Shown here: piece after piece, positions 1-33,025 of the stretch
Position numbering within the stretch: the stretch's first letter is position 1
Layout of the letters: each line of letters opens with the position of its first letter
Source of the DNA: Candidatus Bathyarchaeota archaeon
Lineage (GTDB): Archaea > Thermoproteota > Bathyarchaeia > Bathyarchaeales > WUQV01
Assembly (NCBI GenBank): GCA_021158125.1
Contig: JAGGVF010000006.1
Coordinates: forward strand, 114,938 to 147,962
Reading direction: 5' to 3'
Length of the DNA: 33,025 nucleotides
Translations under genes and position numbers: made by a program
Notes under the pieces: generated by a model
Seen by the model: only the letters and a program-made list of their open reading frames with translations
Databases searched by the model: none
Told to the model about the DNA's origin: nothing

Positions 1-740
1 GCATCAACCACGCAACTGCCTATTATATCTCCAGTTGCAATTTCATATTGCTTTTTACGAAGGGCAGTTAGGTCAACTGCAAGTTCCGGAAGAGAGGTTC
101 CGATGCCTACTAGGAAGAAGCTTATAATGTATTCTGGAACGTTTAAGGTTGCCGAAAGCGCTATGACCGATTGTACAACAGCGTAAGCTCCGACAGCTAC
201 TCCGACAAAACCCAAAACAGCCGCTAGAATATGCACTCCTTTACTTATCACCACTGTAGGCTCCGGAGCCTTTGAGGCGCCGCGGCCAACTATCTCCTTC
301 GTTATTAACATATAGATTAGCCAGCCTCCAATTAGGAATAGCGCGTTTATTCTTGAAATATGACCTTTTTCAACGATGGAGCTTACCAACATAAGCGCTA
401 AAATTAAACATGAGCCTGTGGCGAGAATTTCCCTCCTATTAACTTTGAATGAAGTGCCAAGGAAGGGTAAAAGTCCGAAAATCAGAGTTAGCTGTGTAAG
501 TACGGAACCAATGGAGTCTCCAGCGTTGATGTCTCCATGACCTAATGCAGATGCTACTATTGAATTGACGATTTCCGGGAGGTCTGTGCCTATGGAAACC
601 AATGTGAAACCTATCATGAGAGGGGATATTCCCAAAGCCGAAGCGATTATTATGGAGTGTTCAACAGCCTTATCGCTAGCCAACGTCATAAGCAATATTC
701 CAGCAACAAGAACTGCGACGTTTAATATAACTCCAAACAT
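1..740 (-). CDS. Sodium/calcium exchanger-family (CaCA) membrane antiporter, C-terminus cut off by window edge
   Basis: The open frame runs from an ATG at 740 (directly preceded by an in-frame stop) off the left edge; 246 residues are visible. It is almost entirely hydrophobic helices and shows both inverted alpha repeats of the CaCA superfamily: GTDLPE followed by a GDSIGS stretch near residues 50-80, and GTSLPE followed by GDIIGSCVVD near the visible end. The family swaps Ca2+ (or another cation) for Na+ or H+ across the cell membrane. The first repeat is atypical: Asp replaces the usual Ser of GTSLPE, and Gln sits where archaeal NCX_Mj has an Asn ligand; the second repeat keeps the expected Asp. 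A TATA-like stretch lies on the minus strand near 800-812, so the gene probably has its own promoter although DUF488 and glyA lie upstream in the same direction. Confidence 0.9.
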   Translation of the reverse strand, partial: MFGVILNVAVLVAGILLMTLASDKAVEHSIIIASALGISPLMIGFTLVSIGTDLPEIVNSIVASALGHGDINAGDSIGSVLTQLTLIFGLLPFLGTSFKVNRREILATGSCLILALMLVSSIVEKGHISRINALFLIGGWLIYMLITKEIVGRGASKAPEPTVVISKGVHILAAVLGFVGVAVGAYAVVQSVIALSATLNVPEYIISFFLVGIGTSLPELAVDLTALRKKQYEIATGDIIGSCVVD

Positions 741-870
741 TCAAGATTTTCCCTAAAGCTTCTTCCTAGTATGGTTGCAATAACTTTAAGAATCTTTGCC
801 TTTTTAAGCTGACTGAAAAATAAGCGTTCTTTACTGGTTCTATCTGCGTCAACTATTGTTAAGGAAGAAG

Positions 871-1317
871 CTAAAATTTGAGTATGCTTGCTTGGCCTTT
901 CTCTATTATGTGGATTACTTCTACTCCTTTTCTTTCTAGATAAGCAGATAAGAAGCGTCTGTGGCAGTATTTTGGGTTTTTCTCCATGCACATCATGCAT
1001 GTTCTTTTATGTCTTGCTATTTCCAGCAGTTTTTGCACTCCTTCTCTGAAAAGTTTAGTTCTCATATGCCTTTTATATCCGCCCTTTCTGTATCCTCCAA
1101 GTTCTTTTCCAAGCCACACGTATCCTACGCCGTTTTCCGGAAGCCATTTTTCCAAATTTTCCTTTTTGAAATGTTCAATCCTTGACGTTGGGAAACTTCG
1201 TATGTCTGCTAGAACTTCTATTGAGTGTTCCCTCAGCAAGTTTAGGAATTCTTCTTTTGAACGGTTACTGTGACCGATTGTCCATATCGTAAGCCTAGCT
1301 TGAGCTTCACTTTTCAA
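871..1317 (-). CDS. DUF488 family protein
   Basis: A 148-residue protein with the DUF488 signatures: WTIGHSNRS at the N-terminus, a DIRSFP segment, and the C-terminal CMEKNPKYCHR motif (paired Cys and His-Arg). Family members are small soluble proteins of unknown biochemical function; the conserved Cys/His cluster suggests a metal or nucleotide site, but nothing here proves it. The start is TTG at 1317, only one base after the glyA stop codon at 1319, with an AAGGT stretch just upstream, so it is very likely translated from the glyA transcript. Length is normal for the family. Confidence 0.85.
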   Translation of the reverse strand: MKSEAQARLTIWTIGHSNRSKEEFLNLLREHSIEVLADIRSFPTSRIEHFKKENLEKWLPENGVGYVWLGKELGGYRKGGYKRHMRTKLFREGVQKLLEIARHKRTCMMCMEKNPKYCHRRFLSAYLERKGVEVIHIIEKGQASILKF

Positions 1318-1318
1318 T

Positions 1319-2635
1319 TTACCTTAGCCTTAAGTATTCGTAGGCTTCCTTTGCGCTTTCAAAGCAGTAATGCACTTTCTGGTATTCTTTCCTGAATTCG
1401 ATTACGTCTTGCTTAACTTTTTCCGGCGGTTCCTTGTTGATGACGACTCTTTTGATGAATTCAGCTATTTCCTCCATTTCAGACTCTTTCATTCCAAGCC
1501 TTGTTATTTCTGAAGTGCCAAGCCTTATTCCGCCTGGATGCATGAAATGTCTTCCTTCCTTGATGTCCCACGGCAGCAAGTTACGGTTAATTATTATGTT
1601 TGCCTTCTCCAGTTCCTTCTCGATGGTTCCTCCATCTCCATGCTCGGTTATGTCAATTATCAGTACATGGGACTCTGTAAACCCTTTATGTTCAGCTAAA
1701 ACCTTAAATCCCCTCTCGTAAAGTGCCTGGCCTAACGCCTTAGCATTCCTTATCACTTGTTGGCAGTATTCCCTACCGAACGCTAACATTTCTGCGCATG
1801 CTACCGCCACACCTGCAACTGCGTGAAGATGATGGTTGCTGACAAGTCCGGGGAACACTGCACGCTTAATTTTTTCAGCGTATCTCTCCCATGAGACTAT
1901 GGCTCCATGCTGAGGTCCAAACAAGGTTTTATGCGTGCTTAGGCTCATTACGTCTGCTCCTTCGTGTAGGGGGTCTTGGAAGCATCCGCCCGCTATTAAA
2001 CCCGCCACGTGTGCTGCGTCGTAGCCAACTACTGCGCCTACTTCGTGGAATGTGTCAGCTAACTCCTTTACTGGGTGCGGGAACGGAAAAACGCTTGCTC
2101 CGAACATTACAAGTTTTGGCGGCCTTCCTTCCCTAACGAGTTTTTGCACTCTTTCCTTTGTTCTGTCGACGTCTATATTCATTTCTTTATAGTCAAGCGG
2201 TAAATATTCAACTTCTAAGCCGTGGACTGCACCTGCTGTTCCTCCAAGTTTCTTTTTCCCCATAGTTATGTGGCCGCCGCATGGAATTGAAAGCGCCATC
2301 ATTACGTCGCCCGGCTCAGTAAAAGCCGTGTAGACAGCTAAATTTGCGACTGCTCCTGAAATCGGCCTTACATCTGCAAACTCGGCTTTGAAGAGCTTTT
2401 TCATTAATTCTATGCATATGAGTTCAACTTGGTCTATGTATGTGCATCCGGCGTAGACTCTTTCTCCCGGCCAGCCTTCTGCATAGCGGTTTCCAAAATC
2501 GCTTACTAAAGCTTCTCTCACAGCTGGACTTGGTATGTTTTCGCTTGCAATTAATGGAATAGCCTGTTTAAACCATTCATGATGTCTTTGTAAAAGTTCA
2601 AAAATTCTGTTATAGTATTCATTTGCTGTCTCCAA
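1319..2635 (-). CDS. glyA: Serine hydroxymethyltransferase
   Basis: A PLP enzyme that interconverts serine and glycine while moving a C1 unit to or from a tetrahydropterin carrier in the cytoplasm. It shows IASENIPSPAVRE near the N-terminus, the RYAEGWPGERVYAGC substrate loop, the VGYDAAHVAGL stretch that contacts the PLP ring, and the Schiff-base lysine in SLSTHKTLFGPQHG. At about 438 residues it matches archaeal SHMTs. An upstream GTG at 2644 keeps the frame open three codons longer, but that GTG lies inside a GAGGTG Shine-Dalgarno sequence that stands six bases before a TTG at 2635; I therefore place the start at 2635. DUF488 follows with a one-base gap. Confidence 0.96.
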   Translation of the reverse strand: METANEYYNRIFELLQRHHEWFKQAIPLIASENIPSPAVREALVSDFGNRYAEGWPGERVYAGCTYIDQVELICIELMKKLFKAEFADVRPISGAVANLAVYTAFTEPGDVMMALSIPCGGHITMGKKKLGGTAGAVHGLEVEYLPLDYKEMNIDVDRTKERVQKLVREGRPPKLVMFGASVFPFPHPVKELADTFHEVGAVVGYDAAHVAGLIAGGCFQDPLHEGADVMSLSTHKTLFGPQHGAIVSWERYAEKIKRAVFPGLVSNHHLHAVAGVAVACAEMLAFGREYCQQVIRNAKALGQALYERGFKVLAEHKGFTESHVLIIDITEHGDGGTIEKELEKANIIINRNLLPWDIKEGRHFMHPGGIRLGTSEITRLGMKESEMEEIAEFIKRVVINKEPPEKVKQDVIEFRKEYQKVHYCFESAKEAYEYLRLR

Positions 2636-2738
2636 ACTTTGCACCTCACATTATATCAAACGTCACATGAATAAAAGCTTTGAATAGGGTAAGATTAAAA
2701 AGAATGAGAAGCGTTAGCTTTTCATGAAGTGGTAAGGG

Positions 2739-2927
2739 ATGAGTCGAAGAAGGAGAAGGAAGGATGAAAGAAGGGCTCCGATGCCGGCTCAAAGTGCAGG
2801 ATTACTTCGGTTCTTTGAGGAAGAAACAGAAGGATTAAAGGTTAAACCTGAACTTTTAATTTTCCTTGTCATAGCATTTATAGTAGTTTCTGTTCTCGCC
2901 CATTTGCACGCTTTAGGAGCTATTTAG
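2739..2927 (+). CDS. Preprotein translocase subunit Sec61-beta (archaeal SecG)
   Basis: A 62-residue tail-anchored protein: a very basic N-terminus (SRRRRRKDERR), the conserved archaeal Sec61-beta segment MPAQSAGLLRFFEEETEG, then a single C-terminal membrane helix (about residues 39-58). It is the small subunit of the SecYE-beta protein-conducting channel in the cytoplasmic membrane. Size and order of parts fit the family exactly. An AT-rich TATA-like stretch (GATTAAAAAG, near 2692) lies at a suitable distance upstream. Its last eight bases overlap the end of the convergent Sm-like gene. Confidence 0.93.
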   Translation: MSRRRRRKDERRAPMPAQSAGLLRFFEEETEGLKVKPELLIFLVIAFIVVSVLAHLHALGAI

Positions 2928-3258
2928 CCCTTCTTTCTGCTTTATCGTGCAAAACTTCAATTCTCTGAACAGAGCTTAAATTTACAAATATTTCGCTTCG
3001 CTTCTCTCTTGTAGCAACTTGTGGAATGGGATTAGCAATTGTAGCTCTTAAAATTACTGCTTCAGCGTCGGATAGCCATATTCCAGCTGGTTCATAATTT
3101 ACTGCAGCTAATGTTCCTTCAAATCCATAGGAAGGGTCAAGTATAACCAAGACTTTTTTACCAATGTTCTTTTCTAACATGTGGAAAACAGTTAGGGGGA
3201 TTTTTCTTTCAGACAAGGTTCCCGCAAAACCTAAAGGTAAATAACTTGAATAAAACAT
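2920..3258 (-). CDS. Sm-like (LSm) fold protein, putative RNA-binding
   Basis: A 112-residue protein whose core resembles an Sm fold: a strand with a Gly-Lys-Lys turn (IGKKVLVIL), a second strand with FEGTLAAV (like Sm1), a WLSDAEAVIL strand, and a late strand EIFVNLSSVQRIEVL (like Sm2). Archaeal LSm proteins form ring-shaped RNA chaperones. The first 26 residues are not part of the fold, and an internal ATG at 3180 gives an 86-residue protein beginning MLEKNIGKK that fits the domain better; neither start has a convincing ribosome-binding site. The gene is convergent with Sec61-beta and overlaps its last eight bases. The family call rests on pattern, not on a search. Confidence 0.6.
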   Translation of the reverse strand: MFYSSYLPLGFAGTLSERKIPLTVFHMLEKNIGKKVLVILDPSYGFEGTLAAVNYEPAGIWLSDAEAVILRATIANPIPQVATREKRSEIFVNLSSVQRIEVLHDKAERRAK

Positions 3259-3307
3259 TTACCCTTTATTACACGACGAGATACTGGTCAAAGGATGAAC
3301 CCGTTAA

Positions 3308-5131
3308 ATGAAAAGTTCACTTGATGAATCCATAAACATGCTTGTAAAGCAGTATTCGTCTCTGTTTACGCTTCCAACGCTTTCCAAAATAATACTCTAC
3401 ATGTTTATCCTCTGCTTTATTGGCTCAATTGCATCTGCTCTTTCACTTAATCCTTCAATTTCAGGCATATCTTTAGGAACGGCTTTCGCTGCATTTTTCG
3501 CTCTGCTAATGATTTTCATCGATTTTATTATAAGTAAAACGGCCATGAGAAACGATGCAATTTTCAACTTTAGGAGATGCTTGGCTCTTTCTCTGTTTTC
3601 AAATTTAGTATGGGTCATATTGATGCTAATTGGAGCTTTTCTTGCAGTTCTGTTCCAATCTACGGTTTTATGGTCTAAACTTCTTATCTTAGGTTTCTGT
3701 GCAGCTCTGATCTTGCGGCTTATTGTTTTTCTAACGGTTTCGATGAACAGCTATGTCAAAATTTTTCTTTCGGCGGTTATTCAACCTTCAGTTTGCGTTG
3801 CCTTAATTTTTCTAGTTTCCCAGCTTTTTGATGGGGCATTTGCCTTTTTTCCATTTAATTTTCTAGTGGCGGCATTGCCGTTTAGTTTTTTGTCAGTTTT
3901 TCTTTTTGTTTATGCCGTTGATAGGGTTGGAAAGAAATCTGTTCTTGGAGTTTCCACGTTTTCACTTTTCAAAGCTTTTATGGCTAATTGGACAGAAAGC
4001 TTGAACGCCCCGTTAGAAACGATATTTGAAGAATTAGGTGAAGAACGTGAGGTTCAAGTTGATCTTCTTGCCTTTAAGAATAAAAGTGGGTATAAGGCGC
4101 TTTTTGTTGTGCCGATGTTTCATCCCGGACCTTTTAAGAATGTTGGAAGCAGTTTGATACCGCATTTAATTCAGAAAAGCATCGAGGAAAAGCTTGAATG
4201 TGTAGTTGCGGTTCCACACGGCCTTTTTGGGCATGAACTTGACCTAACTTCGCAAAGGCAAAATAGAAAAGTCCTAGACGCAATCCTAAATTCTCTTTCC
4301 TTCAAAAATTTTGTTTCCAAAGCTTCACCCATTGTTCGTGTAACCAAAGAAAATGCAAGTGCGATTTCTCAACGTTTCGGGAACTATCTATTAACAGCTT
4401 TGACATTGGCGCCGAAAACAACTGAAGACTTCCCAAAGGAAATAGGTGATCACATTTATGAATCAGCACTAAAACATGGCTTTTCAGACGTGATAGTGAT
4501 TAATGCTCACAATAGCATAGATAGCGTTGAACAAACAGAAAGGGACATTGAACTACTCAAGTTCGCCGCTTCAGAAAGCATAACTGAGGCTAAGAAAGCT
4601 GGGCTTAAACCCTTACAAGTAGGTGCAGCTAGAACAGTTCCCGCAGAATACGGTGTTAAGGAAGGAATGGGGCCCGGCGGCATCACTGCAGTTGTTCTTG
4701 ACGTTGGGGGGCAGCTCTTTGCCTACATAGTTTTTGACGGTAACAATATGGTTTCTGGACTTAGGGAAAAAATCTTGGAAAGTTTGAAGGAACTTGGCAT
4801 AGTTGATGGAGAGGTTCTAACAAGTGACACTCATGTCGTAAACGGTGTTATTTTAAACAGGAGAGGTTATCACCCAGTCGGTGAGGCTATGGATGATGAA
4901 GTTATAATCAGATACGTTAAAAATGTGGTTTCAGGGGCTATGCGGAATATGGAAAAGGTGAAAGTTGCCTTACGAAGAGTGAAGGTTTCTCAAGTTAAAG
5001 TCATCGGTGAGGAGCAGATTAAAGCCATGAGTTTAATAGCTCATGAGGCAGCTAAAACGGCAAAGAAAGCAGCTATGTCAATATTTTCTGTTCTCGGCCT
5101 AATCTTCATCGGGCTGCTGGTCGTCCTTTAG
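3308..5131 (+). CDS. DUF2070 family membrane protein
   Basis: A 607-residue protein. The first ~220 residues hold about six membrane helices; residues ~240-580 form a soluble, presumably cytoplasmic domain; a final helix (AAMSIFSVLGLIFIGLLVVL) closes the chain. The soluble part has the DUF2070 marks: MFHPGPFKNVGSSLIP, AVPHGLFGHELDL, VINAHNSID and a late SDTHVVNGV. The family is found throughout Archaea and has no assigned function; repeated His/Asp/Gly motifs look like a metal-dependent active site, which is inference. The ATG at 3308 is preceded by AAAGGATGA as a ribosome-binding site. It is divergent from the Sm-like gene and followed by the por operon. Confidence 0.88.
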   Translation: MKSSLDESINMLVKQYSSLFTLPTLSKIILYMFILCFIGSIASALSLNPSISGISLGTAFAAFFALLMIFIDFIISKTAMRNDAIFNFRRCLALSLFSNLVWVILMLIGAFLAVLFQSTVLWSKLLILGFCAALILRLIVFLTVSMNSYVKIFLSAVIQPSVCVALIFLVSQLFDGAFAFFPFNFLVAALPFSFLSVFLFVYAVDRVGKKSVLGVSTFSLFKAFMANWTESLNAPLETIFEELGEEREVQVDLLAFKNKSGYKALFVVPMFHPGPFKNVGSSLIPHLIQKSIEEKLECVVAVPHGLFGHELDLTSQRQNRKVLDAILNSLSFKNFVSKASPIVRVTKENASAISQRFGNYLLTALTLAPKTTEDFPKEIGDHIYESALKHGFSDVIVINAHNSIDSVEQTERDIELLKFAASESITEAKKAGLKPLQVGAARTVPAEYGVKEGMGPGGITAVVLDVGGQLFAYIVFDGNNMVSGLREKILESLKELGIVDGEVLTSDTHVVNGVILNRRGYHPVGEAMDDEVIIRYVKNVVSGAMRNMEKVKVALRRVKVSQVKVIGEEQIKAMSLIAHEAAKTAKKAAMSIFSVLGLIFIGLLVVL

Positions 5132-5198
5132 CACTAAACCTAAATATCTGCGCTCGATTATTCTGTTCTATCTTAACATTGACAGAGGGAAGACTCAG

Positions 5199-5783
5199 TT
5201 GATTAAGGAAATTAGAATTCACGGCCGCGGCGGCCAAGGAGGAGTAACATTAGCTGAAATTATAGCCAGAGCAGCCTATAAGGAAGGCAAGTGGGTTCAA
5301 GCCTTTCCCTACTTTGGGGCTGAGAGGAGAGGCGCCCCAGTGAAGGCTTTCGCCAGAATAAGCGACGAGCCCATACTTGTTAGGAGCCAAATCTACAATC
5401 CAGACTACATCATCGTTTTAGACGAATCTTTACTTGATGTTGCCAACGTTACCGAAGGGCTGAAAGAGAACGGTACAATCATAATTAACACGACCCTACG
5501 GCCTGAGGAAGTGAATATAAGCGGCTACAAAATTGCAACTGTTGACGCAACTGGAATTGCCTTGGAACTCGACCTTCTCGTCGCTGGGCTGCCAGTTGTA
5601 AACACAGCCATGGCTGGTGCTTTTGCGAAGGCAACAGGGGAAATCACCATTGAAAGCGTTGTAGAGGCCATTAAAGAGGAGTGGAAAGGGGCTGTTGGAG
5701 AGAAAAATGCTAAGGCTGCAATTCTTGCTTATGAGCGGCTTTCATTAATGGAAAGTGTAAGAAAGGTTGCTGGGGGAAGTTAG
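5199..5783 (+). CDS. porC: Pyruvate:ferredoxin oxidoreductase, gamma subunit
   Basis: A 194-residue gamma subunit of a 2-oxoacid:ferredoxin oxidoreductase. The N-terminal IHGRGGQGGVTLAEIIA loop, the YFGAERRGAPVKAFARIS block and the GLPVVNTAMAGAFA segment are diagnostic. In the complex this subunit packs against the TPP-binding subunits and takes part in CoA handling. Start is TTG at 5199, preceded by GAGGGA eight bases upstream; no better start lies nearby. First gene of porC-porD-porA-porB, in the order usual for archaeal four-subunit enzymes. Confidence 0.95.
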   Translation: MIKEIRIHGRGGQGGVTLAEIIARAAYKEGKWVQAFPYFGAERRGAPVKAFARISDEPILVRSQIYNPDYIIVLDESLLDVANVTEGLKENGTIIINTTLRPEEVNISGYKIATVDATGIALELDLLVAGLPVVNTAMAGAFAKATGEITIESVVEAIKEEWKGAVGEKNAKAAILAYERLSLMESVRKVAGGS

Positions 5784-5858
5784 ATTTGGAAATTGCGAAA
5801 TCCTTTTCCTCATCTTCATTCTACTTACATAATTCAAGCTTATACTTGGTGAGTTTCA

Positions 5859-6155
5859 ATGCAAGAATTGGAAGTTAAAATCCCTAAAAGCCGTAAAGAC
5901 TTGCCAGTGACTCCTCTATCGGTTCCCACGGTTGGAAGTATGGGAAAAACTGGAGATTGGAGAACTTTTAAGCCCATAATTGACTATTCGAAATGTACCC
6001 GATGTTTGCTTTGCTGGATTTACTGTCCAGAAGGCGCCATAGAACGCGGAGAAGATGACACGCCTAAAATTGACTATGAATACTGTAAAGGCTGCGGACT
6101 TTGTGCAAATGAGTGTCCAGTTAAGGCGATAAGTATGGAGAGGGAGAAGAAATGA
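5859..6155 (+). CDS. porD: Pyruvate:ferredoxin oxidoreductase, delta (2x[4Fe-4S]) subunit
   Basis: A 98-residue ferredoxin-like subunit with two complete cluster motifs: CTRCLLCWIYCP at about residues 47-58 and CKGCGLCANECP at about 76-87. It carries electrons from the TPP/cluster site to external ferredoxin. The N-terminal extension with the TGDWRTFKP segment is typical of PorD and separates it from free ferredoxins. GGTGA stands upstream of the ATG. The stop codon overlaps the porA start (ATGA), so translation is coupled. Confidence 0.95.
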   Translation: MQELEVKIPKSRKDLPVTPLSVPTVGSMGKTGDWRTFKPIIDYSKCTRCLLCWIYCPEGAIERGEDDTPKIDYEYCKGCGLCANECPVKAISMEREKK

Positions 6156-7342
6156 CTCAAATAATTATTGACACGGCGAATCATATAGCTGCTTACGCTG
6201 CTAAGGCTGCAAGAGTAAAAGTTGTGGCAGCCTACCCAATAACTCCTCAAACAACTATTGTTGAGAAAATAGCGGAGTTTGTTGAAAGTGGAGAAATGGA
6301 CGCCGAATACATTCGAGTTGAATCTGAACATAGCGCTATGGCTGCATGTGTAGGCGCTGAAGCAGCCGGAGTAAGAACCTTTACGGCTACTTCGGCGCAT
6401 GGATTAGCCCTAATGCATGAGGTTCTACATTGGGCTGCGGGTTCCAGACTTCCAATAGTGATGGCTGTCGTTAACAGAGCTATGGGCGCTCCGTGGAGCA
6501 TATGGCCGGACTTCAGCGATTCACTCTCTCAGAGAGACACTGGCTGGCTGCAATTCTACTGCGCAGACAACCAAGAAGTTTTTGACACAATAATTCAAGC
6601 ATATAAAATATGCGAAGATAAACGTGTACTTTTGCCAGCTATGGTGTGTTCTGAAGGCTTTATTCTTTCTCACACCTTCATGCCTGTAAAGGCTCCTGAA
6701 CAAGAAGAAATCGACGATTTCCTTCCTCCTTATGATCCTGGCTGGGCTTTGGATGTTGACAACCCGTTTTCGCATGCTAATCTTGTTTCGCCTGAATGGT
6801 ATATGGAATTTCGTTACATGATTCAAAACGCTATGGAAAACGCTAAACAGTTAATTCCGGAAGTTGACAGGGAGTATGGGAGAAGATTCGGTTTTGAATA
6901 TGGAGGTTTAATTGAGAAGTATCAATGTGAAGACGCTGACCTTATACTTGTAACTATGGGAACTATGGGAAGCGAAGCTAAGATTTCCGTTAATAACCTG
7001 CGAAAAGAAGGATTAAAAGTTGGTTTAGCAAGAGTTCGGGTTTTCAGGCCTTTTCCAAAGGAGGAAATTAGGAAATTAGCTGAAAACGTTCAGATGTTGA
7101 CAGCTATTGATCGTCACGTATCCTTTGGAATGGAAGGCTTCTTAGCAACCGAGATTAAGGCTTCCTTGTATTCGAGAGAAAAATCGGTTTCTGATCCTCC
7201 TTTGGTGGCCGGCTTCCTTGCTGGTATAGGAGGAAGGGACGTTACTTATCGTGATATAGAGCTCATAGCCAAGAAATCTTGGAAGTGGATGCAGGCTGGA
7301 AAAATAGAGGAAGAAACCGTGTGGTGGAATTTAAGGGAGTGA
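6152..7342 (+). CDS. porA: Pyruvate:ferredoxin oxidoreductase, alpha subunit
   Basis: A 396-residue alpha subunit. Marks of the family are AAYPITPQTTIVEKIAE, the IRVESEHSAMAACVGAEAAG block, TSAHGLALMHE, and the domain II segment near LILVTMGTMGSEAK. Together with PorB it forms the TPP active site that decarboxylates pyruvate and, with CoA and ferredoxin, gives acetyl-CoA (reversible; the carboxylating direction supports CO2 fixation). The start overlaps the porD stop by four bases. Pyruvate as the substrate is inferred from subunit order and sequence type; a related 2-oxoacid cannot be excluded. Confidence 0.95.
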   Translation: MTQIIIDTANHIAAYAAKAARVKVVAAYPITPQTTIVEKIAEFVESGEMDAEYIRVESEHSAMAACVGAEAAGVRTFTATSAHGLALMHEVLHWAAGSRLPIVMAVVNRAMGAPWSIWPDFSDSLSQRDTGWLQFYCADNQEVFDTIIQAYKICEDKRVLLPAMVCSEGFILSHTFMPVKAPEQEEIDDFLPPYDPGWALDVDNPFSHANLVSPEWYMEFRYMIQNAMENAKQLIPEVDREYGRRFGFEYGGLIEKYQCEDADLILVTMGTMGSEAKISVNNLRKEGLKVGLARVRVFRPFPKEEIRKLAENVQMLTAIDRHVSFGMEGFLATEIKASLYSREKSVSDPPLVAGFLAGIGGRDVTYRDIELIAKKSWKWMQAGKIEEETVWWNLRE

Positions 7343-7346
7343 GAAA

Positions 7347-8240
7347 ATGGTTACATTAAAGGAGCTTCCAAAAGAAGAGTACATTTTGAAGGGAAACCCC
7401 GCATGTGCTGGTTGCGGAGCTGCAATTTCGCTTAGGCTAATGTTTAAGGCTCTTGGAAGAAAAGTAATAATGATTGTACCCGCCTGCTGCACAACTGTGA
7501 TTCAAGGGCCCTATCCGTACACCGCATTTAAAGTTCCACTCTTAAACATGGTTTTTGAAGCCACTGGTGCGGCAGCCTCAGGCATTGTGGCCGCCTTAAA
7601 GAAACGCGGCATAGAAGACGTTACAGTTGTCGGATGGGCCGGAGACGGAGGAACAGTTGACATAGGTCTTCAATCCCTATCTGGAGCTGCGGAAAGAGAG
7701 ACAAACTTCATCTACATCTGCTATGACAATGAGGCGTACGGAAACACTGGAATGCAAAGAAGCGGAGCAACTCCCTTTGGAGCGTGGACAACTACAACTC
7801 CAACTGGGAAAAGAGAGCATAAGAAGGACATGCCAATGATAATGGCTGCGCATGGCATCCCGTACGTTGCAACAGTTATTCCCTCCTATCCGCTTGACTT
7901 CATTAACAAGCTTAGAAAGGCCAAGCAAATCAAGGGAACGAAGTACATCCACATATTAAGTCCATGTCCAACAGGATGGAGGTTCCCTGGAAGTAAAACG
8001 ATTGAAATTGGAAGGTTGGCTGTTCAGACCGGGATGTGGGCTTTATATGAAATTGAAAATGGAGAGTTTAAACTTAGCCCGCCGAGCGCACGGTTACTTG
8101 ACAAATCTAAACGTAAGCCAGTTGAACTTTACCTTAAGGCTCAGGGAAGGTTCAGAAATCTAACTGATAAGGACATTGCTGAAATTCAACAGTGGGTTGA
8201 TGAAACTTGGGAAAAATATAAGAGGCTTCAAGCCAATTAA
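7347..8240 (+). CDS. porB: Pyruvate:ferredoxin oxidoreductase, beta (TPP-binding) subunit
   Basis: A 297-residue beta subunit. GNPACAGCGA supplies the first pair of cluster-binding cysteines; GWAGDGGTVDIGLQSL with the downstream NEAYGNTGMQRS forms the Mg-TPP motif; LSPCPTGW supplies a later cysteine. These bind the cofactor and the proximal [4Fe-4S] cluster. It starts four bases after porA with a GGGAGTGAG ribosome-binding site. Length is normal for archaeal PorB. Confidence 0.95.
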   Translation: MVTLKELPKEEYILKGNPACAGCGAAISLRLMFKALGRKVIMIVPACCTTVIQGPYPYTAFKVPLLNMVFEATGAAASGIVAALKKRGIEDVTVVGWAGDGGTVDIGLQSLSGAAERETNFIYICYDNEAYGNTGMQRSGATPFGAWTTTTPTGKREHKKDMPMIMAAHGIPYVATVIPSYPLDFINKLRKAKQIKGTKYIHILSPCPTGWRFPGSKTIEIGRLAVQTGMWALYEIENGEFKLSPPSARLLDKSKRKPVELYLKAQGRFRNLTDKDIAEIQQWVDETWEKYKRLQAN

Positions 8241-8295
8241 TTATCTTGCTTTCCAACGTAGCTGACGCCATCAATAACTCAAAGGAGGTTGAGAT

Positions 8296-8595
8296 ATGTC
8301 TGAAGAAGGAAGCACTGCTGCCCCCGGCCAGAACATTGTTCTTATCGGGAAGAAACCAGTGATGAACTACGTTGTTGCCTGCCTAACATTCCTAAACTCC
8401 GGCGCCAAAAGTCTCATAGTGAAAGCTAGAGGCAGAGCCATAAGCAGAGCCGTAGACACCGTTGAGCTTCTGAGGAGAACCTTCGCCAAGGACTTGCAGA
8501 TAAAATCCATAAACATCGGAACAGAAGAAATTGAACGTGCCGAGGGGCAGAAGGCAAACGTTTCAACAATAGAAATAACATTAGAAAAACCATAA
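8296..8595 (+). CDS. albA: DNA/RNA-binding protein Alba (paralogue 1)
   Basis: A 99-residue Alba protein. The core [18 protein letters not shown] contains the conserved lysine that is acetylated in Sulfolobus Alba; [15 protein letters not shown] and the IGTEE loop followed by STIEITLEK are also typical. Alba dimers coat chromosomal DNA and bind RNA. A strong AAAGGAGGTTGA stands just before the ATG. It lies 55 bases after porB with no clear TATA box between, so it may be read from the por transcript. A second alba lies at 21585. Confidence 0.96.
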
Positions 8596-8672
8596 GAGCG
8601 GGGCTGTACTAAAAGCTCCAAAACCCCCTTTTATTACCATCTATTTAGACCACCAACCAAATTATGAGATAA

Positions 8673-8681
8673 TTATAAAAA
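8673..8681 (+). promoter_or_regulatory. TATA box for the class III aminotransferase gene
   Basis: TTATAAAAA lies about 50 bases before the start codon. Archaeal transcription would begin near 8700-8705, giving a short leader that still includes the GAGGTG ribosome-binding site at 8711-8716. Confidence 0.55.
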
Positions 8682-8722
8682 GCACTTTGCATTAGACATT
8701 AGTCTCCAGCGAGGTGGACCAA

Positions 8723-10069
8723 TTGAATGAGTATCCTAAAATAGTTGTGAGGCCTCCGGGGCCAAAAGCACGTGAACTCTTAGAGAAAGATGAGAAGTTA
8801 ATTTCCCCGTCGTATGTGCGGTTCTATCCTCTTGTTGTCGAGTCATGCAGTGGTTGTATTGTACGAGACGTCGACGGAAACGAGTACATAGACTTTAATT
8901 CAGGCTTAGTCTGCATGAACGTTGGCCATAACCATCCGAAGGTAATCAGCGCCATCAGAAAACAGTTAGAAAGGTTTCTGCACTACTCTAACACCGACTT
9001 CTATTACAGAGAAGTGGTAGACTTAGCTGAAAAACTATGTGAAATCACACCTGGAAAATTTGAGAAAAAGGTTTACTATGGAAACAGCGGAACAGAGGCA
9101 GTTGAGGCGGCAATAAAACTTGCCAAATGGCACACTCGAAAGCTACGGTTTATAGGTTTTATAAGTGCGTTCCACGGAAGAACCACAGGCTCGTTATCTT
9201 TTACAGCCAGCAAAACTGTCCAGCGGAGATACTTCTTCCCATTAATGCCAGGCGTAACACATGTTCCATACCCCTACTGTTATAGATGCCCCTTTAAACA
9301 GACATTTCCAGACTGCAACTACTGGTGCATAGACTTCATAGACGAGTACGTTCTACAGAAGTATGTTCCGCCAGAAGAGGTTGCAGCCATACTGTTCGAG
9401 CCAATACAGGGTGAAGGCGGCTACGTTGTGCCTCCAGACGGATATTTCCAACGCTTAAAGAAACTTGCTGACAAGTATGGAATCTTACTTATTGACGATG
9501 AGGTTCAGGCTGGTATGGGTAGAACTGGAAGGTGGTTTGCAATAGAGCACTGGGGCGTTGAACCTGACATAATCTGCATGGCCAAAGCATTAGCCTCAGG
9601 CTTACCTCTCGGTGCAATAGTAGCCAGAGCCAACGTAATGGACTGGGAAGGCGGCTCCCACGCAAGCACTTTCGGAGGAAACCCCCTCTCATGCGTCGCA
9701 GCCGCGGCGGTCATCGACACGATTAAGGAGCAAAACCTACTAGAAAACGCGGCTAGACAAGGCAATTACATCATGAAGAGGTTCAGAGAACTAGCAGAAC
9801 AAAGCGAAATAATTGGGGACGTACGCGGAAAAGGCCTAATGATAGGCGTAGAAATAGTCGAAGACAAGGGTTCAAAGAAGCCCGCGCCGAATCTTGCAAA
9901 GGAAATTATGATGAGAAGCTGGAAGCGAGGCGTAGCAATAATCACATGCGGAATCTCAACCTTAAGAATAGCCCCTCCACTAATAATAACCCGCGAACTC
10001 ATAGACGCAGCCATGGAAATAGTCGAAGACACAATAAGAGAGGTTGAAAAGGAAAAATCCACCATCTGA
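8723..10069 (+). CDS. Class III PLP-dependent aminotransferase (or amino acid racemase of the same fold)
   Basis: A fold-type I PLP enzyme of about 448 residues in the ornithine/GABA aminotransferase group. Visible marks: VRDVDGNEYIDFNSGL, the phosphate loop GNSGTEAVEAAIKLA, the Gly-Arg after FHG, LFEPIQGEGGYVVPP, LIDDEVQAGMGRTG with the PLP-pyridine Asp, and the Schiff-base lysine in MAKALASGLPLGA. In Thermococcales close relatives are broad amino acid racemases rather than transaminases, so the substrate is open. An in-frame GTG at 8714 is part of the GAGGTG ribosome-binding site; the TTG at 8723, six bases after it, is the likely start. Ends convergently with the magnesium transporter gene, 11 bases apart. 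Confidence 0.9.
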   Translation: MNEYPKIVVRPPGPKARELLEKDEKLISPSYVRFYPLVVESCSGCIVRDVDGNEYIDFNSGLVCMNVGHNHPKVISAIRKQLERFLHYSNTDFYYREVVDLAEKLCEITPGKFEKKVYYGNSGTEAVEAAIKLAKWHTRKLRFIGFISAFHGRTTGSLSFTASKTVQRRYFFPLMPGVTHVPYPYCYRCPFKQTFPDCNYWCIDFIDEYVLQKYVPPEEVAAILFEPIQGEGGYVVPPDGYFQRLKKLADKYGILLIDDEVQAGMGRTGRWFAIEHWGVEPDIICMAKALASGLPLGAIVARANVMDWEGGSHASTFGGNPLSCVAAAAVIDTIKEQNLLENAARQGNYIMKRFRELAEQSEIIGDVRGKGLMIGVEIVEDKGSKKPAPNLAKEIMMRSWKRGVAIITCGISTLRIAPPLIITRELIDAAMEIVEDTIREVEKEKSTI

Positions 10070-10080
10070 CTTTTCTCTCA

Positions 10081-11295
10081 TCAAACCGTATAAAACAGAA
10101 TTATCAGAGAAGTCAACGTTAATGTTAGCAACGTATCAGTTAGGGCTGTTTCCAAGGGAATAACGAAGTTATCAGGGTCTAATCCTCTCTTGAAAGTCAG
10201 AATAGCTACTAGGAAGGATATTGCTATCATTACTGGAAATATTAGGTTAAATGATGCTAGAGGTAATAGAAAGGAGAAGAAGTTTCTCCCTGGGAGATAA
10301 GCGATAAAACCGTAAACTATGTAGTAGATGGTTGATGAAAGCCATAATTGTGCTAAATCTTTAATCTGTCTCGTTAAATGAGAGAATTTGCTTTCAAGGG
10401 TTCCTATAAAAAGCTTGGTTGTCGAGATTGAGCCGAAAATTGCCACAGAATCTCCAAGGGTATCTATTAAGGCAGGATAGATTATGAGAACTTCTGGAAG
10501 GGCTTCAAGTTTACTCTTTATATGCGATAACGAATAGCCAGAAACGGTAGCTACTAAAGTGACCGCAATTATAGTCAAGGATGCTTCCCTTAATGTTCTC
10601 CAATACTCTGATTGCGCCCTAAAAATGTAGGCTAGTATCCCGGCCAAAATTATGGTAACTATGCCTGCCACGTAAATAATTGTCCGTCCAGCCGGAAGCC
10701 AGAAAGCCATGTAAAGAGCAATTAGATATGAAATTGTAGCCCATATGTCCGCCAGTGTAGACGATATAGGGTAAAGGATAGCGTCTGGGTCTAGTCCGCG
10801 TTTAAAAGCTATAAAGCCTATCATGGACGTGGCTGGAACAGTTAGGAGCATGGTTATAGCTTGAGCAGTTATACATGTTGAAAATATGAGTGGCAATTCG
10901 CTTGGCAGTGCGCCCGTAACTATAAAAGCCATAGTACTCATAATGAAACTGCCAATCAAGGATAGGGAAAGAAGCGAAGAAGCAATGGCATAATAATATC
11001 GCGTATTTTTTGTCAAGCTGGGCTTTATTAACTCTACGTGAAGACCCGTGCTGAGCCTTCCAGCCAATACGCCGTTTAGGGCTCCACGTCCAGTAAGAAC
11101 TATCGGGTAGATAGCTATTGCCCAGCTTTTAAGAAATATAAGAGTTGCATAGTATCCGATGAAGCTGCCAGCGATTAATCCGCCCAAATCGAAGCTTAAG
11201 GAGAAAAAGGATTCAGTAAAAACTCTAAATTTCCTTTCTACCTTCTCCTCTCCGGAGTTTAGTGTTTCCGCTTGCATATTGTTGTGAACTTTCAT
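10081..11295 (-). CDS. MgtE/SLC41-type divalent cation (Mg2+) transporter, two-repeat form without sensor domains
   Basis: About 404 residues with some ten membrane helices in two homologous halves. Each half has the MgtE membrane-domain signature: YPIVLTGRGALNGVLAGRLS then KRGLDPDAILYPISSTLAD in half one; YPALIDTLGDSVAIFGSIS then KRGLDPDNFVIPLETALTD in half two. Each GLDPD...P...D motif belongs to the ion path of MgtE. Bacterial MgtE is a dimer of single-repeat chains with cytoplasmic N and CBS magnesium sensors; here both repeats are fused and no sensor domain exists. The frame stays open to a GTG at 11304, but that GTG belongs to an AAGGTG ribosome-binding site six bases before the ATG at 11295. 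Divergent from two PhoU/TrkA_C genes that may act as its regulators. Confidence 0.87.
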   Translation of the reverse strand: MKVHNNMQAETLNSGEEKVERKFRVFTESFFSLSFDLGGLIAGSFIGYYATLIFLKSWAIAIYPIVLTGRGALNGVLAGRLSTGLHVELIKPSLTKNTRYYYAIASSLLSLSLIGSFIMSTMAFIVTGALPSELPLIFSTCITAQAITMLLTVPATSMIGFIAFKRGLDPDAILYPISSTLADIWATISYLIALYMAFWLPAGRTIIYVAGIVTIILAGILAYIFRAQSEYWRTLREASLTIIAVTLVATVSGYSLSHIKSKLEALPEVLIIYPALIDTLGDSVAIFGSISTTKLFIGTLESKFSHLTRQIKDLAQLWLSSTIYYIVYGFIAYLPGRNFFSFLLPLASFNLIFPVMIAISFLVAILTFKRGLDPDNFVIPLETALTDTLLTLTLTSLIILFYTV

Positions 11296-11371
11296 CGTTT
11301 CCACCTTCCACTTGTTGCACCTCCATCTTGCTCCGGAGAGGAGACGAACTCCAGTTGTTACATCGGAGCAA
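11244..11371 (-). promoter_or_regulatory. Candidate switch-like RNA leader of the Mg transporter gene (alternative stem-loops)
   Basis: On the minus-strand transcript three segments can pair in two exclusive ways. Segment A (11371-11364, TTGCTCCG) matches the 3' part of segment B (11344-11328) with eight perfect pairs; a 4-bp inner stem (11349-11352 with 11340-11343) sits within the loop. Segment B (14 bases, 11344-11331) also pairs perfectly with segment C (11257-11244), which lies inside the coding region, enclosing the ribosome-binding sites and start codon in the loop. A transcript starting near 11373, as placed by the TATA box, would begin with segment A. The pairings are read from the sequence; a regulatory role is inferred. 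Confidence 0.45.
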
Positions 11372-11393
11372 ATGAAGGTTTTAGCTCACTCTA

Positions 11394-11404
11394 CAATTAT
11401 AATC
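11394..11404 (-). promoter_or_regulatory. TATA box for the Mg transporter gene
   Basis: On the minus strand GATTATAATTG lies about 100 bases before the start codon. Transcription about 25 bases downstream would begin near 11373, just before the paired leader segments, leaving an untranslated leader of roughly 78 bases. Confidence 0.5.
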
Positions 11405-11435
11405 TTTTCGTCGGTTTAGCCCTCCCGGAAAGCAT

Positions 11436-11458
11436 AAAGATTTATTTGGCAAATCTTT
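11436..11458 (+). promoter_or_regulatory. Perfect 8+7+8 bp inverted repeat at the promoter of the PhoU/TrkA_C pair
   Basis: AAAGATTT (11436-11443) and AAATCTTT (11451-11458) are exact inverted copies separated by seven bases (ATTTGGC). The dyad lies 60-83 bases before the first PhoU/TrkA_C start and overlaps the AT-rich stretch most likely to be its TATA box, so a bound protein would block the promoter. It has no T-tract and is too far from mgtE to act as its terminator. Confidence 0.45.
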
Positions 11459-11480
11459 GAACTCTACTAGTGTCTATGAA

Positions 11481-11495
11481 AGGGTTGAGAACCCT
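11481..11495 (+). promoter_or_regulatory. Short perfect stem-loop in the leader of the first PhoU/TrkA_C gene
   Basis: AGGGTT (11481-11486), a GAG loop and AACCCT (11490-11495) form a six-pair stem 23 bases before the ATG at 11519. It would be in the leader if transcription starts near 11465-11470. No ribosome-binding site is occluded directly. Confidence 0.3.
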
Positions 11496-11518
11496 CCACT
11501 CTGGGAGCTTCTACATCT

Positions 11519-12130
11519 ATGACTGAATTCGAAAAAATTGAATATAAACCCGTGTCAGTCCGAGAACTGCTAACTGAAATGAAAGATACCTCCGAGCTAA
11601 TGATAGACTTAGCGTACTCAGCCGCACTTTTCCACAGCAAAGAACTAGCCGAGGAAGTACTAGAACTCGAAAGTTACATTGACACGCTGGTGTACTTGCT
11701 TAACATGAACGCCATGCTTGCCGCCAGAGACGCTGAAGACGCAGAAGCTCTAGTAAGCGTAACAGTAGTTGCAAACGCAACCGACAAAATATCAGATGCA
11801 GCAGCCGACATGGCAACCATAGTGCTCAGAAATATAGGCATACACCCACTAATCCGAGAAGCCTTCCAAAAAGTTGAAGAACACCTAACAAGGGTTAAAG
11901 TCAAATCCCGCTCTTTCTTCGTGGACAAAACAGTAGGAGAACTGAAACTCGCCCCAAGAATAGGCGTAGACGTCATCGCCATTCGAAGAGGAAAAAAATG
12001 GATACTGGACCCAGAAGAAGACGAGGTAATACGAGAAGGCGACATCCTAATTGCAAGAGGCGCTCCAGCCGGCATAGAAGAATTTGAAGAAGCAGCAGAG
12101 GGAAAAATCGAAAAACTGGAGGAAGAATAA
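11519..12130 (+). CDS. PhoU + TrkA_C (RCK_C) domain protein (COG3273 type), first copy
   Basis: A 203-residue soluble protein with two parts: a helical PhoU-like region (about residues 12-115, with TSELMIDLAYSAALFHSKE) and a TrkA_C/RCK_C ligand-binding domain (about 125-195, ending GDILIARGAP). TrkA_C domains sense small ligands and control cation channels. No nucleotide-binding TrkA_N domain or membrane helix is present. Archaeal genes of this type often sit beside MgtE-like transporters, so a role in gating or sensing for the divergent transporter is likely but inferred. The second copy begins five bases after the stop. Confidence 0.85.
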   Translation: MTEFEKIEYKPVSVRELLTEMKDTSELMIDLAYSAALFHSKELAEEVLELESYIDTLVYLLNMNAMLAARDAEDAEALVSVTVVANATDKISDAAADMATIVLRNIGIHPLIREAFQKVEEHLTRVKVKSRSFFVDKTVGELKLAPRIGVDVIAIRRGKKWILDPEEDEVIREGDILIARGAPAGIEEFEEAAEGKIEKLEEE

Positions 12131-12134
12131 CGCA

Positions 12135-12710
12135 ATGACAATTCCTAAAAAAGTATCCCAAGAAATCATTAAGAAACTTGCGGAGTTAAAGGACACTTCC
12201 GAACTTATGTTGGACCTGGCTTATTCCGCTTTACTTTTAAACAGCAAGGAACTAGCTGAAGAAGTTGAACAACTTGAAGAACACATGGACGACCTACACA
12301 CAGAGTTCGAACTTCTAGTCCTTTCAAGCGGATTCTCACCAAAAGAATCCAAAGACTTTCTAGGCCTAATACGCCTAGGAGTAGTAACCGAAAAAATCGC
12401 TGACGCAGCAGCTCAAATAGCCGAAGTGGTTCTCAGAGGCCTAAAACCACATCCAATCCTAAAAATGGTAATCGAAGAGGCAGAAGAAACAGTTACAAGA
12501 GTACAAGTAACAGAAAATTCCCCCCTCATAGGAAAAACTCTGCGAGAAGCTGAAATCCCAGAAAAAACCGGAATGTGGGTCCTAGTAATCAGAAGAGGAA
12601 AAAAATGGATAAGACCCAGACCAAACACAAAAATTCAAGCAGGAGACATACTAATAGCTTCAGGCTACGCAGAAGGAGAAGAAGACCTAACAAAACTAGC
12701 AACAATGTAA
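12135..12710 (+). CDS. PhoU + TrkA_C domain protein (COG3273 type), second copy
   Basis: A 191-residue paralogue of the preceding gene: LKDTSELMLDLAYSALLLNS matches its neighbour, and the same RRGKKWI and GDILIAS segments mark the TrkA_C half. The frame is open back to 12084, but GGAGGAA at 12118-12124 followed ten bases later by ATG at 12135 fixes the start, making the gene follow the first copy without overlap. The pair looks like an old tandem duplication that may form a heterodimer. The gene ends just before tRNA-Val on the other strand. Confidence 0.85.
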   Translation: MTIPKKVSQEIIKKLAELKDTSELMLDLAYSALLLNSKELAEEVEQLEEHMDDLHTEFELLVLSSGFSPKESKDFLGLIRLGVVTEKIADAAAQIAEVVLRGLKPHPILKMVIEEAEETVTRVQVTENSPLIGKTLREAEIPEKTGMWVLVIRRGKKWIRPRPNTKIQAGDILIASGYAEGEEDLTKLATM

Positions 12711-12733
12711 ACACAGAATTAAAACCCGAAAAT

Positions 12734-12810
12734 TGGTGGGCCGGGCCGGACTTGAACCGGCGACCTTCGCCGCGTCAGGGCGATGTCCTACCACGCTAGA
12801 CGACCGGCCC
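12734..12810 (-). tRNA. tRNA-Val (GAC anticodon)
   Basis: On the minus strand the 7-bp acceptor stem GGGCCGG/CCGGCCC, D arm, anticodon stem TCGCC/GGCGA, loop CTGACGC (anticodon GAC) and T arm GCCGG-TTCAAGT-CCGGC fold without mismatch. The discriminator is A and the CCA end is encoded. No intron. A near-identical tRNA-Val with anticodon CAC lies at 18311-18387. Confidence 0.96.
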
Positions 12811-12830
12811 TGTTTATGGTTGTTCAGATA

Positions 12831-13514
12831 TTATTCTTTTGGCTTATTTATTTTTGTTTTTGGCTTCCGTATTTTTGGCAGGAATCTTCCAACTTTTCTT
12901 TGGTACTGTTTGTATTCGTCTCTGAACCTTTTGATAAGCATATATTCCTCTAGCTCTGTTAGCTTTACATAACCTGGAATTGCAAAGATTGGCAATAGTG
13001 TCAAGAGGTTTGGCCATAGAGAAAATAGGCCTATGAACATTAGGAAGTAGCTTAGGTAAGCTGGGTGCCTAACCAACGCGTAGGGGCCCCAAGTCACCAG
13101 TTTATGATTTTTACGCATGTCCCATGAAGTTGCGTAGCGCCCCCTTGCGATTACACTCCAATCAAAAAGTAAAAAACCAGACAAGATTAGGCCCAGTCCA
13201 AAATAGTGCAAAATGAAGTCGAAGGGAAAACTGAACCTAATTAAAATATCGCCTAGCTTCTCGAAAACTTCGAAAAATATGAGAAATGGATAAATTGTTA
13301 CTGTAAACCAGAAGATAAGAGTGAAGGAGGCAGTAATTCCCAGCATAAAGCTTTTGGGCAAATTTTCTTCTTCATTGTTTTGAGCTTTAAGGCTTTCAGT
13401 TTTTCTGTAAAACTTTTTCGATTTTATAAGATTCCAAAGGTTAATTAAGTAAAATGTTAAGACACAAATTAAAATCACAACTGCGGATATTATTCTAAAC
13501 ATTATCAAGTTCAC
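12831..13514 (-). CDS. ICMT/PEMT-family membrane methyltransferase
   Basis: A 227-residue membrane protein with about five helices. The C-terminal half has the family marks of isoprenylcysteine carboxyl methyltransferase-like enzymes: LVTWGPYALVRHPAYLSYF, a Trp-Pro hairpin (FSLWPN), ELEEYMLIKRF and YQRKVGRFLP. Such enzymes transfer a methyl group from S-adenosylmethionine to a lipid or prenyl substrate; the acceptor in archaea is unknown. The frame opens with GTG at 13514; an ATG at 13502 is four codons in. No ribosome-binding site is clear for either, so a leaderless transcript is possible. Divergent from the DUF1614 gene, with an AT-rich palindrome in the shared promoter region. Confidence 0.8.
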   Translation of the reverse strand: MNLIMFRIISAVVILICVLTFYLINLWNLIKSKKFYRKTESLKAQNNEEENLPKSFMLGITASFTLIFWFTVTIYPFLIFFEVFEKLGDILIRFSFPFDFILHYFGLGLILSGFLLFDWSVIARGRYATSWDMRKNHKLVTWGPYALVRHPAYLSYFLMFIGLFSLWPNLLTLLPIFAIPGYVKLTELEEYMLIKRFRDEYKQYQRKVGRFLPKIRKPKTKINKPKE

Positions 13515-13569
13515 ATCAAGACAATTTATGTGAACATAGTAGGATTCGAAAATTAATTTTTATGGTTGT

Positions 13570-13578
13570 CTTATAAAT
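13570..13578 (+). promoter_or_regulatory. TATA box for the DUF1614 gene
   Basis: CTTATAAAT lies about 70 bases before the ATG, predicting a start near 13600 and a leader that includes GAGGTTT as the ribosome-binding site. Confidence 0.5.
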
Positions 13579-13642
13579 AGCGTCTAGAGTTATATGTGTA
13601 AAGGTTAGCTTTAAGAGAATCCGAAAAGTTGAGGTTTAGCTG

Positions 13643-14401
13643 ATGGGTGATGAAGAAGGAAGATATGAGCTTTCACGGCTAATATTTCGTCCATTTTCCA
13701 TTCTTTACTTTTTAATGATTCTTTTTTGGACTATTTTGCTTCTTCCATTTTTCTTTTTGATGGGCCGTGTGTTTATAAGGTTTCTTGGGCTTCCGCCTTT
13801 CTTCACTTTTGCGGTTTTCATGTTTTCGCTTTTTGGAAGTCATATCAACATCCCAATCACGGAGATTGTTTCAACTGAGCCGGTTTTGGCTGTAAGGCAA
13901 GTTACCTTTTTCGGAGTTAGCTGGTTTGTTCCTGAATTTGATGTTAGGAAGCGGAAGACAATTGTAGCCGTTAATGTAGGCGGAGCACTTGTCCCTTTAC
14001 TTGTCTCAATTTATCTTTTAGCTTTCACTGTGCCAAGCCAAGAGCAGAATTTGTTCATTGCATATGCCAAAATATTTTTGGCTTTAATATTCATAACTGT
14101 GATTGTTCATGCAGTTGCAAGGCCAATTAGAGGTTTAGGAATAGCTACTCCGGCTTTTCTACCGCCTTTCATTACTGCCTTAACATCTCTTGCCCTATAC
14201 TCCCTATATGTGCCGACTAATCCGTTTATAATAGCCTATGTTTCCGGCACTCTCGGCACTCTAATCGGAGCTGACATTTTAAACCTAGATAAGGTTTCAA
14301 AGCTTGGGGCTCCTCTAGTGAGCATTGGCGGAGCTGGAACTTTCGATGGAATCTATTTAACTGGTTTAATGTCTGTTTTTCTAGTATTGATTCTCATTTA
14401 G
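13643..14401 (+). CDS. DUF1614 family membrane protein
   Basis: A 252-residue protein with about seven membrane helices and the DUF1614 pattern: GSHINIPITEI, VAVNVGGALVPLLVS, ARPIRGLGIATPAFLPP, SGTLGTLIGADILNL and SIGGAGTFDGIYLTG near the C-terminus. The conserved Asn, Asp and Gly-rich segments within helices suggest a transporter or membrane enzyme, but no function is established. The start at 13643 has GAGGTTT seven bases upstream. Confidence 0.87.
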   Translation: MGDEEGRYELSRLIFRPFSILYFLMILFWTILLLPFFFLMGRVFIRFLGLPPFFTFAVFMFSLFGSHINIPITEIVSTEPVLAVRQVTFFGVSWFVPEFDVRKRKTIVAVNVGGALVPLLVSIYLLAFTVPSQEQNLFIAYAKIFLALIFITVIVHAVARPIRGLGIATPAFLPPFITALTSLALYSLYVPTNPFIIAYVSGTLGTLIGADILNLDKVSKLGAPLVSIGGAGTFDGIYLTGLMSVFLVLILI

Positions 14402-14437
14402 TTTTTAGCTTCAATATTTTCAGTTCATAACAATTTA

Positions 14438-16120
14438 TTGCCATTTATGTTAAGTCTTCTAGCGGACAGTTTCAAAATGAAGGCGCATTGTCTCCAAAAG
14501 CTGTGCAGAAAACTACCCTTTACGCTAGCTTTAACTTTGCTCATCTTCATGTTTAATTTCTCTTCGGCCCCTTTCAGAACAGCTAGAGGGTTGTCAGAAT
14601 ACGACAAGTATGTTCATAACTTTATTAACAGTTCTACCCGTGGAAACTGGACTTTTGTTGAAAAACCCATGTTTCCAGTATACTTTAATGAGTCTCAAAT
14701 TCCAGTTGGCTCTAACTGGACTATTGTTTGCCCCTTAGTTGCTAATCACACCTATCACATATACTGCTACGGTAAATGGATAGATTATGGGCCTAATCCA
14801 TTAACGGACTATGACATTTACGTTTACAATCCGTTGGGAGAACTTGAAGGGTATCATACAGAGTCAGCTGGTCTCCCAGAACATTTGGGAACAACCGTGG
14901 ATGAGCCGTTCTTCACACCGAAATATTCTGGAAATTACAGCTTTGTTATAAGGAATGACCCTAGAGAAAGCAATTCATCAGAACAAGCAACTTTCATGAT
15001 AATGGAAGATGTTGAATGCAATGAATGGCACGAAGTTTTCATAGAAGGAAAAAGAAATAACGAGTCAGTCTTCCATACTGCCTGGGCCTTCGAATTTTTC
15101 ACTGAAAGCCAGCATATTGAAGTTTGGATTAAGATTCCGGAAACCCTCGACATGTATGAGGCTAGGCTTTACTTGATGGCCAATCCGGAAGCGGGAATGG
15201 GAGAAACGCTTAATGGAGTTCCGCTTGCTTGGGAGCAAGGCCTCTACGGCGAGGCCTCCGGACTGTATGGTGGATACAACCTTGAAAGCCGAGGGTTTAG
15301 GGGAGTTGCCTATGCAAGCTGCGAATTTTATGGACAAGACATGCTAATAAACCACACTTCGTCGGCAAAGGGCAAATTTCTTTATCATCTAGTTCTAATA
15401 GGCGAAGAAGGAGCTGGAACAGTAAAATTTCTCGTTAAAACACAATTTGGAAACGCATGTCTAAAACCAGTTAATCCACCGTTGCGAGTATATCCAGAAA
15501 ACGAAACAAAACTTACCTTCATGTCAAATTCCACGGACATAAAAAACGCAACATTATATTACTCAACTAACAATTGGAACAACTTTACAGCCATAAACAT
15601 GCAACTAATCGACAACCGAACATGCACAGCAACCATTCCAAATCAGCCAGCTGGAACAACTGTTCATTATCGTGTTGAAGCCACAGACATCCTAGAAAAT
15701 CTTCTAACGTATTCTGGAAATTATACGGTTAAGTATGCCTCTACGCTTAGCTTAAACCTAACACGGGAGGCAGTAACAATAGGTGAAAACATAACCTTAA
15801 CCGGATTTGTTTCTCCAGCAGCCGAAAACTTGCCCATAACCCTAATTTACGCTTCTACTAACGGAACGTTTCAGCAGACAGTCTATACATTAGCTAACGG
15901 AACATTCAAAGCCAGCTTTAAACCCAAAAGCGAAGGCGAATGGACGGTTCAAGCAATATTTAATGGAAACAATATGCTATATGGAAATTCAAGCAGAATC
16001 CTAAAATTCAAGGTTGAACCTCCGTCATTTTTAAGCAGATACTCAATCTACATTTTCGCCGGTATCGGCGCAGTAGCATGCATAGCCGCAGTAATATATG
16101 TTAAAAAATTTAGGGAATAA
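14438..16120 (+). CDS. Secreted, membrane-anchored surface protein with Ig-like domains
   Basis: Up to 560 residues. A signal-like hydrophobic stretch (FTLALTLLIFMFNF) follows basic residues near the N-terminus; a C-terminal helix (YIFAGIGAVACIAAVIYV) and basic tail anchor the chain in the membrane. The exterior part has about twenty N-X-S/T sequons, as in archaeal S-layer-associated proteins. Residues ~60-200 resemble a beta-sandwich cell-surface domain, ~345-425 an FN3/Ig-like module (YYSTNNWNNF, GTTVHYRVEATD), and ~430-525 a second Ig-like module. Start is uncertain: TTG 14438, ATG 14447 and ATG 14477 are all in frame without a clear ribosome-binding site, and 14477 gives the neatest signal peptide. 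Function unknown. Confidence 0.75.
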   Translation: MPFMLSLLADSFKMKAHCLQKLCRKLPFTLALTLLIFMFNFSSAPFRTARGLSEYDKYVHNFINSSTRGNWTFVEKPMFPVYFNESQIPVGSNWTIVCPLVANHTYHIYCYGKWIDYGPNPLTDYDIYVYNPLGELEGYHTESAGLPEHLGTTVDEPFFTPKYSGNYSFVIRNDPRESNSSEQATFMIMEDVECNEWHEVFIEGKRNNESVFHTAWAFEFFTESQHIEVWIKIPETLDMYEARLYLMANPEAGMGETLNGVPLAWEQGLYGEASGLYGGYNLESRGFRGVAYASCEFYGQDMLINHTSSAKGKFLYHLVLIGEEGAGTVKFLVKTQFGNACLKPVNPPLRVYPENETKLTFMSNSTDIKNATLYYSTNNWNNFTAINMQLIDNRTCTATIPNQPAGTTVHYRVEATDILENLLTYSGNYTVKYASTLSLNLTREAVTIGENITLTGFVSPAAENLPITLIYASTNGTFQQTVYTLANGTFKASFKPKSEGEWTVQAIFNGNNMLYGNSSRILKFKVEPPSFLSRYSIYIFAGIGAVACIAAVIYVKKFRE

Positions 16121-16126
16121 GAAACG

Positions 16127-16133
16127 CTTATAG
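16127..16133 (+). promoter_or_regulatory. TATA box for tRNA-Ala
   Basis: CTTATAG with an AAACG BRE-like flank lies 45-51 bases before the mature tRNA 5' end, giving a predicted short leader of about 20 bases. Confidence 0.5.
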
Positions 16134-16177
16134 GTCTTCATCTGAACGTTAAGTTTTGAATGTATGAAGCCTAGGCT

Positions 16178-16255
16178 GGGCGGGTAGATCAGCCTGGAAT
16201 GATCGCGGCGTTGGCATCGCCGAGGTCGCGGGTTCAAATCCCGCCCCGTCCACCA
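16178..16255 (+). tRNA. tRNA-Ala (GGC anticodon)
   Basis: Acceptor GGGCGGG pairs with CCCGTCC and includes the G3:U70 wobble pair that identifies alanine tRNAs. The anticodon arm CGGCG-TTGGCAT-CGCCG gives GGC; the T arm GCGGG-TTCAAAT-CCCGC is perfect. Discriminator A and an encoded CCA follow. No intron. Confidence 0.97.
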
Positions 16256-16405
16256 CCCTAAAAATTAACATCTTTCAATGCGTTACTTGATTTATCAGAA
16301 ATTTGTATATAATCATTTTAGCTTTACCTAATAAATATTGGCAGCAAAAGGAGAGCGTTGATTTTGGAAAGAAAAATGCAAATTTAAATCTCATTACTCA
16401 CTCTA

Positions 16406-16786
16406 ATGAATAAGGGTTTAAATAAAATGAGAGAGTTGTTGGTAATATTAATTGCTTCTCTTGCCTTTGGACTCTATGTTATCTGCCCAAGAATGAGTGC
16501 TATGCTTGTTCAGCAAGCAAAAGTTAAGGGCTTAAATATCAATGCAGTAATAGTCCTAGGGGCATTAATCTCTATACCACTATTCATAATCTTGGCGGAG
16601 ATAGTTATCAAGTTCGGAGTAACATGGGCGATAATCTTTGCAGCCATAGGTGACTTCGCCGCGGCGGTCCTTCTTGGAACAGTTGACCTTAAAGCCGGTG
16701 TTGAGTTAGCAATAATAACGGTATTCGTTTACGTCGGAATTAGACTGGCTCCAATAATAGCGAATTTGATCCTCCACTCCTCTTAA
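16406..16786 (+). CDS. Small membrane protein of unknown function
   Basis: Up to 126 residues with about four membrane helices (roughly 9-28, 46-69, 71-93 and 97-122) separated by short loops. A basic loop after helix 1 and a single Asp (IGDFAAAVLLGTVDL) between helices 3 and 4 are the only notable polar parts. I do not recognise the family. Two starts are possible: ATG 16406 and ATG 16427 (MRELL). A TATA-like AATTTAAAT at about 16381-16388 would place the transcript start near 16410, which favours 16427 or a leaderless start. Confidence 0.6.
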   Translation: MNKGLNKMRELLVILIASLAFGLYVICPRMSAMLVQQAKVKGLNINAVIVLGALISIPLFIILAEIVIKFGVTWAIIFAAIGDFAAAVLLGTVDLKAGVELAIITVFVYVGIRLAPIIANLILHSS

Positions 16787-16831
16787 AGGCTTCAGATGCT
16801 CAATTCATAATATTAGAGGAAAGATAACAGC

Positions 16832-17060
16832 ATGAAAGACGCAATACTTAACTGGTCTAAGAGAAGGTATAGCAAGGGACAGAGACTTATTGCTTTAATT
16901 CCTGCATGTTTGCTTTTCTTAATCGGAATTCCCTTTTGCTTTGGTTATTTTGTCGCCTTTTATTGACACTTATTTACATTTGCCAAAATTTGTATTAGAA
17001 CCGCTTAACATCATTGCTGCCTTATTCCTCATAATTCTAGGTCTTTCATTTTCGGCTTGG
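16832..17060 (+). pseudogene. Frameshifted N-terminal fragment of an ICMT-like membrane methyltransferase
   Basis: An ATG at 16832 with GAGG upstream begins a 44-residue frame (YSKGQRLIALIPACLLFLIG...) that stops at 16966. Shifting one base at about 16962 lets the protein continue with IDTYLHLPKFVLEPLNIIAA and LGLSFSAWSVWV, a pattern like the N-terminal helices of ICMT-family methyltransferases. The catalytic half (GPY..RNP motif) is absent; the sequence instead runs into an ABC-ATPase fragment. So this is a broken, truncated gene. The family call is moderate; the decay is clear. Confidence 0.55.
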
Positions 17061-17214
17061 TCGGTTTGGGTAAAATCACACTTTTAAATCTGATCGGTGG
17101 TTTGGATAAACCTACAGTTGGAAACGTGATTGTTGATGAAGTGGATATAACCAAGCTAAACGAGTCTCAATTAGCAAATTAGAAGCTGGAAAAATAGGCT
17201 TTATCAAGTCCTGA
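17054..17214 (+). pseudogene. Fragment of an ABC-transporter ATPase (LolD/MacB type) with broken Walker A
   Basis: Read in one frame the segment gives GLVGLGKITLLNLIGGLDKP, then a GNVIVDEVDITKLNESQLAN stretch, a TAG stop, and KLEKIGF. This is the Walker A region and following strand of LolD/MacB-type ATPases (normally GPSGSGKST), with several Walker A residues changed and both ends missing. It is preceded by the methyltransferase fragment and ends two bases before the stop of a minus-strand regulator. No working gene remains. Confidence 0.8.
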
Positions 17215-17215
17215 A

Positions 17216-17686
17216 CTACAAAATCATATGCTGCTTATCCGTGCTTTTCCAATTGATAAAAGCTCTTCTGTGCACTAAAGTCCAATAAGTGTATAGTACT
17301 ATCCAACTGGTTGACAGCCCTAAAACTGTCAAAAAGTTAATGCTTAATGAGAAGTTTATGTAAGCCCATAAATTTACGAGCGCAAAAATAATTATGTTGA
17401 AGAAAAAGGCTCGTTTAAACCAACCGTACTTTTCTATGGCGTTTATTGCTTCAACTGCAGCATATCCTCTCATATTTAAGGTATAACGACCATGCCTATC
17501 ATGAACGACCAAACTTTCCATTTTCTTTAAGTGAAAATCAAGGGCCCCGCTGCTTTTGACGTTTATCACCCTTTTCAGTTCGCTGAATCCTAAAGGGGAT
17601 CTAGCCAGAGCTTTCAGAATTTTAACTCTTTGAGGGTGCGAAATTGCCTCGAAGATTTCGGAGTCTAATAGTTCATCTTCCACCAA
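17216..17686 (-). CDS. ArsR-like winged-helix transcription regulator with C-terminal membrane helices
   Basis: A 156-residue protein. Residues ~8-75 form a winged helix of ArsR type (EAISHPQRVKILKALARSP, SSGALDFHLKKMESL as recognition helix, then the wing DRHGRYTLN). Residues ~90-145 hold two or three membrane helices, so the regulator is tethered to the membrane. Proteins of this build often stand beside ABC-transporter genes in archaea; here only an ABC fragment remains next door. Start is TTG at 17684-17686 or GTG one codon in; neither has a good ribosome-binding site. A short dyad lies upstream at 17738-17756. Confidence 0.8.
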   Translation of the reverse strand: MVEDELLDSEIFEAISHPQRVKILKALARSPLGFSELKRVINVKSSGALDFHLKKMESLVVHDRHGRYTLNMRGYAAVEAINAIEKYGWFKRAFFFNIIIFALVNLWAYINFSLSINFLTVLGLSTSWIVLYTYWTLVHRRAFINWKSTDKQHMIL

Positions 17687-18057
17687 GGGCCAACACCAAA
17701 TTTTTCAATGAAAAAGGAACATATATTTCTATATTCGTTGACAGCATGGTCGTCAAGTAATGACAACCTATTTTCGTCCATTACAAATATTATCTCCATC
17801 GGGATTTCTTAATAGATAAACCCAACTGTTAACTTTTTTAAATGCTACTTTAGTCTCCGCTTCTTTTCCGGTTAATACTTGAATAAAGCATAGAGTTTAG
17901 AGAGTAAGACATATTAAGGGATAATCTAATGTATCTATTCTGTTCTCTCGATTAAACAGTTACTCAAAACGTAGGAGAACTTTAACTAACTATGACAAAG
18001 CATGAGAAGTACCTAACCTCAAATGATTCAATAAAGTTTTAGGAATGGTGAAAAACT
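17687..18057. other. 371-base intergenic region between two divergent winged-helix genes
   Basis: AT-rich, no supported gene on either strand. Contains a minus-strand TATA-like stretch near 17718-17730 for the membrane-tethered regulator, a dyad TTGAC-N9-GTCAA at 17738-17756 just upstream of it, and near the right end a GGTGA ribosome-binding site for the gene at 18058. I see nothing else. Confidence 0.6.
17738..17756. promoter_or_regulatory. Candidate operator dyad TTGAC-N9-GTCAA
   Basis: Five-base arms TTGAC (17738-17742) and GTCAA (17752-17756) flank nine bases, next to the likely TATA box of the winged-helix gene at 17216-17686. Size and symmetry suit a dimeric winged-helix protein, so autoregulation is plausible. 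Arms are short, so chance cannot be excluded. Confidence 0.3.
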
Positions 18058-18300
18058 TTGGCTTTGAAAGGAGTTTGGCGCCCACGTCCACTAACAACAC
18101 TAGTTGTGGAACTATTACAAAAGAAAGGCGGATCAACTTCAGACGTAGAATTACTTGACATGCTACGCAGCCTACTAGGAGAAGAAATAAACTTCACAGA
18201 ACTAAACAAGACTTTACTAAAACTTGAAATTGCAGGTCTAATTTACGTTTCAGGATTCGTGAGAGGAAAAAGAACGGTAGAGCTCAAAAAGAAGGATTAA
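18058..18300 (+). CDS. Small winged-helix protein, uncharacterised
   Basis: An 80-residue protein that looks like a lone winged helix: TTLVVELLQKKGGSTSDVEL, then LNKTLLKLEIAGLIYVSGFV as recognition helix and first wing strand, ending with a basic KRTVELKKK strand. No ligand domain. Start is TTG at 18058 with GGTGA six bases upstream. Convergent with tRNA-Val(CAC). It may bind DNA or belong to the basal transcription apparatus; no specific function is shown. Confidence 0.7.
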   Translation: MALKGVWRPRPLTTLVVELLQKKGGSTSDVELLDMLRSLLGEEINFTELNKTLLKLEIAGLIYVSGFVRGKRTVELKKKD

Positions 18301-18310
18301 ACTTAAAATC

Positions 18311-18387
18311 TGGTGGGCCGGGCCGGACTTGAACCGGCGACCTTCGCCGCGTGAGGGCGACGTCCTACCATACTAGACTACCGGCCC
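18311..18387 (-). tRNA. tRNA-Val (CAC anticodon)
   Basis: Minus-strand cloverleaf with acceptor GGGCCGG/CCGGCCC, anticodon loop CTCACGC (CAC), T arm GCCGG-TTCAAGT-CCGGC, discriminator A and encoded CCA. It differs from tRNA-Val(GAC) at 12734 in only about five positions, all in the 5' half or anticodon; the 3' half is identical. Confidence 0.96.
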
Positions 18388-18548
18388 CCCCTCTTCAGAA
18401 TTTACATTTTCATACACTTAGATTTGTCGGCATTTTCAAATATTTCTATATCCGAATAAGTTATTGGTGCTTAGAAATTGTCAATTAAAGTACTTGGTTT
18501 TGTTGGCTTGTAGAGGAGGCTGTTAAGGCTAAATTTACATTATGTTGA

Positions 18549-18710
18549 CTAGCGGACTAGTTCTCTCTTCTTCCATCTCAAGTTTTTACTGTGGCATTTT
18601 CTGCATTTTGTTGCTGACGGAGCGTTTCTTGCTCCGCATTCGCGGCAGATTTTTACGAATAATCTTCTTTTTTGGGCAATAGCTTTTTTGACTGGGTCCG
18701 TTATTGGCAT
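18549..18710 (-). CDS. rpl40e: Ribosomal protein L40e
   Basis: A 53-residue protein starting at an ATG at 18710 with GAGGAAGAAGGAAC before it. The N-terminus [18 protein letters not shown], the zinc-binding pairs CRECG and CRKCH, and the tail KNLRWKKRE are those of archaeal large-subunit protein L40e. Length is exactly as expected. A minus-strand TATA-like stretch near 18750 (within the gap to sucD) suggests separate transcription, though it also follows sucD in the same direction. Confidence 0.93.
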
Positions 18711-18769
18711 GTTCCTTCTTCCTCTGGGTTTTAATGTAAAAATGGAAGTTTTAAATATACTTTCCTATT

Positions 18770-19648
18770 TTATTTTATGTTCAATTTTTCAGCTAGTATT
18801 TTTGCTACTTCTCTTGGTTTTTCAGCTACTGCTACTCCAGCCTTTTGGAAAGCTTCGATTTTGCTTTGGGCTGTTCCAGCTCTACCCATGATTATTGCGC
18901 CTGCGTGGCCCATGCGTTTGCCTGGAGGCGCTGTTCTTCCTGCAACAAATGCTACAACTGGTTTTGGATAATTTGTTCTGCTTATGTATTCTGCGGCTAG
19001 TTCTTCGAGGTTTCCTCCAATTTCGCCTATTAAGACAACGGCTTTGGTTGCGTCGTCTTTTCTAAACATTTCCATGACTTCTATGAAGTTTAATCCTACA
19101 ACTGGGTCTCCGCCTAAGCCTAGGCATGTTGATTGGCCTAAACCAGCATCTGTTAGTCCCGCTGCAATTTCGTAGGTTAGGGTTCCGCTTCTGGAGGCTA
19201 TTCCAACTACGCCGGGCTTAAATATGTGCGCTGGCATTATTCCAAGCTTGCATTCATTCGGAGTTATGATTCCCGGGGTATTCGGCCCGATGATTGTTGT
19301 GCCTTTCTCTCTTGCCCTAGCCATGATTTGGATGGCGTCCTTAACTGGAATGTGCTCAGTAATTATAACCACTGTTTTTAAGCCGTTTTCTATGGCCTCT
19401 AACGTGGCTTCGGTGGCAAATCTTGCTGGAACAAAGATTATTGATGCGTTTGCTTCATGATTTTCTATGGCTTCTTTTACGGTGTCGTAAACTGGGACTC
19501 CGTGAACTTCCATGCCTCCCTTTCCCGGGGTTACTCCGGCAACGATTTTTGTGCCGTATTCCAGCATTAGCCGAGTGTGGAAGCTTCCTTGAGTTCCCGT
19601 TATCCCTTGTACAATAGCCTTTGTTTCTTTTCCAACAATTATTCCCAT
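18770..19648 (-). CDS. sucD: Succinyl-CoA synthetase, alpha subunit
   Basis: A 292-residue alpha subunit that carries the phosphohistidine during NTP-coupled interconversion of succinyl-CoA and succinate. Visible marks: [12 protein letters not shown] and GVTPGKGG for CoA binding, [20 protein letters not shown], and the active-site GHAGAI. The start has AAGGAGGAATT upstream. It follows sucC by 17 bases. Confidence 0.96.
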
Positions 19649-19665
19649 ATGCTAATTCCTCCTTT

Positions 19666-20805
19666 TCATGTTTGGTGTAGCACTTCAACGGCCTTTTTTG
19701 CGGCCTCTTCCATGCTGTTCATTACGTATATTCCGGCTTCGCTCAGTATTTTTCTGCCTTCTTCTTCGTTTGTTCCTACGAGTCTTATTATCATGGGCTT
19801 GGTAAAGCCTATTCTATTCTTTGCTTCCAGTATTCCTCTTGCAACTTCGTCGCAGCGTGTTATTCCGCCTAGGATGTTCATGAAAACAACTTTTACGTTT
19901 GGGTTTGAAAGTACTATGTCTAATGCTGCGGCTATTCTGTCTGCTGACGCTCCTCCGCCGACATCTAGGAAGTTGGCTGGTTTTCCACCGTACGAATTTA
20001 TTGCATCCAAGGTTGCCATTACAAGTCCAGCGCCGTTTCCTATTATGCCTATGTCTCCATCTAATTTTACATAGGCGAGACCTTTTTCTCTGGCTTCTAT
20101 TTCTTCTGGGGTGAATTCTCCTTCTTCAGCTAGTCTTGCTTTATAATCTGGGTGTCTGAATAATGCGTTGTCGTCTATGATTAGTCTGGCGTCTGCGGCG
20201 ACGAATTTGCCGTCAACTGTTTCGACAAGCGGGTTCATCTCCATGAGTTCTGCATCATAATCCATAGCTGCTCTATAAAGCTTGGAGAATGTAGAAGCAA
20301 GTTGGAGCATTTGTTTACCTTTATAACCCAATTTTTTGGCCATATAAGTTGCATGGTAAGTGCGGAATCCTTCTAGCGGGTTTATTGGAAATTTTATAAG
20401 TTTCTCCGGGGCTTTTGCTGCTATTTCCTCTATGTCCATTCCGCCTGCTGAGGAAGCTATTGCAACATATGTTCTTTGAAACCTGTCAACGGTAACTCCG
20501 AAGTATAGCTCCTTTTTTATTGATAGTTTTTCTTCAATCCAGACGCTTCGAACTTTTATTCCCTTTATTTCAGAGTTTAAAAGTTTTTCAGCTTTTTCCT
20601 TTGCTTCCTGTGGGTTTTCAGCGAAAAGGATTCCTCCAGCTTTTCCTCTTCCAGCTACGAGAACTTGAGCTTTAATTACGCATGGAACGTTAAGTTTTGA
20701 GGCTATTTCTGCTGCTTGTTCGGGGCTTGTGGCGAGTTCTCCTCTTGGAACCGGGACTCCGTATTTTGAAAGTATATTTTTTGCTTCGTATTCGAAGAGT
20801 TTCAT
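19666..20805 (-). CDS. sucC: Succinyl-CoA synthetase, beta subunit
   Basis: An ATP-grasp subunit of about 379 residues. It begins MKLFEYEAKNILSKYGVPVP and shows CVIKAQVLVAGRGKAGG for nucleotide binding, AELMEMNPLVET and DARLIIDDNA for Mg2+, GLVMATLDAI, and NILGGITRCDEVA. An ATG seven codons upstream (20826) is in frame, but GGGAGG nine bases before the ATG at 20805 fixes the start. The gene lies 17 bases after the regulator gene, which implies one transcript regulator-sucC-sucD. Confidence 0.96.
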   Translation of the reverse strand: MKLFEYEAKNILSKYGVPVPRGELATSPEQAAEIASKLNVPCVIKAQVLVAGRGKAGGILFAENPQEAKEKAEKLLNSEIKGIKVRSVWIEEKLSIKKELYFGVTVDRFQRTYVAIASSAGGMDIEEIAAKAPEKLIKFPINPLEGFRTYHATYMAKKLGYKGKQMLQLASTFSKLYRAAMDYDAELMEMNPLVETVDGKFVAADARLIIDDNALFRHPDYKARLAEEGEFTPEEIEAREKGLAYVKLDGDIGIIGNGAGLVMATLDAINSYGGKPANFLDVGGGASADRIAAALDIVLSNPNVKVVFMNILGGITRCDEVARGILEAKNRIGFTKPMIIRLVGTNEEEGRKILSEAGIYVMNSMEEAAKKAVEVLHQT

Positions 20806-20822
20806 TTTATGTAGCCTCCCGT

Positions 20823-21293
20823 TCATCTTATTGTTTGTATTGTGATATACGATTTTGTGTCAAGTATTCCCTCTATTTCTGAGAGTTTTTGTAAAGCTTC
20901 ATTCAGCTTTTCCTGCTCTATTATGAGGAGGCTGTCCATGTCGCCGGCTACTCTGAACATCCTCTGTACCGATATTTCACTCATTTTCTTATAGGCTTCT
21001 TTCCTACGTAAAGGCGAAACTTTAACAAATACGAAGGCTGGGTTTGCCGATATGCCCAGTATATTTAAGCCGTCCTCGGTTATGTCTATAAATCCCCGTC
21101 CAGTTCTGACGTAGCCTAAATCCCTAAGTTTTCTAAGGTGAACATTTAATGCTTGGCGGCTTATACCCAGTTGGCTTGCAAGTTCGCTTTGCTTAACCTT
21201 TATAGTGTAGACCGTTGCCGGTTTTCCCCTTTCAATAAGGAGCCTCAGCAAGCGGAGAGAACGTCCTGACGGTATTTCCTTAGTTTTCGGCAT
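20823..21293 (-). CDS. Lrp/AsnC-like HTH regulator heading the sucCD operon
   Basis: A 156-residue protein with a winged/HTH domain (residues ~28-75; QSELASQLGISRQALNVHLR is the HTH, then GYVRTGRGFIDITEDG) and a C-terminal domain of ~70 residues (AFVFVKVSP ... DMDSLLIIEQ ... YITIQTIR) that resembles the RAM/ACT dimer domain of Lrp family proteins. Such regulators bind amino acids or other small ligands. ATG at 21293 with GAGGTGA just before. Encoded first in an operon with sucC and sucD, it may control the operon and itself; the effector is unknown. Confidence 0.78.
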   Translation of the reverse strand: MPKTKEIPSGRSLRLLRLLIERGKPATVYTIKVKQSELASQLGISRQALNVHLRKLRDLGYVRTGRGFIDITEDGLNILGISANPAFVFVKVSPLRRKEAYKKMSEISVQRMFRVAGDMDSLLIIEQEKLNEALQKLSEIEGILDTKSYITIQTIR

Positions 21294-21314
21294 TTTTTCA
21301 CCTCTACGCTAAAT

Positions 21315-21374
21315 AAGTATTGGTTAAAGATTTCCTTTACAATGGTCACAATTATTTAAGTATTTTCTTTACAA
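21315..21374 (-). promoter_or_regulatory. Promoter and repeated element upstream of the Lrp-like gene
   Basis: On the plus strand AAGTATT (21315-21321) followed by TTCCTTTACAA (21332-21342) recurs as AAGTATT (21358-21364) followed directly by TTCTTTACAA (21365-21374). Between them the minus strand carries a TATA-like CTTAAATAA (21352-21360), predicting a transcript start near 21328. Paired copies flanking a TATA box suit a site for an Lrp-like regulator. The repeats are imperfect in spacing. Confidence 0.4.
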
Positions 21375-21510
21375 ATTGCTCTAAGAAAATCCTAGTATAA
21401 GCGTAACTTAGGAAGAAGCTTGATATGTAACTCAATCTTTGAAATTAAATAACCAACTTATAAGGAAGGACATAAACGTGATGGATAACATTCTGCTAGT
21501 TTGGATACCG

Positions 21511-21521
21511 TAATATATTTA
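21511..21521 (+). promoter_or_regulatory. TATA box for the second alba gene
   Basis: TAATATATTTA lies about 65-75 bases before the ATG at 21585; transcription would start near 21540. Confidence 0.5.
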
Positions 21522-21584
21522 TTTTTGAAATAAAAGCATAAGTCAAGCCGAACAAAATGTGAAAACAAGGAGTGAGGCGGTGAA

Positions 21585-21863
21585 ATGTCAGAGAGCAATG
21601 CAGTATTAGTAGGGAAAAAGCCAGTCATGAACTATGTGCTGGCTTGCATAACCCTCTTCCACGGCGGAGCAAAAGAAGTTATGGTAAAGGCAAGAGGAAG
21701 GGCAATCAGCCGCGCTGTTGACGTAGTTGAGGTTGTTCGACGCCGGTTCCTACCAGACGTTAAAATCAAAAGCGTAGGCATCGGCACCGAGCAAATACCA
21801 CCTGCAGAAGAGGGTGGCACGCCCACAAACGTCAGCACCATTGAAATAACTCTTGAGCGCTGA
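21585..21863 (+). CDS. albA: DNA/RNA-binding protein Alba (paralogue 2)
   Basis: A 92-residue Alba protein close to the copy at 8296: [53 protein letters not shown]. It differs mainly in a shorter N-terminus and a longer Pro/Glu/Gly loop ([11 protein letters not shown]). It has its own promoter and a GAGGCGGTGA ribosome-binding site. Paralogous Alba proteins can form heterodimers that change DNA packing; that applies here only by analogy. Confidence 0.95.
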
Positions 21864-21950
21864 GTTTACAGCGACAACAGCAGCCATAAAGGCGAAGTAT
21901 AATGCTCCGCCGCCCCTCCTTTCTTTCAACTACGGAGGGCCAAAAGACAA

Positions 21951-22460
21951 GTGAAAACACCACTTTGCAACTTTTGCCTAAGAAGCGGGATACTGTGTCC
22001 AAAGTGTCAAGCTAAGTTAAATTCTGGAGAAATAACTAGAACAGACTTGAAAATAGCTCAAATTCTTCTTTCATTGGAGGAAAGATTTCCTTCATTGCAG
22101 AATGTTTATTTTCATAAGGCTGTAGAAGCCGACGGTATTCTTGCAGTGATAGTTGGGCAGGGCGACGTTCCCAAACTTTTAAGTTACGGAGGGAAAATAA
22201 TCAAGGAGTTGAGTCAGAAAACAGGGAAGGCTATACGGGTTTTAGAGTATGGTGTAAGCGATAGAAAATTTCTTGAAGACTTGTTTGCGCCATATACTAT
22301 CTTGACGATAAACACTATATGGCTTCCAGACGGAACAACTGAAACCCGTGTAATTTTGAAAAAGCGTGGGAGGAGGCCTCCGAGGCTTAATGTTGAGGCC
22401 TTAAAGAAAATAGCCAAAAAACTTAAGGGAATCACTCTCCGCATAGAATTTTCAGACTAA
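21951..22460 (+). CDS. Zinc-finger/KH-domain RNA-binding protein (archaeal NusA-like)
   Basis: A 169-residue protein. An N-terminal zinc finger has CNFC and CPKC (C6, C9, C16, C19). Residues ~75-145 form one or two KH-like folds: SYGGKIIKELSQKTGKAIRV holds the GxxG-like loop, with Ser in place of the first Gly. The basic tail (KKRGRRPPRLN) would help RNA binding. Starts with GTG at 21951, twelve bases after GGAGGG. It stands 20 bases before aspS and is probably co-transcribed with it. Similar proteins in archaea are annotated as NusA-like; the role is not proven. Confidence 0.75.
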   Translation: MKTPLCNFCLRSGILCPKCQAKLNSGEITRTDLKIAQILLSLEERFPSLQNVYFHKAVEADGILAVIVGQGDVPKLLSYGGKIIKELSQKTGKAIRVLEYGVSDRKFLEDLFAPYTILTINTIWLPDGTTETRVILKKRGRRPPRLNVEALKKIAKKLKGITLRIEFSD

Positions 22461-22480
22461 ATTCTCTGGAGAAATTCGAG

Positions 22481-23800
22481 ATGAAACTTGATGAACTTGG
22501 AAGTTGGAGGAGAACACACTTCACATCTGAAATTAAACCGGAACTTGACGGTTCCGCAGTTACCGTTTTCGGATGGGTAAAGGAGATACGTGATTTAGGC
22601 GGAATAAAATTCGTAATACTTCAGGATAGAGAAGGAACTGTGCAAATAACTGTTCCCAAAAAGAAGGTTTCTGAGGGAGTCTTAGAAAAAATAGATATGC
22701 TTCAGACTCAGTACGCTATAGGCGTTAGGGGAATCGTAAAGAAAACGGAAATTACTCCTCGGAAAGTGGAGATAATCCCTGAAGAAATTAAAATTTTGGG
22801 ATTAGCTAAGCATCCTCTGCCTTTGGATGTTACTGGGAAAACTCCGGCTGAGCTGGATGTTAGACTTAACGCCCGAGTTCTCGACTTATGCAAGGAAGAA
22901 AATAGGGCGATATTCAAAATAACCCATGAAACTCTAACTGCTGTTCGAGATTTTCTTTCCAATAAGGGATTCATTGAAGTAAGCACGCCTAGGATAATTG
23001 CTTCTGCAACTGAAGGAGGGGCGGCCCTTTTTCCAGTTGAATATTTTGAAAAGCAAGCTTTTTTGGCGCAGAGCCCTCAACTTTACAAGGAACAGCTTAC
23101 AATATGCTTCGAAAGAGTATTTGAAATAGGCCACTTCTTCAGAGCTGAAGAATCCCATACACGTAGGCATCTCAGCGAATTCATCTCGATAGATATTGAA
23201 ATGGCGTTTGCAACAGCCGAAGATGTCATGCAAGTTCTAGAACAGCTCATACATCATGTCTGCAAAACCATAAAGGAAAAATGCCGAAAAGAACTTGAAA
23301 CCCTAAACTACAATTTTGAAGTGCCGCAACTTCCATTCAAACGTTTCACATATGACGAAATCCTCGAAGAGCTCAAAGAACTGGGATTTAAAATTCCATG
23401 GGGAGAAGACATACCCACACCCGCATTTAGGAAATTGGGCAAACTCCACCCCTACTTCTACTTCATAACAGACTGGCCCTCAGAATCAAAACCCTTCTAC
23501 ATACAACCAAGAAAGGATAACCCTAAAATTTCAGAAGCCTTCGACCTAATGTGGACATGGATAGAACTCGCCTCAGGCGGAACAAGAGTTCACTCAAAAG
23601 AACTACTAATCAAACGATTGAGGGAGCAAGGCTTAAACCCAGAATCATTCAAGTATCACCTCAAAACTTTCGATTATGGAATGCCTCCGCATGCAGGCTG
23701 GGCAGTAGGCTTCGAAAGACTTGTCATGATGCTGACGGGAAAGCAGAATATCCGCGAAGTCGTACTGTTTCCAAGGGACAGATTTAGGCTTATTCCATGA
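22481..23800 (+). CDS. aspS: Aspartate--tRNA(Asp/Asn) ligase, archaeal type
   Basis: A 439-residue class II synthetase: N-terminal OB domain (residues ~25-105, GWVKEIRDLGGIKF), motif 2 (FEIGHFFRAEESHTRRHLSEF) and motif 3 (GWAVGFERLVMML), plus ATEGGAALFP and AQSPQLYKEQ for ATP and Asp. Aligned without gaps to the Thermococcus kodakarensis enzyme, the anticodon-reading positions W26 and K85 become K34 and P93; Pro at this place is a mark of non-discriminating enzymes that also charge tRNA(Asn). GGAG precedes the ATG at 22481. Confidence 0.95.
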   Translation: MKLDELGSWRRTHFTSEIKPELDGSAVTVFGWVKEIRDLGGIKFVILQDREGTVQITVPKKKVSEGVLEKIDMLQTQYAIGVRGIVKKTEITPRKVEIIPEEIKILGLAKHPLPLDVTGKTPAELDVRLNARVLDLCKEENRAIFKITHETLTAVRDFLSNKGFIEVSTPRIIASATEGGAALFPVEYFEKQAFLAQSPQLYKEQLTICFERVFEIGHFFRAEESHTRRHLSEFISIDIEMAFATAEDVMQVLEQLIHHVCKTIKEKCRKELETLNYNFEVPQLPFKRFTYDEILEELKELGFKIPWGEDIPTPAFRKLGKLHPYFYFITDWPSESKPFYIQPRKDNPKISEAFDLMWTWIELASGGTRVHSKELLIKRLREQGLNPESFKYHLKTFDYGMPPHAGWAVGFERLVMMLTGKQNIREVVLFPRDRFRLIP

Positions 23801-23818
23801 TTGATGTAAGTGAAACAT

Positions 23819-25180
23819 CTAAAATCCTGCTTTAATGATATTACGAGGTTTCATTAATTCTCTCAAGAAAACTGTTGCATAGGAACCTCTTTGCAGAGTA
23901 AATGAGCATTTAAACATTTTTTTCAAGGGATTATTTGGATCTTTACAAGGCTTTTCATATGAGAAATCGATGAGAGGCGTCAGAGCTGCTCTTAACTCTC
24001 CTTTTGCGCTTGCTTCCCTCATGTTTTTTACATTAAAGTCTTCTGGTTTAACGTCTTCTTCCCTTAATATTTCTTCTTCAATTTCCCCTTGAACTCCGCT
24101 TGACGTTGGCTGTTTGTATCCAACAAGTGGAACTGCAATACGCATTTTTCCTTCCTTTACTGCCTTCTGCATCTCTTCTAGATTTTGGCTTTCAACCTTT
24201 TTGGCGTATTGTGTTGGAAGACCTTTTTGATCCACGTAAACCACGTAGTCACCTATTTGCGGTTCGTTGAACGGAATTTCTCTTCTTATTCTTTCGCTGA
24301 GAAATCTGTTGAATAAGTAGGATTGATAAGCTTGTGTGAACATTCTGCGTAGCTGAAGCGGAAGTTTTCTGAACGCACCAACGTAATCGTTTGAATTCTT
24401 AACAAGGTGTTTCAGCATTAAAATTTCATATTTCAAATGGCGGGGAAAGTTTCGCAGTGCCCATTCAAAATCATGGGTTTCCATCAATCTTTTTCGAGTT
24501 TCCCTTGCTTTTTCATGTTCTAAATCGTAATTTTTAGCCAAGTAAATCATTGCAGCTTTTTCGAAGTTTCCCTTTACAATTTCTCTCCCGACGAGATGGG
24601 TTATCGGCCTAATTGTTCCGAAGCGTTGGTGACCGTAAAAGTTTGGTATTCCACCGAAGGCTTCAAGCTCTGCTAGTGTTTTTTCTATTCTCTTTTGTGT
24701 TTCAGTTATTGTATGGCTTATATCCCGTATAGTTATTGCGAACTTGTTGCCGTAAAGGTGAAAAGCGGAAATTTTAAGGTTTGAGAAGCGTAAGGGCGCT
24801 AAAATGACGTTTTCAATCTTCACTTTCGCTATTTCTTCTGGAATTGCCCCTTTAATGCTTATGTGTTGCGCTGTAACTGCCTTTGCATCTTTAATTCCAG
24901 CAATATGCACGTTTTTGTATGGTAAACCGAGCTTTCGAGCTATTTCCCTTATAACAAGCAAATTATCCCAATTTCGTTTAACAAGCAGGCAAATTAGGTA
25001 TTTTCCTTCTCCAACAAGAAGTGGAATGTTTTCGGGGTGAACGCTGGCCTTTGAACCGTCTATTAAAATTTCTTCTACTGTAAAGTCTTCGACAAACTGT
25101 CTTATTTTCCCTCCTATTCCAAGAGTTTTTGTAGCATAAACTTCCATTCCTAATTCTTTTTCTAGTTTCGGAACTTTCAA
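23819..25180 (-). CDS. truD: tRNA pseudouridine synthase D
   Basis: A 453-residue TruD-family enzyme that makes pseudouridine-13 in tRNA. The catalytic Asp lies in AGIKDAKAVTAQ (residues ~94-105); NFYGHQRFG and the C-terminal LQRGSYATVFLRELMK are the other family motifs. The TRUD insertion domain spans the middle. Start is TTG at 25180 with GAGGAAAC upstream, 15 bases after pth2. It ends convergently with aspS, 18 bases apart. Confidence 0.93.
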   Translation of the reverse strand: MKVPKLEKELGMEVYATKTLGIGGKIRQFVEDFTVEEILIDGSKASVHPENIPLLVGEGKYLICLLVKRNWDNLLVIREIARKLGLPYKNVHIAGIKDAKAVTAQHISIKGAIPEEIAKVKIENVILAPLRFSNLKISAFHLYGNKFAITIRDISHTITETQKRIEKTLAELEAFGGIPNFYGHQRFGTIRPITHLVGREIVKGNFEKAAMIYLAKNYDLEHEKARETRKRLMETHDFEWALRNFPRHLKYEILMLKHLVKNSNDYVGAFRKLPLQLRRMFTQAYQSYLFNRFLSERIRREIPFNEPQIGDYVVYVDQKGLPTQYAKKVESQNLEEMQKAVKEGKMRIAVPLVGYKQPTSSGVQGEIEEEILREEDVKPEDFNVKNMREASAKGELRAALTPLIDFSYEKPCKDPNNPLKKMFKCSFTLQRGSYATVFLRELMKPRNIIKAGF

Positions 25181-25195
25181 GCTGTTTCCTCATCC

Positions 25196-25558
25196 CTAGA
25201 GAAGTGGAAGTTTTCCAGTGATTTTGTCTATTTGGTCTGTAGGTGCAGGGCCTATGCCCAGGCAAGTGACTGTTCCAGGTGGAAGTTCGGTTAGTCCTCT
25301 GTCGCAGATTAGGGCTGTTGAAAGCCCTAGCTCCTTAGCCTCAACTTCAAGTTTTCTCAGTTCCTCTTCACCTTTAACTTTTACAACGATTTTGCATTGG
25401 CCTTCCTTCATCCATTCCTTCCACCATTCTGGATGAGTTTTTCGAGTTTGTTCAGCCGCTGAAACTGCTGCGTGCCCAACTTGTGCTGCAAGCTTGCCTT
25501 TGCTCATCTTTATGTCTGTTCGTACGGCTATAACTTGCTTATATTTGAATTCTGACAA
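25196..25558 (-). CDS. pth2: Peptidyl-tRNA hydrolase, archaeal/eukaryal type (Pth2)
   Basis: A 120-residue Pth2 that releases tRNA from stalled peptidyl-tRNA. It has YKQVIAVRTDIKMSKGKLAA, the QVGHAAVSA motif with the active-site His, a KIVVKVKGEEEL strand-helix and the C-terminal TCLGIGPAPTDQIDKITG. Start is TTG at 25558 with GGTGA upstream, nine bases after the reductase gene. The family normally has about 115-125 residues. Confidence 0.95.
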   Translation of the reverse strand: MSEFKYKQVIAVRTDIKMSKGKLAAQVGHAAVSAAEQTRKTHPEWWKEWMKEGQCKIVVKVKGEEELRKLEVEAKELGLSTALICDRGLTELPPGTVTCLGIGPAPTDQIDKITGKLPLL

Positions 25559-25567
25559 ATTTCTGTT

Positions 25568-26818
25568 TCACCTTCCAGTTAGCGCCGACCAAACTAAATA
25601 TAGGAGGGGAATAAAGCCTTTAGGATTAGACGCCGCCTTTAAGAGGGTTCTACCTTGAAAGTCTAGGTCTCCCACTTTTTCCAGTATTTGGTTTAAACCA
25701 ATTTTTATGCAAAGTTTAAAGAGCTTATCAATTTGCCTGTCTGAAAGCCTGTTAAGCATCTTTCTTACCCTTAGCATTGCCTTTAAGTCGAAGCCTATCT
25801 CCTTTTTCCAAGCCTTTTCATATTCTTCAAGTGTTTTTTCTGAAAAGTCGTTTAGTTTATAAGCCTTTAAGGCTGTTTTTGCAGCCAACTTGGCGCACAT
25901 CATTCCGGTTATTACTCCTCCGCCAGTTGTGGGCTTTACCTGTGAAGCAGCGTCACCTACCACGAGTAAACCGTTGCTAAAAGTTTTGGTTATGGGGCCG
26001 CCTAGAGGAATTGGGTGAAATTTTAGACTTAAAATTTGACTTTTACGAAGCTTCTTTGAAGCAATGGGGTGTTTATGAATAAAGTTGAACAGAGCTTTTT
26101 TCGGGTTTCCGTGCTTTACTGCTAATCCAACCTTTGCTGTTCCATCTTTTCTCGGAATTATCCATGCAAAGAGGCCTTCCGCAAACTTTTTCCCAAAATA
26201 AACCTCGACTATGTCGTCTTCAACATCTTTTATTTTATCAACTTCAGCTTGTCCTCCATAAACGAAGTTTTCCGGATTTGGATGGGGAAATTTTATTCTT
26301 TTGAGAAGTGTAGCTGGACATCCTTCAGCGTCAATGACAAGTTTTGAATAAAATTTTTCATCTAGCTTTTTACTCAAGTTTCGGGCAACTAACCCGTTTA
26401 TTTTCCCATTTCCAACTAATATTTCCTTAACCCTAAATTTTAAGCGGAACTCTACACCTAGTTTTTCTGCTTCTTCAGCTATTGCCTGGTCAAACAGTTC
26501 TCGATTAACCACTAACGTTATGGGTGTTTTCCGCTCAATTCTGAAGTTTAATCCTCTGGGAGAATAGAGTTTTGCCCCTCTAATCTTGTTTTCAATGATT
26601 TTCGCTGGAAGCCTAACGCCGAGTCTCTTTAGAGTTTTAATGTTTAGATGGCCTGCGCAGTGGGAAGGCCTACCAATGCAGCTGTGTTCCTCAAAAACAA
26701 CTGTTTTTGCTGCCAATCCAAGCTTTGCAAGATTCAACGCTGTAAATGCGCCTATTGGTCCAGCGCCAATAACTGTGATTGCTGTTTCCCTTTGCACCCT
26801 AACCACTTTACTAGCCAT
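25568..26818 (-). CDS. Geranylgeranyl reductase family FAD-dependent oxidoreductase
   Basis: A flavoprotein of about 416 residues. The dinucleotide motif VIGAGPIGAFTALNLAKLG, the CIGRPSHCAGHL segment, and GDAASQVKPTTGGGVITGM mark the geranylgeranyl reductase family, in which archaeal members saturate the isoprenoid chains of membrane lipids. A TTG at 26836 is in frame but lies only about three bases from the TATA box, so it cannot be in the message; the ATG at 26818 falls where transcription would begin and is probably leaderless. First gene of reductase-pth2-truD. Substrate assignment is family-level only. Confidence 0.87.
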   Translation of the reverse strand: MASKVVRVQRETAITVIGAGPIGAFTALNLAKLGLAAKTVVFEEHSCIGRPSHCAGHLNIKTLKRLGVRLPAKIIENKIRGAKLYSPRGLNFRIERKTPITLVVNRELFDQAIAEEAEKLGVEFRLKFRVKEILVGNGKINGLVARNLSKKLDEKFYSKLVIDAEGCPATLLKRIKFPHPNPENFVYGGQAEVDKIKDVEDDIVEVYFGKKFAEGLFAWIIPRKDGTAKVGLAVKHGNPKKALFNFIHKHPIASKKLRKSQILSLKFHPIPLGGPITKTFSNGLLVVGDAASQVKPTTGGGVITGMMCAKLAAKTALKAYKLNDFSEKTLEEYEKAWKKEIGFDLKAMLRVRKMLNRLSDRQIDKLFKLCIKIGLNQILEKVGDLDFQGRTLLKAASNPKGFIPLLYLVWSALTGR

Positions 26819-26838
26819 ATTAAGAGGAATAAGCAACC

Positions 26839-26845
26839 TTTATAA
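26839..26845 (-). promoter_or_regulatory. TATA box of the reductase-pth2-truD operon
   Basis: On the minus strand TTATAAA lies centred about 24 bases before the ATG at 26818, which places the transcript start at or next to the start codon and predicts a leaderless message. Confidence 0.55.
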
Positions 26846-26911
26846 GTTAGCAGCAGAACGTAAGGTAGCCTCCTTTTAAGTAGGTCAATTTAACCAAAGA
26901 GGTGAATCTTA

Positions 26912-26983
26912 ATGAAATCAAGAAAATATAATAGTGCTTTAATCGCTTTTTACGAGCAACAGCCACGTTGGATTATGCGGTAG
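26912..26983 (+). CDS. Possible 23-residue short ORF or gene remnant
   Basis: A GAGGTGA ribosome-binding site stands six bases before an ATG at 26912 that opens 23 codons (MKSRKYNSALIAFYEQQPRW then IMR). Shifting frame near 26970 gives a further hydrophobic stretch (DYAVGAAFIACVPF) before a stop. This could be a true micro-ORF, a decayed gene, or chance. No family is recognised. Confidence 0.2.
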   Translation: MKSRKYNSALIAFYEQQPRWIMR

Positions 26984-26992
26984 GGGCAGCTT

Positions 26993-28861
26993 TCATAGCA
27001 TGCGTTCCTTTTTAAGTTTTGTTTCGACATCTTTCAAGCCAAGTTTCCGCAAAGTTTCCGGCTTTGGAACTCCGTTTTCGTTCCAACCGACCATTTTATA
27101 GTATTCAAGTCTGTCTTCTTCGAAGCGTTTTCTGTTTAGGGTTTTTCCTTTGTAGGGGCCTGTGGGTAACGGCTCCCAGAATCTTGGCGGGTTGTCATCG
27201 TCCTTTCTAGGTTGCCATTTAATGTCTGGACCTCCTAGAAGGAGCATTGCCCTTTGTAAATGCAGTATTCTTAAGGCTTTTTCTTCGTACCACACCTTTT
27301 CTGTAAGTTTCCATCCGGTTACTGCTTCGTAAAAGTTGAATATTTCTGCGGTTTCAAGTTTAAATGTGTTAAAGAAACAGTAGACCGCTGAGTCGTGCAT
27401 TATTGACAGTAATTCGCTGTTTCCGTGGTTTAATGGGAGAAAAGCAACTGAAGTGTGGTCTCCTGCTTGAACTGAGCATGCGTAGGAAATGTTTGCTACG
27501 TAATCTTTTCCGCTTCTAACTCCATGTGCACCTATTGCTACTCCTTTCTCGTGAACAGCATACTTAAGCAAGTTAACGTTTTTCACTTTTCCAAGCTTTA
27601 GGGCAGCCCGGTAAACTCCTTCCGCTAAAATGTCGCCTATTCCCTTCCTAAACGCTATTTTTTCAGCCAAGGCAGCGAAAGCTTCAGCGTTTCCCCATTC
27701 AAGCTTGATTCCATCTAAATCTTCCTTGGTTATTATTCCTTTTTCATAGAGTTCCGCTGTAAATCCAAGCACTGCTCCACCTTGAATCCCGCACAGTCCA
27801 AGCTCGTTAATTAAGTATGATAAGTAAATGTTCTTTTCCGGAGTGAAAATTCCCAAGTTTGTTCCTAAGTAAGCTTCTAGTTCATAGTCTGGATTGTCGC
27901 ATATTGCACCTTTGAACTTTCCAGTTTTTATGACTGCAAGTTTTAGGCATGTAACTGGACAGTTAAAGTCTCCCCAGTACTTTTTAATCCAGTACTTGTC
28001 GAACTCTTCTCCCTTGAAGCTTTCTTTATCATGCCACTCTTCCTGCCAGTTTCGAACTGGCTCAGAACTTGTTTCGGCTCCTACCGAATAGCCTGATGAA
28101 CCAGTTCCCCAACGTCTAAATTTTTCCATTCCAAAGTTCTTCTTTGAAAACTCCTTGGCGAGCTGTAGCATTTTCCCTTTATCATAAACTTCTGGTAGTG
28201 GCCCAAACCCCTTTACAACTATCGCCTTCAGGTTTTTGGCTCCCATTACTCCACCGTAGCCGCCGTAGCCCGCTCCATGCGTATATTTCGAAATGACGGC
28301 TGCAACTCTGGTTTTGTTTTCTCCGGCAGGCCCAATGTAGAGAATTGAGGGTTCCTTTACTTCTCCGTAGTTCGGCCTAGAAGCCTTAATTTCTTCAACT
28401 GACTTTTTAACCAGAAACCGTATGGTTTCTCTTGCCTTTTTACCCCAAATTGGCGAGGCGTCCTTAATTTCAATTTGGCTGTCGCATATGAAGAGATAAC
28501 ATGGTTTTTCAGCTTTTCCAGTTATTATTACGCCGTCATAGCCAGCACATTTTAGGTCTACTCCGAATTCACCTGCAACTGTTGAGCCTATAACCCCGTT
28601 GCTTTGAGGAGACTTTCCGGAAACGCAAACCTTTGTTCCCGGGAAATATCCTGTTAACGGGCCTGTAAGCACGAGTAAAATGTTTTCAGGTCCAAGCGGG
28701 TCTACTGCTTCCCATTTACTGCCAAGTCTATCCCAAAGAATTTTCGTGGCTAAGCCTCTTCCACCAATGTAATTCTTTAAAATTTCATCTGGAAACTTTA
28801 CTTCTTTAATGTCTTCATCTGAAAGGTTTACTTCTAGAAATTTTCCGGCGTAGCCTCTCAT
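26993..28861 (-). CDS. Aldehyde ferredoxin oxidoreductase family tungsten/molybdenum enzyme
   Basis: About 622 residues. The N-terminal AOR domain (GKFLEVNLSDEDI, IGGRGLATKILWDRLG), the cofactor segment GENKTRVAAV followed by GGYGGVMGAKNLKAI, and a late cysteine in HDSAVYC define the family: bis-pterin W/Mo enzymes that oxidise aldehydes (or reduce acids) with ferredoxin. Cluster ligands differ from the usual C-x2-C-x3-C: here D298-x2-C301-x3-C305, with C495 as the fourth ligand. The frame is open 33 codons further, but AAGGAGGT and the ATG at 28861, two bases after the upstream stop, fix the start. Substrate unknown; the sequence resembles WOR5/BamB-like members more than classical AOR. Confidence 0.92.
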   Translation of the reverse strand: MRGYAGKFLEVNLSDEDIKEVKFPDEILKNYIGGRGLATKILWDRLGSKWEAVDPLGPENILLVLTGPLTGYFPGTKVCVSGKSPQSNGVIGSTVAGEFGVDLKCAGYDGVIITGKAEKPCYLFICDSQIEIKDASPIWGKKARETIRFLVKKSVEEIKASRPNYGEVKEPSILYIGPAGENKTRVAAVISKYTHGAGYGGYGGVMGAKNLKAIVVKGFGPLPEVYDKGKMLQLAKEFSKKNFGMEKFRRWGTGSSGYSVGAETSSEPVRNWQEEWHDKESFKGEEFDKYWIKKYWGDFNCPVTCLKLAVIKTGKFKGAICDNPDYELEAYLGTNLGIFTPEKNIYLSYLINELGLCGIQGGAVLGFTAELYEKGIITKEDLDGIKLEWGNAEAFAALAEKIAFRKGIGDILAEGVYRAALKLGKVKNVNLLKYAVHEKGVAIGAHGVRSGKDYVANISYACSVQAGDHTSVAFLPLNHGNSELLSIMHDSAVYCFFNTFKLETAEIFNFYEAVTGWKLTEKVWYEEKALRILHLQRAMLLLGGPDIKWQPRKDDDNPPRFWEPLPTGPYKGKTLNRKRFEEDRLEYYKMVGWNENGVPKPETLRKLGLKDVETKLKKERML

Positions 28862-28862
28862 C

Positions 28863-29378
28863 CTACAAAACCTCCTTTGCTGTTTCCTTTCCGAAAAGCT
28901 GTTCAGCCACTTCCCGCGTAATCTCTTCCGGCGTTTTCGCCAAAGCTCGATAAGAAACATCCTTTTCTCTAGAAACCAAAGTTAGGGCGTTCCATCCTCC
29001 CTCTCGGCATGCTTCGACGCATTTGGGCTGTCCGTTACATAAGTCGCAGATAACCACGTAGTTTCCACTCGGATGTAAATGCGGAACCCTTCCCGGACAA
29101 GCTTCTATGCAGACGCCGCAGGCAGTACACTTTGAAACTTCAACTTTTACTGCTCCAGTTTTCTCATCTACAGATAAAGCCCCCGCTGGACACGCCTCAA
29201 CACACGGGTAGTCTTCGCATTGAAAACACAAATGCGGAACTTCAATCCCCGGAACAAACATGAAAACCCTTACCCTCGAACCCTCAGGCCAAATCCTACC
29301 TTCATGAAAAAGCGAACAAGCAATTTCACATCTACGACAACCACTACAAAGTTCATAGTTCCGCTTAATCCACAGCAT
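28863..29378 (-). CDS. Ferredoxin-type subunit with four [4Fe-4S] clusters, partner of the AOR enzyme
   Basis: A 171-residue electron-transfer subunit of the HycB/DmsB type. Four cysteine sets are visible: CSGCRRCEIAC (about residues 11-21), CFQCEDYPCVEACP, CTACGVCIEACP and CDLCNGQPKCVEAC, i.e. 16 cysteines for four [4Fe-4S] clusters. It should pass electrons between the AOR catalytic subunit and ferredoxin or another carrier. Located immediately before the AOR gene (stop and next ATG separated by one base), in the manner of the small subunit of Pyrococcus WOR5. ATG at 29378; a minus-strand TATA-like stretch lies near 29408-29419, leaving a very short leader. Confidence 0.9.
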   Translation of the reverse strand: MLWIKRNYELCSGCRRCEIACSLFHEGRIWPEGSRVRVFMFVPGIEVPHLCFQCEDYPCVEACPAGALSVDEKTGAVKVEVSKCTACGVCIEACPGRVPHLHPSGNYVVICDLCNGQPKCVEACREGGWNALTLVSREKDVSYRALAKTPEEITREVAEQLFGKETAKEVL

Positions 29379-29474
29379 ATTTCAATTCATCCCTACATCA
29401 CGAAGATAAAATTTAAGAACTACTCAATAGGCTGGACACCTATAAGAGTTTTGAGCACACCAAAGGTTCCGAAA

Positions 29475-29483
29475 AATTAAAAG
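29475..29483 (+). promoter_or_regulatory. TATA box for tRNA-Phe
   Basis: AATTAAAAG lies about 36-44 bases before the mature tRNA 5' end, a suitable distance for an archaeal promoter with a short leader. Confidence 0.45.
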
Positions 29484-29518
29484 ATTACAAGTCCAATTTT
29501 GCAGTATTAGGCGTTAAC

Positions 29519-29595
29519 GCCGCGGTAGCTCAGACTGGGAGAGCACCCGGCTGAAGACCGGGTTGTCGCCGGTTCAAGTCCGGCCCGCGGCACCA
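29519..29595 (+). tRNA. tRNA-Phe (GAA anticodon)
   Basis: Acceptor GCCGCGG pairs with CCGCGGC; D arm GCTC...GAGC; anticodon arm CCCGG-CTGAAGA-CCGGG gives GAA; T arm GCCGG-TTCAAGT-CCGGC. Discriminator A and encoded CCA. No intron. It ends seven bases before the stop codon of the convergent giant surface protein. Confidence 0.97.
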
Positions 29596-29602
29596 CACAT
29601 TT

Positions 29603-32600
29603 TTACAGGAGACTTTTGAGCGATTTCTTAAGACGATTTTTTGTTAAAATTATGGAAGCTGATGCTAGCGCCAAAAGAATAAGTGTCATAATGTTTAGCG
29701 GATATTCTGGCACCACTTCATATGTGCAGTATTCGTCGGTGTAGGTGGCGTCGTTTCCGTAGGCGTCCTCTGCGTAAACTGCATATTTTATGATAGTTCC
29801 TGGTGTGCGTGGCGGTATTACTGCATAGTATAGATGGGTTGTTTCGTCGAAGTTTGCGTCTGCGGTATACCATGCTGAACCGTCAAAATAGCGTAGTGTA
29901 ACATTTGAGATTTCGCTCCAGTCTGAAACAAGAATGTAGAGTGTGACTGGATCATCTTCATATACTGTTTCTGGGGCTCTGCTAACAATTTTGACGTAGG
30001 GTGCAGCCGTATCATTCTTGTTCCAGTTTCCCCACGTGTCAGTCATATATACCGTTAAAGTGGCGTTTTCAACCCATTTCTTCGGGAACGGCACTGGCTC
30101 CATCTCAGCTGTCCATCCATAAACGAACGTGAAGTTGTATATGGTATAGGATTTTGTCGGGTATTCTGAGCCTGGAGCTCCTACGGTGAAACCTATCCAT
30201 CCAAACTCTCGCTCCTGCATGTTGGGGCTTAACAGACCCACAAAACCAAAGTGAGTTCGGAGATACACATCACCAAGGTAGCTTTCCTCATCTGAAGCGT
30301 AGAGGTCAAATGTTATCACTACATGAGTCTCATTGAACTGTAGAATTCTACAGTTTTCAACCCTCACCGATGGCCCCTCACAATCAGTGATTGTAGGGAT
30401 CTCGATGGGCTCTGTTAGCGGGCAGTAGTCATAGCAACCCGGTAGAACTTCATATGGGCCGTCTCCGCTGTATGTGTCCCAATAGTTTCCAACGCAATTA
30501 GAGTTGTTTATTGAGAATGCTGGGAGAGGCCCATACTTCCCACCGTCTAAATGTTTATTGTTGTCGATAAAGTTGTTCCGTATAACCTCTCCAACCGCCC
30601 GATTCACAAATATGCCGACAGAGTTATGCATAAAGGCGTCATCCGATATTCTAATGTGCCGGTTAAAGTATCCGGTTGGACCTCCCTCAAAGTCTATGTG
30701 AATTCCGTATTCGTTGTTTTCGAAGCGATTTCCTATTATTCTTACGTCTCCTTCGTCAGAGTAGGCTGCGATAGGTTCAAGGTGAAGCCAGTGCAGTATG
30801 CCCATCGAGCAGCACTTGTATATCTTGAGGCCGATATGAGAATGGTTATACACTCTGTTACCCGTGAATGTAACTATTGGGCTTTCGTAAATTAAGGCGC
30901 CTATCCAGCCCGAGTGAATAGAGCAGTTGAACACCTTAGCTATAGAGCGGTAGACAAGTATATTCATCGCTGAGGCATTGCTGCATTCGGAATTCACAAT
31001 CGTTGCAAAGTTGGTTCCCGACAGCATTACATTCACAAAGTGATTGTTGATTATACGACAGTTGGAAATTGTCTGCTTTACGGCTCCCCGAGGCGGAAGA
31101 ACACCACGTTCATACATTCTGCATAATTCGGCTATTCCTATTTCGACTCCGGAGGAGCGTACCAGTACGCCTGCATAATTGTCCCTCACCGTGTTATTGT
31201 CAAATTCAACAAACGACGAATCTAGGATTGAAATGGCCAAAGCGTTGCCGTAAAACTCGTTATTTGCAATTACCGAGTAATTCGCATTAAATAACAGTAG
31301 GCCATAATCATAGTTATTATGTATTTTGCTGTTAAGGATCACTGCACCTTCAGTTTCTATACAGATTCCACCTCTCTCCAGCGGGCCGAAGAGGCCGGCT
31401 CCTGAAATGTCGGATCCACTGATAAAGACTGATGAGCCTTTCCTCGCCACTATATAATAGTTGCCAGTCGCTTTGTATATGGTTGAATTTATTATTGTCA
31501 GCGAGCCGCCTGGAAGAACTTCTATCTTGATTGGCTTTACACCGCCTCTGATTTCAACTTGCGAATTCACAATGGAGAAGGAGGAGTTAACGATTAGGCT
31601 TCTGTTAAACGTATAGGTGCCATCTCGCAGCTCGGTTGGTTCATTAATTACGAGTGGCTCGGGAACCTCAAAGTGCGGTCTCACTTCTATGCTGGTTAAG
31701 ATGGAGACTTTCGGAATGGTTATCGAAATTGTTTCGCCGTCTTGGCTATGTGGAACCTCCATCCCTTCAGGCATGTCCTCACTGTACACCCATACTGAAA
31801 CCTCCTCGCCTTGCAGCTGTGATGGCAAAGTAAAGTTGAAGCTGACGTTGTAAGCTCTAACAACCTTGTCCTGTTCAAAGTCATAAACGAAGTTTATGAT
31901 ATGGAAGATCATGGCGTTCTCGTCATAGTTGAAGAATCTGTAAATGTGGGCTCTTGGCGCCAATCCTGTGTTGACCGCTCTAGGCAAATAGGCGTCCACT
32001 CTTTGCCTGAACTGCTCCAAGATTGGAACCGCTCTGGAGTCATACTTCGTCCTGTAGCCCAGATATTCTATCGGCGAAATATCCTTTATCGAAATAATTA
32101 ATCCGTTGCCGACTTGGTGAACTTGCCCGTCAAAGTAGTTTGAAAACTCTCTGTTCACTGGTTCTACATGCTCATTGTAAAGGCCTACATCACCAAGAGC
32201 TATGATTATTCCGCCACTCTGTAGGTACTGTTCAAGCAGCTCTACTTGGTCGTCTGTGAGACAGAGAGCCATGGGCAACACTACGGCCCTGTACTTCAAA
32301 AGCTCAGAGAGGGGATGCGTTATGTTAACCCACATGTTGTCGCCGAACACTATTATGTCGAAGACCCTGTGTGAATCCGCTAGGAGGTAGTATGTTCCCT
32401 CATATCCGTCGTAGCCAGCGTATGCCCCGTAGGGTAAGAGAGACGTGAAATTCAACTTGTACCAGTTAAGCGCCGTTGCTGCAGGGTATATCAGAGCTAT
32501 CTCGCCAAACTGGGATTGGCCGAAGAGCTGAGGTTTCTCTTGGACAAGCTTGGTAAACTGCTTCCAATGCGTGGCGTTTACCGCTTGGCCTTCATCGCCC

Positions 32601-33025
32601 CACTTTACACTTGGGAGGCCACCGCACACTATTATCTCCGCAAGAGCTATGTACTGCTCCTCTGGATCCTTGGTCATGTTCCACCCATACGAAAACCACT
32701 CTGAAAAGCCCGTCTGATCGCGGGAACTCGCCGGCGTAATCCACGGATTAAATCTTTTGCCGAGGCTTTGAAGAACCCGAAAGTCCGTACTTGCTGTTCT
32801 GTTCGGATATCCTATTATATCCGGTCTATCTCCGAATGCCGCCGCGCTAAACCAGCAGTATTCCCAGTTGATGCCGTCAACGTACTGGAGAAACGGTAGG
32901 TCAACAAACCATCCGGGTAGACCAACCCTCGTGGAGATGTAGAACTCCCTTCCCGTTTCTTGCTCCCACTGGCTTACGTTCTCCCAAAGAAGCTTGTAGA
33001 GCTCTAAGAGCATAAGTCTCTTGAA
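29603..33025 (-). CDS. Giant surface protein: glycosidase-like region, parallel beta-helix, Ig-like domain, membrane anchor (N-terminus beyond window)
   Basis: At least 1140 residues; the frame stays open to the right edge, so the true start and signal peptide lie outside. Visible order: an alpha/beta region with Trp- and Tyr-rich loops like the end of a glycosidase barrel; a class-I amidotransferase-like segment resembling the trimerisation domain of GH42 enzymes (LSELLKYRAVVLPMALCLTD, SGGIIIALGDVG; ~residues 235-300); a beta-sandwich; a right-handed beta-helix of NosD type (~490-830; repeated I-x-N-N-x-F turns); an Ig/FN3-like domain; and a C-terminal PEYP motif, helix and basic tail. Sequons are frequent. 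Probably a cell-surface carbohydrate-binding or -degrading protein; no catalytic residues can be named with certainty. Confidence 0.8.
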   Translation of the reverse strand, partial: FKRLMLLELYKLLWENVSQWEQETGREFYISTRVGLPGWFVDLPFLQYVDGINWEYCWFSAAAFGDRPDIIGYPNRTASTDFRVLQSLGKRFNPWITPASSRDQTGFSEWFSYGWNMTKDPEEQYIALAEIIVCGGLPSVKWGDEGQAVNATHWKQFTKLVQEKPQLFGQSQFGEIALIYPAATALNWYKLNFTSLLPYGAYAGYDGYEGTYYLLADSHRVFDIIVFGDNMWVNITHPLSELLKYRAVVLPMALCLTDDQVELLEQYLQSGGIIIALGDVGLYNEHVEPVNREFSNYFDGQVHQVGNGLIISIKDISPIEYLGYRTKYDSRAVPILEQFRQRVDAYLPRAVNTGLAPRAHIYRFFNYDENAMIFHIINFVYDFEQDKVVRAYNVSFNFTLPSQLQGEEVSVWVYSEDMPEGMEVPHSQDGETISITIPKVSILTSIEVRPHFEVPEPLVINEPTELRDGTYTFNRSLIVNSSFSIVNSQVEIRGGVKPIKIEVLPGGSLTIINSTIYKATGNYYIVARKGSSVFISGSDISGAGLFGPLERGGICIETEGAVILNSKIHNNYDYGLLLFNANYSVIANNEFYGNALAISILDSSFVEFDNNTVRDNYAGVLVRSSGVEIGIAELCRMYERGVLPPRGAVKQTISNCRIINNHFVNVMLSGTNFATIVNSECSNASAMNILVYRSIAKVFNCSIHSGWIGALIYESPIVTFTGNRVYNHSHIGLKIYKCCSMGILHWLHLEPIAAYSDEGDVRIIGNRFENNEYGIHIDFEGGPTGYFNRHIRISDDAFMHNSVGIFVNRAVGEVIRNNFIDNNKHLDGGKYGPLPAFSINNSNCVGNYWDTYSGDGPYEVLPGCYDYCPLTEPIEIPTITDCEGPSVRVENCRILQFNETHVVITFDLYASDEESYLGDVYLRTHFGFVGLLSPNMQEREFGWIGFTVGAPGSEYPTKSYTIYNFTFVYGWTAEMEPVPFPKKWVENATLTVYMTDTWGNWNKNDTAAPYVKIVSRAPETVYEDDPVTLYILVSDWSEISNVTLRYFDGSAWYTADANFDETTHLYYAVIPPRTPGTIIKYAVYAEDAYGNDATYTDEYCTYEVVPEYPLNIMTLILLALASASIILTKNRLKKSLKSLL

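Follow-up and report, generated by a model that had tools for sequence, protein, structure and literature searches.

Computational evidence for a conserved hairpin and an overlapping leader ORF at the start of an MgtE-type transporter gene in Bathyarchaeia

The transporter locus

The DNA analysed here, a stretch of 33,025 nucleotides referred to as the window, is part of a contig in the 1.37-Mb genome of an uncultured archaeon placed among the Bathyarchaeia. The named relatives of the locus under study are mostly titled 'Candidatus Bathyarchaeota'. The features of interest lie around the start of a gene encoding a divalent cation transporter (Table 1). Membership of the MgtE family follows from the PF01769 membrane domain, which is matched in two stretches with 89.7 bits against a curated cut-off of 27.6. 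Bacterial MgtE proteins with a cytosolic sensor have N and CBS domains, whereas neither of these Mg2+-sensing domains was found at E<=0.001 in the window's transporter, read as the 407-aa protein from GTG 11304. The start at ATG 11295, which gives 404 aa, was chosen by the spacing of the SD motif SD2 and by comparison with relatives.

Table 1. Features of the transporter locus, in window coordinates.
Feature	Position	Strand	Description or sequence	Basis
MgtE-type divalent cation transporter	10081..11295	-		PF01769, E=2.3e-25
uORF1	11225..11311	-	unannotated leader ORF, 28 codons, (V/M)EGGNDESSQQYASGNTKLRRGEGRKEI	conserved peptide family, pN/pS, geometry control, relatives
Segment C	11244..11257	-	hairpin 3' strand, CTCCGGAGAGGAGA	pairs with B
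SD2	11301..11307	-	AAGGTGG, for transporter ATG 11295	5 nt before ATG; kept in L100, L102 and L168
SD1	11318..11324	-	GGAGGTG, the stronger SD, for uORF1	6 nt before GTG 11311; kept in L100, L102 and L168
Segment B	11331..11344	-	hairpin 5' strand, TCTCCTCTCCGGAG	pairs perfectly with C over 14 bp; changes compensated in relatives
Segment A	11364..11371	-	TTGCTCCG	pairs over 8 bp with the 3' part of B; absent from L100, L102 and L168
Predicted archaeal promoter of the transporter	11395..11410	-	BRE CGAAAAGA (11410-11403) and TATA TTATAATT (11402-11395)

The arrangement of BRE and TATA box recurs upstream of the related loci L100, L102 and L168. From its position, transcription would start near A11373 and segment A would occupy approximately nucleotides +3 to +10; the initial annotation, which had placed the 5' end of the RNA almost exactly at A, is reasonable on this point. 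Scans for sigma-70 promoters and intrinsic terminators found none. Sigma-70 is not expected in archaea.

A gene for a protein with PhoU and TrkA_C domains (11519-12130, plus strand) is divergent from the transporter gene, and by sequence the same holds in L100 and L102. Its product is a possible regulatory partner of the transporter. The intergenic block CCAAATAAATCTTTATG, which L100 and L102 conserve and L168 retains for the most part, may be the promoter of this gene. Further along the window there are four tRNA genes: Val(GAC) at 12734-12810, Ala(GGC) at 16178-16255, Val(CAC) at 18311-18387, and Phe(GAA) at 29519-29595.

A long-range hairpin with two initiation sites in its loop

The initial annotation described three segments around the transporter start, of which B could pair either with A (8 bp) or with C (14 perfect pairs), the second pairing closing a loop of 73 nt. 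All of these pairings are exact. Segment B is followed by CAA, which extends to 11328, and segment C coincides with codons 13-18 of the transporter. The loop does enclose a ribosome-binding site and the transporter start codon, as had been proposed, but not as a single site: it holds two initiation sites, SD1 with the GTG of a leader ORF and SD2 with the transporter ATG. A stem around so large a loop does not alone hide start sites.

How robust is this stem? A 14-bp stem arose in 0 of 20,000 dinucleotide-shuffled pairs of the 52-nt flanks, and the duplex energy of B-C was matched by 6 of 1000 shuffles. The 146-nt leader folds with -41 kcal/mol (z = -2.6) into an optimum that contains B-C. Partition-function folding, which the initial annotation had named as a check, gives the pairing a probability of 0.95, and the stem is dominant in the ensemble at both 37 and 60 C.

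Relatives were sought in whole genomes and named genome contigs, which yielded 178 loci and later two more; class- and phylum-wide searches at a strict cut-off added only L179 and L180. The close clade comprises L100 (the same region as L002/L031), L102, L168 (as L089), L106 (as L179), L180, L105, L099, and L104 (as L005). Two of these have uncertain provenance. The contig of L102 (JAPDJO010000009.1), titled Thermoplasmatota, has a leader and a transporter that belong to the Bathyarchaeia clade of the window and is possibly mislabelled or misbinned. The transporter copy at L089/L168 (G120:C35) is 56-57% identical to that of the window, is broken into several open frames, and belongs to a bin in another family; possibly it represents a misbinned contig or a transfer, with frameshifts.

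The B-C stem is identical in L100 (14 bp) and has 13 bp in L102. In L168 it is formed by ACCCCTCCAGAG/CTCTGGAGGGGT, with 12 bp and three pairs changed on both sides. In L106 a stem of 11 bp (17 with two G·U pairs) stands in the same place with a wholly different sequence, TGCAATATTCA/TGAATATTGCA. L180 has a weaker stem in the same place, equalled by 66 of 1000 shuffles, and L105, L099, and L104 have none. In every relative that bears the stem, it starts 20 nt before the start of the leader ORF and re-enters inside that ORF; thus, two competing starts share one closed loop.

To bring the columns into register for counting pairs, B and C of each sequence were linked through a constant artificial spacer into a composite row. 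Across the four distinct B/C sequences, 96.4% of cells are paired and 12 of the 14 pairs show double changes, rising to 14 of 14 when L180 is added; these counts lean towards the stem, because the register of L106 and L180 was set by the stem itself. None of 500 shuffles of the composite rows was as good on all five measures, and slid controls remained near 50%. A search-wide shuffle test of single loci gave 0 of 20,000 for L001 and L168 and 32 of 20,000 for L106. The compensatory changes that the initial annotation had called for in B-C are therefore present among relatives, and the calculations support a hairpin that is real and under selection.

Could the coding sequence dictate C and B match it accidentally? 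Segment C does lie within two reading frames, and the three clade members without a stem would fit such an explanation. However, B is non-coding and tracks the changes of C, and the shuffle tests of both kinds leave so little room for coincidence that chance is hardly credible here. It is very improbable, too, that B and C serve as an inverted pair of operator sites at which a bound regulator loops the DNA. The inverted orientation of the two segments and, in the window, the palindrome CTCCGGAG would suit an operator, but C sits within coding sequence, and in L106 the complementarity persists at the equivalent position of the reading frame although the letters are entirely different. Moreover, in the whole genome the 13-mer occurs exactly only at the B and C sites, and with one mismatch it occurs at three sites, compared with one for a control pattern.

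Segment A and the proposed switch

The initial annotation regarded A-B and B-C as mutually exclusive stems, and the second of these stands by covariation. The first does not: A is absent from L100, L102, and L168, where the 5' ends read CATTCGTATC, CATTCGCACC, and CATCAAAAAT, respectively, and CGGAGCAA no longer forms the 3' end of B. With A absent and the end of B different in these relatives, a conserved mutually exclusive switch is not supported. A stem of 8 bp is of a length that can be attained by chance in such a region.

On the RNA side, the initial annotation had described the leader as unlike the M-box and mgtA classes. The M-box (ykoK) is a cis-acting Mg2+ riboswitch in the leaders of bacterial Mg2+ transporter genes, including mgtE. 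Neither the window nor the related loci searched gave a match to the M-box (RF00380), and the window's leader differs from it in consisting of a single long-range stem that closes over coding sequence. An Rfam cmscan of the window at gathering thresholds returned tRNAs and no riboswitch family; a permissive scan (E<=5) of the leader strand at 14 related loci found no leader riboswitch, and its weak hits are irrelevant. There is little leader outside the hairpin, and no conserved unpaired block that would hint at a ligand pocket was seen there.

A riboswitch for Mg2+ or another ligand, in which A-B and B-C would alternate and control the ribosome-binding site, nevertheless has some points in its favour. 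In the window, A can be extended to a 16-bp helix that buries SD1 when the RNA starts upstream of 11379. For RNA from about 11380, the accessibility of SD1 is 0.04 with C omitted, against 0.58 with B-C formed, and a ACCUUCAU/AUGGAGGU pairing is possible in L102 as well. However, the start predicted from the TATA box removes the ACCUUC part of the helix, and the full helix is missing in relatives. The release of SD1 also differs among loci: with B-C formed, SD1 is more open in L001 and L168 and somewhat more so in L100 and L102, changes little in L180, and is less open in L106, so that it follows no general rule. Together with the lack of an Rfam match in the window and the 14 related loci, this makes a riboswitch very improbable. 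The idea that B acts as a general anti-SD sequence sequestering SD1 was also considered and set aside, having been observed only in L100 and L168.

A leader ORF overlapping the transporter start

The first of the two initiation sites in the loop opens uORF1, which the initial annotation had missed. It spans the transporter ATG in a different frame, and an alternative start at ATG 11326 would extend it to 33 codons. In L102, residues 2-16 of uORF1 are unchanged while the transporter frame there has changed V to A and N to S. The first 26 codons of the transporter have an identity of 19/26 to L100 and 22/26 to L102, compared with about 53% for the whole protein. Such N-terminal identity is unusual for a transporter, but constraints from both frames and from the stem are intermingled here, and substitutions within the trio of the window, L100, and L102 do not tell one frame from the other. 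With an overlapping leader ORF in view, control based on translation becomes the likelier mechanism, in place of RNA sensing.

Leader ORFs across the Bathyarchaeia

Is uORF1 peculiar to the window? Of 122 unique upstream regions in sense orientation, 36 matched a profile of 18 leader peptides at E<0.01, and no antisense region did; roughly half of these 36 are themselves seeds or near-identical to seeds. Typical peptide cores are EGGNDESSQQ, EGENDEASQH, and EGSDCDDGDQH, and acid-rich ORFs that overlap or precede the transporter gene are found in many Bathyarchaeia families. At most of the loci with an overlap, the end of uORF1 lies 59-86 nt beyond the transporter ATG. The profile also matched L124 (JAAOZP010000017.1, E=0.0064), an acidic overlapping leader ORF on a contig titled Thaumarchaeota, and the feature may thus reach beyond the Bathyarchaeia.

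Substitution patterns point in the same direction. Seven pairs, hand-picked to limit overlap, have a pN/pS of about 0.46 in the ORF frame, while the other frames give about 1.0 and 0.77; the sum over all pairs, which are not independent of each other, gives 0.60 versus 0.80 and 0.92. The genome sets searched carry kinship labels (f1, f5, f7, and so on): in most f7-type pairs pN/pS is lowest in the uORF1 frame, and in the f5 group the test did not favour that frame.

An SD followed by an ATG reads as acidic codons in a shifted frame, and geometry-matched controls were used for this reason. An SD-preceded ORF is open through the start at 26 of 83 transporter starts, taken without profile selection. 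The controls, 45 starts of other genes on the same DNA, show this once (Fisher p=3e-5); the set is small and only partly controls for the SD2-ATG geometry. The mean number of D/E residues in seven codons is 2.97 for the profile-selected ORFs, 1.98 for the unselected, and 1.24 for the controls. The computational evidence supports a leader ORF that is both conserved and acid-rich. Fusion of uORF1 with the transporter by frameshifting is ruled out, since uORF1 of L003 stops 74 nt before the transporter start.

Two other arrangements were observed. In the first, a further small ORF, 38-60 codons long, begins at the overlapped start; in seven loci (L131, L054, L051, L130, L134, L137, and L132) its stop coincides with the transporter start in an ATGA, and this overlap suggests translational coupling between the second ORF and the transporter. 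The other consists of far-type leaders (L041, L050, L052, L039, L042, L069, and others), located about 50-230 nt upstream of the transporter. They contain an almost invariant GGUUURGGAGCGA, followed by GUGGAG.UUGA and UUGAAGGRGUGCCUAUGG. In 7 of 18 such leaders, a block further downstream is paired with GUGGAGYUUGAGGGC (p<0.05, mononucleotide shuffles). The blocks of far-type leaders match no Rfam family, and RNAalifold gave no clear consensus for these leaders beyond short stems.

Stems that enclose the overlapped start are in excess over expectation, with 11 of 33 at p<0.05. This bears on a sober alternative, namely that B-C is merely structural (a protection of the 5' end, a processing signal, or a constant damper) and uORF1 a small protein or a constant enhancer, with no switching at all. 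A 14-bp stem would be stable at any Mg2+ level, it is dominant at both temperatures, and no conserved alternative pairing was found, A itself not being conserved. Against this stand the constant placement of the stem relative to the leader-ORF start in each stem-bearing relative and the recurrence of stems around overlapped starts in other families. Both suggest a link with translation of the leader ORF, and the structural explanation is unlikely, while deserving to be taken seriously.

Comparison with known leader ORFs

Leader ORFs before Mg2+ transporter genes are known from enterobacteria. The mgtL ORF of E. coli and Salmonella lies in the leader of mgtA and acts through intrinsic destabilization of the ribosome. 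The window's leader resembles mgtL in having a short, here predicted, leader peptide, acidic at its start and then with basic residues, ahead of the gene for a Mg2+ transporter, and, as in mgtL- and mgtQ-like leaders, an RNA stem overlaps the ORF: segment C, with its covariation, falls on codons 19-23 of uORF1. The two also differ. The mgtL peptide is proline-rich and its ORF is separate from mgtA, which encodes a P-type ATPase, whereas uORF1 overlaps the gene that it precedes, has no proline pattern, and stands before an MgtE-type transporter.

A closer parallel in working is provided by Salmonella mgtQ, an acidic ORF with stem-loops that controls the translation of mgtB; its residues Asp2 and Glu5 reduce translation of mgtQ itself and increase that of mgtB (PMC8092293). 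In both cases, a small ORF that is acidic near its start precedes a Mg2+ transporter gene, and the stem-loops overlapping that ORF, here predicted, have a bearing on how the transporter is translated (PMC8092293). However, mgtQ has 8 aa, is intergenic, and does not overlap mgtB, unlike the 28 codons of uORF1 that run over the transporter start (PMC8092293). In addition, alternative stems hiding the mgtB RBS were shown experimentally for mgtQ, whereas the window has one conserved long-range stem (PMC8092293). The likeness drawn between mgtQ and this archaeal leader would be one of working; homology is not claimed. N-terminal chains rich in D/E also destabilize eukaryotic ribosomes, and N-terminal enrichment in D/E is generally avoided in proteomes (PMC9718836).

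How might the transporter be controlled?

A hairpin around a small overlapping ORF suggests that transporter output is set during translation of the message. Judged from sequence, the transporter is probably under translational control. We also lean, somewhat less firmly, towards its specific form, an overlapping acidic leader ORF within a closing hairpin that works in the manner of mgtQ/mgtB. No description of an archaeal Mg transporter under RNA or leader-ORF control was found in the open-access literature.

Competition between the overlapping frames is the most economical reading. The B-C stem would close a loop with two overlapping starts, a strong one for uORF1 and a weaker one, in the other frame, for the transporter. 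Ribosomes that initiate on uORF1 would run over the transporter start and keep transporter synthesis low. At about codon 15-19 they would meet the GC-rich stem, which may act as an obstacle. If uORF1 ribosomes were to abort early or pause, the transporter start in the loop would be freed and more transporter would be translated.

What could trigger such an event? The favoured candidate is low Mg2+ with an effect on the acidic N-terminus of the nascent chain, although Mg2+ as the signal, through destabilization of the ribosome, is a guess and a doubtful one. It would make the archaeal ribosome itself a Mg2+ sensor, its acidic leader peptide aborting translation when Mg2+ is scarce and so turning the transporter on, a tentative idea that is similarly unlikely to prove right as it stands. 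If true, bacterial mgtL and mgtQ would have a parallel in a second domain of life that involves another kind of transporter.

The covariation of the hairpin and the conservation of the overlapping ORF point jointly to a leader that works at the level of translation and is present in many Bathyarchaeia families. Should the acidic leader behave like its enterobacterial counterparts, the use of the ribosome as a Mg2+ gauge would be common to two domains.
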